Positions 1-53,601 of a DNA stretch of 53,601 bases are shown here, piece after piece. The translations under genes and the position numbers were made by a program. Position 1 is the first letter of the stretch. Each line of letters starts with the position of its first letter. The DNA is taken from positions 1-53,601 of the forward strand of contig AUJT01000026.1 of the NCBI GenBank assembly GCA_000424365.1, given 5' to 3'. Under the pieces are notes generated by a model, which was given only the letters and a program-made list of their open reading frames with translations, searched no databases and was not told where the DNA came from. The DNA is from Lachnospiraceae bacterium NK4A144 (lineage in GTDB: Bacteria; Bacillota; Clostridia; Lachnospirales; Lachnospiraceae).

Positions 1-285
1 AGATTCATGATGGAACGGCACCTGAAAAAAGAAACTATCTTCATCTCTATGGAAGATGGAGAGGTGTATCAGGTGAGCGGTATAATATCGAGTTGGGAAG
101 AGATGTTTTTTGGAGCCCCCATGCCGCTGATAATCGAAGCAACGTTTATGCCGTTCCGGGATGTTATCATATCAGACGGTCTGGTAATGCCTTACAACAT
201 CCTTATAGGTGGTGGTATGAAACGGATGTTTAAGGATTCATATATGGCTGCAAAAAAGAGCGGCCAGATACACCGGTCGCTCTAA
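1..285 (+). CDS. C-terminal part of an unrecognised protein (cut by window start)
   Basis: The reading frame is open to the left edge, so this is the end of a longer gene; the first in-window Met (position 7) need not be a start. About 94 residues are visible, ending in a Gly/Met/Lys-rich stretch (IGGGMKRMFKDSYMAAKKSG) and a TAA stop. I do not recognise a domain. The last codons form an imperfect 9-bp inverted repeat (257-265 with 275-283), but no T-run follows, so I do not call it a terminator. The gene lies upstream of the aminoethylphosphonate genes in the same direction, with a 256-base gap, so it may or may not belong to that locus. Confidence 0.6.
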   Translation, partial: RFMMERHLKKETIFISMEDGEVYQVSGIISSWEEMFFGAPMPLIIEATFMPFRDVIISDGLVMPYNILIGGGMKRMFKDSYMAAKKSGQIHRSL

Positions 286-541
286 GAATGTGGATTGAGT
301 GAGAAAAAAACTGGAAGTACAGGCTGAGTTTTTTTGTAATCTTCCATAAAGTGATTTCTTTCTTTTATTAGAGTTCGAGTATCTTAAATATATAATAACT
401 CATCATCATATTAACATTTTTCTTGTACTTAGACAAGCATCAGTGAATAGGGCTAAAGAAGTCGATAACAGGCTTATGCCCGTAAAGCAGATCATAACAT
501 TGATTGATGAAATCTAAAGAATTTTGACAGGGTGATTATCA
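286..541 (+). other. Intergenic stretch with a weak promoter and a possible coding remnant
   Basis: This gap before the AEP transaminase contains TATAAT at 391-396, with only a poor -35 (TTAGAG, 368-373, 17-base spacer). The frame 344-516 is open without an ATG, and its last 30 or so codons (RQASVNRAKEVDNRLMPVKQ, then IITLIDEI and stop) look protein-like. This may be the tail of a decayed gene. I recognise no family, and the frame could be open by chance. Confidence 0.25.
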
Positions 542-1672
542 ATGAACATAAAAAGGAATGTTTTATTAAATCCAGGACCGGCAACCACAACTGATACGGT
601 AAAACTGGCGCAAGTAGTTCCGGATATCTGTCCTCGTGAGAAAGAATTTCAGTCTATCATGGCACCTATGAGAGATGATCTGGTTAGGATTGTGCATGGT
701 GGAGATGACTATACTTCTGTTCTTTTTTGTGGATCGGGAACGATATGCATAGACGTAACATTAAATTCTCTTCTTGATGCTGAGAAGAAAGCGTTTGTAA
801 TCAATAATGGTTCATATAGCCAAAGAGCTGTGGACATATGTAAAGCATATGATCTCCCGTTGATCGAACTTAAGCAGCCGATAAACTCAAAGCCTGATCT
901 GTCTGCCATAGAAGAAATTCTGAAATCAAATGATGACATTGGATATGTATATATCACTTATCACGAGACGGGAACCGGTCTCTTAAATCCTGTAAAGGAA
1001 GTCGGAGCGTTAGCGCATAAATATGGTTCTTTTTTGATCACAGATACGACTTCTGCTTACGCAATGATGCCGATTAATGTTTATGATGAGAATATTGATT
1101 TTTGTATGGCATCTGCGCAGAAAGGCATCATGGGGATGACAGGGCTTTCTTTCATAATCGGAAGAAAATCTATTATTGAGGAGAGCAAAAACTATCCTAA
1201 GAGATCGTATTATTGCAACTTATATATGCAGTATGAATATTTTGAGAGGACTGGAGAGATGCATTTCACTCCTCCTGTTCAAACAATCTATGCGGCAAGA
1301 CAAGCGCTTATAGAGTATTTTGAAGAGGGTGAAATAAAAAAATGGAGCAGGCACCAGCGAGTGATGGATGCTATTCATAAGGGTGAGGATAGGCTGGGAT
1401 TAAAGGAAATATTGTCGCGAGAGGTTCAATCCGGCTTGGTATCAGCTATAAAATATCCTGATGATATTAATTGGAGCTTTGATAAAATCCATGACTATTG
1501 CTATGAACGTGGATTTACGATCTATCCGGGTAAGATAGAAAATCAGGGAACCTTCAGACTTTGTGCTTTAGGTGCAATAGATGAAGCAGATATTAATGAG
1601 TTTTGGAAAGTGTTTGAAAATGCTTTAGTTGAAAATGGTGTGCGGATACCTGTTCAGTATATAGAGGCTTGA
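542..1672 (+). CDS. phnW: 2-aminoethylphosphonate--pyruvate transaminase-like aminotransferase
   Basis: A 376-residue fold-type I PLP aminotransferase of the PhnW kind, which interconverts AEP plus pyruvate and phosphonoacetaldehyde plus alanine. It shows the family N-terminus (LLNPGPATTTDTV, residues 8-20), the phosphate-binding region FCGSGTICIDV (62-72), the PLP aspartate in FLITDTTSAYA (164-174) and the Schiff-base lysine K194 in ASAQKGIMG. Full family length. The start ATG follows AGGGTGAT. It is followed after one base by a nucleotidyltransferase and then by phosphonopyruvate decarboxylase, so here it most likely works in the biosynthetic direction, making AEP for attachment to a surface molecule. 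A related serine or alanine-glyoxylate transaminase is less likely given the neighbours. Confidence 0.85.
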   Translation: MNIKRNVLLNPGPATTTDTVKLAQVVPDICPREKEFQSIMAPMRDDLVRIVHGGDDYTSVLFCGSGTICIDVTLNSLLDAEKKAFVINNGSYSQRAVDICKAYDLPLIELKQPINSKPDLSAIEEILKSNDDIGYVYITYHETGTGLLNPVKEVGALAHKYGSFLITDTTSAYAMMPINVYDENIDFCMASAQKGIMGMTGLSFIIGRKSIIEESKNYPKRSYYCNLYMQYEYFERTGEMHFTPPVQTIYAARQALIEYFEEGEIKKWSRHQRVMDAIHKGEDRLGLKEILSREVQSGLVSAIKYPDDINWSFDKIHDYCYERGFTIYPGKIENQGTFRLCALGAIDEADINEFWKVFENALVENGVRIPVQYIEA

Positions 1673-1673
1673 T

Positions 1674-2381
1674 ATGAGAGAGTGTGCAATTCTGATGGCG
1701 GCAGGGTTGGGTACAAGAATGAGACCACTTACTGATGCTATACCGAAACCACTGATCAAAGTAAATGGAAAATCCATGATCGAGACTGTCATAGAGGGGC
1801 TAAAAAGCCGTGGTGTTAATGATATTTACGTTGTAGTTGGATATCTTTCAGAACAGTTTCAATATTTGAAAGAAAAATATGATGGTTTATATCTTTTAAA
1901 AAATGAGGATTTTGAATCGGTTAATAATATCTCTTCAATATACGCGGCCTCTGAGATACTTATTGGTGCAGAATCTGATATCTTTATATGCGAAGCTGAT
2001 CTGTTTGTACAGGATGATAGGATATTCCATGCGAAACTCGATCACTCTTGTTATTTTGGAAAAAAAGTGATGGGACATACTGAAGACTGGGTATTTGATA
2101 CGGATCTGTCAGGGAGGATTGTTCGTGTTGGAAAAAACGGGAATGATTGCTACCAAATGGTAGGAATATCATGGTTCAGGAAAGAAGATGCTCGTATCCT
2201 TGGAAAAATAATTACTGAAGCATATGGTAAAATAGGGTATAAGAAGTTGTTTTGGGATGAAGTGGTGGATTCTAATCTTGACAAGATAAATCTTATTGTT
2301 CATCCAATAGAAGGTAATGAAATAGTTGAGATTGATACCGTGCTTGAATTATCAGTAATTGACAGTTCATATGGGAGGTAG
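1674..2381 (+). CDS. Nucleotidyltransferase, probable phosphonate (AEP) cytidylyltransferase
   Basis: A 235-residue sugar/choline-phosphate nucleotidyltransferase-fold protein. The signature MAAGLGTRMRPLTDAIPKPL (residues 8-27, with K25) binds the NTP, and D109 in ICEADLF is a likely metal ligand. The size and the (F)ESVNNISSIYAA segment resemble LicC-type cytidylyltransferases more than the larger RmlA enzymes. AEP-transaminase and cytidylyltransferase are known to be paired or fused (PntC type) for making CDP-AEP; here they are separate genes one base apart, followed by Ppd. I infer that this enzyme makes CDP-AEP for transfer to a glycan or lipid. Another polyol- or sugar-phosphate substrate cannot be excluded, because a polyol-type dehydrogenase is also in the locus. 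Confidence 0.7.
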   Translation: MRECAILMAAGLGTRMRPLTDAIPKPLIKVNGKSMIETVIEGLKSRGVNDIYVVVGYLSEQFQYLKEKYDGLYLLKNEDFESVNNISSIYAASEILIGAESDIFICEADLFVQDDRIFHAKLDHSCYFGKKVMGHTEDWVFDTDLSGRIVRVGKNGNDCYQMVGISWFRKEDARILGKIITEAYGKIGYKKLFWDEVVDSNLDKINLIVHPIEGNEIVEIDTVLELSVIDSSYGR

Positions 2382-2385
2382 GCTA

Positions 2386-3543
2386 TTGAACATAGGTAGG
2401 TTTGTTGAAATTCTTGGTGCTGATTTTTTTACAGGGGTACCGGATTCTCAACTTAAGGCTTTGTGTAATTACCTGATGGATAAATATGGGATTGATCCCC
2501 AACACCACATTATTGCTGCTAACGAAGGTAATTGTGTGGCTCTTGCAGCGGGGTATCATTTGGCAACAGGAAAAGTTCCGGTTGTGTATATGCAAAATAG
2601 CGGAGAAGGAAATATCATAAATCCTATTGCTTCACTGCTTCATGAAAAGGTTTATGGTATACCAGTGATATTTGTGATCGGATGGAGAGGTGAGCCGGGA
2701 ATCCATGATGAGCCGCAGCATATATATCAGGGTGAGGTTACATTAAAACTTCTTGATGATATGGAGATAGAAAATATGGTCATCAGTAAGGATACAACGG
2801 CTGATGAGCTTACGGCTTGGCTGATTGACCACAGGGAAGCACTTGAAAGAGGCCGGGACATTGCTTTTGTAATAAAGAAGGGTGCACTGTCCTATGATCA
2901 GAAGGTTGAATACAAAAATGATCATAAGGCCACACGAGAAGAAATAATCGAGCACATTGTAAAGTATTCGGGAGATGATCCGATTATTTCCACAACTGGA
3001 AAGACATCTCGTGAATTATTTGAGATACGGGTGAGAAATGGGCAGGATCATAAGCGTGATTTTCTCACCGTTGGTTCGATGGGGCATGCTTCGTCTATCG
3101 CCTTGGGAATAGCGATTAATAAACCTGATAGGAGAATATGGTGCATTGATGGTGATGGAGCTGTTCTCATGCATATGGGGGCAATGGCTGTAATCGGGGC
3201 AGTTAGACCATCAAACATGGTTCATATCCTTATTAATAATAATGCGCATGAAACTGTTGGTGGTATGCCTACAGTGGCAGGTAAAATAGATGTTCCGTCG
3301 ATAGCACGTGCCTGTGGATATGAGAGTGTGTATAGTGTTTCAGACACGGATGAACTTGATAAGGTATTTGAAAAGATCATAGAAATAAAAGGTCTAATTT
3401 TTATAGAGATTAAGGCAGCGATGGGCGCACGTGAGGATCTTGGAAGACCTACAACGACAGCAAAAGAGAATAAGATCAATTTTATGAACTTTTTGACAGG
3501 AGAAAAAAAGGATAAAGATATATTAAGTTTTGACGATATATAG
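2386..3543 (+). CDS. Phosphonopyruvate decarboxylase (TPP enzyme)
   Basis: About 385 residues. It converts 3-phosphonopyruvate to phosphonoacetaldehyde, the step that makes C-P bond formation by PEP mutase irreversible. It has the typical N-terminus (DFFTGVPDSQLKAL), the TPP-activating glutamate in AANEGNCVALAAGY, the family stretch WRGEPGIHDEPQH, and the C-terminal TPP/Mg motif GDGAVLMHMG ... NNNAHETVGG. An ATG lies in frame at 2359, inside the preceding gene, but I choose the TTG at 2386: GGGAGGT (2373-2379) sits at the right distance and the resulting N-terminus matches the family. It closes the pathway with the transaminase upstream. PEP mutase is absent from the window. Confidence 0.88.
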   Translation: MNIGRFVEILGADFFTGVPDSQLKALCNYLMDKYGIDPQHHIIAANEGNCVALAAGYHLATGKVPVVYMQNSGEGNIINPIASLLHEKVYGIPVIFVIGWRGEPGIHDEPQHIYQGEVTLKLLDDMEIENMVISKDTTADELTAWLIDHREALERGRDIAFVIKKGALSYDQKVEYKNDHKATREEIIEHIVKYSGDDPIISTTGKTSRELFEIRVRNGQDHKRDFLTVGSMGHASSIALGIAINKPDRRIWCIDGDGAVLMHMGAMAVIGAVRPSNMVHILINNNAHETVGGMPTVAGKIDVPSIARACGYESVYSVSDTDELDKVFEKIIEIKGLIFIEIKAAMGAREDLGRPTTTAKENKINFMNFLTGEKKDKDILSFDDI

Positions 3544-3627
3544 TCTAGGAGTGTGATTATTTTTATATATTAAAATGTCAGGATTATTTGAGGTGCAGAA
3601 ACCTGCATTTTTAAGGGGGAGTAATTC

Positions 3628-4290
3628 ATGAATTTTAAGCTGACTGCGTCTATGATGTGCGCTGATTATCGCAATCTGGAGAATGAAGTTAGGATGCTTG
3701 ATGAGGGGGGCATCGATTCTTTTCATATCGACGTGATGGACGGTCGGTTCGTCACTAATTTTGCTATGTCATTAAATGATCTGAGCTGTATAGCGGGGCT
3801 TACGAAGAAGCCGCTGGATGTCCATTTGATGGTGGAGCATCCGGTTAATACAGTTGATCTTTTTCTAAAAAAGATGAGACCCGGAGACACGGTTTATATT
3901 CATCCTGAGGCAGAGTATCATCCGTCTGGAACTATTATGAAGATCGTCGATGCAGGGATGATCCCTGGGATAGCGATCAATCCGGGAACCAGTGTCGAGT
4001 CGGTTGTTGAACTTCTCCATATAGTAAAAAAAGTACTTATAATGGGGGTAAATCCCGGAAATGCCTCGCAGATGTTTTTGCCATTTGTATCAAAGAAGAT
4101 TACAAAACTATTGGCGCTCAAAGAAGATTCGGATATTGAATTATGGTGGGATGGTGCGTGCAGCGCAGAGAAGATTTTGAAGTATGCACCGAGAGGTATA
4201 GATGGATTTGTACTTGGAACTTCGCTTTTATTCGGTCGGGATAAGCCTTATGGAGAGGTGATCCATAACGTCAGAGAGATGAAGTTTTAG
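3628..4290 (+). CDS. Ribulose-phosphate 3-epimerase family protein
   Basis: A 220-residue TIM barrel of the Rpe/AlsE family, which epimerises C3 of pentulose or hexulose phosphates. Metal and catalytic positions are present: H33 and D35 in FHIDVMDGRFV, H66 in LDVHLMVEHP, the phosphate-contact run LIMGVNPGNASQMF (137-150), and the second catalytic aspartate D175 in ELWWDGACSA. The normal VDGGI motif here reads WWDGAC, so this is a divergent paralog rather than the housekeeping enzyme. Strong ribosome binding site (AAGGGGGAG). It lies 11 bases before a polyol-type dehydrogenase, suggesting that the two supply a ketose- or polyol-phosphate for the same cell-surface product. An 84-base gap with a weak hairpin (around 3592-3612) separates it from the AEP genes. 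Confidence 0.8.
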   Translation: MNFKLTASMMCADYRNLENEVRMLDEGGIDSFHIDVMDGRFVTNFAMSLNDLSCIAGLTKKPLDVHLMVEHPVNTVDLFLKKMRPGDTVYIHPEAEYHPSGTIMKIVDAGMIPGIAINPGTSVESVVELLHIVKKVLIMGVNPGNASQMFLPFVSKKITKLLALKEDSDIELWWDGACSAEKILKYAPRGIDGFVLGTSLLFGRDKPYGEVIHNVREMKF

Positions 4291-4301
4291 GGAGGCTTAT
4301 C

Positions 4302-5366
4302 ATGAAAACGTATGTGCTGCATGGCATAAACGATCTGCGATATGAAGATACGAAGATACCGGAACCGAAGAGCGGAGAAGTATTGCTCAGAGTTTCTGCG
4401 GCAGGTATCTGTGGCTCTGATATTCCGAGGATTTACGAAACTGGTGCGCACAGGCATCCGCTTATCCCGGGACATGAATTTTCTGGTATTGTGGAAGATG
4501 TCGGATTTGGAGTGGATAAAAAGCTTAAGGGAAAAAGATGTGGTGTTTTTCCGTTGATACCATGTCGGAAATGTGTACCGTGCAGTCGTAAAAAATATGA
4601 GCTATGCAGAAATTATGATTATCTGGGATCCAGGAGAGATGGGGCTTTTGCTGAGTATGTTGCCGTGCCGGCAGATAACCTTATAGAAATTCCGGATGAA
4701 ATATCGCTGGAGACAGCTGCCATGCTGGAACCGATGGCGGTTGCGGTTCATGCTATCCGGAGAGTGATGCCTCATGGAATCAATGAGGGTTATACAGCTG
4801 CTGTTTTTGGAGTCGGAACTATCGGACTTATGCTGATCTCGTTTTTGCTGGATGCTGGATTATCGGTAAATAAGTTGTTTGTGATCGGAAATAAGAACTT
4901 TCAGAAAAAGGCAGCATTGGAAAACGGTGTATTACAGGAGAATTTTTGTGATATAAGGGATTGTGATCCTGATCAGTGGTTGGATGAAAGAACCGGTGGA
5001 TACGGAGCAGATCTGACCTTTGATTGTGTAGGAAAAAACGAAACGGTTATTCAGGCAATCAGTCATGCGGCACCTTCGGGACATGTGCTGCTTATGGGAA
5101 ATCCTCATTCTGATATGCATTTGGAAAGGGATGTGTACTGGAAAATCCTGCGGCATCAGCTTCGTGTTACTGGTACCTGGAATTCTTCTTTTAGGAATGA
5201 ACTGGATGATGACTGGCACTATGTATTATCAAGGCTTCAGCGGGGAAAAATAAGACCGGAGTCTTTTATTACACACAGGCTTTCGCTTGAGGATTTAAGT
5301 CAGGGATTTGAAATTATGCGAGATAAGACTGAGCCATATATTAAGATTATGGGAGTTTTTAAATAA
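4302..5366 (+). CDS. Zinc-dependent medium-chain alcohol/polyol dehydrogenase
   Basis: A 354-residue MDR-family dehydrogenase. Catalytic zinc ligands C37, H58 and E59 (ICGSDI ... PGHEFSGIVEDVG) and all four structural zinc cysteines (C88, C91, C94, C102) are present, with a Rossmann motif FGVGTIGLM near residue 168. The overall type is that of galactitol-1-phosphate, sorbitol or ribulose-5-phosphate (TarJ-like) reductases; substrate cannot be fixed from sequence. Beside an Rpe-like epimerase and a nucleotidyltransferase, it could reduce a ketose-phosphate to a polyol-phosphate for a teichoic-acid-like polymer. Ribosome binding site GGAGG precedes the ATG, 11 bases after the previous stop. Confidence 0.82.
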   Translation: MKTYVLHGINDLRYEDTKIPEPKSGEVLLRVSAAGICGSDIPRIYETGAHRHPLIPGHEFSGIVEDVGFGVDKKLKGKRCGVFPLIPCRKCVPCSRKKYELCRNYDYLGSRRDGAFAEYVAVPADNLIEIPDEISLETAAMLEPMAVAVHAIRRVMPHGINEGYTAAVFGVGTIGLMLISFLLDAGLSVNKLFVIGNKNFQKKAALENGVLQENFCDIRDCDPDQWLDERTGGYGADLTFDCVGKNETVIQAISHAAPSGHVLLMGNPHSDMHLERDVYWKILRHQLRVTGTWNSSFRNELDDDWHYVLSRLQRGKIRPESFITHRLSLEDLSQGFEIMRDKTEPYIKIMGVFK

Positions 5367-5383
5367 ATCTGTATACAAAACAC

Positions 5384-5411
5384 TAAATTTTCTGTTCATG
5401 CCTGCCGATAT
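5384..5411 (+). promoter_or_regulatory. SigmaD/sigma-28-type (motility) promoter for the next gene
   Basis: TAAA (5384-5387) and GCCGATAT (5404-5411) are separated by 16 bases. The flagellar sigma consensus is TAAA - about 15 - GCCGATAT/A. The -10 box matches at all eight positions and the spacing is within one base. It lies about 90 bases before the DUF6033-like start, after the end of the dehydrogenase gene. Confidence 0.65.
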
Positions 5412-5503
5412 AAAGATTGAAAGTGTAAGTATGTCTATAGTTCATTATCAAACGGATTTTGACCCTTACATCATAAGATGCACGGAAGCATGGAGGTAGT
5501 AAC

Positions 5504-6301
5504 ATGAATGGAATCAGTGGAAATTATGGTATTTATGAACAAAATGCTTTGCTTCAGGAGTCCATGAAGAAGGTCGCAACTGCTCGAGACAAGAAAACGG
5601 AAAAAGACTCAAAGAAATTTGGAATGGATCCTGCTGCAGAGTATATTCCGTCTGGTAAGGCAGAAGAATCAGAAAAGGCTGCAAAAGCGGAAAAAGCACT
5701 TGGAACTAAAAATCAGGTTCAATTGTCACAGGCTGCTGTAAAACTATTACAGGAACTGAAAAGGCAGTATGGAAATGCAGATATTTTTGTAGGAAATTAT
5801 GAAAATGACTATGAAGCCCAGAAGTATCTGTCTCAAGGTACAAAGGAATTTAGTATCCTGATCGAACCGGAACTTCTCGAGAAGATGGCGGCAGACGAGT
5901 CTGTAAAAGCAAAGTACATGGGAATCATCGAAGAGAGCACTCAGAAACTTGCTGATATGATGAGTGAACTTGGTGATGACGCTGATAATATTGATAAGAT
6001 CGGTTTCACGGTTAAGGAAGACGGAACCATAAAGTACTTTGCAGAACTAAGCAAGTCAGCTGAGGCTCAGAAAGAGCGTATAGAAAAGGCTCATGAGAAG
6101 AAAGCTGAAGAAGCAAAAGATGCAGAGAAGAAACTTGCACAGAAAAAAGAAGCGGAGAAACGCACGAAAGTAGAAGCAGACTCAGTGGAAGATCTTATGG
6201 ATGCAATCAAGAATATTGACTGGGATTCTATCGAAGTTGTAAAGAAATACGGTTGGCAGAAAAATGATCCCGCTGAGGCAACGTTAAATTTTTCAATCTG
6301 A
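5504..6301 (+). CDS. DUF6033-like protein, probably co-expressed with motility genes
   Basis: 265 residues, soluble, no signal peptide or membrane segment. Residues 45-70 and 185-225 are Lys/Glu/Ala-rich and likely helical or coiled coil; the central part (residues about 95-185, e.g. YLSQGTKEFSILIEPELLEKMAADE and a regular strand around GFTVKEDGTIKYFAEL) looks folded. It resembles what I remember as DUF6033 in flagellated Lachnospiraceae, with no known function. Ribosome binding site GGAGG before ATG. The promoter just upstream is of the sigmaD type, which suggests a flagellar or chemotaxis-linked role; this is inference. A strong terminator follows, so it is probably monocistronic. Confidence 0.7.
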   Translation: MNGISGNYGIYEQNALLQESMKKVATARDKKTEKDSKKFGMDPAAEYIPSGKAEESEKAAKAEKALGTKNQVQLSQAAVKLLQELKRQYGNADIFVGNYENDYEAQKYLSQGTKEFSILIEPELLEKMAADESVKAKYMGIIEESTQKLADMMSELGDDADNIDKIGFTVKEDGTIKYFAELSKSAEAQKERIEKAHEKKAEEAKDAEKKLAQKKEAEKRTKVEADSVEDLMDAIKNIDWDSIEVVKKYGWQKNDPAEATLNFSI

Positions 6302-6314
6302 GAAATTATCAAAA

Positions 6315-6423
6315 GTCGCATTCGTATGACGTTATAAAAGTGTGTGAACAGTGCCCCTTCAGGACGGCTATTAGCTTGTCTTGAAGGGGCTTTTTTTATA
6401 CAATGAGTTATAAAGAATGCGAC
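6315..6423. repeat. 9-bp inverted repeat flanking the terminator
   Basis: GTCGCATTC at 6315-6323 and its exact reverse complement GAATGCGAC at 6415-6423 bracket the terminator hairpin. Both arms are followed by or near GACGTTA-like bases. It may be the trace of an insertion/excision or simply an outer stem. Confidence 0.35.
6353..6397 (+). terminator. Rho-independent terminator after the DUF6033-like gene
   Basis: A 13-bp stem, 6353-6365 (GCCCCTTCAGGAC) with 6378-6390 (GTCTTGAAGGGGC), one G-T pair, followed by seven T residues (6391-6397). Confidence 0.92.
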
Positions 6424-6443
6424 GTTAAGAGGATAGTGCTGCT

Positions 6444-7640
6444 ATGAACGATTATTATCTGATGAATAAAGATAGACCCATAATCGAGTTTTCTATTGAG
6501 TCTAACCCGTTGGGTGAAAAAATAAAGGCAAATAGTGTAGAGGTATCATTTGACTCTGAAATACCGGATGTACCTTTGCTTAGTAAAGCCGTAAAAAACG
6601 ACGATATTTCAGTATGGATGACGGCTTGGCTTGATGGACGGAACTATGCGAAACATAAAGACCATATGAAAAAATGGCTTAAAGAGTGGGGGATAGATAA
6701 TACAAAGGGATTTATTGACCTTACTCATGCTTTATCACTTAATGATTCGTTATGGGTTAAAGATGTTTCATCAGATTTATCATGGTCAGAGGTTAATTAT
6801 TACAATAATAAGTTTTCGGATGTTGCGGAAAAAACAGCTTTTGATGTTGGGTTAATGGGACTTCAGTTTTCGCCGACAAGTCCGGAAGTAACTGCAGAAG
6901 GCACATTTCCTAAATGCTGGCGAAGAGTTAATGGTGATATATACCTGTATAAAACAGGCCTTACAGGTGCGGCAAATGTAGGCTTGGAGCCGTATAGTGA
7001 GTTTATTTCATCATATGTGGTAGCGCAATTAACTGATCAGAATGTATTATCGTACGATCTGGAGATGTTTAAGGACAAACTGTGCTCGGTCTGTAAAATA
7101 TTTACAAGCGAAAACGAAGGTTATATGCCGTTTTACAGATATATGACCGGAGATAGGCAAAAGTATACTATCAGTGATGTAATCGAAATATGTTCAGGTT
7201 ATGGTTTTGAAAAAGAGGTTAAAGAAATGTTCTTTACTGATTCGATAATCATGAATCAGGACAGACATCTCGGAAACTTTGGCTTTATTGTGGACAATGA
7301 TTCTTTTGAAATAAAAAGATTTGCACCGCTCTATGATTATAATAGTTCGCTTCTGTGCAACGCACTTGAAAGTGACCTTGATGATTTTGAAAGATATGAG
7401 GATACGTTTCTTTTGGGACATAAGTTAGGTGGAACGTTTTCCGAAGTCGGAGCTGCACTGTGCACAACCGAGATGATTGAAAAAATACCAAAGCATATAG
7501 CTATTCCGGTTCATGAAAAATATAATCTGCCGAAAACACGAATGGAAAAAATCATAGATATACTAGATCAGAATATAAAGAACATAACCGGAAAAGACTA
7601 TTATTCATTTGGGTATGAAGAATTATATACAAATATTTAA
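6444..7640 (+). CDS. HipA-like serine/threonine kinase
   Basis: A 398-residue protein with the HipA/CtkA-type kinase core. The nucleotide-binding lysine is probably in YLYKTG (about residue 171), the catalytic loop is MNQDRHLGNFGF (about 268-279) and the metal-binding aspartate lies in PLYDYNSSL (about 296-304). HipA-family kinases act as growth-arresting toxins or regulators when not held by a DNA-binding partner. No HTH partner precedes it; the nearest is the XRE protein at 8611, beyond a GNAT pair. The N-terminal 130 residues are unlike E. coli HipA. Its last 10 codons are repeated exactly at 8519-8549, so the present C-terminus (EELYTNI) may have been created by insertion of the following cassette. 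It begins a defence-type region. Confidence 0.78.
   Translation: MNDYYLMNKDRPIIEFSIESNPLGEKIKANSVEVSFDSEIPDVPLLSKAVKNDDISVWMTAWLDGRNYAKHKDHMKKWLKEWGIDNTKGFIDLTHALSLNDSLWVKDVSSDLSWSEVNYYNNKFSDVAEKTAFDVGLMGLQFSPTSPEVTAEGTFPKCWRRVNGDIYLYKTGLTGAANVGLEPYSEFISSYVVAQLTDQNVLSYDLEMFKDKLCSVCKIFTSENEGYMPFYRYMTGDRQKYTISDVIEICSGYGFEKEVKEMFFTDSIIMNQDRHLGNFGFIVDNDSFEIKRFAPLYDYNSSLLCNALESDLDDFERYEDTFLLGHKLGGTFSEVGAALCTTEMIEKIPKHIAIPVHEKYNLPKTRMEKIIDILDQNIKNITGKDYYSFGYEELYTNI
7590..7620 (+). repeat. 31-bp direct repeat, left copy (end of hipA-like gene)
   Basis: Identical over 31 bases to 8519-8549 (starts GGAAAAGACTATTATTCATT); with one mismatch the match extends about three bases to the left. The two copies bracket the small-protein/GNAT pair. 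Confidence 0.95.
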
Positions 7641-7694
7641 TTGTTTGTAGATATTTCATGTGGTAACATGAAGATATAAAAAGGTGGTGATAAT

Positions 7695-7922
7695 ATGGCA
7701 GGAACAAGTGCTTATGCAACACCCATACCAATGCCTTTGGTTGCAAAGAGACCTCTAAAGACAAAGATGTCTAAGGAAGCAAAAGCTCATTATGAGTATA
7801 TGTTTTCAAGGAATGTAGAATTATTTGAAGATGAAAATACAGGTGAATTATATTCAAAGGTCACTAACCTAAATACAGGAGAAACTAAAATAAGGAAGTG
7901 TGAATATACAGATGAAGATTAA
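7695..7922 (+). CDS. Small protein preceding the GNAT gene, candidate antitoxin
   Basis: 75 residues with a good ribosome binding site (AAGGTGGTGAT before the ATG). The N-terminus is short, Pro/Thr-rich and probably flexible; the rest is charged (MSKEAKAHYEYMFSRNVELF, then a two-strand-like ENTGELYSKVTNLNTGETKIR). No known antitoxin fold is recognisable, and it is not a clear RHH protein. The GNAT start overlaps its stop by 11 bases, implying coupled translation, the usual arrangement of GNAT toxin modules, so an antitoxin or regulator role is inferred only from context. Confidence 0.6.
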   Translation: MAGTSAYATPIPMPLVAKRPLKTKMSKEAKAHYEYMFSRNVELFEDENTGELYSKVTNLNTGETKIRKCEYTDED

Positions 7923-8445
7923 TGTTGAAGTATTCACACGGGATATGAAAAGGCTGGCATTAAGGTTTGAATCCGGAAATCCATTCCTTGATAATTTCAT
8001 TAAGTCTGATGAGGCTTTTGACGCTGGCATTGGCAAAACCTTTGTATGGATAGATGAAAAACGAACCAAAATAATTGGTTATTATAATATCGGAGTTGGT
8101 TATATCGACACGATTACTGATGATGGAAAGTATAAGATTGGTGGTTCTATTCACCTTAATTTTTTTGCATTGACCATGCAGTATAGAGGCGTCATTGTTG
8201 ATGTCAAAGATGATGGAACTAAGATTAAGGTATCCGACCAGCTGTTTGCTGATTTTATGAGCAAGGTATATTTGCTTAGAGAGCAATATTTAGGTTTTTC
8301 GTTTGTGACCCTTGCAGCAACTGATGAAGGTTATTCACTTTACAGGAGAAATTTGTTTGAAGATCTTGATGCAGATTTACATTTTTCACTGAAAGAGGAT
8401 GAAGATAATTGTAGACCTATGTATTTGGCGCTCGATTACGAATAA
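7912..8445 (+). CDS. GNAT-family N-acetyltransferase, candidate toxin
   Basis: About 177 residues. The pattern FESGNPFLDNFIKSDEAFDAGIGKTFVWID followed by IIGYYNIGVGYI and the C-terminal GFSFVTLAATDEGYSLYRRNLFED is that of the Firmicutes GNAT group related to TacT/AtaT-type tRNA-acetylating toxins. The usual acetyl-CoA loop (Q/RxxGxG/A) is not visible; the corresponding place reads VDVKDDGTKIKVSDQL, as in some Firmicutes relatives. I prefer the ATG at 7912 to the in-frame GTG at 7900 because AAGGAAG (7892-7898) leaves no room for the latter. It is paired with the small upstream gene, is followed by a terminator, and lies within a unit bounded by 31-bp direct repeats. Confidence 0.72.
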   Translation: MKINVEVFTRDMKRLALRFESGNPFLDNFIKSDEAFDAGIGKTFVWIDEKRTKIIGYYNIGVGYIDTITDDGKYKIGGSIHLNFFALTMQYRGVIVDVKDDGTKIKVSDQLFADFMSKVYLLREQYLGFSFVTLAATDEGYSLYRRNLFEDLDADLHFSLKEDEDNCRPMYLALDYE

Positions 8446-8462
8446 AAATGTGATGATTTAAG

Positions 8463-8497
8463 GCGGGATGTGTTTGAAAAGGTACATCTCGCTTTTT
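8463..8497 (+). terminator. Terminator after the GNAT gene
   Basis: Stem GCGGGATGT (8463-8471) with ACATCTCGC (8484-8492), one G-T pair, then TTTTT. The bases TTTTTATACAAT that follow also follow the terminator at 6353-6397. Confidence 0.85.
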
Positions 8498-8518
8498 ATA
8501 CAATAGACACCAAAGACT

Positions 8519-8549
8519 GGAAAAGACTATTATTCATTTGGGTATGAAG
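8519..8549 (+). repeat. 31-bp direct repeat, right copy
   Basis: Exact copy of 7590-7620. Read in the hipA-like frame it would give GKDYYSFGYEGD and a TGA stop, a plausible original C-terminus for the HipA-like kinase before the GNAT cassette arrived. Confidence 0.95.
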
Positions 8550-8610
8550 GTGATTGAGGTTATGAATTGGAATAGGACAAGTGAATACAAATAGAGTCAG
8601 AGGATAATTT

Positions 8611-8952
8611 ATGATAATTAGCGAGAGAATATTTAAGATAATGGAAGAGAAAGGTATTTCTCAGATAGAATTTGCAAGAAGAACCGGTATATCTCAGAGT
8701 ACGGTAAGTGACTGGAAACGAAAAAAAACAAATCCTGCTGCTGACAAAATTATGTGTATATGTAATGTCCTGGATGTGACACCTTATGAAATTTTGCAGG
8801 ACAGCATAGAACGTCGAAATGGAGTTGATTACATATTACTAGGTGAGGATGACGATGCATTTGAGCTGATAGAGATATATAAAAGTCTGGATGAAAAAAG
8901 AAAAGCAAGACTTATTGGATATGCAGATGCATTAAGGTCAATAAAAAAGTGA
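8611..8952 (+). CDS. XRE-family HTH transcriptional regulator
   Basis: 113 residues. The N-terminal 65 form a Cro/C1-type helix-turn-helix (ISERIFKIMEEKGISQIEFARRTGISQSTVSDWKRKKTNPAADKIM), typical of repressors and antitoxins; the C-terminal part (LDEKRKARLIGYADAL) resembles the short dimerisation tail of clostridial phage-type regulators. Ribosome binding site AGAGGAT. It stands between the hipA-like/GNAT genes and the AAA gene, and a perfect palindrome on the promoter of the next unit (9009-9022) is a candidate binding site. It could also act as HTH partner of the HipA-like kinase. Confidence 0.85.
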   Translation: MIISERIFKIMEEKGISQIEFARRTGISQSTVSDWKRKKTNPAADKIMCICNVLDVTPYEILQDSIERRNGVDYILLGEDDDAFELIEIYKSLDEKRKARLIGYADALRSIKK

Positions 8953-8964
8953 ATATACGGGTAT

Positions 8965-8994
8965 AGGCATGTCGCTTGACATGCTTATTTTTTT
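8965..8994 (+). terminator. Terminator after the XRE gene
   Basis: Stem GCATGTC (8967-8973), loop GCTT, GACATGC (8978-8984), extended by A-T and G-T pairs, then TTATTTTTTT. It physically overlaps the promoter at 8976-9004. Confidence 0.8.
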
Positions 8995-9004
8995 AGACTA
9001 AAAT
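8976..9004 (+). promoter_or_regulatory. Strong sigmaA-type promoter of the AAA gene unit
   Basis: TTGACA (8976-8981), exactly 17 bases, then TAAAAT (8999-9004). The start of transcription would fall about 9010-9012, inside the palindrome 9009-9022. The -35 box lies in the loop and 3' arm of the terminator hairpin of the upstream gene. Confidence 0.75.
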
Positions 9005-9008
9005 AACG

Positions 9009-9022
9009 TATAAACGTTTATA
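9009..9022. promoter_or_regulatory. Palindromic operator candidate at the transcription start
   Basis: TATAAACGTTTATA is a perfect 14-bp palindrome placed just after the -10 box, where a bound repressor would block initiation. The XRE protein encoded immediately upstream is the natural candidate. No second copy was found before the XRE gene itself. Confidence 0.5.
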
Positions 9023-9160
9023 TAATACGCTTAAACAAATTGATAGATATGTCTTTGCAAAATTACATGATAAATAATGAGAGATAGCTAAAAATTGAAT
9101 GATATTCAATAACGTCTATACGGTAAATGAGGCGTGCATATAGGAGGCCTGGGAGGTAGT

Positions 9161-9313
9161 ATGACGGAAGAAGCAGAAGCTCAGATTAATGCGATGTTGG
9201 ATGATGAGTGGGAGTATGGTTTTAAGTGTGGGTATCAAAAGCTGACCTATTACTTTGTAAGTGTATTGAGGATACATAAGAAAGCGGGGATAGCATGGAT
9301 TTTAGAAAATTAA
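9161..9313 (+). CDS. Small ORF (50 aa) translationally coupled to the AAA gene
   Basis: ATG at 9161 follows an excellent ribosome binding site (GGGAGGT, with AGGAGG further up). The 50-residue product begins MTEEAEAQINAMLDDEWEYG and ends GIAWILEN; no domain is recognised. Its stop lies 19 bases inside the AAA gene, whose own start has a poor ribosome binding site, so translation of this ORF would carry ribosomes to the AAA start. It is either a real small protein (partner of the ATPase) or a coupling leader peptide. Confidence 0.5.
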   Translation: MTEEAEAQINAMLDDEWEYGFKCGYQKLTYYFVSVLRIHKKAGIAWILEN

Positions 9314-11169
9314 CAGTACAGCCTGAGTTTGTAGATACAACCTTGCAAATAATGAGAGTTGTTGATAATGCGAGAAGATGGGAGGTAATAGCTGGCTCTG
9401 GGCATTTGGGAAAAACAACGCTCTTATCAATGCTTTATTACTATTTTAATGAAGACCTTGAAACCAAAGAACTTTTTGAAAATACCAGATTGGCAAAGGA
9501 ATATCCGGATTGGGAAAAGGAACTGAATAAATATATAGTGTTGCATCTGGACTTTACGGATTTTGATGAGAGAACTTTTGATAAAGCGATGCGGTATGTT
9601 AATGAAAAGATGAAAAATCTGTATATTCGCATTGTACAGAAACTTTTTCCTAAAGGTAAACTTTATAGATATGATCTGGAAAAATGTATAGATATGATAG
9701 AAAAGGATGTGGAAATAGAAGCATTGGAGTGGTCTTTAAGAGGATTGCTTTATCTTTGCAGAGATTCGAAACGTACTTCTGATTCTATAGAAGATAGACC
9801 TGTCTTACTTATAGATAACATTATAAAACTTGAAACAAAAGCCAGAGAATATAATTATTATCCGGAAATGGAAAAGTTTCTTTTACAATTACTTAGATTT
9901 GAGCCGGACAAGGAATGTGCATATTATTTTCAAGTAGGGGATGTAGATTTGGTTCGTGGTTGTTGGTTTTCAGGACAGATTAGCTATCATCCTGATTTTG
10001 TGGCACCACATAGTGGAGACGAATGTACATGGCTCTTTGAAAATATTTTTGAATGCTATGACGACTGTACCATTAAAGAAAAAATGGAAATAGTGCATGG
10101 GAACCCGATTGAGATGGATCAGGATATGCTGCGCGAAATGAAAGATAAGCATAAAAAGAATCAAATAGAAGCAGAGAGGGTAGCAAAAGAACAGGAAGAG
10201 GAACGGAGGAGAAGATATGCGGCGGGGTTAAGACAGGGAGTATGCATGTATTCGCCGAGTATGGGATTAAGAAGCTACAAAATGGGTATGTTTATTAATA
10301 ACCTCAAAATGGTGGAGTCAAAATTAAAACGACTATATAAAGATAAAGACGAATACAAAGAATACTCGGATGTTTATAGTAAATTGCAAAAACTTGATAA
10401 AAATAATCCGTCCGGTTGGAAAGAGGAAGATACAGATGAGCTTATTGCCTCATGTGTAGGAATTCGAGATGGATGGAAGGTTTCATATCACAACAGAGAT
10501 TATTATTGGGAGTATATCGATGTTTCTGATCCTGGAAATCACAACTACAGTATTAGTGACATTAAAGCGTACATAAAACCAAAGAAAACAGAGCTTAAGG
10601 TGTTCTATAATGACTGTATAAAATACTTATTGGAAAACGGGAAAGAGGGATTTGTTACAAAGATAAGTAAGTTCGATCGTGAAGATGTTATATGTCTTTG
10701 GGTGAGGAGATATGAGTTTGATCTATTAGAGAAATTTTGCGACAAACGTGAGAACGATCTTATAGATTGCCTTCCGCTGATGGCTCATAGAAGAAAAATA
10801 GCAATTAGCCATGACTTTATGGACTTGGATACGCATAATGGAATACTTGCAAAAATAATATATGATTACTTTCAGATGATAGATGATGAAAGTCAGATAG
10901 ATATAGAAAAAATGTATGATCTCTTTGTTAAGGGGTGGAATGCAGATCTACCTGCAGGAAATATATTCCGAAAAGACTTTGAACGTGCATCTGCTCAGGC
11001 ATTTGTTATGTTGATCGATTCATTAAATTGCGTTTTGTCAGGAAAAGATCTTTCAGATGATTCATTTATTCTTTCTGATGACAGAGAGGCATGGGGGAAT
11101 CTTGGCAATGCAAAGTGTTGGAATAATGTCAGACCAAGAAAAGAGAATATAGAAGGAAAATTAGCATGA
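9295..11169 (+). CDS. AAA-type P-loop ATPase of an accessory (defence-like) family
   Basis: 624 residues. Walker A GSGHLGKTT (about residues 34-42) and Walker B RPVLLIDN (about 168-175) are clear; the intervening LDFTDFDERTFDKAMRYVNE resembles the AAA-ATPase-like group (PF09820 type) that in other bacteria usually carries a C-terminal PD-(D/E)XK-like nuclease (DUF1703). Here I see no such motif: residues 290-325 are a charged coiled coil, and the C-terminal 300 residues are unrecognised. Probably cytoplasmic. Driven by its own promoter with a palindrome at 9009, next to XRE, MNT and Wadjet genes. Defence or toxin function is inferred from neighbourhood. Confidence 0.65.
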   Translation: MDFRKLTVQPEFVDTTLQIMRVVDNARRWEVIAGSGHLGKTTLLSMLYYYFNEDLETKELFENTRLAKEYPDWEKELNKYIVLHLDFTDFDERTFDKAMRYVNEKMKNLYIRIVQKLFPKGKLYRYDLEKCIDMIEKDVEIEALEWSLRGLLYLCRDSKRTSDSIEDRPVLLIDNIIKLETKAREYNYYPEMEKFLLQLLRFEPDKECAYYFQVGDVDLVRGCWFSGQISYHPDFVAPHSGDECTWLFENIFECYDDCTIKEKMEIVHGNPIEMDQDMLREMKDKHKKNQIEAERVAKEQEEERRRRYAAGLRQGVCMYSPSMGLRSYKMGMFINNLKMVESKLKRLYKDKDEYKEYSDVYSKLQKLDKNNPSGWKEEDTDELIASCVGIRDGWKVSYHNRDYYWEYIDVSDPGNHNYSISDIKAYIKPKKTELKVFYNDCIKYLLENGKEGFVTKISKFDREDVICLWVRRYEFDLLEKFCDKRENDLIDCLPLMAHRRKIAISHDFMDLDTHNGILAKIIYDYFQMIDDESQIDIEKMYDLFVKGWNADLPAGNIFRKDFERASAQAFVMLIDSLNCVLSGKDLSDDSFILSDDREAWGNLGNAKCWNNVRPRKENIEGKLA

Positions 11170-11354
11170 CAGAAATGGATAAAAAGTGCTACAGCTACTG
11201 AAAAACAAGAGCAGATCAATGTGCAAATGCTCTTGAGAAATCTGTGCGTAAAATGTAGTATGGAAATATCTTGAATGAAGTATTATATCAGGTTACGAAC
11301 TATTAGTATAAGGCGGCGTACACAGGTTTTGACCATTGATTAAAGGTGATTGAT
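11170..11354 (+). other. Intergenic stretch between AAA and MNT genes
   Basis: Contains one perfect 8-bp stem, CAAGAGCA (11206-11213) with TGCTCTTG (11228-11235), not followed by a T-run, so it is a weak terminator at best. AT-rich TATTAT/TATAAG strings (11282-11315) could be -10 boxes, but no matching -35 stands out. Confidence 0.35.
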
Positions 11355-11690
11355 ATGAGGATAGATGCAATCATAAATGACTTTGTAAAAAGAAGCCAGG
11401 ATGTATTTGGGGATAGTTTTGTATCGGCTATTTTGTACGGTTCATATGCACGAGGTGATAATACAGATAGTTCTGATGTTGATATTATGATATTAACAAC
11501 TCTTTCGGATGAAGAAATCGAGAAGATAGAGAATGATATTTTTGATATTGCATTTGATTACCTTATTGCGGACAATTTGACAATCAGTGTAAATATAAAG
11601 AATAATGTTCATTTTTTATACTGGGTAGACAATTTACCATATTATAGAAATATTCAGAGGGAGGGAATAATAATTGCAAGACAAGAATAA
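11355..11690 (+). CDS. MNT-type minimal nucleotidyltransferase (MntA-like antitoxin)
   Basis: About 111 residues. The nucleotidyltransferase motif is complete: LYGSYARGDNTDSSDVDIMIL (GSYARGD near residue 29 and the DVD metal pair near 42). MntA proteins AMPylate and silence a HEPN ribonuclease (HepT) encoded next to them. I start at ATG 11355, 8 bases after AAAGG; an in-frame GTG at 11346 overlaps the ribosome binding site. The stop overlaps the start of the HEPN reading frame as in intact MNT-HEPN pairs, but that partner is only a 30-codon stump here, so this antitoxin appears to be an orphan. Confidence 0.83.
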   Translation: MRIDAIINDFVKRSQDVFGDSFVSAILYGSYARGDNTDSSDVDIMILTTLSDEEIEKIENDIFDIAFDYLIADNLTISVNIKNNVHFLYWVDNLPYYRNIQREGIIIARQE

Positions 11691-11766
11691 AGAACTTAGT
11701 AAGTATAGATTGTCAAATGCTAACGCAATAAATAACTATTTAAAGAGATGTTATGAAAAAGCATAA
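11674..11766 (+). pseudogene. Truncated HEPN (HepT-like) toxin gene remnant
   Basis: A TTG start after GAGGGAGGG, overlapping the MNT stop, opens a frame of 30 codons reading LQDKNKELSKYRLSNANAIN and then NYLKRCYEKA, stop. The KELSKYRLxxAxxxxxYLK pattern is the usual first helix of HEPN proteins that follow MNT genes, but the frame stops where the next helix and the catalytic RX4-6H should come. jetD begins inside the stump (11753), so the break point of the Wadjet locus lies at about 11740-11765. Confidence 0.65.
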
Positions 11767-12763
11767 AACTACATACGATGCTCTGATAAAGGGAAAACAG
11801 TTTAAGAATTATCAGGAAGAATATGATTTCCTAAAGAACCTGATCGATACGGGGAAGATATCACCGATAAAAGCCTCTGGAACTAACGGCAAAAAGCCCG
11901 CCATGTATAGAGGCTTTTGGGTATTTGAGGAAGAAGCGGATTATTCAGAATATCTTGATGAACTGAAGTATAAGTTGTCCGCACATATAAACCCGGAGTT
12001 TTATCTGAAACACCCGGAGGTTTATGACAAAGAACGTGAATATGTCATTGCACTCAGTGACTACTTAAGTCACCGGTCAGATAAGCTGCAGTTCACTCTT
12101 TCGGAAAATGAAAGAAGTTATGATATATGGAAAAAAGAAAAATTCCTGTCAGGAAAAACATATGAACAGGACGGCAGCGCAGTATCATCAGCAGCATTGT
12201 TGCGGCACTGTGGAGTTTCGAAAGAACTATTAAATGTTTACCACACCACAGAACCTTTGGTATATTTTTCACTAGATAAACATGTACCTCAAAATATATT
12301 GATACTAGAGAATCTTGATCCGTTTTATGGCATGCGAAAAAAAATAATGTCAGGCGAGGATGAAATACTTGGTACAAAATTTTCTACACTGATATATGGT
12401 GGAGGGAAAAGAGTATCTGCATTTTTTACAGGTTTTGAAGTGTTTGCTGAGGGATATCTGAAGCATCCGGAAAACAGATTCTTCTATTTTGGAGATTTAG
12501 ATTACGAAGGTATCGGTATATATGAGTCATTTGCAGAAAAATATGGAAATGCAATAGATATAGTTCCGTTCAGATCAGCATATGAGGCGCTTGTAAATGG
12601 AAATGTAGTAGAAGATCTTCCGTACTCCAGTGAGTTACAGAATAAAAACATCGGAGAAAAATTCTGGAGTTTCTTTGACCGGGAAACAGTGGAAAAAATG
12701 AAAAATATATTAGAAAGCGGCAGATATGTGCCGCAGGAAAAATTATCCATAATAGATTATTAA
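11753..12763 (+). CDS. jetD: Wadjet defence protein JetD (Toprim nuclease subunit)
   Basis: 336 residues. The Toprim-like core YFGDLDYEGIGIYESF (about residues 244-259) is the hallmark of JetD (DUF2220/DUF2399 C-terminal domain), the topoisomerase VI-A-like subunit that cuts DNA after the SMC complex JetABC has extruded a small circular plasmid. The N-terminal half is the DNA-binding/arm part. The gene precedes jetA by 14 bases, so the order is D-A-B-C rather than A-B-C-D, as I recall for type II/III-like systems. The start lies within the HEPN remnant and has only a modest ribosome binding site (AAAGAGAT). Confidence 0.88.
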   Translation: MKKHKTTYDALIKGKQFKNYQEEYDFLKNLIDTGKISPIKASGTNGKKPAMYRGFWVFEEEADYSEYLDELKYKLSAHINPEFYLKHPEVYDKEREYVIALSDYLSHRSDKLQFTLSENERSYDIWKKEKFLSGKTYEQDGSAVSSAALLRHCGVSKELLNVYHTTEPLVYFSLDKHVPQNILILENLDPFYGMRKKIMSGEDEILGTKFSTLIYGGGKRVSAFFTGFEVFAEGYLKHPENRFFYFGDLDYEGIGIYESFAEKYGNAIDIVPFRSAYEALVNGNVVEDLPYSSELQNKNIGEKFWSFFDRETVEKMKNILESGRYVPQEKLSIIDY

Positions 12764-12777
12764 CGGCGGTATAAAAG

Positions 12778-14394
12778 ATGCAATATGATTTCCTGAAGTC
12801 TTTTCCAAAGCGCATGAAAAACGTAGGACTTTATACGATCCTCGTGCGCAGTATAATCTCAAAAACTTCGTGGAACGAATATGGTTTCATAGAAGATGAT
12901 GAGCGCATTAATTTAGTCTTTTCGGTGCTTCTCTTTATCATGGAAAAGTCTCTCATAGAAGAAAGCTGCACAATAGATGACATTGCAAGTTTCATTGATG
13001 ACATAAATAACCTGCATTATAGGAAGTCCTTGAACTATGAGGAATGCATCACTTTGTCCGAATTTATAGTTAATACTATTTTGTCCAACGAAGGAAAACA
13101 GATGTCCTTTGAAGGCTATGATTATTCAGAGGGAATGTACCATTCTATATATATCCGTTATGTCAGAAACAAGATCGTTTATACCGAGCATGATATCAGG
13201 CGTACGTCGTATATGCTGACCGATGACGGATATAATCTCCTTCTTTCCACACTGGAGGTGGAAAAAAATCTGCAGATTCCCATACAGGAAATGATCTTCA
13301 AGATGCATCTTGAAAAACAGAGTTATGATAAGGCTGTCGAGAATATACGTACTATTTTTCAAAGTATCCGCATGCAGTACCAGAAAATAATGGAAGCCAT
13401 GTACAGGATACGAAGAAATGCTCTGGAATATTCAGTAGAGGAGTATCGTCAGACGCTTGAAGAAAACCTGAGCACAATACAGGAAACAAAGGACAAATTT
13501 CAGAATTACAAAGAACTCGTAAAGGAACGTATAAAAGAATACGAAGAAAGAGAGATTCAGTTATCGAGCCTTTCGCCGGAGGATGCGGACAGATTGAAAA
13601 ATCTAAAGATCATCAGCTATTGCCTGGGAATGGTAATAGAAGAACATCAGTCAATCCTCAGTAAACACATGGATCTGAAGCAGCTCTACACAAAAGAACT
13701 TGAAGAATTGTCACAGGTAGCTTTGATTAAGCGATTTTCTCTGAGAAGCGAGGTATATGAGAAAATCCTTGAAAAGCCTGAGGCAATCGGCAATCTTAAT
13801 TTACTATTATCACCTCTTATTAGTGCAGACATTTCTAAAATCTACAATCCTAAAATAGCATTAAAACCTCACAAGGTGATCAGGAAAAAGGCTGAAGAAG
13901 AACTAACGGAGAATATCGATTTTGACGAGGAAGCATGGGAAGCTGAGCAGGAGCGTATAAGACTCGAGAAGCGAAAAGTGTATGAGACTTCTCTGGAGTT
14001 TATACTGCAAAATGTTCTGGATGAAACAACGGTTACGCTGTCTTCGATGAAAAAAACAGTTAATGAAGATGCAGACTCAAAGTCAAAGCTAATACCTGAT
14101 ATCGAAGTTTTCAAGGAGATAATGGTTGAACTTATCAAGGCTCAGAGCATTGATATAGATGCGATAAAGGCAGAGAGAAAGAATGTGCTGGATGATGGCA
14201 ATGAGATTTTTGAACTGAATTTTATGCTTCTCGAAATACTTGAGAAGATTGATAAAGAGAGCAGGGTAAAATATTTGTACATAGAAAAACTGCCTGGTGC
14301 AAATATGGTAGTCTTTGAAAATGTAGTCGATGCAGACGGCAATTATCGAAATATCAGATGTTCGGATACAAGGATATCAGTTGGTGAGAAATAA
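12778..14394 (+). CDS. jetA: Wadjet defence protein JetA (kleisin-like, MukF-like subunit)
   Basis: 538 residues. N-terminal winged-helix-like region (MQYDFLKSFPKRMKNVGLYT ... YMLTDDGYNLLLSTLEVE), then long helices and coiled coil (about residues 175-300, e.g. EEYRQTLEENLSTIQETKDK), as expected for the JetA subunit that bridges the SMC heads. The phrase LTDDGYxLLxxTLEVE is typical of the Firmicutes JetA family. Its stop shares a base with the jetB start (TAATG), giving translational coupling. Together with JetB and JetC it forms the MukBEF-like loop-extruding complex. Confidence 0.87.
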   Translation: MQYDFLKSFPKRMKNVGLYTILVRSIISKTSWNEYGFIEDDERINLVFSVLLFIMEKSLIEESCTIDDIASFIDDINNLHYRKSLNYEECITLSEFIVNTILSNEGKQMSFEGYDYSEGMYHSIYIRYVRNKIVYTEHDIRRTSYMLTDDGYNLLLSTLEVEKNLQIPIQEMIFKMHLEKQSYDKAVENIRTIFQSIRMQYQKIMEAMYRIRRNALEYSVEEYRQTLEENLSTIQETKDKFQNYKELVKERIKEYEEREIQLSSLSPEDADRLKNLKIISYCLGMVIEEHQSILSKHMDLKQLYTKELEELSQVALIKRFSLRSEVYEKILEKPEAIGNLNLLLSPLISADISKIYNPKIALKPHKVIRKKAEEELTENIDFDEEAWEAEQERIRLEKRKVYETSLEFILQNVLDETTVTLSSMKKTVNEDADSKSKLIPDIEVFKEIMVELIKAQSIDIDAIKAERKNVLDDGNEIFELNFMLLEILEKIDKESRVKYLYIEKLPGANMVVFENVVDADGNYRNIRCSDTRISVGEK

Positions 14395-15119
14395 TGGCAT
14401 ATGAATTTGATGAAGTAAGGAAAAGTCAGGAAATCTTTTATAATCTGCTGAAGTATCATACTTTGGAAGAGGAGAAAGAACCGGGGTTATTTAATGCGTA
14501 TCTTGAAAGTGAAAATATCCAGAATCTCGTAAAGAGTCAGGGAGAGGCAGCGGACAGTCGGATCGAACGTTATGGAAGCGTCCTTTATCTGATCCCTGAT
14601 GAGGATAATTATTATCTTGGTTTTTCAAAGACTGAATTAAAGCAAAGTTTATGCAAATCTCAGGCAACGGATAAGGACTATTATCTGTCACAGTTTGTGA
14701 TATTGCTGCTTCTCATGGAATTGTATGATGGGAAAGGTGCCAGCAGCAAGACACGCGATTTTATAAAGCTTGGTGAATTCCAAAATATCATATCGGAGCG
14801 TCTTCGTGAGGGATGTGAAAAATATAGTGAGGAAGAACAGCAAAATTATGAAGTGGCGTTTTTTCCGATGATGGAAGCGTATGAGGCTCTTAAATCTGAT
14901 AAAAATGGAAATCGTTCAAAAACGACAAAAGAAGGATTTCTATATCATATACTGAAGTTTTTGGAAAACCAGGGGCTTATAGATTATATCGAGAAGGATG
15001 AGATGATCCTCACGACTAAGAAACTCGATAACCTGATGGACTGGAATATCCTGAATCAGAATAACTATAAGAGAGTTGAACGTATTTTCAGCGACGAAAT
15101 TGAAATAGAGGAGCCATAA
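14394..15119 (+). CDS. jetB: Wadjet defence protein JetB (MukE-like subunit)
   Basis: 241 residues, all-alpha/winged-helix-like, corresponding in size and position to JetB (the MukE-like KITE subunit; annotated as DUF6063 in Firmicutes, from memory). Recognisable features are the N-terminal FDEVRKSQEIFYNLLKYHTL and the central DKDYYLSQFVILLLLMELYD. It binds JetA next to the SMC heads. It overlaps jetA by one base and abuts jetC with no gap, so the operon is tightly coupled. Confidence 0.82.
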   Translation: MAYEFDEVRKSQEIFYNLLKYHTLEEEKEPGLFNAYLESENIQNLVKSQGEAADSRIERYGSVLYLIPDEDNYYLGFSKTELKQSLCKSQATDKDYYLSQFVILLLLMELYDGKGASSKTRDFIKLGEFQNIISERLREGCEKYSEEEQQNYEVAFFPMMEAYEALKSDKNGNRSKTTKEGFLYHILKFLENQGLIDYIEKDEMILTTKKLDNLMDWNILNQNNYKRVERIFSDEIEIEEP

Positions 15120-18100
15120 GTGGGAACGATCAATACGGTACGCATAATCAATTTAAATTACAATAATAATTCGATAAAGGTCAATGATGAGATCTTTAAT
15201 CTGAATGGTCAGAGTACGCTTATATCGCTTCATAACGGCGGTGGAAAGTCTGTTTTAGTGCAGATGCTCACTGCTCCTTTTGTTCATGCGAAATACAGAA
15301 ATACAAAGGACAGACCCTTTGACGGTTACTTCACAACTAACCGGCCGACTATAGTTCTCATTGAGTGGCTTTTAGACAACTCCAAAAATAAACTGATGAC
15401 CGGATATATGGTGAGACAGAATCAGGAAAGCGACGAAGAAAATCCGAACAATCTTGATATGATCGGTATCATAAGTGAGTACGACAACGCGTGCATAAAT
15501 GATATATATAGTATTCCTGTAGTCGAAAAGACGAAAAAAGAAATGAAATTAAAGAGTTACGGAGATTGTAAGCAGCTCTTTGACAATTTCAAAAAAGACC
15601 GTTCGAAAAAGTTCTTCTGGTATGACATGAATTCTTACGCTCAGTCGAGGCAGTACTTTGATAAATTAAAAGAGTACAAGATCGATTACAGAGAGTGGGA
15701 ACATATAATAAAAAAGATAAATGAAAAAGAATCCGGTCTGTCGGATCTTTTTGCTGACTGCAAAAATGAAAGTGATCTCGTAGACAAGTGGTTCCTGGAT
15801 ACGGTGGAGAAAAAGCTTGATCCGGAAAAAGAGAAGATCAAGAATTTCCGGGATATTGTAGGCAAGTATGCGAAACAGTACAGGGACAATGAGTCAAAGA
15901 TAAAGCAACGGGACTATATCAGACTATTTAAGGAACATGTATTAAATGATGAGGAAAAGACCTCGGTCAGAACGATCGCCGAGGAATATACCGGTCATGT
16001 AAGAGAGCAGGAGGTTCAGGAAAACAAGATTGCCTGCTTTCTTGATATTTTAAAAAATCTGAAAACGTCATCGGAAGAAAAACTTAGTGATATTGACAGG
16101 CAGACTGAAGATACGGAAGCTGAGCTTAGAAATGTGATCTACGAAAAATACTCCTATGATATCCATACGATCGAGCAGGAATTAAAGGAAATGCTCCACG
16201 AGAGAGAGCAGATTTTAATTGAAATCCGGGTTGCATCGGAGGATCAGGAAAATGCAGTTAAAGAGCTGGCTATTCTTGACTGTGCAAAAATGTATGAATC
16301 TTATCGTGAGGAATTTGAAGCCTGTCAGGAAAAGGAAGCAAAGATAAAAAAACTTCACGAAGCAAATGAGAATCTCCTGCCCAAGATAAATGAACTGGGT
16401 GGATGTTTATACAGATACACGAGGCGCAAATCTGAAAAATTGGATGATGAGGCAGCGGAGATACACGGAGACATCGAAAGCGTAAGAAAGACTGGCAGAG
16501 AAAATGAAGAGATCATTTCCGCGTCTTCTGAAGAGCTGCTTCAGAAAACAGGCGCGCTTGGCGAGCAGGAATTTGCCATAAGATCATTCAGTAAAAAAGA
16601 AGCTGAGTTCAATTCGCAGTGGAAAAAGGATTATTCCAGAAACATACTTGGAAGATATGAAGACGGTATCTTTGAAATAGAGAATGATATCACAGAAAAA
16701 AAGATCCGGTCACTTCTTGAAAGACAGAAGCAGATTGCGGCGCTTTTGAATAAGCTGGATCAGGAAAGAGTGAATCTGGATAAAGAAAGGATAAATGCTG
16801 AGCGGAGGAAAAGCAGTCTCGAAGAAAAGATTTTAGGGCTCAGGTCAAAGATAGAGGCATTGAATGCAGATATCGAGGTCAGGAAAAATCTTGTCCTTTT
16901 TTTACAGATTCGTGATGCAGATATATTTGACACTGATTTTATAAAAAATGAATTTGATAAAAAGATTGAAGAATCGAATGCAGCTCTTCAGCAGCTGCAC
17001 GGACAGGTAAAAACTCTGATGAATGAGATCACTTGCCTGAAAAACGGAGTGATCGCAGAGCTTCCTCATGGAATGGTAACTGCCATTGAAAATCTCGGAA
17101 TACATATGGTTTACGGCTTGGAGTGGCTCATTAAAAATGATCATTCACTGAAAGAAAATCAGCAATTGGTACGAAACAATCCGTTTCTGCCATATTCGTT
17201 AATAATGACAGAAAATGACATTCAAAAGCTTAGAAGCAGTGACATAGAGTTTTATCATCAGCTTCCGGTACCGATCATTGACAGGCGTGATCTCGAGAAT
17301 GGGAATTTTGTTCTTGAAAACAATACGGTTTCTTTTGATAAGATCACCTTTTTTATAAACTTTGATGAAAGACTGCTTGATGAAAAAGAACTGGAAACGA
17401 TCCTTTTTGCAAAAGAAAAGGAGTTGGATAAGCTAAATTCGCAGATCGGTATAAAGACAGGTGAACGTGACAATTATTATTCACAGAGGGGAATACTTGT
17501 AAATCAGAAATTAAGTAATACTATATATGATGCGGCGGTTTCGGATGAAAAAGAGTGCGAAGAGGGACTGAAAGAACTGGCTGAGGTGATTGAAAGCACA
17601 TCAGCAGCATTGACTTCAAATTCGGATGAAATAAAGAAAAATGAGAAGCTCTATTCTGAATTAGCTGATGATGTTAAGGAAGGTGAGAGATATAGATCGG
17701 GACTTTCGCTTTTTGAGGAAAGCTACAATGACTATCTCTCAGCGCTTGAAAAGCGTACGAAGCTTATGGACACTATCAATAAGCTGAAAAACAGACTCGA
17801 AGTAGCAGAAACAGCAAAAAAGAAATGCCATGAGAGGGAGGAAATCCTAAAAAACAGACTTCGTGCAAATAGTGCAGAACAAGGTGAAGTTAGTAAAGAA
17901 CTTGCGCGGTACCAGATGTATAAGGACACAGAGAGTTCTGAGTCGGAAGTTCCAGAGGAGGATGTGCTGAAGCTCAGGGCGGAGTTTAATGCGCTTACTT
18001 CTAAGTTTTCAGGAGATATAGCGGAGCTTGAGCAGGATGTAAAACGTATAAAGAAAAAGATAGACAGCATTGAACGGGATATTAAGAAAAAATCTGACGA

Positions 18101-19544
18101 AAACTATCTCACAAAGGATGATTATAGAGCGGTCGCGTATAACGAAGAGATAGAGAGCAGTTTAAGAAAGAAATACAAGGAGTTAAAGGCCCAGATAGAT
18201 TTATACAATTCAAAATACAGCACCGGTGAAGCAAAGATTGCGGCGGTAGATCAAAAAAAGAAAAATACTCTGCAAAACATGCAGAAAGATACCGGAATTG
18301 ATGAACCTCGCGATGTTGAGGATATTTCATCATTTGATTTTGATACCCGTAAGAATATTTTAATGCACAAAAAGCAGGAACTTGGAAAAGAATTTGCTCA
18401 GACAAAAGAAAAGATTAACGGATACGAAGGTATAATTGACGGCCTTTCTGAATATTCGGACTATGAGGTTAGAGAGATATACGACTTTGCTGTGGATTTT
18501 GAATCAATGAACAGGCATGAACTGTCGGATTTTACAGCGCAGCTGAAGAAGACCAACAACAGGATCGGATTTGATATACAGAAGAGTCGAAATAAGCTCT
18601 CAGATAGGATACAGGAGGTAATTAATCTCGATAATCTTGCAGAAGAACAATATAAAAAGCCTCTAAGGAGCATGCTCAGGATGCTTGACAGACCGCAGGA
18701 TATCCTGGATCAGATCGATATTACTGTGCATGCGCTCGATACTTTGATGGAAAAGCTTGCGGTCGACATAGAAATTGTCGAAAAAGAACGTGACGAGATA
18801 ATTGATGAACTGTCATCTTATCTCGAAGAAATCAATACCGGACTTGGAAGGATCGACAGCAATTCAACTATAAAAGTTCAGGGGAAATCCTTGAAGATGC
18901 TCCAGATAAAGGTTCCGATCTGGTATGACAGCAGAGAGATCTACCTATTGAGACTAAAAGATTATCTGGGGGAAGTAACGGCAAATATCATAAGACTGTT
19001 AAATAAAAATGAGAATCCTGATAATGAACTAAGCAGCAAGATAAACGTAAATAAGCTGTATGACGCTGTGGTTGGAGTAAGTAACGTAGAGATACAGATC
19101 TACAAAATCGAGAAGCAGCGAACCTACCCTATAAGCTGGGCAGATGCCGCAAAGAACTCCGGAGGAGAGGGCTTCTTGTCTACATTTGTGATATTGTCGA
19201 GTCTTCTTTATTACATAAGGAAAGATGATAGTGATATTTTTGCGGAGCGAAATGAGGGCAAAGTGCTCTTGATGGATAATCCTTTTGCTCAGACTAATGC
19301 GGAACACCTTTTGAAACCGCTTATGGATATGGCAAAGAAAAATAATACCCAGCTTATATGTCTCTCAGGGCTTGGCGGTGAGTCTATCTATGGTAGATTT
19401 GACAACATCTATGTATTAAATCTCATAGAGTCAAGACTGAGCGGCGGTAAACAGTATCTCGGAGTAGAGCACAAAAGAGGCGCCGAACCTCAAAGGGTAG
19501 TATCTTCACAGGTGGAAGTCTACGATCAAATGACGTTGTTTTGA
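15120..19544 (+). CDS. jetC: Wadjet defence protein JetC (SMC/MukB-like ATPase)
   Basis: 1474 residues with SMC architecture: Walker A-type loop LHNGGGKSVLVQML (residues 37-50), two long coiled-coil arms (about 280-640 and 770-1260) around a hinge-like globular stretch near 640-760, ABC signature NSGGEGFLS (about 1344-1352) and Walker B GKVLLMDNPFAQTNAEHLL (about 1379-1397). The residue after the Walker B Asp is Asn, where most SMC proteins have the catalytic Glu; this may be normal for this Wadjet type. GTG start directly after the jetB stop, with GAGGAG at the right distance. It is the motor that extrudes plasmid DNA for JetD to cut. Confidence 0.9.
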   Translation: MGTINTVRIINLNYNNNSIKVNDEIFNLNGQSTLISLHNGGGKSVLVQMLTAPFVHAKYRNTKDRPFDGYFTTNRPTIVLIEWLLDNSKNKLMTGYMVRQNQESDEENPNNLDMIGIISEYDNACINDIYSIPVVEKTKKEMKLKSYGDCKQLFDNFKKDRSKKFFWYDMNSYAQSRQYFDKLKEYKIDYREWEHIIKKINEKESGLSDLFADCKNESDLVDKWFLDTVEKKLDPEKEKIKNFRDIVGKYAKQYRDNESKIKQRDYIRLFKEHVLNDEEKTSVRTIAEEYTGHVREQEVQENKIACFLDILKNLKTSSEEKLSDIDRQTEDTEAELRNVIYEKYSYDIHTIEQELKEMLHEREQILIEIRVASEDQENAVKELAILDCAKMYESYREEFEACQEKEAKIKKLHEANENLLPKINELGGCLYRYTRRKSEKLDDEAAEIHGDIESVRKTGRENEEIISASSEELLQKTGALGEQEFAIRSFSKKEAEFNSQWKKDYSRNILGRYEDGIFEIENDITEKKIRSLLERQKQIAALLNKLDQERVNLDKERINAERRKSSLEEKILGLRSKIEALNADIEVRKNLVLFLQIRDADIFDTDFIKNEFDKKIEESNAALQQLHGQVKTLMNEITCLKNGVIAELPHGMVTAIENLGIHMVYGLEWLIKNDHSLKENQQLVRNNPFLPYSLIMTENDIQKLRSSDIEFYHQLPVPIIDRRDLENGNFVLENNTVSFDKITFFINFDERLLDEKELETILFAKEKELDKLNSQIGIKTGERDNYYSQRGILVNQKLSNTIYDAAVSDEKECEEGLKELAEVIESTSAALTSNSDEIKKNEKLYSELADDVKEGERYRSGLSLFEESYNDYLSALEKRTKLMDTINKLKNRLEVAETAKKKCHEREEILKNRLRANSAEQGEVSKELARYQMYKDTESSESEVPEEDVLKLRAEFNALTSKFSGDIAELEQDVKRIKKKIDSIERDIKKKSDENYLTKDDYRAVAYNEEIESSLRKKYKELKAQIDLYNSKYSTGEAKIAAVDQKKKNTLQNMQKDTGIDEPRDVEDISSFDFDTRKNILMHKKQELGKEFAQTKEKINGYEGIIDGLSEYSDYEVREIYDFAVDFESMNRHELSDFTAQLKKTNNRIGFDIQKSRNKLSDRIQEVINLDNLAEEQYKKPLRSMLRMLDRPQDILDQIDITVHALDTLMEKLAVDIEIVEKERDEIIDELSSYLEEINTGLGRIDSNSTIKVQGKSLKMLQIKVPIWYDSREIYLLRLKDYLGEVTANIIRLLNKNENPDNELSSKINVNKLYDAVVGVSNVEIQIYKIEKQRTYPISWADAAKNSGGEGFLSTFVILSSLLYYIRKDDSDIFAERNEGKVLLMDNPFAQTNAEHLLKPLMDMAKKNNTQLICLSGLGGESIYGRFDNIYVLNLIESRLSGGKQYLGVEHKRGAEPQRVVSSQVEVYDQMTLF

Positions 19545-19572
19545 GGATTCATATGGAAAGAAGAACAAAAAT

Positions 19573-20511
19573 ATGATCATATCAGTAATCACAGGTGCGG
19601 CGGGATTCGCCGGATGTAACCTTACAGAAAAATTGGTAGAAAGCGGCAGAAAGGTCATTTGTATAGAGAGACCCGGATCTGCACATAATGAGAGGCTTGA
19701 GAAGATAAGACTTGATGCGGAAGACAAGAGAAAGGCCGGAGATGTTTCATACGGCGAATTAATTCGAGTTCCGCTGGATATGTCTGAGTATCGGCATATT
19801 TCTGAAAAAATCGAGGAAATGACCGGTATCCGTAAGTGCGATGAATTTTATCATTTAAGCTGGGTTGGCGGCAGAGATGATTTTGATGGGCAGATGAAAA
19901 ATATCGAACCTGCGCTCAATGCAGTAAAAGAAGCTGCAGCTCTTCGCTGCAGGCGTATTCTTATGATAGGTTCTCAGGCAGAGTATGGATATCTGTCAGG
20001 TATGGAATCAGGTGTTACAGAGGATACTATGCCCAATCCATTTTCTGCATATGGAGCGGCAAAAACAGCGGCGATGTATCTTACGAAGCGTCTTGCGGAA
20101 CAGTTGGATGTGGAATGGATATGGGGCAGGATCTTTTCTCTTTATGGCAAATATGAGCGTAAAGAAACCATGATACAGTATGCTCTGAAAAGTCTGAAGG
20201 ATGGCGTATCACCGAAGCTTTCATCATGCACACAGATGTGGGACTATCTGGATGCCGGAGATGCGGCTGATGCCATGATGGCTCTTATGAAAAAAGGGCA
20301 TGCAGGAGAAATATATAACCTTGCGGATGGACGTTACAGACCTTTACGAGAGTTTGTAGAAATCCTTCATGAGAGGATAAGTCCGGAAACAGAGATTCGC
20401 TACGGCGATAATGTAAGCGGTCAGATCGTATCATTGTGTCCGTCGGTTGAAAAGATCCGTGAGCACACCGGATGGAAACCGAAGGTGGATTTTCCGGGAG
20501 TACTTGTGTAG
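19573..20511 (+). CDS. NAD-dependent epimerase/dehydratase (sugar-nucleotide type)
   Basis: 312-residue extended SDR protein. NAD(P) motif TGAAGFAG (residues 7-14), catalytic region IGSQAEYG ... SAYGAAKTAA (Y and K of YxxxK about residues 159-163) and the C-terminal GEIYNLADGRYRPLREFVEI typical of NDP-sugar epimerases/reductases (CDP-abequose/paratose synthase type). Substrate is not determinable. It begins 28 bases after jetC with a weak ribosome binding site and may be read from the same transcript, but is probably unrelated in function and marks the end of the defence region. Confidence 0.8.
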   Translation: MIISVITGAAGFAGCNLTEKLVESGRKVICIERPGSAHNERLEKIRLDAEDKRKAGDVSYGELIRVPLDMSEYRHISEKIEEMTGIRKCDEFYHLSWVGGRDDFDGQMKNIEPALNAVKEAAALRCRRILMIGSQAEYGYLSGMESGVTEDTMPNPFSAYGAAKTAAMYLTKRLAEQLDVEWIWGRIFSLYGKYERKETMIQYALKSLKDGVSPKLSSCTQMWDYLDAGDAADAMMALMKKGHAGEIYNLADGRYRPLREFVEILHERISPETEIRYGDNVSGQIVSLCPSVEKIREHTGWKPKVDFPGVLV

Positions 20512-20539
20512 AGTCAGATAATATCCGACATATAATTAT

Positions 20540-20600
20540 GACAGGGTCTAAAAAAATGTGATCGTTCTTCCACAAAAGAGCTTTTTATTTGGGACCCGCA
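20540..20600. repeat. GACAGGGTC intergenic repeat, copy 1
   Basis: Starts GACAGGGTC (20540-20548), shares GATxGTTCTT, ACAAAA and TTTTTATT blocks with 28181-28244 and ends GGGACCCGC, a decayed form of the inverted end GACCCTGTC. Lies between the epimerase and rubredoxin genes. Confidence 0.7.
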
Positions 20601-20652
20601 AAATACGAGCATGCAGCGTAATTATGTGGAATGAAAGGAGAAATCGACAAGT

Positions 20653-20814
20653 ATGAAAAAGTATAAGTGTGAACCGTGTGGCTATATTTATGATCCTGAA
20701 AAGGGTGATCCGGAGAGCGGAATCGAGCCCGGAACTGCTTTTGAGGATATCCCCGATGACTGGCTTTGTCCTATATGCGGAGTAGGCAAGGACATGTTTG
20801 AACCTGTAGACTGA
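20653..20814 (+). CDS. Rubredoxin
   Basis: 53 residues, a one-electron carrier with a mononuclear Fe(SCys)4 centre used by anaerobes for oxygen and peroxide detoxification and other redox steps. Both cysteine knuckles are intact: [10 protein letters not shown] (C6, C9) and [12 protein letters not shown] (C39, C42), with the conserved [12 protein letters not shown] between them. AAAGGAG lies 12 bases before the ATG. Single gene with its own terminator. Confidence 0.97.
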
Positions 20815-20846
20815 ATGATCTAAACGTCATATCAATACATAAAAAG

Positions 20847-20884
20847 AGCGGAATCGATAAGGAATGTGGTCGGTTCCGCTTTTT
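20847..20884 (+). terminator. Terminator after rubredoxin
   Basis: AGCGGAA (20847-20853) pairs with TTCCGCT (20874-20880), with further weak pairing inside (TCGA/TCGG), then TTTT. Confidence 0.85.
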
Positions 20885-21008
20885 ACGTCTAAGTGATTTG
20901 TGTATTGAGTTGAATTCTGTGTAGTGATATGTTGGTATCAGTCGGGGATAAAAGAACTTTGGCTGTTACATCATTATTGAGATGATAACAGCTAGAAAGA
21001 AGGTACAC

Positions 21009-21947
21009 ATGAAGATCGGTATTCAATCAATGGGCACTGTTAGTTGTGAACCTGGGGAAAACTTAGTTCAGGAGTTCAAAAAGATAAAAGATGCAGGCTT
21101 TGAAGCTGTGGATTTTAATTTTGAGGTGTTTGTTGACTCGAGGACGCAGTACAGATCAGACGGCAGCTGTTTTTTTGATAAGCCTATAGATGAACTCGTG
21201 ACTTTTTTTGCACCGTATAAAAAAGCATGTAAAGCTTCCGGACTTGAATTCAGTCAGGGACATGCGATGTTTGGAGAGTATCCGGAAACAGAAAACGAAT
21301 TATCCCAATTTATAAAAGTACAAAAAAATGTTCTTATGATCGCCGGTGATATGGGAATACCTTATCTTGTGATCCATCCATTGAATCTCAGGAGAAAACA
21401 GGGTAAAGAAGCAGAGATAAAAAAGAATCTGGAATATTTCACGGAACTCGCTCCTGCAGCAAAAGAAGCCGGAGTAGTGATCTGCCTTGAAAATCTTTTT
21501 ACATGGGAAAACGGAAGAGTCTTTACAGGAGCATGTACCGATGAAAACGAGACAGTGTTTTACATGAAAGAACTCAATTCGAAATTTCAGGGACAGTTTG
21601 GATTCTGCCTGGATACAGGACATGCAAACCTTATGCGGAAAAACCTGCGGGAATACATAAATATCATAGGAGATTATCTTAAGATCCTTCATATACATGA
21701 AAATGATGGAGTGCGTGATCTTCATGCGATGCCGTTTACTTATGTAAGTAACTGGGGAAGTCCGTCGCTTAGTGACTGGGATGGTGTAATAGACGGGCTG
21801 GCTGACATAGGATATGACGGAACACTGAATTTTGAGACAGGACCTATGTTTTTTGCGCTTCCGGAAAGACTGCATGATCCGGCTCGTAAATTTATGTACG
21901 AAACAGGTGCATATTTAAGAGATGAGATAAAAAATCGAACGAGCTGA
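21009..21947 (+). CDS. Xylose isomerase-like TIM-barrel sugar isomerase/epimerase
   Basis: About 312 residues. AP endonuclease-2/sugar-phosphate-isomerase family barrel with probable divalent-metal ligands in ICLENLF (Glu), FCLDTGHANL (Asp, His), ILHIHEND (His) and LNFETG (Glu). These enzymes isomerise or epimerise free or phosphorylated sugars or inositols; substrate unknown. I start at ATG 21009, after GAAAGAAGG, rather than the ATG at 20982 that lacks a ribosome binding site. The last codons (RTS, stop) are built from a fragment of the dispersed palindromic repeat (21938-21964), so the native C-terminus may have been altered. Confidence 0.82.
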   Translation: MKIGIQSMGTVSCEPGENLVQEFKKIKDAGFEAVDFNFEVFVDSRTQYRSDGSCFFDKPIDELVTFFAPYKKACKASGLEFSQGHAMFGEYPETENELSQFIKVQKNVLMIAGDMGIPYLVIHPLNLRRKQGKEAEIKKNLEYFTELAPAAKEAGVVICLENLFTWENGRVFTGACTDENETVFYMKELNSKFQGQFGFCLDTGHANLMRKNLREYINIIGDYLKILHIHENDGVRDLHAMPFTYVSNWGSPSLSDWDGVIDGLADIGYDGTLNFETGPMFFALPERLHDPARKFMYETGAYLRDEIKNRTS

Positions 21948-21964
21948 AATCGAGTGGACAGTAA
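21938..21964 (+). repeat. Right-end fragment of the modular palindromic repeat
   Basis: AACGAGCTGAAATCGAGTGG followed by ACAGTAA matches the right end of the repeat at 35718-35742 with few differences. It supplies the last codons and stop of the TIM-barrel gene. Confidence 0.65.
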
Positions 21965-21985
21965 TGGATAAAAAGCAGAAAAAAC

Positions 21986-22131
21986 GTAACAGTTCACACG
22001 TAAACGGAGCACTGCGCTGCGGAGTTTACGACCAAGAAAGATGAAAAGCCATTGGATTTTGCCCATCGCCGGAGGCGATTTAATTGGCAAAATCCGTTAC
22101 GTGAGCGAGCTGGAAGCGAGTGAACAGTAAC
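21986..22131 (+). repeat. Modular palindromic intergenic repeat, copy A
   Basis: 146 bases with imperfect terminal inverted repeats: GTAACAGTTCAC at the left and GTGAACAGTAAC at the right. Inside are two hairpins: CGTAAAC/GTTTACG around 21999-22030, and a perfect 10-bp stem GGATTTTGCC (22054-22063) / GGCAAAATCC (22086-22095) that encloses a second perfect stem ATCGCC (22065-22070) / GGCGAT (22074-22079). The overall plan is a three-way junction. Similar copies lie at 35632 and 52145. Confidence 0.9.
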
Positions 22132-22146
22132 GAAAAAACAAAGAAT

Positions 22147-22181
22147 AGCGAGGAACATTGCCGTCCCTCGCTTGATTTTTT
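22147..22181. terminator. Bidirectional terminator between the TIM-barrel and carD genes
   Basis: AGCGAGG (22147-22153) pairs with CCTCGCT (22166-22172); T-rich runs follow on both strands (TTTTTT at 22176 on the plus strand, AAAA-rich 22132-22144 read as T on the minus strand). It serves the two convergent genes. Confidence 0.75.
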
Positions 22182-22201
22182 AAAATATTTAGAACATTAG
22201 A

Positions 22202-22705
22202 TCAGTCTTTAGATAAACGATCCTCGATAAAATCGTTCATTTCATTTTCATCAACGCCCAGAGCGTAGGACAGCTCACTGAAAAGCGCATGTTCCGCAGA
22301 ACGAAGAAAATGCTCATCAACGGAAGTTGCGGTGCGCCCCTTTCTGATACGTGCTTCCTTACGGGCGTGAGTAGTCTTTAAGAGACGACATAATTCACGT
22401 GCATCATTTTGAACGAGCGCCTTGTTGTATTCGTTTTGGCGATTCTTTTCGTTCTCGACGCATATTTCGTCAAGTTCCGGGAGTGAGTCGATGAGATTCA
22501 GTGCTTCGTCGTGAGTCACAGGTTCTCTCAGAGTGGCATCGCCGGAACCTACAGCAACATAAATCTTGCTCGTCGGGCAATCTGTAGGGATCAGATAATA
22601 GTATTGTTTAGTTTGATCACAGTCTGGAATGTCCAAAGAGGAAATGTTTGTGATCTGACAGAGACCATCAACCTTGTGAACAACGAAATCGCCGGTTTTA
22701 TACAT
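22202..22705 (-). CDS. CarD-family transcriptional regulator
   Basis: 167 residues. The N-terminal 60 residues (YKTGDFVVHKVDGLCQITNI ... YYYLIPTDCPTSKIYVAV) form the CarD/CdnL/TRCF RNA-polymerase-interacting Tudor-like domain, which binds the beta lobe and stabilises open complexes; the C-terminal part is the helical DNA-binding domain (ELCRLLKTTHARKEARIRKG ... AEHALFSELSYALG). AAAGGAG lies 7 bases before the ATG. It is transcribed divergently from the rRNA methyltransferase and alone on its strand. Confidence 0.92.
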   Translation of the reverse strand: MYKTGDFVVHKVDGLCQITNISSLDIPDCDQTKQYYYLIPTDCPTSKIYVAVGSGDATLREPVTHDEALNLIDSLPELDEICVENEKNRQNEYNKALVQNDARELCRLLKTTHARKEARIRKGRTATSVDEHFLRSAEHALFSELSYALGVDENEMNDFIEDRLSKD

Positions 22706-22976
22706 CTAACACTCCTTTCTTGATTTATAGAAATTCTGTTGGAATTCTTATAAGTCAAAAATGCACTACATGCATTGTGATGCGACGCACGCGGATAGGG
22801 ATTTGTTCAGAGCCGCATTACCTCTTATATTTTATCACCATTTTAAGACGCGTGATTTTTGAATAATTAACAAAATTACCTATAGTATCTATGGTTAAAT
22901 CTGACTAAGGAATACGTTTTCTGGAAAAAATCATATGAATCATCTAAAAACTGTATACAGATAACACGTGGAACGT
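22706..22976. other. Divergent intergenic region before carD
   Basis: Holds the carD ribosome binding site and AT-rich bases with several TATAA-like strings on the minus strand (e.g. TATAAA about 22725), but no pair of boxes good enough to call. ACCTATAG/CTATGGT (22878-22895) is a short imperfect palindrome. Confidence 0.3.
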
Positions 22977-23073
22977 GAGTTACAGTTCAGAGGTAGCAGG
23001 AAGCGCTACGCCGCTGACTGCGTAAAAAATGAAGTCGCTATTGGAACGAGCTGATTGAGAGTGAACAGTAACG
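22977..23073 (+). repeat. Decayed copy of the modular palindromic repeat
   Basis: Begins GAGTTACAGTTCA and ends GAACGAGCTGATTGAGAGTG plus AACAGTAAC, matching both ends of copies A-C, but the central hairpins are replaced by AGCGCTACGCCGCTGACTGC-type sequence. It lies just upstream of the rRNA methyltransferase gene. Confidence 0.7.
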
Positions 23074-23146
23074 AATGTGACATCGGGGTTTGTATTTTAA
23101 ATCATAAAAATGCCCGTAGAGAATGATTAAGTGGTAAAATCATATT

Positions 23147-24547
23147 ATGTTACCAAATGAATTTATAAACAGAATGAAAAAAATGATGAAGCCGCAGGAA
23201 TATGAGCCTTTTGTGGCTTCTTATGATCGTCCGCGGGCACAGGCACTTAGGATAAATCCGCTCAAGAGTACTGATCTCGGTGATCAAAAAAATGTACTTG
23301 ATCGTACATTTGCGCTGGAACCTGTTCCCTGGGCTGAAAACGGTTATTACTACGATCCGGATGAAGCACCCGGAAAGCACCCGTATCATGAGGCTGGAGT
23401 GTATTATATCCAGGAACCGAGTGCCATGGCGCCTGTGACTTTTCTGGATGCTGCGCCCGGAGAAAAGATACTCGATCTCTGTGCTGCGCCGGGAGGAAAA
23501 ACTACTCAGATCGCTGCTGCCATGCAGGGCAGGGGGATTCTCATAGCCAATGAGCCAAATCCAAATCGTGCAAAGATTCTGGCACTAAATATCGAGAGAC
23601 TTGGGATTTCCAATGCGATAGTGGTAAGTGCTCTGCCAGATGCATTGTCACAGATCTTTCAGGGATACTTCGACAGGATACTTGTAGATGCGCCATGTTC
23701 CGGAGAAGGAATGTTCCGCAAAAATGAGGAGGCGGAGACAGAATGGAGCCCGGAAAACGTTGAAATGTGCGCAGAAAGACAGGAAGGGATCCTTCGTGAA
23801 GCCGTAAAGATGCTGGCACCCGGAGGTCGTATCGTATATTCTACCTGCACTTTTGCGCCTGCTGAGGATGAAGCTCAGATAAGCCGTTTCTTAAAGGAGA
23901 ATCCTGATTTTATCTGCACAAAAGTCGAGGCTTCATGCGGAATGGAGTCCGGCCGAAAAGAATGGGCAGGAGAGAATCCGGCAGATGGAGTAGAAAACAG
24001 TATCAGGCTTTGGCCGCATAAGATGAGAGGAGAAGGTCATTACCTTGCAGTTCTTGACAGAGAAGGTGATCTTTCAAGTAATCCTGTCAGAGTATCGGCA
24101 AATGGACTGCTCGTAGGAGTACCGTCAAAGGATCTGAAGCTTTTCCGTGAATTCGAGGCAGAGGTGTTAAATCCCGGAGCCCTTCCGGAAGGAGTATTTC
24201 ATCTTTTCGGTGATCAGCTCTATCTTGCGCCAAAGGATTCACCGGCATTCACCAGACTAAAAGTACTTCGCCCGGGACTTCACTTAGGCACGATAAAAAA
24301 GAACCGGTTTGAACCCGGTCATGCACTGGCTCTTTATTTAAAAGAAGGTGATGTAAAGAGAACAGCATGCCTCAAGGCGGATTCGCAGGAAGCTATGGGT
24401 TTCATAGGAGGGCAGACCTTGCAGGATACGGGAACCGGAAAAGGGTGGTGTCTCGTGACTGTAGATGGTTTCTCTCTTGGATGGGGAAAATCCGACGGCC
24501 GCATCATAAAGAATCACTATCCGAAGGGGCTTAGGATATATACCTAA
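23147..24547 (+). CDS. RsmF-type 16S/23S rRNA m5C methyltransferase (NOL1/NOP2/Sun family)
   Basis: 466 residues. SAM-binding DLCAAPGGKTTQIAA (about 109-123), the catalytic motif IV DAPCSGEGMFRKNEE (about 181-195) with its leaving-group cysteine, and the catalytic nucleophile cysteine in VYSTCTFAPAEDE (about 230-242). The C-terminal 190 residues have the RsmF-specific extension and PUA-like end (GWCLVTVDGFSLGWGKSDGRIIKNHYPKGLR). It methylates C5 of a cytosine in rRNA using SAM. The start is the first ATG; its ribosome binding site is weak (AAGTGG). Followed after 60 bases by a small membrane protein gene. Confidence 0.93.
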   Translation: MLPNEFINRMKKMMKPQEYEPFVASYDRPRAQALRINPLKSTDLGDQKNVLDRTFALEPVPWAENGYYYDPDEAPGKHPYHEAGVYYIQEPSAMAPVTFLDAAPGEKILDLCAAPGGKTTQIAAAMQGRGILIANEPNPNRAKILALNIERLGISNAIVVSALPDALSQIFQGYFDRILVDAPCSGEGMFRKNEEAETEWSPENVEMCAERQEGILREAVKMLAPGGRIVYSTCTFAPAEDEAQISRFLKENPDFICTKVEASCGMESGRKEWAGENPADGVENSIRLWPHKMRGEGHYLAVLDREGDLSSNPVRVSANGLLVGVPSKDLKLFREFEAEVLNPGALPEGVFHLFGDQLYLAPKDSPAFTRLKVLRPGLHLGTIKKNRFEPGHALALYLKEGDVKRTACLKADSQEAMGFIGGQTLQDTGTGKGWCLVTVDGFSLGWGKSDGRIIKNHYPKGLRIYT

Positions 24548-24607
24548 ACGGACATCTATTAACGTATATTCAGTTGTAAACCAAAGCTTATAAAGGAGAG
24601 TATAAAT

Positions 24608-25051
24608 ATGGCAGACACACAGATGAACACAGCAGTAGATTCACAGGATACCGCAACTCTTAAAGAGCTTCTGGAGTGGGAGAAAAAAGAAGCAAAATAC
24701 GCTAAGCGCACGAGTATGCTTCTCGCAGCACTGGTAGGGATCTTTCTTATAAGTGCGATCATTATAGTACCAAAGGCAGTTACAGTGCTTGAAAATACAA
24801 ACGAGGCAGTTGTAACAGCTCAGAGTTCGCTTGAAAAAGTCGATGAGCAGCTTGATAGCATAAAAGTCATGACAGACTCTATCACAAAAACCAGTAATAA
24901 TATGAATACAATGGTAGAGGATAACGCAGAACAGCTCACAGAAGCAGTCAAAAAAATGCAAAGTGTAGACTTTGAAGGGCTTAATACAGCAATAAAGGAT
25001 CTCGAGGATGCTGTGAAGCCAATGGCAAAAATGATGCGTGCGTTTAACTAA
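24608..25051 (+). CDS. Small membrane protein with extracytoplasmic coiled coil
   Basis: 147 residues. A charged N-terminal segment (about 1-36), one membrane helix (SMLLAALVGIFLISAIIIV, about 36-54), then a long amphipathic helical region rich in Ala, Glu, Ser and Thr (SSLEKVDEQLDSIKVMTDSI, TMVEDNAEQLTEAVKKMQSV) resembling the linker of sensory receptors or DUF948-like proteins. No catalytic motif; function unknown. Ribosome binding site AAAGGAG. It sits 15 bases before the metallo-hydrolase gene and may be co-transcribed with it. Confidence 0.72.
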   Translation: MADTQMNTAVDSQDTATLKELLEWEKKEAKYAKRTSMLLAALVGIFLISAIIIVPKAVTVLENTNEAVVTAQSSLEKVDEQLDSIKVMTDSITKTSNNMNTMVEDNAEQLTEAVKKMQSVDFEGLNTAIKDLEDAVKPMAKMMRAFN

Positions 25052-25066
25052 AAGGGGGTAGTGCCT

Positions 25067-26680
25067 ATGAAGCTGACGTTCGTTGGTGCAGATCATGAAG
25101 TCACAGGAAGCTGCCATTATCTGGAAGCTTGCGGAAAGCGTATTCTTGTAGACTATGGAATGGAGCAGGGACTAAATCTTTATGAAAACGTTCCTCTGCC
25201 CGTGCCGGCAGCAGACATAGACTACATCTTTTTGACACATGCACACATAGATCATTCAGGACTCCTTCCGCTTGCGTATCAAAAAGGATTTCGTGGAAAG
25301 ATTTTTGCAACGACAGCAACGGTTCGCCTTTGCAGTATCATGCTTCGAGACAGTGCCCACATACAGACTTTTGAAGCAGAGTGGCGAAATCGAAAAGCAC
25401 GTCGAAGTGCAAATGTTCCGCCATTCGAACCGCTGTATACTATGGAAGATGCAGACGGTGCGATAAGGCTCTTAAATCCTGTGCCCTATGATCAGAGGAT
25501 AAATGTATCAGAAGGCATAATGATACGTTTTACAGATGTTGGACATCTTCTTGGGTCATCGGCTATAGAAGTATGGCTCACGGAAGGAAAGGTTACGAAA
25601 AAAATCGTCTTTTCCGGTGACGTCGGAAATAAAGATCAGCCAATACTGAAAGATCCGCAGCCTGTAAAAGAAGCGGATTATGTGGTTATAGAGTCAACCT
25701 ATGGAGACAGACTGCATTCTAAGGAAAAAATCGATTACATAGGCGACTTAACAAAGATACTCCAGAGAACTCTTGACAGAGGTGGAAATGTGGTGATCCC
25801 GTCTTTTGCGGTAGGACGTACGCAGGAGCTTCTATATTTCATCCGTCAGATAAAAGAAAAAGGTCTGGTGCACGGACATGAGAATTTTCCGGTATATGTG
25901 GATTCGCCTCTGGCCGTAGATGCGACCAGCATTTTCGGAAAAAGTTCATTTGAATGTTATGATGACGAGGCAAAAGAACTGGTGGAGAAAGGCATAAATC
26001 CACTGTCTTTCCCGGGACTTACGTTGTCCATCACTCCGGACGAGTCCAGGCTTATAAATGCAGACGATGAGCCAAAGGTGATCATTTCTGCATCAGGAAT
26101 GTGCGATGCGGGACGTATACGTCATCATTTAAAGCATAATCTCTGGAGAGATGAATGTACGATCCTTTTTGTGGGATATCAGTCATCGGGAACTCTCGGA
26201 CGGGCGCTTGTAGAGGGTGCAGACAGCGTGAAACTTTTTGGTGAAGAAATCGCTGTCAGAGCAGAAGTGACCATCTTGAGAGGAATGAGCGGACATGCGG
26301 ATAAAGAAGGTCTTATCGAATGGATGAGAAACTTCCAGGAAAGCAGACCTCATATGGTTTTTGTTGTTCATGGAGAAGATGAAGTCACGGATCACTTTGC
26401 AGACTCTCTTCATGAAGAACTGGGTTTACGGGCATATGCACCTTACAGCGGGACCCGTTATGATCTGGAAGCCGGAGTTATCGAATATGAAGCAAGAGGT
26501 GTCAGGGCAATAAACAGAAAGGTAAGAACTGTTACGCGTGGAAGCTCTGTTTATGACAGGCTTGTGGCAGCAGGTCAGCGCCTAATGGCATTGATACGCA
26601 GATATGAGCATGGAGCGAATAAAGATCTGGCAAGATTTGCTGACCAGATATCAGCGCTTTGTGATAAATGGGAAAAATAA
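25067..26680 (+). CDS. MBL-fold beta-CASP metallo-hydrolase (RNA-processing nuclease type)
   Basis: About 537 residues. Metallo-beta-lactamase motif LTHAHIDHSGLLPLA (about 58-72) coordinating two zincs, downstream ligands in TDVGHLLGSSAIE and FSGDVGNKDQP, and the beta-CASP signatures IESTYGDRLH, SGMCDAGRIRHHL and GMSGHADKEGLIEW typical of CPSF73/Ysh1-like proteins. Bacterial members (YhfI/TTHA0252 kind) are RNA nucleases. The C-terminal 60 residues are a helical extension. I start at ATG 25067 behind AAGGGGG; the in-frame GTG at 25061 is too close to it. Confidence 0.92.
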   Translation: MKLTFVGADHEVTGSCHYLEACGKRILVDYGMEQGLNLYENVPLPVPAADIDYIFLTHAHIDHSGLLPLAYQKGFRGKIFATTATVRLCSIMLRDSAHIQTFEAEWRNRKARRSANVPPFEPLYTMEDADGAIRLLNPVPYDQRINVSEGIMIRFTDVGHLLGSSAIEVWLTEGKVTKKIVFSGDVGNKDQPILKDPQPVKEADYVVIESTYGDRLHSKEKIDYIGDLTKILQRTLDRGGNVVIPSFAVGRTQELLYFIRQIKEKGLVHGHENFPVYVDSPLAVDATSIFGKSSFECYDDEAKELVEKGINPLSFPGLTLSITPDESRLINADDEPKVIISASGMCDAGRIRHHLKHNLWRDECTILFVGYQSSGTLGRALVEGADSVKLFGEEIAVRAEVTILRGMSGHADKEGLIEWMRNFQESRPHMVFVVHGEDEVTDHFADSLHEELGLRAYAPYSGTRYDLEAGVIEYEARGVRAINRKVRTVTRGSSVYDRLVAAGQRLMALIRRYEHGANKDLARFADQISALCDKWEK

Positions 26681-26703
26681 AGAAGATATAAGGAGATTTT
26701 TTA

Positions 26704-27210
26704 ATGAAATTAATAGCTGCAGCAGACGCAAAATGGGGAATCGGACTGAAAAATGAACTTCTTGTCCGTATCCCTCAGGATCAGCAGTATTTTAGACAGG
26801 AAACTACAGGTCATGTGGTGGTTATGGGACGAAAGACATTAGAGAGCTTTCCGAATCAGAAACCGCTCCCGAACCGTGTAAATATCGTAATGACCAGACA
26901 GAAAGATTATGCTCCCGAAGGAGTGATTGTTGTTCATGACATAGATGAGTTGAAAAACGTTCTTAAGCAATATGATCCTGAGGATCTTTACTGCATAGGC
27001 GGTGAGCAGATCTATAAGCTCCTTCTGCCGCTCTGCGATACAGCACTTATTACAAGGATCGATCATGTATATGAAGCAGACGCATATCTTCCGGATCTGG
27101 ATCATGATCCGGAGTGGAAACTGACCATGAGAAGTGAAGAACAGACATATTTCAGTCTGATCTATTATTTCCTGACTTATGAGCGCATAAGCGGAGGAGA
27201 AAGAATCTAA
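26704..27210 (+). CDS. folA: Dihydrofolate reductase
   Basis: 168 residues; NADPH-dependent reduction of dihydrofolate to tetrahydrofolate. The family pattern is complete: MKLIAAADAKWGIGLKNELL (with the Met20-loop WGIG), IPQDQQYFRQET (acidic active-site residue position), VVVMGRKTLESFP (NADPH-binding), LPNRVNIVMTR, and YCIGGEQIYKLLLP. Full length. Ribosome binding site AAGGAG. It lies between the beta-CASP nuclease and mannose-6-phosphate isomerase genes, with short gaps, in a probable operon. Confidence 0.95.
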   Translation: MKLIAAADAKWGIGLKNELLVRIPQDQQYFRQETTGHVVVMGRKTLESFPNQKPLPNRVNIVMTRQKDYAPEGVIVVHDIDELKNVLKQYDPEDLYCIGGEQIYKLLLPLCDTALITRIDHVYEADAYLPDLDHDPEWKLTMRSEEQTYFSLIYYFLTYERISGGERI

Positions 27211-27235
27211 AAAACATAAAAGGAGAAGGAACAAC

Positions 27236-28168
27236 ATGGCTGTTTATAAACTGAAACCCGCATACAAGGATGATCTGTGGGGAGGAAGCAGGCTAAAAAA
27301 AGATTTTGGAAAGTCTGAATACCATGGCTATGTATTATCTGAAACATGGGAATTATCATGTAATCCGGAAGGCCTCACAACCATCCGGAATGGGGAATTT
27401 AAGGGAAAGACTGTAAAGGAATATCTGGAGCAGGGCGGTGAAGCCGTAACGGGTACAAATTACTCCAGATTTAAGCAGTTTCCTATTTCCGTAAAGTTTA
27501 TCGATGCTCATCAGAACCTTTCTATAAAACTTCATCCAAAGGATGAGTATGCAGATGCAAAGGGTCTTCTAAAGGGCAATGATGAGTGCTGGTACATACT
27601 CGACTGTCTGCCGAATGCCGGTATTTTTTATGGTCTGGAGCATGATCTTACAAAAGAGGAATTTCGTCGTAAGATCGAAGAGAATGCACTGATGAAGGAA
27701 CTGCATTTTCAGCCGGTTCATCCGGGTGAGATTTATTTTCTCCCATCGGGAATACTCCATAGTATCGGTGCCGGTGTCCTTGCGGCAGAGGTAAAGCAGT
27801 ACGAGCAGGTTAAGTACAGAGTATATGACTTTGGACGTGTGAAGCCTGATGGACAGCCGAGAGAGCTTATGATCGATGATGCTGTCGAGGCAGCTATCCT
27901 TACAGCAGGTGTGCCGGAGAGGAATGATGGAGATCATCTGGTAAAATGCGATACTTTTACGTTGGATAAGATCGAAGTAAATGGAGAAGTGACTTTGAAA
28001 ACAGACGGTACGTCTTTCCATCACTTACTGACCATTGATGGAGAGATGATCCTGAAGGATGAGGAAACCCGTATGGAAATCCTTAAAGGAGATGGAATAC
28101 TGATATCTGCTGATGAAGGAGAGTACAGCATAAAAGGAAAAGGAACCCTTCTTTTGATAACAATCTAA
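27236..28168 (+). CDS. manA: Mannose-6-phosphate isomerase, class I
   Basis: 310 residues, the short Firmicutes form. It interconverts mannose-6-phosphate and fructose-6-phosphate and feeds GDP-mannose or glycolysis. Zinc-site and substrate residues are visible in LSIKLHPKDEYA, DECWYILDCLPNAGIFYGL and HPGEIYFLPSGILHSIGAGVLAAEVKQ, and in YRVYDFGR. Ribosome binding site AAAGGAGAAGGA. The transcript ends or is modified at a repeat element (28181-28244) before the ABC exporter genes. Confidence 0.95.
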   Translation: MAVYKLKPAYKDDLWGGSRLKKDFGKSEYHGYVLSETWELSCNPEGLTTIRNGEFKGKTVKEYLEQGGEAVTGTNYSRFKQFPISVKFIDAHQNLSIKLHPKDEYADAKGLLKGNDECWYILDCLPNAGIFYGLEHDLTKEEFRRKIEENALMKELHFQPVHPGEIYFLPSGILHSIGAGVLAAEVKQYEQVKYRVYDFGRVKPDGQPRELMIDDAVEAAILTAGVPERNDGDHLVKCDTFTLDKIEVNGEVTLKTDGTSFHHLLTIDGEMILKDEETRMEILKGDGILISADEGEYSIKGKGTLLLITI

Positions 28169-28180
28169 GACGATGATGAT

Positions 28181-28244
28181 GACAGGGTCAAAAGTAAAAA
28201 GACGATTGTTCTTTTACAAAAATATTTTTATTAGTGACCCTGTC
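28181..28244. repeat. GACAGGGTC intergenic repeat, copy 2
   Basis: Perfect 10-bp inverted ends, GACAGGGTCA (28181-28190) and TGACCCTGTC (28235-28244), enclosing about 44 AT-rich bases. The interior matches copy 1 (20540-20600) in order: GATTGTTCTT, ACAAAA, TTTTTATT. As RNA it would be a long hairpin between manA and the exporter genes. Confidence 0.85.
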
Positions 28245-28268
28245 TTCTGAAAGGCAATAATAATTATT

Positions 28269-30050
28269 ATGGAAAAATCCTACAATTCGATTTCTGGAAA
28301 AGAAATATTAAAAACGATAGGAGGTCAGGTGAGAGAATTTAAGAGAGACTCTTTCCTGACTCCCTTTTTTATGTTTTTGGAAGTGATAATGGAAATGATC
28401 ATTCCGTTTCTCATGGCGTCTATCATTGATAAGGGCGTAATGACAGGTGATCTGAATCATATATACCGTGCTGGCGGTCTTATGATAATAGTGGCTCTTC
28501 TTGGACTTTTTGCCGGTATCATGGGCGCCTGTACAGCCGCAAGAGCTTCGGCAGGACTTGCGAGAAACCTGAGAAACGCAATGTTTCGAAATATACAGAC
28601 TTATAGCTTTTCTAATATTGACAGATATTCGACGGCAGGTCTCGTGACCAGACTTACTACGGATGTTACGAATGTACAGAATGCATATCAGATGCTCCTG
28701 CGTATGTTTATGAGAGCGCCGTCATCCATTATTGTCGCTATGACCATGGCATTTGTGATAAGCCCGAGACTGGCATCCATCTATCTTGTTGCGGTGCTTT
28801 TCCTTGGCATGTTTATCGTGCTTATAATGTCCAGAGTGACAAAATATTTCAAAGAAGTATTTGAAAAGTATGATGATCTAAATTCCAGTGTTCAGGAAAA
28901 TGTTTCTGCAATACGAGTAGTAAAAGCGTTTGTTCGTGAGAAATATGAGGAAGAACGTTTCAACAGCGCCAGTAAAAATATCTATAAAATGTTTGTAAGA
29001 GCTGAAAGTACCGTGGTTTTAAATATGCCGGTCATGCAGTTTACGGTGTACGCGTGTATCCTTCTTATAAGCTGGTTTGGAGCGCATTTTATAGTTGCAG
29101 GTGATCTGACTACAGGACAGCTCATGAGTCTTCTTGCTTATTGCATGAACATACTTATGAGTCTCATGATGCTTTCCATGATTTTTGTAATGGTCAGCAT
29201 GTCCTCGGCAAGCGCGCAGAGAATTACCGAGATAATAAATGAGGAATCGGATATCAAAAATCCGGAAGATCCTGTGATGAGTGTTCAGGATGGTTCAGTG
29301 ACATTTGATCATGTGTGGTTTTCTTATGGAAACGGTGAACCGGTTTTGTCGGATATCAATCTTGATATAAAGGCAGGAGAGACCATCGGTATCATAGGTG
29401 GAACAGGATCCTCCAAGTCTTCTCTGGTAAATCTCATAAGCAGACTATATGACGCGGGTAAGGGAAGTGTCAAAGTAGGCGGTAAGGATGTGAGAGAATA
29501 TGATCTCACGACACTTAGAGATCAGGTTGCTGTCGTGTTGCAAAAAAATGAACTATTCAGCGGTACGATCCTCGATAATCTCCGTTGGGGAAATGAAAAT
29601 GCAACGGAGGAAGAGTGTAAAAAAGCCTGTGAGATCGCTTGTGCAGATGAATTTATAGAGCGTATGCCGGAGAAATACAATACGCATATTGAACAGGGCG
29701 GAACTAATGTATCCGGTGGACAGAAGCAGAGAATATGTATTGCCAGAGCATTACTTAAAAATCCAAAGATCCTGATACTGGATGATTCCACTTCGGCTGT
29801 GGATACAGCGACTGATGCAAAGATACGTGAGGGATTCGCAAAAGAGATCCCCGGTATGACCAGATTTATCATTGCCCAGCGTATATCCAGTGTTCAGAGC
29901 GCTGACAGGATCATTGTCATGGACAATGGACGCATTAGTGGTTTTGACACACATGAAAATCTGTTAAAAAATAATGAGATCTATCGTGATGTCTACGAAT
30001 CCCAGACAAAAGGAAATGCTGATTTTGATGAGAAGGGAGGAGAGGCATAA
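28269..30050 (+). CDS. ABC exporter half-transporter, degenerate-site subunit
   Basis: 593 residues: six membrane helices (about 30-320) fused to a nucleotide-binding domain. Walker A is GGTGSSKSS (the second Gly of GxGKS replaced by Ser), the signature VSGGQKQR is canonical, and Walker B ILILDDSTSAVD has Asp instead of the catalytic Glu. This is the usual non-catalytic partner of heterodimeric multidrug or peptide exporters (LmrCD, BmrCD, TM287/288 type). Its stop shares a base with the start of the next gene (TAATG), so the two subunits are made together. Substrate unknown. Confidence 0.93.
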   Translation: MEKSYNSISGKEILKTIGGQVREFKRDSFLTPFFMFLEVIMEMIIPFLMASIIDKGVMTGDLNHIYRAGGLMIIVALLGLFAGIMGACTAARASAGLARNLRNAMFRNIQTYSFSNIDRYSTAGLVTRLTTDVTNVQNAYQMLLRMFMRAPSSIIVAMTMAFVISPRLASIYLVAVLFLGMFIVLIMSRVTKYFKEVFEKYDDLNSSVQENVSAIRVVKAFVREKYEEERFNSASKNIYKMFVRAESTVVLNMPVMQFTVYACILLISWFGAHFIVAGDLTTGQLMSLLAYCMNILMSLMMLSMIFVMVSMSSASAQRITEIINEESDIKNPEDPVMSVQDGSVTFDHVWFSYGNGEPVLSDINLDIKAGETIGIIGGTGSSKSSLVNLISRLYDAGKGSVKVGGKDVREYDLTTLRDQVAVVLQKNELFSGTILDNLRWGNENATEEECKKACEIACADEFIERMPEKYNTHIEQGGTNVSGGQKQRICIARALLKNPKILILDDSTSAVDTATDAKIREGFAKEIPGMTRFIIAQRISSVQSADRIIVMDNGRISGFDTHENLLKNNEIYRDVYESQTKGNADFDEKGGEA

Positions 30051-31972
30051 TGGCTGAAAGACGAGTCAGAGAATTTGGACGGCGAAGAGGAACTCCCGGT
30101 GTTAAGGTTCGTGTCAAAAATCCCGGAAAGCTTTTTAAGCGTGTAATGGGATACGTTATGAAAGAGTACGGGATCAGGGTCGTGCTGGTTGTTTTCCTGA
30201 TATTTGCCGGAGTATTGGCAAATGTGCAGGGAACGTTATTTATGAGAAATCTCATAGATGACTATATTACTCCCATGGTAAAGGCGGATTCACCGGACTT
30301 TGCACCTCTTTTATATGCAATGATGAGGGTCGCTGTTTTTTATATGATAGGCGTGCTTTCGACTTTTGCATATCAGAGGATCATGATAAGGGTCAGTCAG
30401 GGAACTCTGTTAAGACTCAGAAGTGATGTTTTTTCAAAGATGGAGAGCCTTCCGATAAAGTACTTTGATACACATGCTCATGGCGACATCATGTCTGTTT
30501 ATACAAATGATATTGATTCTTTAAGACAGATGATAAGCCAGTCATTACCGCAGTTCTTAAATAGTGCTGTGACTATCGTGAGCGTATTTTTCAGTATGCT
30601 GTTTTTGGATGTTCCGCTTACGATCCTGTCAGTATTTATGGTTGCGGTAATGCTCTTTGCTTCAAAGAAAGCTGCCGGATTGTCAGGAAATTATTTTAAG
30701 AAGCAGCAGAAAAATCTCGGTTCCTTAAATGGATATATCGAGGAGATGATGACCGGAGAAAAAGTAGTTAAAGTCTTTTGCCATGAAGAAAAGGCCATCG
30801 AGGAATTCGAGAAAAGAAATCAGGAATTATATGAGAGTGCGTATAATGCTAACCAGTTTGCGAATGTACTGGGACCTATAAATGCGCAGCTCGGAAACCT
30901 GAGTTATGTGCTGTGTGCAATAGCAGGCGGCATATTGGCACTTTCCGGTGTTTCAGGACTGACTCTGGGACGATTAGCTTCATTCCTTACATTCAATAAG
31001 AGCTTCAGTATGCCGATAAATCAGATAAGTATGCAGTTAAATGCAGTCGTAATGGCACTTGCCGGAGCGGAGCGTATATTTGCACTTCTTGATGAAGAAC
31101 CGGAAAAAGATGAAGGATATGTTACACTTGTTAATGTTAAAGAAGGTCCCGGTGGAAATCTTATAGAAACACCCGAGAGAACGGAGCGCTGGGCATGGAA
31201 ACATTACCACAAGGCTGACGGCACTACGGATTATAAAGAACTTAAGGGAAATGTTGAGATGCTTGGTGTCGATTTCGGTTATAATGATGATGTGATGGTA
31301 CTTCATGATGTAAAATTATTTGCAAAGCCGGGACAAAAAATTGCGTTTGTTGGTTCGACCGGCGCGGGAAAAACTACCATTACAAATCTTATTAACCGTT
31401 TTTATGATATTCAGGACGGAAAGATCAGGTATGATGGTATCAATATAAACAAGATCCGTAAGGGAGATCTCAGGAGATCTCTCGGAATGGTGCTTCAGGA
31501 TACACATCTTTTTACCGGTACGGTACGTGAAAATATCCGTTTCGGAAGGCTTGATGCCACAGATGAGGAAGTTGAGGCAGCTGCAAAACTTGTAAGTGCT
31601 GACGGATTTATAAGACAGATGACGGATGGATATGATACCATGATAACTGGAGATGGTTCATCGTTAAGTCAGGGGCAGAGACAATTATTATCTATAGCAA
31701 GGGCAGCAGTGGCAGATCCGCCGGTGCTGATACTTGATGAAGCGACGAGTTCCATCGATACGCGTACAGAAAGGATAGTCCAGGAAGGGATGGATTCTCT
31801 TATGCGCGGCCGTACTACATTTGTCATAGCTCACAGACTGTCGACTGTTCGGAACAGCGACTGTATCATGGTCATGGAGCAGGGACATATCATAGAACGT
31901 GGTACGCATGAAGAACTTATGGCGGAAAAGGGAAAGTATTATCAATTGTATACAGGCCTTTCTGCCGGTTGA
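30050..31972 (+). CDS. ABC exporter half-transporter, catalytic subunit
   Basis: 640 residues: an extended N-terminus rich in Arg/Gly, six membrane helices (about 45-340) and a nucleotide-binding domain. Walker A GSTGAGKTT is canonical and Walker B LILDEATSSID has the catalytic Glu, while the signature reads LSQGQRQL instead of LSGGQ. Paired with the upstream subunit this gives one complete ATP site (this Walker A/B with the partner signature) and one degenerate site. An insertion of about 50 residues (NVKEGPGGNLIETPERTERW region) before the NBD is typical of the larger partner. It probably exports drugs or peptides. Confidence 0.94.
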   Translation: MAERRVREFGRRRGTPGVKVRVKNPGKLFKRVMGYVMKEYGIRVVLVVFLIFAGVLANVQGTLFMRNLIDDYITPMVKADSPDFAPLLYAMMRVAVFYMIGVLSTFAYQRIMIRVSQGTLLRLRSDVFSKMESLPIKYFDTHAHGDIMSVYTNDIDSLRQMISQSLPQFLNSAVTIVSVFFSMLFLDVPLTILSVFMVAVMLFASKKAAGLSGNYFKKQQKNLGSLNGYIEEMMTGEKVVKVFCHEEKAIEEFEKRNQELYESAYNANQFANVLGPINAQLGNLSYVLCAIAGGILALSGVSGLTLGRLASFLTFNKSFSMPINQISMQLNAVVMALAGAERIFALLDEEPEKDEGYVTLVNVKEGPGGNLIETPERTERWAWKHYHKADGTTDYKELKGNVEMLGVDFGYNDDVMVLHDVKLFAKPGQKIAFVGSTGAGKTTITNLINRFYDIQDGKIRYDGININKIRKGDLRRSLGMVLQDTHLFTGTVRENIRFGRLDATDEEVEAAAKLVSADGFIRQMTDGYDTMITGDGSSLSQGQRQLLSIARAAVADPPVLILDEATSSIDTRTERIVQEGMDSLMRGRTTFVIAHRLSTVRNSDCIMVMEQGHIIERGTHEELMAEKGKYYQLYTGLSAG

Positions 31973-32263
31973 TAGTAAACTAAAATAAATTATCTAAAAC
32001 CTTTTTCCTCTTTACGGGTACTAAACAGTAGCCGATGAGTTACGGTTCGCATACAAACGGTGTACTTTGATGCCGGGAGTAGGCGGATAGTAACACAGAT
32101 GAGAGAGATGGCGGATTCATCATGCTCCGGATACGGTAATGATCCATGTGCCTGGAGCAAAGCAGTTGATGGAGTATGAATGATGATGCTGAGTTGCAGT
32201 GCCGATGTGGAGGTCGGTATTGCAGGAGAAAAGGAGGAAAAAGGTAATCGGAGATCTCAATAT
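31973..32263 (+). other. Intergenic region with a decayed repeat fragment (32038-32094)
   Basis: GAGTTACGGTTCGCA at 32038 and GGATAGTAAC at 32085-32094 resemble the two ends of the modular palindromic repeat with a shortened, unmatched interior. Beyond it are a CTCCGGATACGG stretch and the GGAGTATG before an alternative sigma-factor start at 32180. No clear promoter boxes. Confidence 0.4.
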
Positions 32264-34216
32264 ATGGAGATAGACCAGAAACTCATATCGGCCGTTGGTA
32301 AGATGAAAGCCGGAGAAGAAGAGGGTTTTAATCAGGTTTACTCGGCAACGTACAATTTTGTGTACTTCCGTGCACGTCAGATCATGAAAAATGAGGATGA
32401 CGCGAAGGACCTGGTTCAGATCGTTTATATGGAAGCTTTCAAATCCATCGGGGCTCTGGAAACACCGGAAAGCCTGTTTTCATGGCTTGGAGCGATTACC
32501 TATAGGCAGGGAATGAAATTATTCAGGAAAAAAACTGAATTATTGCTCGATGAGGATTTCGAGAGTGTATTTGAAAATCTCGAATCTCACGATGATGACT
32601 CCCGGCCTGATATCTCTGCGGAGCAGAAGGAGGAACGTGATCGCATAGCTGCGCTTATCGAGGAATTACCGGAAGCACAGCGTATGACCGTTGTGGCCTA
32701 CTACTATGATAATATCAAGATCGATGACATCGCAGAGGTCATGGATTGTTCTGTGGGTACAGTTAAGAGCAGACTGAATTATGCCCGCAGATTTCTGAAA
32801 AAGAAGCTGGAAAAAGATGCGAAAGCTCATCATACCAGCACAGGAGCAGTCGTTCTGTCAGCACCGCTGATATTCCTTGCGGTACAGCAGATTTCGACAA
32901 AGACTGTTCTCGCAGCGACAGAAGCGCAGACACTTTACTCAGGTATTTGTACCGGAGTCGGACTTACGGCAGGTGCCATTACAACAGCAGCGGCAACTAC
33001 TGCAGCATCAGCGGCAGCAGGAACAGCAGCGGCAGGTACATCTGCAGCAGGTCATGTAGCAGTCGCAGGTACGGGAGTATCTATGGCTACAGTGTCAGGA
33101 GCTTCGGCAGGAAGTGCCGCAGTGGCAGGAACGGCAGCAGTTGCTGAGACTGCAGGAATTGCAGGAACAGCTGCAGCCGGTACAGCGGCAGCTGGTACGG
33201 TTACCGCGGCAGGTACTGCAGCGGCAGCGGGAACAGGAACCGCAGTTGCGGCAGGTGCCGCCGGAGGAGCTGCGGCAAAGAGTGTTGCTATAGCAGTGGC
33301 TGTGGCAGTGGCCGGAACAGGGGCCGGAGTCGGGACGGTGGAACTGCATCGTCATTCTACAGTTTCTTCAGTATCAGTAGAAGAAGCAGTGAGTATGGGT
33401 GCAGTAGAAGCCTCAACGGATGTCATACCTGATATTGGAGAAGTGTCCGGAAATGATGTTGTTGAGGAAATACCTACATCAGTTGAAGAAGCGCCCGATT
33501 ACGGACTGCAGGAAGGAACGGAAGGGACGGATCCTTTTGATGAGAGAGAAAAGGAAGAAATTCCCGATGAACCGTCCGTGGAGAAGACGGTTTCCGAAAA
33601 CAGCGGAGAAAAGAAGATTTCCGATAATTCTGCGAGAAAATTCAAGATTTCAAAGAAGGTTGGAAAGCATCTTTCATCTGCAGTTGCATCCTTACTGCTG
33701 CTGAGCGGTCAGACGTCCTACAGCGGAGCCGTGAATAATACATCGCTGGAAGCAGCATATCTTGTTGGCGAAAGTTCCATCGTGACAAAGAAGGAATTTT
33801 CTTCCTTGTCAGGTAACACATTGTTCCTGAAAAAACCGCTTGTTGAGAGAGCAACCGAACTGAACGGAAAGGTCACGATAAATGGCCGGTTCTATATGGG
33901 GCAGATTGGTGAGAACGGACAGTATAGCGGTAATTGGTATGAGTTTGAACTGACGGCTGCAGAAAACGCCGGGGATAATGTCTTTGGTGGTCTGTCAGCA
34001 GAAAATCTTATTATCGTAGCAGATGCTTCGGGGGAGGAACCTGCAGATAATGATCCGGTAGAAACCGTACCGTCAGCCAGCGACGATGCTTTAGGTGATG
34101 TTTCCGATGGAAACGGAACCGGAGAGAGTTCAGAGGAGAGTAACGGCACAGGAGAAAAGGAGACTGATCCTGAAACTCCTGAATATGTGGAAGATATAGT
34201 GCTGGATCTCGAATAG
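32264..34216 (+). CDS. ECF-like sigma factor fused to an Ala/Gly/Thr-rich tail and a C-terminal domain
   Basis: About 650 residues. Residues 10-75 hold sigma region 2 (YSATYNFVYFRARQIMKNED, DAKDLVQIVYMEAF) and about 130-185 region 4 (LPEAQRMTVVAYYYDNIKID, DIAEVMDCSVGTVKSRLNYA). Then follow a short hydrophobic segment (GAVVLSAPLIFLAVQQ), roughly 120 residues composed almost only of Ala, Gly, Thr, Ser and Val (about 232-355), an acidic stretch, a second hydrophobic segment (SSAVASLLLLSG) and a C-terminal domain with an acidic end. I start at 32264 behind GGAG; an in-frame ATG at 32180 is possible. ECF factors are normally about 180 residues; the tail may tether the factor to the membrane and replace an anti-sigma factor. 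Confidence 0.82.
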   Translation: MEIDQKLISAVGKMKAGEEEGFNQVYSATYNFVYFRARQIMKNEDDAKDLVQIVYMEAFKSIGALETPESLFSWLGAITYRQGMKLFRKKTELLLDEDFESVFENLESHDDDSRPDISAEQKEERDRIAALIEELPEAQRMTVVAYYYDNIKIDDIAEVMDCSVGTVKSRLNYARRFLKKKLEKDAKAHHTSTGAVVLSAPLIFLAVQQISTKTVLAATEAQTLYSGICTGVGLTAGAITTAAATTAASAAAGTAAAGTSAAGHVAVAGTGVSMATVSGASAGSAAVAGTAAVAETAGIAGTAAAGTAAAGTVTAAGTAAAAGTGTAVAAGAAGGAAAKSVAIAVAVAVAGTGAGVGTVELHRHSTVSSVSVEEAVSMGAVEASTDVIPDIGEVSGNDVVEEIPTSVEEAPDYGLQEGTEGTDPFDEREKEEIPDEPSVEKTVSENSGEKKISDNSARKFKISKKVGKHLSSAVASLLLLSGQTSYSGAVNNTSLEAAYLVGESSIVTKKEFSSLSGNTLFLKKPLVERATELNGKVTINGRFYMGQIGENGQYSGNWYEFELTAAENAGDNVFGGLSAENLIIVADASGEEPADNDPVETVPSASDDALGDVSDGNGTGESSEESNGTGEKETDPETPEYVEDIVLDLE

Positions 34217-34250
34217 GGCCGGAGATTAAATGGATCAGATATAATTAAAA

Positions 34251-34285
34251 GGATCACCGCAGTGGAGAGCGGTGATCCTTTTCTT
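34251..34285 (+). terminator. Terminator after the sigma-factor gene
   Basis: Perfect 10-bp stem GGATCACCGC (34251-34260) / GCGGTGATCC (34269-34278), then TTTTCTT; the AAAA before the stem also makes it usable on the minus strand for the convergent aminotransferase gene. Confidence 0.93.
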
Positions 34286-34292
34286 ATGCGGA

Positions 34293-34373
34293 GCACTTAG
34301 CGAGGTATTTTCGAGCTTAGTGCGTGCTATGCAAGTTCGCTTGGCGAGGTCTTATCGAGCCTAGCGTAACTTG
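34293..34373. repeat. Two tandem hairpin elements (TTAGCGAG type)
   Basis: Unit 1 is 34293-34323 and unit 2 is 34332-34373. Their cores, CTTAGCGAGG ... TCGAGCTTAG and CTTGGCGAGG ... TCGAGCCTAG, differ at four of 25 positions; one A-T pair of the stem in unit 1 is a G-C pair in unit 2. Unit 1 has outer stem GCAC/GTGC, unit 2 CAAGTT/AACTTG. A related hairpin lies inside the repeat at 52183-52238. Confidence 0.75.
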
Positions 34374-34380
34374 TTTGACA

Positions 34381-35484
34381 TTATCTTAATGCATTTTCGA
34401 TGCAGTCGAGAAGACGGTCGTTGTCTTCGGGATCCATGAAGCAGATACGGAAGAAATGATTGTCCAGGAATGGAAATGTGCTGCAGTTTCTTATCATCAT
34501 GTGCTGTCTTATGCAGGTATCAAAGAGTGTGTCGGCATCAGCTTTGTCAGAGTCGATACGGCAAAGCACGAAGTTTGCTGAGGGTTCAAAGCAGGTGATG
34601 CCGAGATCTTTCATGCCTTTAAGTCTGTCAGTAACACGTTTTCTTTCTGTGGTGATAAGATTACGCGTACGTTCGATATATTCTGAATCGCTGAACATGA
34701 TCCTTCCGGCGATCTCTGCAATGGAACTAATAGACCATGGATGTTTTTTGGTGTTGATCTCGCGGATAAGATCCTCGTTACCGGTGACAGCATATCCAAG
34801 TCTGAGCCCCGGTGATGCAAAAAATTTTGAAACACCCCGGATGATGAACAGGTTGCTGTATACAGCAGTGAGAGGAATGCCCTCGAGTTTTTCCATATTT
34901 TCCGTAAACTCGATGTAGGTTTCATCAACCATTACAAAGATATCACGCGCTTTGCAGATATCGAGAACCTGTCTCAGACCTTTTTGATCGATAACAGTGG
35001 AAGTGGGATTGTTCGGGTTGCACAGGATAAGCATATCCACATCGTCTGTGAGCCGTTCCTCGAGAGCTTTTATATTCAGCTTAAAGCCATCCGCTTCTTT
35101 TAACGGGAAGTAAAGAGATGTTCCACCGCCGAGACTAACTTCACGCTCGTATTCTGAATATGAGGGTCCGAGGATCATGGCTTTCTTTGGGTGCTTAAGT
35201 TCGATCAGGATAGATATAAGTTCTGTAGAACCGTTACCGACTATGATATGTGATGGATCGGCACCGCAGTATTTACCAAGGGTTTTTCTTAGTTCGGTAT
35301 ATTCACGATCAGGATAGGTTTCTATACATGTAACATGCTCGGAAATGGTTGCCTTTAGAAGATTTGAGATTCCAAGAGGATTTACATTGGCGGAAAAAGA
35401 AGTGATATCTTCTTTCTTTATGCCATAGACCTGTTCGATTTTTTCAAGATCGCTTCCGTGAAAATGATCGGTGTGTTTTATCAT
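34381..35484 (-). CDS. PLP aminotransferase: threonine-phosphate decarboxylase / histidinol-phosphate aminotransferase type
   Basis: 367 residues, fold-type I. N-terminal HGSDLEKIEQVYGIKKEDIT followed by SFSANVNPLGIS is typical of CobD (L-threonine-O-3-phosphate decarboxylase) and its close HisC relatives; GNGSTELI binds the PLP phosphate, LCNPNNPTSTV and MVDETYIEF are the ring-binding motifs, and the Schiff-base lysine is in RGVSKFFASPGLRLGY. No cobalamin or histidine genes are nearby, so which reaction it performs is open. I start at the ATG at 35484 (GGAGG 8 bases before) rather than an in-frame GTG at 35499 that overlaps that site. It is the only minus-strand gene in this part. Confidence 0.85.
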   Translation of the reverse strand: MIKHTDHFHGSDLEKIEQVYGIKKEDITSFSANVNPLGISNLLKATISEHVTCIETYPDREYTELRKTLGKYCGADPSHIIVGNGSTELISILIELKHPKKAMILGPSYSEYEREVSLGGGTSLYFPLKEADGFKLNIKALEERLTDDVDMLILCNPNNPTSTVIDQKGLRQVLDICKARDIFVMVDETYIEFTENMEKLEGIPLTAVYSNLFIIRGVSKFFASPGLRLGYAVTGNEDLIREINTKKHPWSISSIAEIAGRIMFSDSEYIERTRNLITTERKRVTDRLKGMKDLGITCFEPSANFVLCRIDSDKADADTLFDTCIRQHMMIRNCSTFPFLDNHFFRICFMDPEDNDRLLDCIENALR

Positions 35485-35766
35485 TGCTACTGCCTCCACC
35501 AGTCTTTTAATAAGTAATTTATCGTGGTATAATCATATCGTTACAGTCGTTGAATAGTACAACTTTTTGCGATTGTGACAATCTTAGTTTAATGCAGCTT
35601 CATTTTTCTTTCAAGAAAGTAAAAAATCTAAGTTACAGTTCACGCGTAAACGCTGAGTAGCCATTGGATTTTGCCCATCGCCGCAGGCGATTTAATTGGC
35701 AAAATCCGTTACGTGAACGAGCTGAAAGCGAGTGAACAGTAACAATTCTAATACCTGGGGGAAATC
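35485..35766. other. Intergenic region before the four-gene operon
   Basis: Contains repeat copy B (35632-35743), which ends only 23 bases before the DUF5717-like start. Upstream, AT-rich sequence around 35515-35600 holds divergent TATAAT-like strings (e.g. GGTATAAT, 35526-35533) that could serve as a promoter, without an unambiguous -35. Confidence 0.4.
35632..35743 (+). repeat. Modular palindromic intergenic repeat, copy B
   Basis: 112 bases from GTTACAGTTCAC to GTGAACAGTAAC. The GGATTTTGCC (35666-35675) / GGCAAAATCC (35698-35707) stem with inner ATCGCC/GGCGAT is perfect; the first hairpin module (CGTAAAC...GTTTACG) is deleted, leaving only CGTAAACGCTGAGTA. It shows that the hairpins are separable modules. 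Confidence 0.9.
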
Positions 35767-38700
35767 ATGCAGGAAACCTGTCTGGATAAAATCTTAAGCG
35801 GGAAGTTTGAATATGAGCATGATTCTCTGGTGTTTTCTGAAAAAAAGATCGACCTGATCGTTCATCCCGGCGAAAAGGCTACAGGAACCTTCCATATCGA
35901 ATCAAGTAAGGAAGGTATCCTCAGGGGAATGATCAGCACATCCAGCCCGAGACTTGTCTGTGTCAATGCAGAAGCGGATGAAAGGACTGCCACCGTGCAG
36001 TATTCCTTTGATGCCAGTGGTCTGGAACCCGGCAATGTCGTCAGGGGAGTCATTTTCGTAATTTCCGATGCAGGTGAATATCGTCTTCCGTTTTCTGTCA
36101 GTGTAGTGAGAAACTATCTGGATTCAGAAGAAGGAAGGATAAGAAATCTTTTTCACTTCACAAATCTCGCACGTCGTAGTTTTGACGAGGCTGTCAGAGT
36201 TTTTTATTCACGTTCTTTTTCGGAGATATTTCAGGATTCCGACCGGAGATTTCTGAATGAGTACCGTCTGTATTCGGTGGTACCGGGCTCTGCAGCAAAT
36301 ATGGAACAGTTTCTCATAGCTGTGCACAAAAAATCGCCTGTAGTTTTTTCTACTGATGTCACAAAGATAGAAATGACGGATGTGAGCGATGATATAGAGG
36401 GCGAAATAAGGATACGAAAGTCCGGTTGGGGCTATATTCATCTGGATATAGATTGCGACGGCGATTTTATTCGTGCGGAAAGATATGAATACTCTGCTGA
36501 GGACTTCAGCGGAGATCTTCTGACTATTCCGTATCAGATAAGATATAAGGATCTTCATGCAGGAAAGAATCTTGGCAATCTGACAATTTCCTGTACAGGA
36601 ACAGTGATCGTTATTCCGTTTACGCTCGTATGCTCGTCATCAGAAAATCTGCAGGAGAGACTGGATAAGCGGCGTAAGCAGCACATTATCCTGGAACTTA
36701 TGCGTACATACATGCAGTTTAGAACGCACAGGATAGATGTAAAGAAATGGTGCAGCCGTTCCATGACTCTTACTGAAAAACTTCTGAGAGATGATGAGCG
36801 GGATATGGAAGCCAGACTTTACATGGCTCAGATCCTCTTAGCAGAGGGAAGAAACCGTGAAGCCGGTTTTATATTGGAACATGTCAGAAATAATCTTGCG
36901 CTCGGAGGCATGCCGGTAGAATATACAGGGTATTGTGATTATCTGGAAGCACTTCTTAACAGAGATCCTGATATCGTAAAAAGCCGGGCAGAGAGAGTCA
37001 GGGAGATGCTCAGGCGAAATCCCGGATCTATGCGTCTGACCTGGTTGACCCTTTACCTTGACGAGTCGGTAGCGGGAGATTCAGAAGCCAGACTGGCCCT
37101 TATCCGTAAAGCATTCGAAAACGGAAGCCGCAGTCCTTTGCTGTATATAGAAGCATTGGCGGCACTTAAGGACTGGCCGGAATCCTGGGATGTGATGGAC
37201 GATTTTTACATACAGACCCTTTGGTGGGGCGTCCGTAATGGTGTGATGTATGAATCGCTGGTTTCCAGGATGGTATATCTGACGCTGCGTAAGGATGGAT
37301 ACTCAAAGATCCTTATCAGAGTACTGAAAGCATACTATGATACATTCCATACAGAGGAAATCCCGGAAGCGGTATGTACGCTTCTGATCCGTAATGCCAG
37401 ATATGGAAAAGAAGAATTTGGCTGGTATTCGATAGGAGTAGAGAAGTCGTTTAAGGTTACGAGATTATACGAATCGTATCTTAATTCCGTTCCACTGGAT
37501 TATGATCAGCTTCTTCCACGTCAGGTTCTACTGTATTTCGGCATGAAGTCAGGCGTATCTGATGAGAGGATGGCATTGTTGTATGCCAATATGATACGCA
37601 ATCAGAGCAGGACGGCTGATCTTTTAAAAGAAAATAATGAGAAGATCCTGCAATTTGCAACCCGTGTTGCAGAGCAAAATGTACTGAGCAAAAATATGTC
37701 AGTGGTTTACGAATATGCAGCTTCTCTTAAAGAAATTGAGAATAAGGACGAGTTTGAAAAAGCAATCGCTCCGGTAATTTTTCGTCACAGGATACGGATA
37801 CCTGATAAGAGAGTACGAAATATCATAGTGGCTGAGGACGGAATAATACCGTTAAAGAAAGCGCCTGTAAATGAAGGTCGTGCATATATCTCGATCTACG
37901 GTACGGAATATTCACTGGCATTCGAGTATGCGGATGGACGTCTTTCTGTTCCGAGTCCTGCATTGAAGGATCGTCAGATGCTTCATCCGGCGCATTTCGT
38001 TCATGCACTTACAAATTTTGGTACGGATCGTGCAGGTATTGCTTTTTATATTTGCGGTATCGGACGCAGGGCAGCATCTGTAAATGAACTCAATGTAGAT
38101 TCAGCCCGGACTATCGTATCATCAGACCAGATAGATCCTGAGATACGTGAAGAGTTTCGGCGTGAGCTCATGAGATTTCTTTACGAGCAGGACAGGATCG
38201 ATGAACTCTATGAGCTGTTGTCGGATGCCCCCATAAGAGAATTCAGCAGTCATACACGTTCGGAACTCGTGCGTTACATGGTTATCTGTGGAATGCATCG
38301 AAATGCTTATGAATGTGTAACGACCTGCGGACCGGAGGGAGTAGATCCAAAGATCCTTGTTCGTCTTGTGAGCCGGATGATACAGGAAGGGGTAAATACA
38401 GAAGATCCCAGACTGCTGGATCTGTGCTTTATGGTTTTCCGTGCCGGAAAATACGATGAAGCAATGTTGAACTACCTTTGCGAAAATTTCCACGGTACTG
38501 TGCGTGATATGCGTGATATCTGGAAAGCGTCCGTAGGATTTGACGTAGATGTAATGACGATCGAGGAGCGTATTCTTAATCAGATGCTCTATGCCAGATC
38601 CTTTGTAGGCGAAAAGGACGAGATTTTTGCGGATTACTGCAAGAGAGGCGGCAGGCAGAAACTCATAAGAGCATTTCTCGATTACAGCTCATATGAGTAC

Positions 38701-39336
38701 TTTGTTAAGGACAGGATAACTTCAGCTGAGATATTTGACACTATTCTCAGGAGACTTCGAGAGGGCGAGCAGATGTCTGAAATCTGCGCCCTGGCTCTTA
38801 CAAAGTATGCTGCAGATCCGAAGAGAGCGCCGGACCCGCTTAGAAAAGAACTGGCTGATGTGGTTTCTTCTCTTATGGAACGCGGCCTGATGTTTGAATA
38901 TTTCAGAAACTACAGGAAATATGTTTCTGCTCTGGCATTATTCAGTGACAGGACGTTCATAGAGTACAAGGCCAGTCCCAGATGCAAGGTGGTACTTCAT
39001 TCGCTGATATCCGGTGAAGGAGAGAGCGTAGACGAGTATAGAAAAGAAGATATGCCGGATATGTATGAAGGTATATATTCTGAAAATATGGTCCTGTTTT
39101 TTGGTGAGACGCTTCAGTATTATGTGACTGAAGAAATCGACGGCAGGTCAAATCTTACGGAAAGCAGGAGTATCGAAAGAGATGTCACTCGTCTGGATCG
39201 CAATGATTCAAGATACGACCTGATCAATGACATGCTTGTTTGTCAGTCGGTTGGAGATATAGAAAGCCTCAGAGGGCTCATGGAGCAGTATATAAATAAA
39301 TCGGAGATCGTGTCGGAAGTATTTCGGCTTAGATAA
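35767..39336 (+). CDS. Large DUF5717-like protein, first gene of an unknown four-gene operon
   Basis: 1189 residues, no signal peptide or membrane helix. Residues about 20-115 (LIVHPGEKATGTFHIESSKE ... RLPFSVSVV) and about 190-285 (a second all-beta stretch ending VIVIPFTLVCSS) look like Ig/MSP-like beta sandwiches; most of the rest (300-1180) is helical and reads as degenerate TPR/HEAT-type repeats (DMEARLYMAQILLAEGRNRE, AGFILEHVRNNLALGG), consistent with a scaffold. From memory this matches DUF5717 of Lachnospiraceae. Ribosome binding site GGGGGAAA. The next gene, an actin-fold ATPase, begins 12 bases later, so the proteins are likely to act together. Confidence 0.8.
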   Translation: MQETCLDKILSGKFEYEHDSLVFSEKKIDLIVHPGEKATGTFHIESSKEGILRGMISTSSPRLVCVNAEADERTATVQYSFDASGLEPGNVVRGVIFVISDAGEYRLPFSVSVVRNYLDSEEGRIRNLFHFTNLARRSFDEAVRVFYSRSFSEIFQDSDRRFLNEYRLYSVVPGSAANMEQFLIAVHKKSPVVFSTDVTKIEMTDVSDDIEGEIRIRKSGWGYIHLDIDCDGDFIRAERYEYSAEDFSGDLLTIPYQIRYKDLHAGKNLGNLTISCTGTVIVIPFTLVCSSSENLQERLDKRRKQHIILELMRTYMQFRTHRIDVKKWCSRSMTLTEKLLRDDERDMEARLYMAQILLAEGRNREAGFILEHVRNNLALGGMPVEYTGYCDYLEALLNRDPDIVKSRAERVREMLRRNPGSMRLTWLTLYLDESVAGDSEARLALIRKAFENGSRSPLLYIEALAALKDWPESWDVMDDFYIQTLWWGVRNGVMYESLVSRMVYLTLRKDGYSKILIRVLKAYYDTFHTEEIPEAVCTLLIRNARYGKEEFGWYSIGVEKSFKVTRLYESYLNSVPLDYDQLLPRQVLLYFGMKSGVSDERMALLYANMIRNQSRTADLLKENNEKILQFATRVAEQNVLSKNMSVVYEYAASLKEIENKDEFEKAIAPVIFRHRIRIPDKRVRNIIVAEDGIIPLKKAPVNEGRAYISIYGTEYSLAFEYADGRLSVPSPALKDRQMLHPAHFVHALTNFGTDRAGIAFYICGIGRRAASVNELNVDSARTIVSSDQIDPEIREEFRRELMRFLYEQDRIDELYELLSDAPIREFSSHTRSELVRYMVICGMHRNAYECVTTCGPEGVDPKILVRLVSRMIQEGVNTEDPRLLDLCFMVFRAGKYDEAMLNYLCENFHGTVRDMRDIWKASVGFDVDVMTIEERILNQMLYARSFVGEKDEIFADYCKRGGRQKLIRAFLDYSSYEYFVKDRITSAEIFDTILRRLREGEQMSEICALALTKYAADPKRAPDPLRKELADVVSSLMERGLMFEYFRNYRKYVSALALFSDRTFIEYKASPRCKVVLHSLISGEGESVDEYRKEDMPDMYEGIYSENMVLFFGETLQYYVTEEIDGRSNLTESRSIERDVTRLDRNDSRYDLINDMLVCQSVGDIESLRGLMEQYINKSEIVSEVFRLR

Positions 39337-39348
39337 AAAACGAAACGG

Positions 39349-40614
39349 ATGGAAATAAAAGAAAAGAGAAAAGTTGTTTTCGGAATAGATCTTACTGAAG
39401 ACACAGCACAAATATCATATTGCTTTGGACCTGAGGAAGAAGTGAAAACAGAGAGGATCGGAGCAGAGGAAGAGAATTTCGCTGTTCCGGTGGCTGCTTT
39501 CCGTTTGAAGAACGGAAACAGATTTGTGTTTGGCTATAAAGCGTTGGAAGAGGCCGAAAAAAATGGTTCGGAACCCGTGAGCCGTTTTTTGAGTGTAGCA
39601 CTTGAGGGAAATAAGCTCTATGATGAAGTTGGGGAAATAGAGCCAACAGAGCTTATCGGAAGCTTTTTATCATGGCTCCTCAGAGTTCCGGTGGAAACAG
39701 TTGACGCAGAGCCGATAGCTTTGGTGGTTTCGGTGCCTGAAGTTACTGAGTTGATGCCGGGGATCCTCTATCAGTCTATCCATCAGGCGGGTATCAGGAT
39801 ACCTGAAGTTCGGTTCGTGAGTCATGCGGAGAGTTTTTATTTTTACGCAATGAGTCAGCCGGTGGAGCTATGGAGAAACGGAGTTATCCTCTTTGATTAT
39901 GACGATGAGCATTTTGAGTATCGTCGCCTTGTCATAGATGGAAGAACTAGGCCGGCGATCGTGACCACGGAAGGTCGTAAATGTCCGGAAATGCTGCCTT
40001 TTCTGCCGGGACAGCCCGAGCATATGGATAGTATTTTTCTGGAAATAGCAGAGGAAGCACTGCAGAAAGAGAGACCGTCTGTTATCTATCTCACCGGAAA
40101 GAGGTTTGAGGTACGTTGGGAGAGAGAGACGCTCAGGTTTCTTTGCGGAAGGGGAAGAGTTTTTCAGGGACAGAATCTTTACAGCAAGGGCGCATGTCAT
40201 GCTGCTATGGATGCAGTTTACTGGAGCAGGCTTTCCAGGAGATATCTTTTCCTTGATGATGACAGTCTGAAGCAGAACGTCAGCATAAGGTGCATGGGTG
40301 CAATAGGCAGAGAAACACAGCTTCCGGTTATAGATGCCGGTATAAGCTGGTACAATGCGGAGGCACATATTGAGGTTCTTCTGGGAACAGACCGAGAAGT
40401 CACTGTGGTACTTACCGGGATGATGGACGGTTCGGAGAGAAATGTAGTTCTCCGTCTGGACTGGATGCCTGAACGACCTGACAGAGCCAGTCGTATCGGT
40501 ATGGATTTTAGGTTTATCGAGAAAGAACGGCTGGAAGTGACCATCACGGATCTTGGTTTTGGAGATCTCTTCAAATCCTCCGGACTTAGGGAGACAGAGC
40601 GGATCACATTATAA
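39349..40614 (+). CDS. Actin/Hsp70-fold ATPase-like protein (DUF5716-like)
   Basis: 421 residues. The N-terminus VVFGIDLTEDTAQISYCFGP has the phosphate-1 loop pattern of actin/Hsp70 ATPases, GNRFVFGYKALEEAEKNG corresponds to the Hsp70 strand after subdomain I, GVILFDYDDEHFEYRRLVID to phosphate-2, and PSVIYLTGKRFEVRW ... GACHAAMDAVYW to the adenosine motif. The usual Thr/Gly residues (DLGTT, GGG) are replaced, so ATP hydrolysis may be weak or lost. The last 110 residues are beta-rich. From memory it resembles DUF5716. It forms one transcription unit with the large scaffold upstream and the TPR protein downstream; chaperone- or cytoskeleton-like work is a guess. Confidence 0.75.
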   Translation: MEIKEKRKVVFGIDLTEDTAQISYCFGPEEEVKTERIGAEEENFAVPVAAFRLKNGNRFVFGYKALEEAEKNGSEPVSRFLSVALEGNKLYDEVGEIEPTELIGSFLSWLLRVPVETVDAEPIALVVSVPEVTELMPGILYQSIHQAGIRIPEVRFVSHAESFYFYAMSQPVELWRNGVILFDYDDEHFEYRRLVIDGRTRPAIVTTEGRKCPEMLPFLPGQPEHMDSIFLEIAEEALQKERPSVIYLTGKRFEVRWERETLRFLCGRGRVFQGQNLYSKGACHAAMDAVYWSRLSRRYLFLDDDSLKQNVSIRCMGAIGRETQLPVIDAGISWYNAEAHIEVLLGTDREVTVVLTGMMDGSERNVVLRLDWMPERPDRASRIGMDFRFIEKERLEVTITDLGFGDLFKSSGLRETERITL

Positions 40615-40624
40615 GGATGAGTTT

Positions 40625-41446
40625 ATGGTTTATCAATGCGTTGGGCAGAGAGCTTCGTCCCCTTTTCATATGAAAGGTGCGGGACTTGGGATCTACTCTC
40701 TGGAAGAACTGCTTTTCTACATTAGGGAAAATGTATTTATGATAGATTCTTCGCTTATGAGTGAAGAATTTGTAAAATTTGTGCGGTGCGAGCTTTGCCT
40801 TTCTACTCTTGCGGACAAACTCGCTGAAATAATGAATAATGGCGGCGAACTCTCAGAGTTTGTTGAGTGCCTGTTTAAGGCATCTGACTTTGTATCGGGA
40901 ACGGAGCTCGTGACTATACTTGGAGCACTGGCAGTCACGGATCGCCTGAGCAGTCATGAAAAGCACAAGATCCGCGGAGATTTCCTGATGAAATGCGGAC
41001 ATACGTCCCGCGCGGTCATGGAGTATTATTCGGCATTGCAGGAGATGGACAGGAACAGCATGCCGGAGGAGGCAGCCAGACTTTGCAATAATATCGGTGT
41101 AGGTTGTGCCGAGATGTTTTTCTTTAGTCGTGCGGCTGATTACTTTGAAGAATCATACCGGTTGAAACCGGATGAGGAGACAGAAACCGAGTTGCTGGTT
41201 GCGAGAAAGTTATCTTTATCTGATGATGAGTATGAGAAATATTTAGCAGGCAGAGGTGTTTCCAAAGAAACTGCGGTGAAAGTGGAGCAGGTTATCAAAC
41301 ACGCCGAAACAAAGGTTATCAGAAGGCGTGATGCTCGTATGGTACGAAATGCAGAGAACCGCAGGAAAAATGGAGACAGTTTTGGGGAGAGCAGAGTACT
41401 GTCAGAAGTTCTTGAGCTCTGGAAGAATGAGTACAGAAGAATATGA
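40625..41446 (+). CDS. TPR-containing protein of the four-gene operon
   Basis: 273 residues. N-terminal part (YQCVGQRASSPFHMKGAGLG, IYSLEELLFYIRENVFM) is conserved-looking and unrecognised; residues about 120-200 form one to two TPR units (AVMEYYSALQEMDRNSMPEE, FSRAADYFEESYRLKPDEET); the C-terminus is a basic helix (KHAETKVIRRRDARMVRNAE). I start at ATG 40625, with AAGGATGA before it and 10 bases after the previous stop; an upstream in-frame extension lies inside the ATPase gene and is rejected. The last four bases (ATGA) overlap the next gene. Confidence 0.78.
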   Translation: MVYQCVGQRASSPFHMKGAGLGIYSLEELLFYIRENVFMIDSSLMSEEFVKFVRCELCLSTLADKLAEIMNNGGELSEFVECLFKASDFVSGTELVTILGALAVTDRLSSHEKHKIRGDFLMKCGHTSRAVMEYYSALQEMDRNSMPEEAARLCNNIGVGCAEMFFFSRAADYFEESYRLKPDEETETELLVARKLSLSDDEYEKYLAGRGVSKETAVKVEQVIKHAETKVIRRRDARMVRNAENRRKNGDSFGESRVLSEVLELWKNEYRRI

Positions 41447-42651
41447 AGATTACAGAATGGTTTCGCAGTAAACTGAAAAATCCGTTTCGGGCTTCGGCTG
41501 AAAAGGATGGAGATGCAGCTGATGTAGATCGTGATGAAATACGCGAGGAGGAAGCACCTCTTCGCAGATCTTCTATTGACATACGTGATAAGGAGCAGCG
41601 GGACAGATATATATCCAATTGCTGCGAGCAGATGATCGAGGCTACGGAGGAAGTTGAGAAGGCGACAATGGAGTATCGTCTTGTCACTGAGTATCTGAAA
41701 GACATGGAGGCAATTGACAATCTGCCTCCTGATGTCAGAAATCCTATAAACTCGACGGCGGAGCGTATTATCAATCTCGACAGACAATCACGCGCGAATC
41801 AGAAGAGCCTCGGAAAGATCTCAGAGTCCCAGTATATGCTCATGAACCGTTATGAACGGGATGTTCCTATGGATATAGAAAAAATCCAGAAGAACGAAGA
41901 ATATCGTGAGCTTGTAAGGGCGGATATGCAGAAACTCGAAAGCGAAAAGGCTGTTAATTCCTTCCGTGCCCGTGAGCTTCGCCTTACGATACGAAACATG
42001 AGAAATATGGTTGGGATCACGCTGGCTTTTGGGGTGCTGCTGATCTTTTTACTTTGTATTCTTCAGTTTGTTATGGAACTGGATGCAACCGTGGGATTTT
42101 TTGTCACGGCAGCAGTTGCAGCCGCAGCGTTTACAGCCGAATATGTGAATTATGCGGGTGCCGCAGCACAGCTCAGAAAGACGGAACATTACCTTAATGC
42201 AGTTGTAGCAAAGCAGAATAAGGTAAAAGTCCGCTATGTCAATACGACAAACCTCTTGGAATATGAATATCGTAAATATCACATAAATGTCTCTAATGAG
42301 CTGGTCTATTATTGGGATAATTATCTGGAAGAAAAGAAGGCAAGGCAGGCTCTTGAACGAAGTGATTCGGAGATCGCGGAAGAAAAAAAGAGTCTCGTAA
42401 AGCAGCTTCGTAAGGCACAGATCCATGACCCGAATGTATGGGTAAATCAGTGTGAAGCATTGGTTAATCCTAAGGAAATGGTGGAAGTGCGCCATGATCT
42501 GATCGTCCGCAGGCAGTCTTTAAGAAAGCGTGTGGAATATAATACTGAAAACCGTGATCAGTCTAAAGACGAAATTAATTCGATCGTTCATGATTACCCT
42601 GAATATGGACGAGAGATATTAGCAATAGTGTCCAAATATGACCAGCAGTAA
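41443..42651 (+). CDS. Coiled-coil membrane protein of the four-gene operon
   Basis: 402 residues. A long N-terminal cytoplasmic coiled coil (about 45-180), two membrane helices in tandem (MVGITLAFGVLLIFLLCILQ, about 187-208, and ATVGFFVTAAVAAAAFTAEY, about 213-234) forming a hairpin, and a second coiled coil (about 240-395). Both coils would face the cytoplasm, a layout suited to anchoring the scaffold, ATPase and TPR proteins at the membrane. Unrecognised family. Coupled to the TPR gene by an ATGA overlap; the operon ends here. Confidence 0.75.
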   Translation: MKITEWFRSKLKNPFRASAEKDGDAADVDRDEIREEEAPLRRSSIDIRDKEQRDRYISNCCEQMIEATEEVEKATMEYRLVTEYLKDMEAIDNLPPDVRNPINSTAERIINLDRQSRANQKSLGKISESQYMLMNRYERDVPMDIEKIQKNEEYRELVRADMQKLESEKAVNSFRARELRLTIRNMRNMVGITLAFGVLLIFLLCILQFVMELDATVGFFVTAAVAAAAFTAEYVNYAGAAAQLRKTEHYLNAVVAKQNKVKVRYVNTTNLLEYEYRKYHINVSNELVYYWDNYLEEKKARQALERSDSEIAEEKKSLVKQLRKAQIHDPNVWVNQCEALVNPKEMVEVRHDLIVRRQSLRKRVEYNTENRDQSKDEINSIVHDYPEYGREILAIVSKYDQQ

Positions 42652-42696
42652 CGAGTCTGTAAATTAATTTAATACGTTGAATCATTATAGTTTTTC

Positions 42697-42725
42697 GTTG
42701 CATGGATTTTGGCTGTGATATATAA
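42697..42725 (+). promoter_or_regulatory. SigmaA-type promoter of purF
   Basis: TTGCAT (42697-42702), 17 bases, TATAAT (42720-42725). The 5' leader to purF would be about 125 bases; I see no purine riboswitch in it. Confidence 0.6.
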
Positions 42726-42857
42726 TAATCAACGTTGTTTCGACTGAATCTATTCTGAACGATGTTTCCGCTGACATACGTTCCAGGATTCAGTTACAGG
42801 CTCTTTGTTTTTTGGTGTGTTTTTGCTTGGCGGGCAGGCACATCATGGGGAAAATGA

Positions 42858-44279
42858 ATGGATTTTGACAGACTGGGTGAGGAGTGCGGCGTATTCGGAA
42901 TCTATGATTTCGATGGAAATGATGTTGCACAGACAGTTTATTATGGTCTTTATGCTCTTCAGCACAGAGGCCAGGAAAGTGCAGGTATTGCGGTCAAGGA
43001 TACAAATGGTGCCAGAGGCGTTGTATCCAGCGTGAAAAACATGGGACTTGTCAGCGAGGCAATTGATAGTGAAAGTCTTCAAAAGCTTCACGGAGATCTC
43101 GGTGTAGGTCACGTCAGATACTCAACTGCAGGTGCATCCACAAGAGAAAATGCACAGCCGTTGGTATTGAACTATGTTAAAGGAACTCTTGCATTAGCTC
43201 ATAATGGTAATCTGGTTAATTTTCCGGAACTTCGCAGAGAACTGGAATATACCGGTGCTATCTTTCAGACGACGATCGATTCAGAGGTCATCGCCTATTA
43301 TATTGCAAGAGAAAGACTCAATTCTAAAAATGCAGAGGAAGCATTCCGAAAGGCATGTTCCAGATTAGTCGGTGCATTTTCTATTGTTGTAGCAAGTCCG
43401 AGGAAACTCATGGGCGCAAGAGATCCATGGGGTTTCAGACCTCTTGTTATCGGTAAGAGAGGCAATTCCTGGATCCTTACATCTGAAACATCTGCTCTTG
43501 ATACTATCGGTGCAGAATATGTCAGAGACGTGGAGCCGGGTGAAGTCGTTTCCATTTCTAAGGAAAACGGTATCCAGTCAGATCGCACGCTTTGCATAGA
43601 ACCGTCGAAGCGTGGTCACTGTATCTTTGAATATATCTATTTTGCAAGACCTGATTCGGTGATCGATAATATCAGCGTATATCAGGCACGTATCCAGGCA
43701 GGAAGATTCCTCGCTATGGATTCACCCATCGAAGCCGATGTAGTTATCGGTGTTCCGGAGTCCGGAAATGTAGCTGCGATGGGGTATGCACTTCAATCAG
43801 GAATTCCCTATGGTATAGGATTTTACAAAAATGGCTACGTTGGACGTACCTTCATAAAACCTAAGCAGAAAGCCAGGGAAAATGCTGTCGAGATCAAGCT
43901 TAATCCGATCAGGGAAGCTGTTAACGGCAAGAGAGTCATAATGGTGGATGATTCCATTGTTCGTGGAACTACAAGCGATCAGATCGTAGAGATGCTCAGA
44001 AAAGCAGGTGCAACTGAGGTTCATATGATGGTCAGTTCGCCGCCGTTCCTGCATCCCTGCTTTTTCGGTACAGACGTGCCGGCAGAGGATCAGCTTATAG
44101 CGACAGGAAAAAAAGTTGAGGAGATCCGTCAGATCATCGGTGCCGATTCCCTTAATTATTTAAGAGTCGAGAGACTCCCTGAGTTAGTAAATGGCATGGC
44201 TATCTGTGATGGCTGCTTCAGTGGTCATTATCCGGTTGATCCGCCGAAAGAAGATATCCGTGGAAGTTTTGAAAAGTAA
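42858..44279 (+). CDS. purF: Amidophosphoribosyltransferase
   Basis: 473 residues; first step of purine synthesis, PRPP + glutamine to phosphoribosylamine. The N-terminal glutaminase nucleophile is the Cys in MDFDRLGEECGVFGIYD, so nine or ten residues are removed as a propeptide, as in the Bacillus type. Further motifs: LQHRGQESAGIAV, GHVRYSTAG, AHNGNLVN and the PRPP loop VIMVDDSIVRGTTSDQIVEMLR (about 353-374). CDGCFSGHYP near the end and the FEYIYFARPDS run carry the conserved Fe-S cysteines of this class. Followed after 13 bases by purB. Confidence 0.97.
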   Translation: MDFDRLGEECGVFGIYDFDGNDVAQTVYYGLYALQHRGQESAGIAVKDTNGARGVVSSVKNMGLVSEAIDSESLQKLHGDLGVGHVRYSTAGASTRENAQPLVLNYVKGTLALAHNGNLVNFPELRRELEYTGAIFQTTIDSEVIAYYIARERLNSKNAEEAFRKACSRLVGAFSIVVASPRKLMGARDPWGFRPLVIGKRGNSWILTSETSALDTIGAEYVRDVEPGEVVSISKENGIQSDRTLCIEPSKRGHCIFEYIYFARPDSVIDNISVYQARIQAGRFLAMDSPIEADVVIGVPESGNVAAMGYALQSGIPYGIGFYKNGYVGRTFIKPKQKARENAVEIKLNPIREAVNGKRVIMVDDSIVRGTTSDQIVEMLRKAGATEVHMMVSSPPFLHPCFFGTDVPAEDQLIATGKKVEEIRQIIGADSLNYLRVERLPELVNGMAICDGCFSGHYPVDPPKEDIRGSFEK

Positions 44280-44292
44280 AAAGGAGACCAGA

Positions 44293-45744
44293 ATGTCAAC
44301 AGATCGTTACACAAGCCCGCTTTCTGAGCGTTATGCATCAAAGGAAATGCAGTATATTTTTTCTCAGGACAAGAAATTCCGTACATGGAGAAAACTCTGG
44401 ATCGCTCTTGCAGAGACTGAGATGGAGCTTGGATTGCCGGAAGTAACTCAGGAAATGATAGATGAATTAAAAGAGCATCAGGATGACATCAACTATGATG
44501 TAGCCCGTGAGAGAGAAAAGGTTGTTCGTCATGATGTAATGAGCCATGTATATGCTTATGGACAGCAGTGCCCGAAGGCTGCAGGTATCATTCACCTTGG
44601 CGCTACCAGCTGCTATGTAGGTGATAATACAGATATCATCATCATGAATGAGGCTCTTGAGCTTGTGAAAAAGAAGCTTGTAAATGTTATCCGTGAGCTT
44701 TCAAAGTTCGCAGATCAGTATAAGGCTCTTCCTACACTTGCATTTACTCATTTTCAGCCGGCACAGCCTACAACAGTAGGTAAGAGAGCAACCCTCTGGC
44801 TTCAGGAATTTACCATGGATCTGGAGGATCTTGAGTATGTTCAGTCTACTCTTAAGCTCCTCGGTTCAAAGGGAACAACCGGTACACAGGCAAGCTTCCT
44901 TGAGCTTTTCCACGGTGATCAGGAGCGTATCGATAAGATAGATCCTACTATCGCAAAGAAGATGGGATTTGATTCCTGCTATGCAGTATCAGGCCAGACA
45001 TATTCCAGAAAGGTGGATACAAGAGTACTTAATGTACTTGCCGGAATCGCTGCTACAAGCCATAAGATGAGCAATGACATCCGTCTCCTTCAGCATCTTA
45101 AGGAAGTTGAGGAGCCGTTTGAAAAGACTCAGATCGGTTCATCTGCGATGGCATACAAGAGAAACCCGATGCGTTCCGAGAGAATTGCTTCACTTTCCCG
45201 TTACGTAATGGTAGATGTTCTTAATCCTGCTATCACAAGTGCTGTCCAGTGGTTTGAGAGAACTCTCGATGATTCTGCAAATAAGCGTCTTTCAGTTCCG
45301 GAAGGATTCCTTGCAACTGATGGTATCCTTGACCTCGATCTGAATGTTGTTGATGGTCTTGTAGTGTATCCGAAGGTTATTGAGAAGCATCTTCGTTCAG
45401 AGCTTCCGTTCATGGCTACAGAGAATATCATGATGCACTGTGTAGAACTTGGCGGAAATCGTCAGGAGCTTCATGAGGCTATCAGAGAGGATTCAATGAT
45501 CGCAGGACGTCATGTGAAAGAGGATGGTCTTGATAATGATCTTCTTGAGATCATTGCAAATGATCCTCGCATCGGCGGAAAGTTTAATCTTTCCAAAGAG
45601 GAACTTGAGAAGAATCTTGAGCCTTCCAAGTATACCGGACGCTCAGAGGTACAGGTCGATGCATTCCTTAAGAACGTTGTAAATCCTATCCTTGAGAAGC
45701 ATAAGGATCTTCTGGATGATACAAAAACTGAAATTAATGTGTAA
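44293..45744 (+). CDS. purB: Adenylosuccinate lyase
   Basis: 483 residues; cleaves adenylosuccinate and SAICAR, releasing fumarate. The fumarase/aspartase-superfamily signature QIGSSAMAYKRNPMRSERI (about 276-294) carries the catalytic Ser loop, and GATSCYVGDNTDI and TLAFTHFQPAQPTTVGKR (with the general-acid His) are intact. I start at ATG 44293 behind AAAGGAGA; the in-frame frame further upstream runs inside purF and is rejected. It resembles the longer, animal-like PurB form found in many clostridia. It lies between purF and purA. Confidence 0.97.
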   Translation: MSTDRYTSPLSERYASKEMQYIFSQDKKFRTWRKLWIALAETEMELGLPEVTQEMIDELKEHQDDINYDVAREREKVVRHDVMSHVYAYGQQCPKAAGIIHLGATSCYVGDNTDIIIMNEALELVKKKLVNVIRELSKFADQYKALPTLAFTHFQPAQPTTVGKRATLWLQEFTMDLEDLEYVQSTLKLLGSKGTTGTQASFLELFHGDQERIDKIDPTIAKKMGFDSCYAVSGQTYSRKVDTRVLNVLAGIAATSHKMSNDIRLLQHLKEVEEPFEKTQIGSSAMAYKRNPMRSERIASLSRYVMVDVLNPAITSAVQWFERTLDDSANKRLSVPEGFLATDGILDLDLNVVDGLVVYPKVIEKHLRSELPFMATENIMMHCVELGGNRQELHEAIREDSMIAGRHVKEDGLDNDLLEIIANDPRIGGKFNLSKEELEKNLEPSKYTGRSEVQVDAFLKNVVNPILEKHKDLLDDTKTEINV

Positions 45745-45748
45745 CTGA

Positions 45749-45900
45749 ATATACCTTGGATTTGACAGCTGTGGTATTATATTAAAGGTCTGCCCGGAGG
45801 CAGATCGTAGAAACCGGTTTCTATTCCAAAGAGACCGAAAAGTTTAGGATCAGTCGGAACGGAGAGTTACCGCAGATCTTTAGCCAGGAGGAAAATCAAT
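45749..45900 (+). promoter_or_regulatory. purA leader with a candidate promoter and two palindromes
   Basis: The gap holds TTGGAT ... 16 bases ... TATATT (about 45754-45781), a hairpin TCTGCC (45789-45794) / GGCAGA (45799-45804), and a perfect 16-bp palindrome TAGAAACCGGTTTCTA (45808-45823). The latter could be an operator or a transcript stem. No T-run follows, so it is not a terminator. The ribosome binding site AGGAGG ends the leader. Confidence 0.5.
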
Positions 45901-47196
45901 ATGGTAAAAGCAATCGTTGGCGCAAACTGGGGCGATGAGGGTAAAGGAAAGATCACTGACACCCTTGCAGAGAAAGCGGACATCGTCGTACGTTTTCAGG
46001 GAGGTGCAAACGCAGGCCACACCATTAAGAATAAGTATGGTAAGTTCGCGCTTCATACATGCCCGTCAGGTGTGTTCAATCAGAATGTCACAAATATCAT
46101 CGGAAACGGTGTTGCGCTGAACGTACCTGTTCTGATGAAAGAGATAGATGACATCATTGCACGTGGCGTTCCGAAGCCGAAGCTTCTGGTTTCAGATCGT
46201 GCACAGCTGGTAATGCCTTATCACGTTCTTTTTGATCAGTATGAAGAGGAGAGACTTGGAGGAAAGTCTTTCGGATCAACTAAGTCCGGAATCGCTCCTT
46301 TCTACTCCGATAAGTATGCAAAGATCGGTATTCAGGTATGTGAGCTTTGGGATGAGGAGTACTTAAGAGATCGTCTTGAGAATATCTGTACTCTGAAAAA
46401 TGTACTGCTTAAGGATCTCTATCATAAGGATGAGCTTGATCCCGCAGAGCTTTTCAATACCTGCATGGAATACAGAAAGATGCTTGAACCCTATGTGGCA
46501 GATACATCAGCATTTATCTATGATGCACTTAAGGAAGGAAAGACAGTTCTCCTTGAGGGTCAGCTTGGAACTATGAAGGATCCTGATCACGGAATCTATC
46601 CGATGGTTACATCATCATCCACTCTCGCATCCTATGGTGCTATCGGTGCAGGACTTCCGCCTTATGAGATCAAGGAGATCGTTGCCGTAACAAAGGCATA
46701 TTCGTCTGCAGTAGGAGCAGGTGTGTTCACATCTGAGATCCTTGATACAGAGGTTGCTGATGAGCTTCGTCGTCGTGGTGGTGATGGCGGTGAGTATGGT
46801 GCTACAACAGGCAGACCTAGAAGAGTTGGATGGTATGACTGCGTAGCTTCAAAGTATGGCTGCCGTCTGCAGGGTGCTACAGATGTAGCTCTTACAGTTA
46901 TCGATGTACTCGGTTATCTGGATGAGATCCCTGTATGTACAGGATACGAGATCGATGGAAAGGTCACTACTGAGTTCCCGACTCCGAGAATTCTTGAGAA
47001 GGCAAAGCCGGTTCTTGAGACACTTCCGGGATGGAAGTGCGATATTTCCGGAATCCGTAAGTATGAGGATCTGCCGGAGAACTGCCGTAAGTATGTAGAG
47101 TTCATCGAGGAACATCTTGGATTCCCGATCACAATGGTAAGTAACGGTCCGAGTCGTGATGACATCATCTACAGAGAGTCAGCTCTTAAAAAATAA
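45901..47196 (+). CDS. purA: Adenylosuccinate synthetase
   Basis: 431 residues; GTP-dependent ligation of IMP and aspartate to adenylosuccinate, so purA and the preceding purB make AMP. GTP-binding and catalytic N-terminal motif AIVGANWGDEGKGKITD (4-20, with the catalytic Asp of GDEGKGK), FQGGANAGHTIKNKYGKFALH (catalytic His) and the guanine site near TVIDVLGYLDEIPVC. Complete length. Strong ribosome binding site CCAGGAGGAAA. Ends at a bidirectional terminator facing the GGDEF gene. Confidence 0.97.
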   Translation: MVKAIVGANWGDEGKGKITDTLAEKADIVVRFQGGANAGHTIKNKYGKFALHTCPSGVFNQNVTNIIGNGVALNVPVLMKEIDDIIARGVPKPKLLVSDRAQLVMPYHVLFDQYEEERLGGKSFGSTKSGIAPFYSDKYAKIGIQVCELWDEEYLRDRLENICTLKNVLLKDLYHKDELDPAELFNTCMEYRKMLEPYVADTSAFIYDALKEGKTVLLEGQLGTMKDPDHGIYPMVTSSSTLASYGAIGAGLPPYEIKEIVAVTKAYSSAVGAGVFTSEILDTEVADELRRRGGDGGEYGATTGRPRRVGWYDCVASKYGCRLQGATDVALTVIDVLGYLDEIPVCTGYEIDGKVTTEFPTPRILEKAKPVLETLPGWKCDISGIRKYEDLPENCRKYVEFIEEHLGFPITMVSNGPSRDDIIYRESALKK

Positions 47197-47208
47197 AGCA
47201 ATATAAAA

Positions 47209-47255
47209 CTAAGCCCATGGAGGAATCGGTAAAATTCCTTTATGGGCTTAGACTT
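47209..47255. terminator. Bidirectional terminator between purA and the GGDEF gene
   Basis: Stem CTAAGCCCAT (47209-47218) with ATGGGCTTAG (47242-47251), plus inner GGAAT/ATTCC, followed by TTTTT on the plus strand and T-rich sequence on the minus strand. It overlaps the stop codon of the minus-strand gene. Confidence 0.88.
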
Positions 47256-48987
47256 TTTCTTCTTCGGCTTTTTCGCAGGCTGCCTTTCGCTTTTTCTTGT
47301 TTTCATACATGGCAGCATCGGCTTCATTGATGGCTTCGTTTGTAGTTAGAGGATGTTCACTGGTGCTGGTCGCACGTCCGACTGCAACGGTTACCGGAAA
47401 TTCAAAATCGTTTTCTGCCGTTTCGAGGATGTCAAAAAACTTCTTTAAGAATCCTGATACTTTATCGGAATCTCTGAAGCACACGATGAATTCGTCTCCT
47501 CCCCAACGTCCGTAAAAACCGTTAGCGTAAAATGCGTTTTTAATGGAATTCGCGATAAAGCATATAAGCCTGTCGCCGGTTTCGTGTCCGTAGTGATCGT
47601 TGGCAAGTTTCAGGTTGTTGGCATCTATAAATAAGATCGTAAAGTCTGTGATATGCTCCTGATCGATGGCTTCCAGTTCTCTGTAGCAGCCTGTGCGGCT
47701 GTGGATTCCGGTCAGAATATCTGTGTAAGCCATGGTTTCAAGCTGGTGTTGTACGAACAAAATACGCTGGCTTTCAAAGTACTTTATCACGCTGTTAAGG
47801 AACAGTGCTCCTACAAAGATCAGGAGAGCTACAGTTGAATATGATGTGTTTAGTGAGGATATTTCCGCATGGTTTGTCCGGAAAATTTGTATCTCTGCTA
47901 TCTGGAGAGTCACAAGTATGGCGAAAACGGCTACACCGATATTCATTATCTGATCACTTATACCTGTCCTTTTTTTACCTGTCTTAAGGAATGTAAAGAA
48001 AAGAATCAGTACGGATATACATATGGTCACATGAAGAACGGGGAGAAGCCTGTTGTAATTCCAGTCGGTGCTGTAGATATCTAAAAGTGTTGCAGATACA
48101 AATAACAGACCTGAGGCAATACTTACAACTCCGTAAGTGCGCTTGGAATATTTTTCTGCTGCAGATAGATAAAAATAAATAAAAAGAGGTATCGGTGCAA
48201 AATATAATGCCGGGTACTCGATTTGTGAGCATACATAATTGTTGTCCGATAAGATATACAACATACTGTTGTATCCTAAGTACCAGCAGCTGACAGACAG
48301 GCAGAATGTAGCCAGTGAAAGGGCTTTGGAACTTCTAAGACCAAATGGAAATAGAATCGCAAGAAGACCCAGTACAAAACTTGAGAATACCAGGATGGAT
48401 GAAAAAAGCATAAAGTCCAGTTCATGATTTATGAGTGGATATAAACTTGCTTCTTCGAGGGGCATGAGTCGTAAATGAATAAGCCGGGAAATAGAAGTAT
48501 ATTGCTGCGGCTTGATCTCTATTAATATCTCCATCCCGCTATTAAGCGTGGAAGCGTTTATGGGAATACGGCAAAATACATTACCGGCAAGTTTTCCGTG
48601 TAAACTCGCTGTATCTCCATTGGAGTAAAGCATGTGACTGTTTGAAAAAGCGCGGACAACGGAATTGTAAAAAACAAAACAGATCTGATCGCCTGAATGT
48701 GCATTTAGCTCTTTTACAGGGATGTGAACTATTGCCCGTTCGCCGTGGTGGATCTGAGGGAATGAAGAAGATTGCACTGTGGTCGTAGTTCCATCAGAAA
48801 AAAAGACCTGAGTATAAGCCAGATCATCAATGTCCTGTATGCGTTTGTTTCTTATTCCGATAGACTCAAATGCCAGGTCAAAGAGGAGCATCAGTATAAA
48901 GAAGCCAAGAAAAACGGTCAATATAAGTTTGCGTAAAGTTTTATTGTCAAGTTCGGCATATGATTTTGAAAAGTATTTCTTTTTCAT
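47248..48987 (-). CDS. Membrane-bound diguanylate cyclase (7TM sensor + GGDEF)
   Basis: 579 residues. An N-terminal membrane helix (about 21-40), an extracytoplasmic beta-rich domain (about 45-180), seven further hydrophobic helices (about 190-395, 7TMR-DISM-like) and a C-terminal GGDEF domain (about 410-565) with AYTDILTGIHSRTGCY, FIDANNLKLANDHYGHETGD and the active-site WGGDEF. It would make cyclic di-GMP from two GTP. I see no RxxD inhibitory site before the GGDEF motif. CGGAG precedes the ATG. The extracellular domain suggests it senses an external ligand. Confidence 0.92.
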   Translation of the reverse strand: MKKKYFSKSYAELDNKTLRKLILTVFLGFFILMLLFDLAFESIGIRNKRIQDIDDLAYTQVFFSDGTTTTVQSSSFPQIHHGERAIVHIPVKELNAHSGDQICFVFYNSVVRAFSNSHMLYSNGDTASLHGKLAGNVFCRIPINASTLNSGMEILIEIKPQQYTSISRLIHLRLMPLEEASLYPLINHELDFMLFSSILVFSSFVLGLLAILFPFGLRSSKALSLATFCLSVSCWYLGYNSMLYILSDNNYVCSQIEYPALYFAPIPLFIYFYLSAAEKYSKRTYGVVSIASGLLFVSATLLDIYSTDWNYNRLLPVLHVTICISVLILFFTFLKTGKKRTGISDQIMNIGVAVFAILVTLQIAEIQIFRTNHAEISSLNTSYSTVALLIFVGALFLNSVIKYFESQRILFVQHQLETMAYTDILTGIHSRTGCYRELEAIDQEHITDFTILFIDANNLKLANDHYGHETGDRLICFIANSIKNAFYANGFYGRWGGDEFIVCFRDSDKVSGFLKKFFDILETAENDFEFPVTVAVGRATSTSEHPLTTNEAINEADAAMYENKKKRKAACEKAEEEKV

Positions 48988-49215
48988 ATCAATAAACTCC
49001 GGTTTAGTTACTGTATAGAAGTATATTCTACAAGGAATTTATCGGATAAATCTTAAGGAAAGTTAAGAAGTGTACACATTGGATATTTGGATGCGAATGT
49101 GATATAGTTTATTGGTGTGTGTGAAGCGGATAGAGTGCCGCTCATGGTATGGCGTTTATCGATAAATACTGTACCGGATTAATATTAAGACGGAAAAATA
49201 AAGAGAGGAATGTAA
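48988..49215. promoter_or_regulatory. Divergent region; promoter of the DUF3048 gene
   Basis: On the plus strand TTGGAT (49079-49084), 18 bases, TATAGT (49103-49108) is a fair promoter for the lipoprotein gene. On the minus strand TCCGATAA about 49037-49044 loosely resembles a sigmaD -10 for the GGDEF gene, but its -35 (TTAA) is poor. Confidence 0.45.
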
Positions 49216-50361
49216 ATGAAAAAGCTTAGTTATTTAATGGTGCTTGCTCTTACAGGCGCTATGCTGTTCACAGCATGTGGCAAGAAGGCAGCAAAAGAGG
49301 AAGCTGCATCATCAGAGGCAGCAGATATCGTGATCGGAAGCGAAGCGGTATCTATTGAGGCATCCACAGAGGAAGCTGCATCAACAGAGGTGCCTGAGGA
49401 AGCTCCGGAGGGAATGTATGCCAGCGAGCTCACAGGTGAGTGGATCGATCAGTCTCTCCAGGATCAGCGTCCTATCGCAGTAATGGTAGACGATGAAAAG
49501 ACTGCTCTTCCTCACTACGGAATTTCAACAGCAGATATCGTATATGAGATGGTAAACTCCACAGCAAATGAGGGTGTTACACGTTTCATGGTAATGGTTA
49601 AGGATTGGGCAAATATCAAGCAGCTCGGTTCTATCCGAAGCACAAGACCTACAAATCTTCAGATCTTCCCTGAGTGGGGCGCAGTTCTCTGTCACGATGG
49701 TGGTCCGTTCTGGAATGACAACTTTTATAAAAACGATTTCGTAGAGCGTTTCAGCGGTACATTCTCACGCGTTAACAATGGTAAGCCGAGAGAATTTACA
49801 GAGTATATCCTTCCGGGTGATCTCGAGAAGAACTTTAAGAACACAGGTTATAGCACAACATATAGTGATTGGAAGTATAGTGAAGGTACATCCTTCAGCA
49901 GAGAGCACTATCAGTTTGCATCACATAGCACACCGAATACTCTTTCAGAATATTCAGATGCTGTAGACTGCAAAAAGATCAGCCTTCCGTTCCATCACAA
50001 CAACCCGTACCTTGAGTACGATGCAGACAGCCAGACATATAAGTACTTCCAGTACAATCAGGCAGAGGTTGATGCAGGTAATGGAAATAAGCAGATCGCT
50101 TTCACAAACCTGCTTCTTCAGAATGCAAGACTTGAGCAGCTTGATGATCACGGATACATGATGTACTATCCGTCAGAGTCTAATCGTGAGGGTTGGTTCA
50201 TCACTCAGGGTAAGGCTGTTAAGGTTACATGGACAAAGCAGAACGACCTCGATGCTACTCGTTACTATGATGCTAACGGAAACGAGATCAAGATCAATGT
50301 AGGTAAGACATACGTTGCACTTATTCCTGAGAAGGAATGGGATAACATCAGCATGGAGTAA
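49216..50361 (+). CDS. DUF3048 (YerB-like) lipoprotein
   Basis: 381 residues. Signal peptide MKKLSYLMVLALTGAMLFTACG with a lipobox (FTAC), so Cys21 is lipidated and the protein is anchored outside the membrane. A Ser/Glu/Ala-rich linker (about 25-68) leads to two DUF3048 domains: DQRPIAVMVDDEKTALPHYG, ADIVYEMVNSTANEGVTRFM, GSIRSTRPTNL and the C-terminal NREGWFITQGKAVKVTWTKQ. Function is unknown; related B. subtilis YerB is an envelope lipoprotein. Ribosome binding site GAGAGGAA; monocistronic with a strong terminator. Confidence 0.93.
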   Translation: MKKLSYLMVLALTGAMLFTACGKKAAKEEAASSEAADIVIGSEAVSIEASTEEAASTEVPEEAPEGMYASELTGEWIDQSLQDQRPIAVMVDDEKTALPHYGISTADIVYEMVNSTANEGVTRFMVMVKDWANIKQLGSIRSTRPTNLQIFPEWGAVLCHDGGPFWNDNFYKNDFVERFSGTFSRVNNGKPREFTEYILPGDLEKNFKNTGYSTTYSDWKYSEGTSFSREHYQFASHSTPNTLSEYSDAVDCKKISLPFHHNNPYLEYDADSQTYKYFQYNQAEVDAGNGNKQIAFTNLLLQNARLEQLDDHGYMMYYPSESNREGWFITQGKAVKVTWTKQNDLDATRYYDANGNEIKINVGKTYVALIPEKEWDNISME

Positions 50362-50390
50362 AAAACTCAATAATGATGAAATAGACAAAG

Positions 50391-50425
50391 GCTCTCGACG
50401 CAGAAATATGTGTCGGGAGCTTTTT
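50391..50425 (+). terminator. Terminator after the DUF3048 gene
   Basis: GCTCTCGAC (50391-50399) pairs with GTCGGGAGC (50412-50420), one T-G pair, then TTTTT. Confidence 0.9.
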
Positions 50426-50441
50426 GTTGATAGAAGTTATT

Positions 50442-51641
50442 TCAATAATGACTTTTCCAAATATCATTTCCATTCTGAAAACTTTTAAGGGATTCGATCT
50501 TTCGCATATACAGTTCCTTAAGCCGCGGTATGCGTATCTGATTTTCTTCTATATCCTTTTCGTAGATTGAAAAATCTATTTCGGCAGCGGCATCGATATC
50601 TACGAGAGTTCTGTCATGAACATAGCTAAGCAACTGTGTTTCAGATTTGATAAAAGAGTGTGTTTCTATCTTATCAAGTCTTACAGAATTGAGCTGGCTA
50701 TATGAACGGTTGTAGAACATGGAATTACCTGAATCGTAAATAGGAGCGAAGCCTAATATTTTCAAGGTATCAGGATTTCTCATAATAGCAATGTTGTTCA
50801 TGTGTCGGTCGGTGTTTGTGAGTAGATAATCTGTCATGATTTCATAATCGATAAAATTGTCAAAATCATCTTGAGACATGCCAAGGCTTAAACAGATATC
50901 TCTAAAGGGGTGGTAAAGTGACTGGTTTTGTCTTAATTTCTGCGTCTGTAGTAATTCCCATGCAGAGATACATTCTATTTCTTCACCGCAGAAATCATAA
51001 CTCATACATCCTAAGCCGTCAGAACCGTCAGTTGTCCTAAGCTTTACAAGATTATATGTCGTATAATTTGAAAAGTTTTGTTTTTTATGAAGTTCGGTTG
51101 CGAAGATTTCGTTCAAGCTCTGCTGATAAGAGTTTCCGAAATTTCCCTTTATCATATATCTTCGACCATCATTGGCGATGCACCATTTTTTCTGTAGTTC
51201 ACCTTGAGAAGTGGCAAAGTTGAATTTGGTATCTTTGCGTAGATCTATCTCAGCTGTCGGATTAAGAGTTAGTTCGCCGAAAGAATCTACGAAATCGTTT
51301 GTGAAAAGGTTTATTTCTTTCCATGAGATATCCTCACCGAACGGCATTATCCAGTAGCAGTCGGTCAAGCTTAAAGCCAGGTTATCTAATAGAGCACTGT
51401 TTGTAGATGAATAACCGAGCTTCTGTAAGGCAGGCTTTACACCATGACGTGTCTTTGGAATAGCACGATCCCTCCACCAATCATGGAATTTTATGTCATT
51501 CATCTGACCGCCTATTGGGAAATGCTCGGCAACGGCGGCATTTCTGCGGATATGTCGCAGTTCTCCGTTTTCGGAGATGTCCATTAGACATACCTTTATA
51601 TCTTTGTGCATGAGAAAATATTGTGTTGGAAGATTATTCAT
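50442..51641 (-). CDS. HipA-like kinase, toxin of an HTH/HipA pair
   Basis: 399 residues. Nucleotide-binding lysine in RYMIKGNFGNSYQQ (about 169), catalytic loop TNTDRHMNNIAIMR (about 270-283) and metal-binding APIYDSGNSMF (about 297-307). It shares the architecture of the kinase at 6444 but only in motifs. HipA-type kinases phosphorylate translation factors or other targets and are silenced by their DNA-binding partner, here the HTH protein encoded 16 bases upstream. Ribosome binding site GAGGTGAG. The pair is led by a promoter overlapped by a double operator, so it is likely self-repressing. Confidence 0.85.
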   Translation of the reverse strand: MNNLPTQYFLMHKDIKVCLMDISENGELRHIRRNAAVAEHFPIGGQMNDIKFHDWWRDRAIPKTRHGVKPALQKLGYSSTNSALLDNLALSLTDCYWIMPFGEDISWKEINLFTNDFVDSFGELTLNPTAEIDLRKDTKFNFATSQGELQKKWCIANDGRRYMIKGNFGNSYQQSLNEIFATELHKKQNFSNYTTYNLVKLRTTDGSDGLGCMSYDFCGEEIECISAWELLQTQKLRQNQSLYHPFRDICLSLGMSQDDFDNFIDYEIMTDYLLTNTDRHMNNIAIMRNPDTLKILGFAPIYDSGNSMFYNRSYSQLNSVRLDKIETHSFIKSETQLLSYVHDRTLVDIDAAAEIDFSIYEKDIEENQIRIPRLKELYMRKIESLKSFQNGNDIWKSHY

Positions 51642-51657
51642 AGCTCACCTCGGGATT

Positions 51658-52065
51658 TTACGACCATAAAAAATCTTCTTTGCGGTCATATTCGCAGTCC
51701 ATTTCAAAGCTTTTCCTTATCTCATAGTATTTATCAAAAAGATCTCTTAAGTAGATTTTTAGATTCTGTTCTTTTATATCGCTGAGATCTTCCCGGATTT
51801 TGATACTGTTTCCCAGAGAATCGGAAACAGTCTTTTTTATTGGATTCCAATAGAATACGGTTCCGTCGTTGCAGATGTATTTTTTATTTTGTTTATCTGT
51901 GCCCGGGAGAGAATTGGCGATCATGTTTATAACATAGCGTGGCGGAGAGGAAGTTCTGTGCTCCCATTTCTGCAATGTACTGAGCGGGATGTCAAAATGT
52001 TCGGCAAATGCTTTTTGTGTAAGACCACTCATATCTCGTAGTTCTCTGACAAGATAATTTTTCAT
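51658..52065 (-). CDS. HTH regulator, putative antitoxin of the HipA-like kinase
   Basis: 135 residues. A lambda-repressor-type helix-turn-helix at about 5-48 (VRELRDMSGLTQKAFAEHFD, IPLSTLQKWEHRTSSPPRYV), then a charged C-terminal domain without a recognised fold. It precedes the kinase by 16 bases, the hipB-hipA order. GAGGTGA lies before the ATG. It is expected to bind the two operators 13-63 bases upstream and to hold the kinase inactive. Confidence 0.83.
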   Translation of the reverse strand: MKNYLVRELRDMSGLTQKAFAEHFDIPLSTLQKWEHRTSSPPRYVINMIANSLPGTDKQNKKYICNDGTVFYWNPIKKTVSDSLGNSIKIREDLSDIKEQNLKIYLRDLFDKYYEIRKSFEMDCEYDRKEDFLWS

Positions 52066-52077
52066 ACGTCACCTCAC

Positions 52078-52133
52078 ATATAGCCTAATTGGTTACTAAA
52101 AAATATTATATAGCCAAACTGGCTATATGTTAA
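52078..52133 (-). promoter_or_regulatory. Promoter and two operators of the HTH/HipA pair
   Basis: On the minus strand: -35 TTAACA (52133-52128), 17 bases, -10 TATAAT (52110-52105). Operator 1 is a perfect palindrome, ATATAGCCA (52108-52116), three bases, TGGCTATAT (52120-52128), lying over the spacer and touching both boxes. Operator 2, 52078-52098, starts with the same half-site (ATATAGCC) and has a degenerate right half; the two sites start exactly 30 bp apart. This is the layout of HipB-type autorepression. Confidence 0.75.
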
Positions 52134-52144
52134 GTGGATTTTTG

Positions 52145-52345
52145 GTAACAGTTCACACGTAAACGGAGCACTACGCTGCGGATGCTACGAACACTTAGCG
52201 AACGAATGTGAGCTTAGTGAGAGTGTATGCTTTAGCTGTTTACGACCAAGAAAGATGAAAAGCCATTGGAATTTGCCCATCACCGCAGGCGATTTAATTG
52301 ACAAAATCCGTTACGTGAGCGAGCTGGAAGCGAGTGAACAGTAAC
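52145..52345 (+). repeat. Modular palindromic intergenic repeat, copy C, with a nested hairpin
   Basis: 201 bases from GTAACAGTTCAC to GTGAACAGTAAC. It matches copy A throughout except for an inserted 56-base hairpin element at 52183-52238 (core CTTAGCGAACG ... GAGCTTAG) between CTGCGGA and TTTACGACC. The main stem has decayed (GGAATTTGCC / GACAAAATCC) without compensating changes. It lies about 180 bases before the IS transposase gene. Confidence 0.88.
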
Positions 52346-52449
52346 GATTTTTGTACCATGTGTGCAAGAAAGTGAATAAAATTATCAAAGTACGGTACAA
52401 CAGGCATAAAACCTGCGGTTCCGGACTTTTTGTTTTTCTATGAATAACT

Positions 52450-52490
52450 GCGGCGCATTCTCGTGACTTTAGTCGTGAGTTAGCCGCCGC
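52450..52490. mobile_element. Subterminal imperfect hairpin of the IS200/IS605 element (left end candidate)
   Basis: GCGGCG (52450-52455) and CGCCGC (52485-52490) enclose CTCGTGAC, loop TTTA (52468-52471), GTCGTGAG, with two G-T pairs. Such hairpins at the element ends are what single-strand Y1 transposases recognise. It lies 38 bases before tnpA. The exact cleavage site and the right end are not visible. With the T-rich bases after it, a terminator is an alternative reading. Confidence 0.55.
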
Positions 52491-52528
52491 TTCTTTTTCT
52501 TTATGCCTACATATGGTATAATAGTGAC

Positions 52529-52957
52529 ATGGATAAATCTGTTTATAATACAAATTACTCCAAACTTACATATGGTAGAGGTTATGTATATTCTTTACAG
52601 TATCACATTGTATGGTGTACCAAATATCGGAAAAAAGTTCTTTCCAATGGTATTGATGATGATATTAAGGGATATCTTAACGAGATGTCAAAGGAGTATT
52701 CCTTTTCAATACTTGCAATGGAGGTTATGCCGGATCATATACATATTCTCGTAGACTGCAAACCGCAGTTTTTTCCTTCGGATATGATAAAGATCCTAAA
52801 GGGAAATACGGCACGATGGCTGTTTATGAAACATCCTGAATTAAAAAAACAGTTGTGGGGAGGACATCTTTGGAATCCATCCTATTGCATTGTTACTGTC
52901 AGTGACAGAAGTTTTGAGCAGGTAAAGCATTACATCGACTCACAAAAAGAACGTTAA
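52529..52957 (+). CDS. tnpA: IS200/IS605 Y1 transposase TnpA
   Basis: 142 residues, the usual size of TnpA. N-terminal GRGYVYSLQYHIVWCTKYRKKVL is the family start, MEVMPDHIHILVDCKP holds the HUH metal-binding pair (HIH), and the C-terminal LWNPSYCIVTVSDRSFEQVKHYIDSQ is the region bearing the catalytic tyrosine. It cuts and joins single-stranded DNA at element ends. A TATAAT at 52517-52522 is very close to the ATG, so initiation may be from a short or read-through transcript. Followed by tnpB in the same direction. Confidence 0.93.
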   Translation: MDKSVYNTNYSKLTYGRGYVYSLQYHIVWCTKYRKKVLSNGIDDDIKGYLNEMSKEYSFSILAMEVMPDHIHILVDCKPQFFPSDMIKILKGNTARWLFMKHPELKKQLWGGHLWNPSYCIVTVSDRSFEQVKHYIDSQKER

Positions 52958-52978
52958 GGCGAAAGGAGGCTCTGTGAT

Positions 52979-53601
52979 ATGAAGATAATGTCCACATATT
53001 CGGTAAAAATAAAAGAATATAATCACATTTTCAAGGAGACGATCATACTCTATCGCAGAGCTGTTGATTTTTATATTGATGTGATGCTTAAAGAATGGGA
53101 TGAGTTTTCTGTGTGTTCAAATCAGAACAAGGCTGTGAACCTGGCGGAGAGCTATAGTGTCACATCAAAGAAAAGACCGGTTGTGACCTATGATCTTGCT
53201 GCAAACATTTATAAGTTTCCTTCATATCTTAGGAGAGCTGCGATCGCTGAAGCATACGGAAAAGTATGTTCATATAAATCAAACCTTGATAACTGGGAAA
53301 ATACAGACCGCAACCTGAGAGGTGAACAACCGTCATTTCCAAAGGCGGGATACATATATCCGGCAATGTACAGAGGGAATACTTTCAGGAGGATTGATGA
53401 TCTTCATGCAGAATTAAAGGTGTTTTATCACAATACATGGGACTGGATCACAGTTTCACTGCGAAAAACGGATGTTGATTATATAAAAAAATACTGTTTT
53501 TCCAGGAAAGAATGTGTGCCTACCTTACAGAAACGCGGTAAACAGTGGTTTCTTGATTTTGCATTTGAGGAAAAGGTAAAACTCGATGAAACAGATATTT
53601 C
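52979..53601 (+). CDS. tnpB: TnpB (IS605 OrfB) RNA-guided nuclease, N-terminal part only
   Basis: 207 codons to the window end, open at the right. AAAGGAGG precedes the ATG, 21 bases after tnpA. The visible part is the N-terminal wedge/REC-like portion (STYSVKIKEYNHIFKETIIL, LRRAAIAEAYGKVCSYKSNL, KAGYIYPAMYRGNTFRRID, and the basic strands KKYCFSRKECVPTLQKRGKQ); the RuvC DED motifs and zinc finger lie beyond the window. TnpB cuts DNA guided by an RNA from the element right end and helps the element persist. Confidence 0.85.
   Translation, partial: MKIMSTYSVKIKEYNHIFKETIILYRRAVDFYIDVMLKEWDEFSVCSNQNKAVNLAESYSVTSKKRPVVTYDLAANIYKFPSYLRRAAIAEAYGKVCSYKSNLDNWENTDRNLRGEQPSFPKAGYIYPAMYRGNTFRRIDDLHAELKVFYHNTWDWITVSLRKTDVDYIKKYCFSRKECVPTLQKRGKQWFLDFAFEEKVKLDETDI

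Follow-up and report, generated by a model that had tools for sequence, protein, structure and literature searches.

A conserved Lachnospiraceae operon built around an Hsp70 fold without nucleotide motifs, and its relation to operons with motif-intact Hsp70s

The window analysed here, a 53,601-nucleotide stretch of the genome of Lachnospiraceae bacterium NK4A144, carries four plus-strand open reading frames (ORFs) in a row, separated by gaps of 12 and 10 bases and then by a 4-base overlap, as the original prediction of a four-gene operon had described. Gene 1 (35767..39336, +) encodes a 1189-aa DUF5717 protein with an Ig/solenoid scaffold, gene 2 (39349..40614, +; product P0002) a 421-aa DUF5716 protein that we describe below as a pseudo-Hsp70, gene 3 (40625..41446, +; product P0003) a protein of 273 aa counted from the ATG, with a longer TTG frame starting at 40553 as the alternative, and gene 4 (41443..42651, +) an accessory 402-aa protein with a coiled coil and a membrane hairpin. 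By Pfam's curated cut-offs, gene 1 belongs to DUF5717_N (PF18984; 1.3e-264) and DUF5717 (PF18983; 1.4e-104) and gene 2 to DUF5716_C (PF18980; 7.8e-91), matches that argue against chance ORFs. These are families of unknown function, and the present analysis adds their connection with Hsp70 and with operons that combine motif-intact Hsp70s and a GrpE domain. Genes 3 and 4 had no Pfam family above cut-off, and genes 1 to 4 had no NCBIfam name above its cut-offs. An aminotransferase gene (34381-35499; Aminotran_1_2 in Pfam) lies upstream on the opposite strand, and an amidotransferase gene (42858-44279; GATase_7), which we take from its sequence to be purF, lies downstream of gene 4. A consensus scan of 34200-43200 found 15 promoter-like sites against 17.0 expected from shuffles and 6 terminator-like sites against 6.5, with no plus-strand promoter-like site directly upstream of gene 1 and no plus-strand terminator-like site between the four genes.

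We measured how widely the genes occur in a sample of 150 genomes of the window's own family (f1) with completeness of at least 97%. Gene 1 was present in 149 and gene 3 in 148; gene 2 was found in 148 at E < 1e-40 and in all 150 at E 1e-3, the remaining two, G356 and G304, reaching only about 1e-10. These same two genomes are the ones that miss gene 3. In G304, gene 1 sits at a contig end, and the contig may break off before genes 2 and 3. G356 is the lone genome of the 150 without gene 1 and gene 3 and with a weak gene 2 match, through either a true gene loss or missing sequence in the assembly, and it indicates that the system can apparently be lost. Gene 4 was detected in 63 of the 150 genomes at E 1e-10. 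Across the order, 181 of 294 sampled genomes had gene 1 (121 of f1 and 60 of other families); a sample of the phylum yielded it in 4 of 299, all four from f1, and none of 14 control genomes had it. Co-occurrence in other genomes, on which the original prediction hinged, was found for genes 1 to 3, which stood consecutively in all 28 loci of a first f1 set (27 chosen for holding DUF5717, plus the window). Within this set, genes 2 and 3 form one ORF in L043, the gene 1 ORF of L045 has just 897 aa, and gene 4 comes next after gene 3 in 15 loci. A second f1 set of 20 loci from 18 genomes, selected for fusions or oddities, contained a gene 1 separate from genes 2-3-4 (G332), a 270-aa ORF between genes 1 and 2 (G404), a gene 3 that adjoins gene 2 and is overlapped by an antisense ORF (G419), and several loci that stop at contig ends. 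Two further sequences carrying genes 1-4, L206 and L207 (MT835486, MT835988), are filed as 'Bacteriophage sp.' and look like bacterial chromosome; valS is present in L206.

The AF2 model of protein 1 (pLDDT 87.1, pTM 0.59) bears out the scaffold of Ig-like domains and helical repeats that had been read from the sequence. It begins with an Ig-like domain (35827..36105, +; residues 21-113), for which the PapD/ASH type is among the tied best matches, and a second one (36343..36633, +; residues 193-289) follows a helical insert at residues 128-185. The model then places a TPR-like alpha-solenoid (36649..37776, +; residues 295-670), a beta-domain within the solenoid (37783..37977, +; residues 673-737), a second solenoid stretch (37987..38943, +; residues 741-1059) and a C-terminal beta-domain followed by helices (38950..39177, +; residues 1062-1137). 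Residues 337-374 matched TPR_19 at E 3.9e-4, under Pfam's cutoff, and, also in line with the first solenoid, a profile search gave a GmaR match at E 2.7e-4. The C1 proteins of the ciliary central pair, which carry tandem Ig-like domains, and HYDIN/CEP192 resemble protein 1 by structural analogy only: protein 1 is bacterial, and Ig-like domains from bacteria reach almost the same scores against it.

A family alignment of protein 3 showed a conserved N-terminal motif region and TPR-family helices, and its profile matched TPRs in the PDB. The TPR assignment of the original prediction holds through the family, with TPR_2 in 16 of 30 members; P0003 itself had no TPR match at E 1e-3 (E 0.064 in Pfam). 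The coiled coil and membrane hairpin proposed for protein 4 were recovered from its family alignment and from KD windows, which show two hydrophobic segments, the second weak, at about residues 185-235 (41995..42147, +) and peak at 2.89 at residue 189; its PDB profile matches, at E 0.045 or worse, were mostly coiled-coil chains. Five genomes (G257, G326, G344, G399 and G347) have genes 2 and 3 fused in frame into an ORF of 684-723 aa, which argues that proteins 2 and 3 touch. The divergences of the four proteins correlate with r of 0.70 to 0.90 over 15 to 27 loci, as expected from joint inheritance and shared descent alone. Taken together, operon order, the fusions and correlated divergence suggest that proteins 1 to 4 may contact one another.

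Protein 2 has an Hsp70 fold without the Hsp70 nucleotide motifs. Residues 7-302 (39367..40254, +) adopt an Hsp70-type nucleotide-binding-domain fold and residues 309-420 (40273..40608, +), according to the model and its alignment with DnaK 7kru_B, a part like the beta substrate-binding domain. The DnaK chain aligns over residues 8-421, that is, over a two-domain Hsp70 fold; protein 2 differs from DnaK in having no nucleotide motifs, no catalytic lysine and no helical lid (SBD-alpha), the model ending in the strand at 414-420. The phosphate-1, phosphate-2 and adenosine motifs and the catalytic lysine were each present in 0 of 27 aligned relatives, and the former nucleotide pocket was no more conserved in the family than the remainder of the protein. 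The 'actin-fold ATPase' originally proposed is not supported: the fold is that of Hsp70, and the motifs are absent, not merely altered. Weak nucleotide binding may still be compatible with this loss. The 50 fold matches listed for protein 2 are Hsp70-type entries that differ by no more than about 2 Z units, too little for fold similarity by itself to pick among Hsp70 types. In sequence, the protein 2 profile matched the operon Hsp70 c introduced below at E 1.3e-25 and DnaK chains at E 1.4e-9; PF00012 (HSP70) was reached by 3 of 32 family members, and P0002 by itself fell below the Pfam HSP70 threshold.

The decisive context lies outside the window, in a related operon of other families of the order. 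There, gene 1 is often two ORFs, an Ig part of about 400 aa and a helical part of about 900 aa, and up to five extra genes stand between genes 1 and 3: D, c and w, which encode Hsp70s, and E and b. Besides genes 1, 2, 3 and sometimes 4, these operons encode three Hsp70s with intact motifs and a coiled-coil protein that bears a GrpE domain. In the operon of G135, a gene-by-gene Pfam scan assigned HSP70 to D (2.6e-66), a GrpE domain to E (37.6 bits against a cut-off of 25.8), DUF5716_C under cut-off to b, HSP70 (1.4e-53) plus DUF5716_C barely above cut-off (35.2 versus 34.7) to c, HSP70 (3.2e-88) plus a vWA domain to w, TPRs to gene 3 and no family over cut-off to gene 4, after which comes valyl-tRNA synthetase. 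GrpE matched 10 of 11 E proteins at E<=1e-3, two of them (37.6 and 46.1 bits) over the Pfam cut-off. The w-type gene at L097 7046-9223 (minus strand) encodes an Hsp70 with a C-terminal vWA fusion, one of six such proteins, five of which are 58-67% identical to the first. The order D-E-b-c was found in 18 of 22 loci from 22 genomes, with intervening ORFs in G043, G057, G155 and G219; among the four loci without it, G042 and G093 hit a contig end, and G109 and G165 have c and gene 1 on different contigs. Intervening ORFs or other contigs split the operon in L051/L077 (G165), L058/L082 (G109), L117, L122 and L125. A homologue of the window's upstream aminotransferase was present in 10 of 28 f1 loci and 9 of 22 other loci, and ValS was near 7 of 28 and 4 of 22; given these common neighbours, at least some loci of both groups occupy one and the same chromosomal position.

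When named records were scanned with c, at least 29 loci shared 53-63% identity with it; their records are titled Candidatus Epulonipiscium sp., Defluviitaleaceae, Clostridiales, Eubacteriaceae and similar. Of the 80 c matches listed, a further 51 had 27-31% identity and came from archaea, Omnitrophota, some Clostridia and others; we take these to be ordinary DnaK. Among the 29 c loci listed, many of them contig-cut, the counts were 23 each for b and w, 21 for E, 17 for D, 15 for gene 3, 13 for gene 1 and 1 for gene 4.

To place protein 2 among these Hsp70s, we built a DnaK-rooted tree of 58 rows: 6 DnaK, 10 of 19 D, 9 of 15 w, 10 of 18 c, 10 of 18 b and 13 of 27 protein 2 sequences. Proteins b and 2 formed one clade (98/89), sister to c (100/100 for the clade with c), and the protein 2 clade (100/100) was nested in b, nearest to the b of G027 (100/99) and then to those of G114 and G135 (100/97); some branches of the tree are long, at 4.21 for b_G141, 1.93 for b_G135 and close to 1 for many protein 2 rows, and the program warns of a long-branch join. 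G027, G114 and G135 all carry c, D, w and E. Protein 2 would thus most simply descend from operons with motif-intact partners, and the absence of these partners from f1 would be a loss. Protein b may itself have arisen as a duplicate of c. At a threshold of E at most 1e-100, c-type Hsp70s were present in 59 of the 294 order genomes and in none of f1; 56 of the 59 fall among the 60 other-family DUF5717 genomes, in the other three (G077, G189 and G233) c occurs with no DUF5717_N match, and G039, G079, G137 and G160 show the reverse. Full-length E was found in 0 of 150 f1 genomes; five weak matches covered the GrpE end only, in frames of 206-233 aa, and were taken for ordinary GrpE. For D and w, a PF00012 search of eight f1 genomes returned DnaK and short frames of about 284-361 aa. 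In the window's genome DnaK was split in two, and a 338-aa frame, about the size of MreB, gave one more match; G290 gave a second DnaK. An Hsp70-like match at G277:C1:31888-33033 lies in a 953-aa frame, separate from DnaK. We infer that f1 lost the ATP-driven part of the operon, with D and w checked in those eight genomes.

These data suggest a before-and-after series, from motif-intact Hsp70s alongside a dead one to the dead one alone. That protein 2 is a dead Hsp70, its descent included, we regard as very probable. In the relatives, the operon would make a dedicated Hsp70 machine in which an Ig/solenoid platform serves ATP-cycling Hsp70s under a dedicated GrpE-like factor. In f1 this cycle would be gone, and protein 1 as platform, protein 2 as dead Hsp70 and protein 3 as its TPR partner would stay together as an ATP-independent scaffold for client binding and assembly. 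Protein 2 would give a fixed Hsp70-type surface and possibly a peptide-binding beta domain, and protein 4 would tether the complex to the membrane in those lineages that have gene 4. The membrane-tethered assembly foreseen at the outset fits the window's genome, but it does not extend to the family at large, in which gene 4 is so much rarer than genes 1-3. The link to chaperones made at the same time is supported. Taken as a whole, a core complex around a dead Hsp70, the relic of a larger Hsp70 operon, is the explanation we lean towards slightly. We put at about even the chance that the working mode is an ATP-independent, chaperone-like scaffold. The odds seem equally balanced for a 'ghost chaperone', that is, a near-universal, nucleotide-free f1 complex in which a dead Hsp70 outlived its ATP-driven partners and the substrate-binding architecture of an Hsp70 settled into the cell as a permanent component for structure or assembly. 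The analysis supplies an origin for two families of unknown function found in nearly every f1 genome: a dedicated operon of Hsp70s, with its own GrpE-like protein, that is extant in relatives. The series lets one ask what an Hsp70 does without ATP and turns 'function unknown' into specific tests.

Protein 2 might instead be a non-canonical Hsp70 that modulates the housekeeping DnaK as its co-chaperone, using proteins 1 and 3 as adaptors. Hsp110/Sse1, a non-canonical Hsp70 that serves another Hsp70 as an exchange factor, offers the model. Ssz1 is described as a further non-canonical Hsp70, a partner in the ribosome-associated complex. Both are Hsp70-fold proteins serving another Hsp70 or a complex and are close to protein 2 in fold, although PDB 4gni is by its title Ssz1 with ATP and magnesium, whereas the protein 2 site is erased and its sister Hsp70 is gone from f1. 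Since the listed Hsp70 structures lie so close together in score, fold does not choose this role; the nearest partner Hsp70, c, is missing from the sampled f1 genomes, protein 2 has no helical lid, and we consider a DnaK co-chaperone unlikely. For the favoured scaffold, DnaK may supply an ATP step or no such step may be needed, and the sequence fits either reading.

A less probable proposal is that protein 2 docks protein 1 on a membrane machine for envelope, division or secretion through protein 4, acting, like FtsA or PilM, as an actin-fold adaptor. Protein 4 does have a membrane hairpin, and gene 4 is inherited together with the others in genomes that have it (its distances correlate with those of gene 1 at r 0.90 over 15 loci). 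On the other hand, gene 4 is present in 63 of 150 genomes against near-universal genes 1-3, and the 50 fold matches listed were all Hsp70-type.

Very little weight falls on a true ATP-driven machine in which protein 2 binds and hydrolyses ATP through rearranged motifs: its fold is intact, and among b proteins the former pocket has stayed more alike than chance (0.497 versus 0.347 elsewhere, a value reached by 0.15% of random column sets), so some site function may persist in b, but in protein 2 three motif sites and the catalytic lysine are lost in 27 of 27 and the pocket columns have no special conservation. Just as improbable is a system for conflict or phage defence like those described with Hsp70, GrpE, TPR, Ig-like and vWA parts, for although similar part lists are outlined for GTPase-centred GAP1-N2 conflict systems, some with HSP70, GrpE, TPR or FNIII proteins (PMC7159879), and for CoCoNuT systems, with degenerate Hsp70-like domains and helical repeats (PMC11090510), and c (L097 9147-10784, minus strand; 8.6e-9) and w (L097 7046-9223; 2.3e-6) match the Hsp70 part of the PADLOC candidate PDC-M61B, the locus is near-universal in f1 (149/150), proteins 1-4, D and E have no PADLOC match, and the Pfam scan of one operon, the eight proteins of G135, revealed no GTPase, McrBC-type partner, nuclease or other effector.

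Among the open-licence papers listed by our searches we found no description of genes 1-4 or of the related operon, and the one paper found with the name DUF5716 or DUF5717 is on an unrelated subject, judging by title and abstract. A survey of DnaK duplication across bacteria (PMC11019930) has no word starting 'Lachno' or 'Clostridi' in its main text. The window also holds, at 32180-34216 on the plus strand, a 678-aa ORF in which an ECF-type sigma factor (Sigma70_r2, r4_2) is followed by a long Ala/Gly/Thr-rich stretch and an acidic tail.
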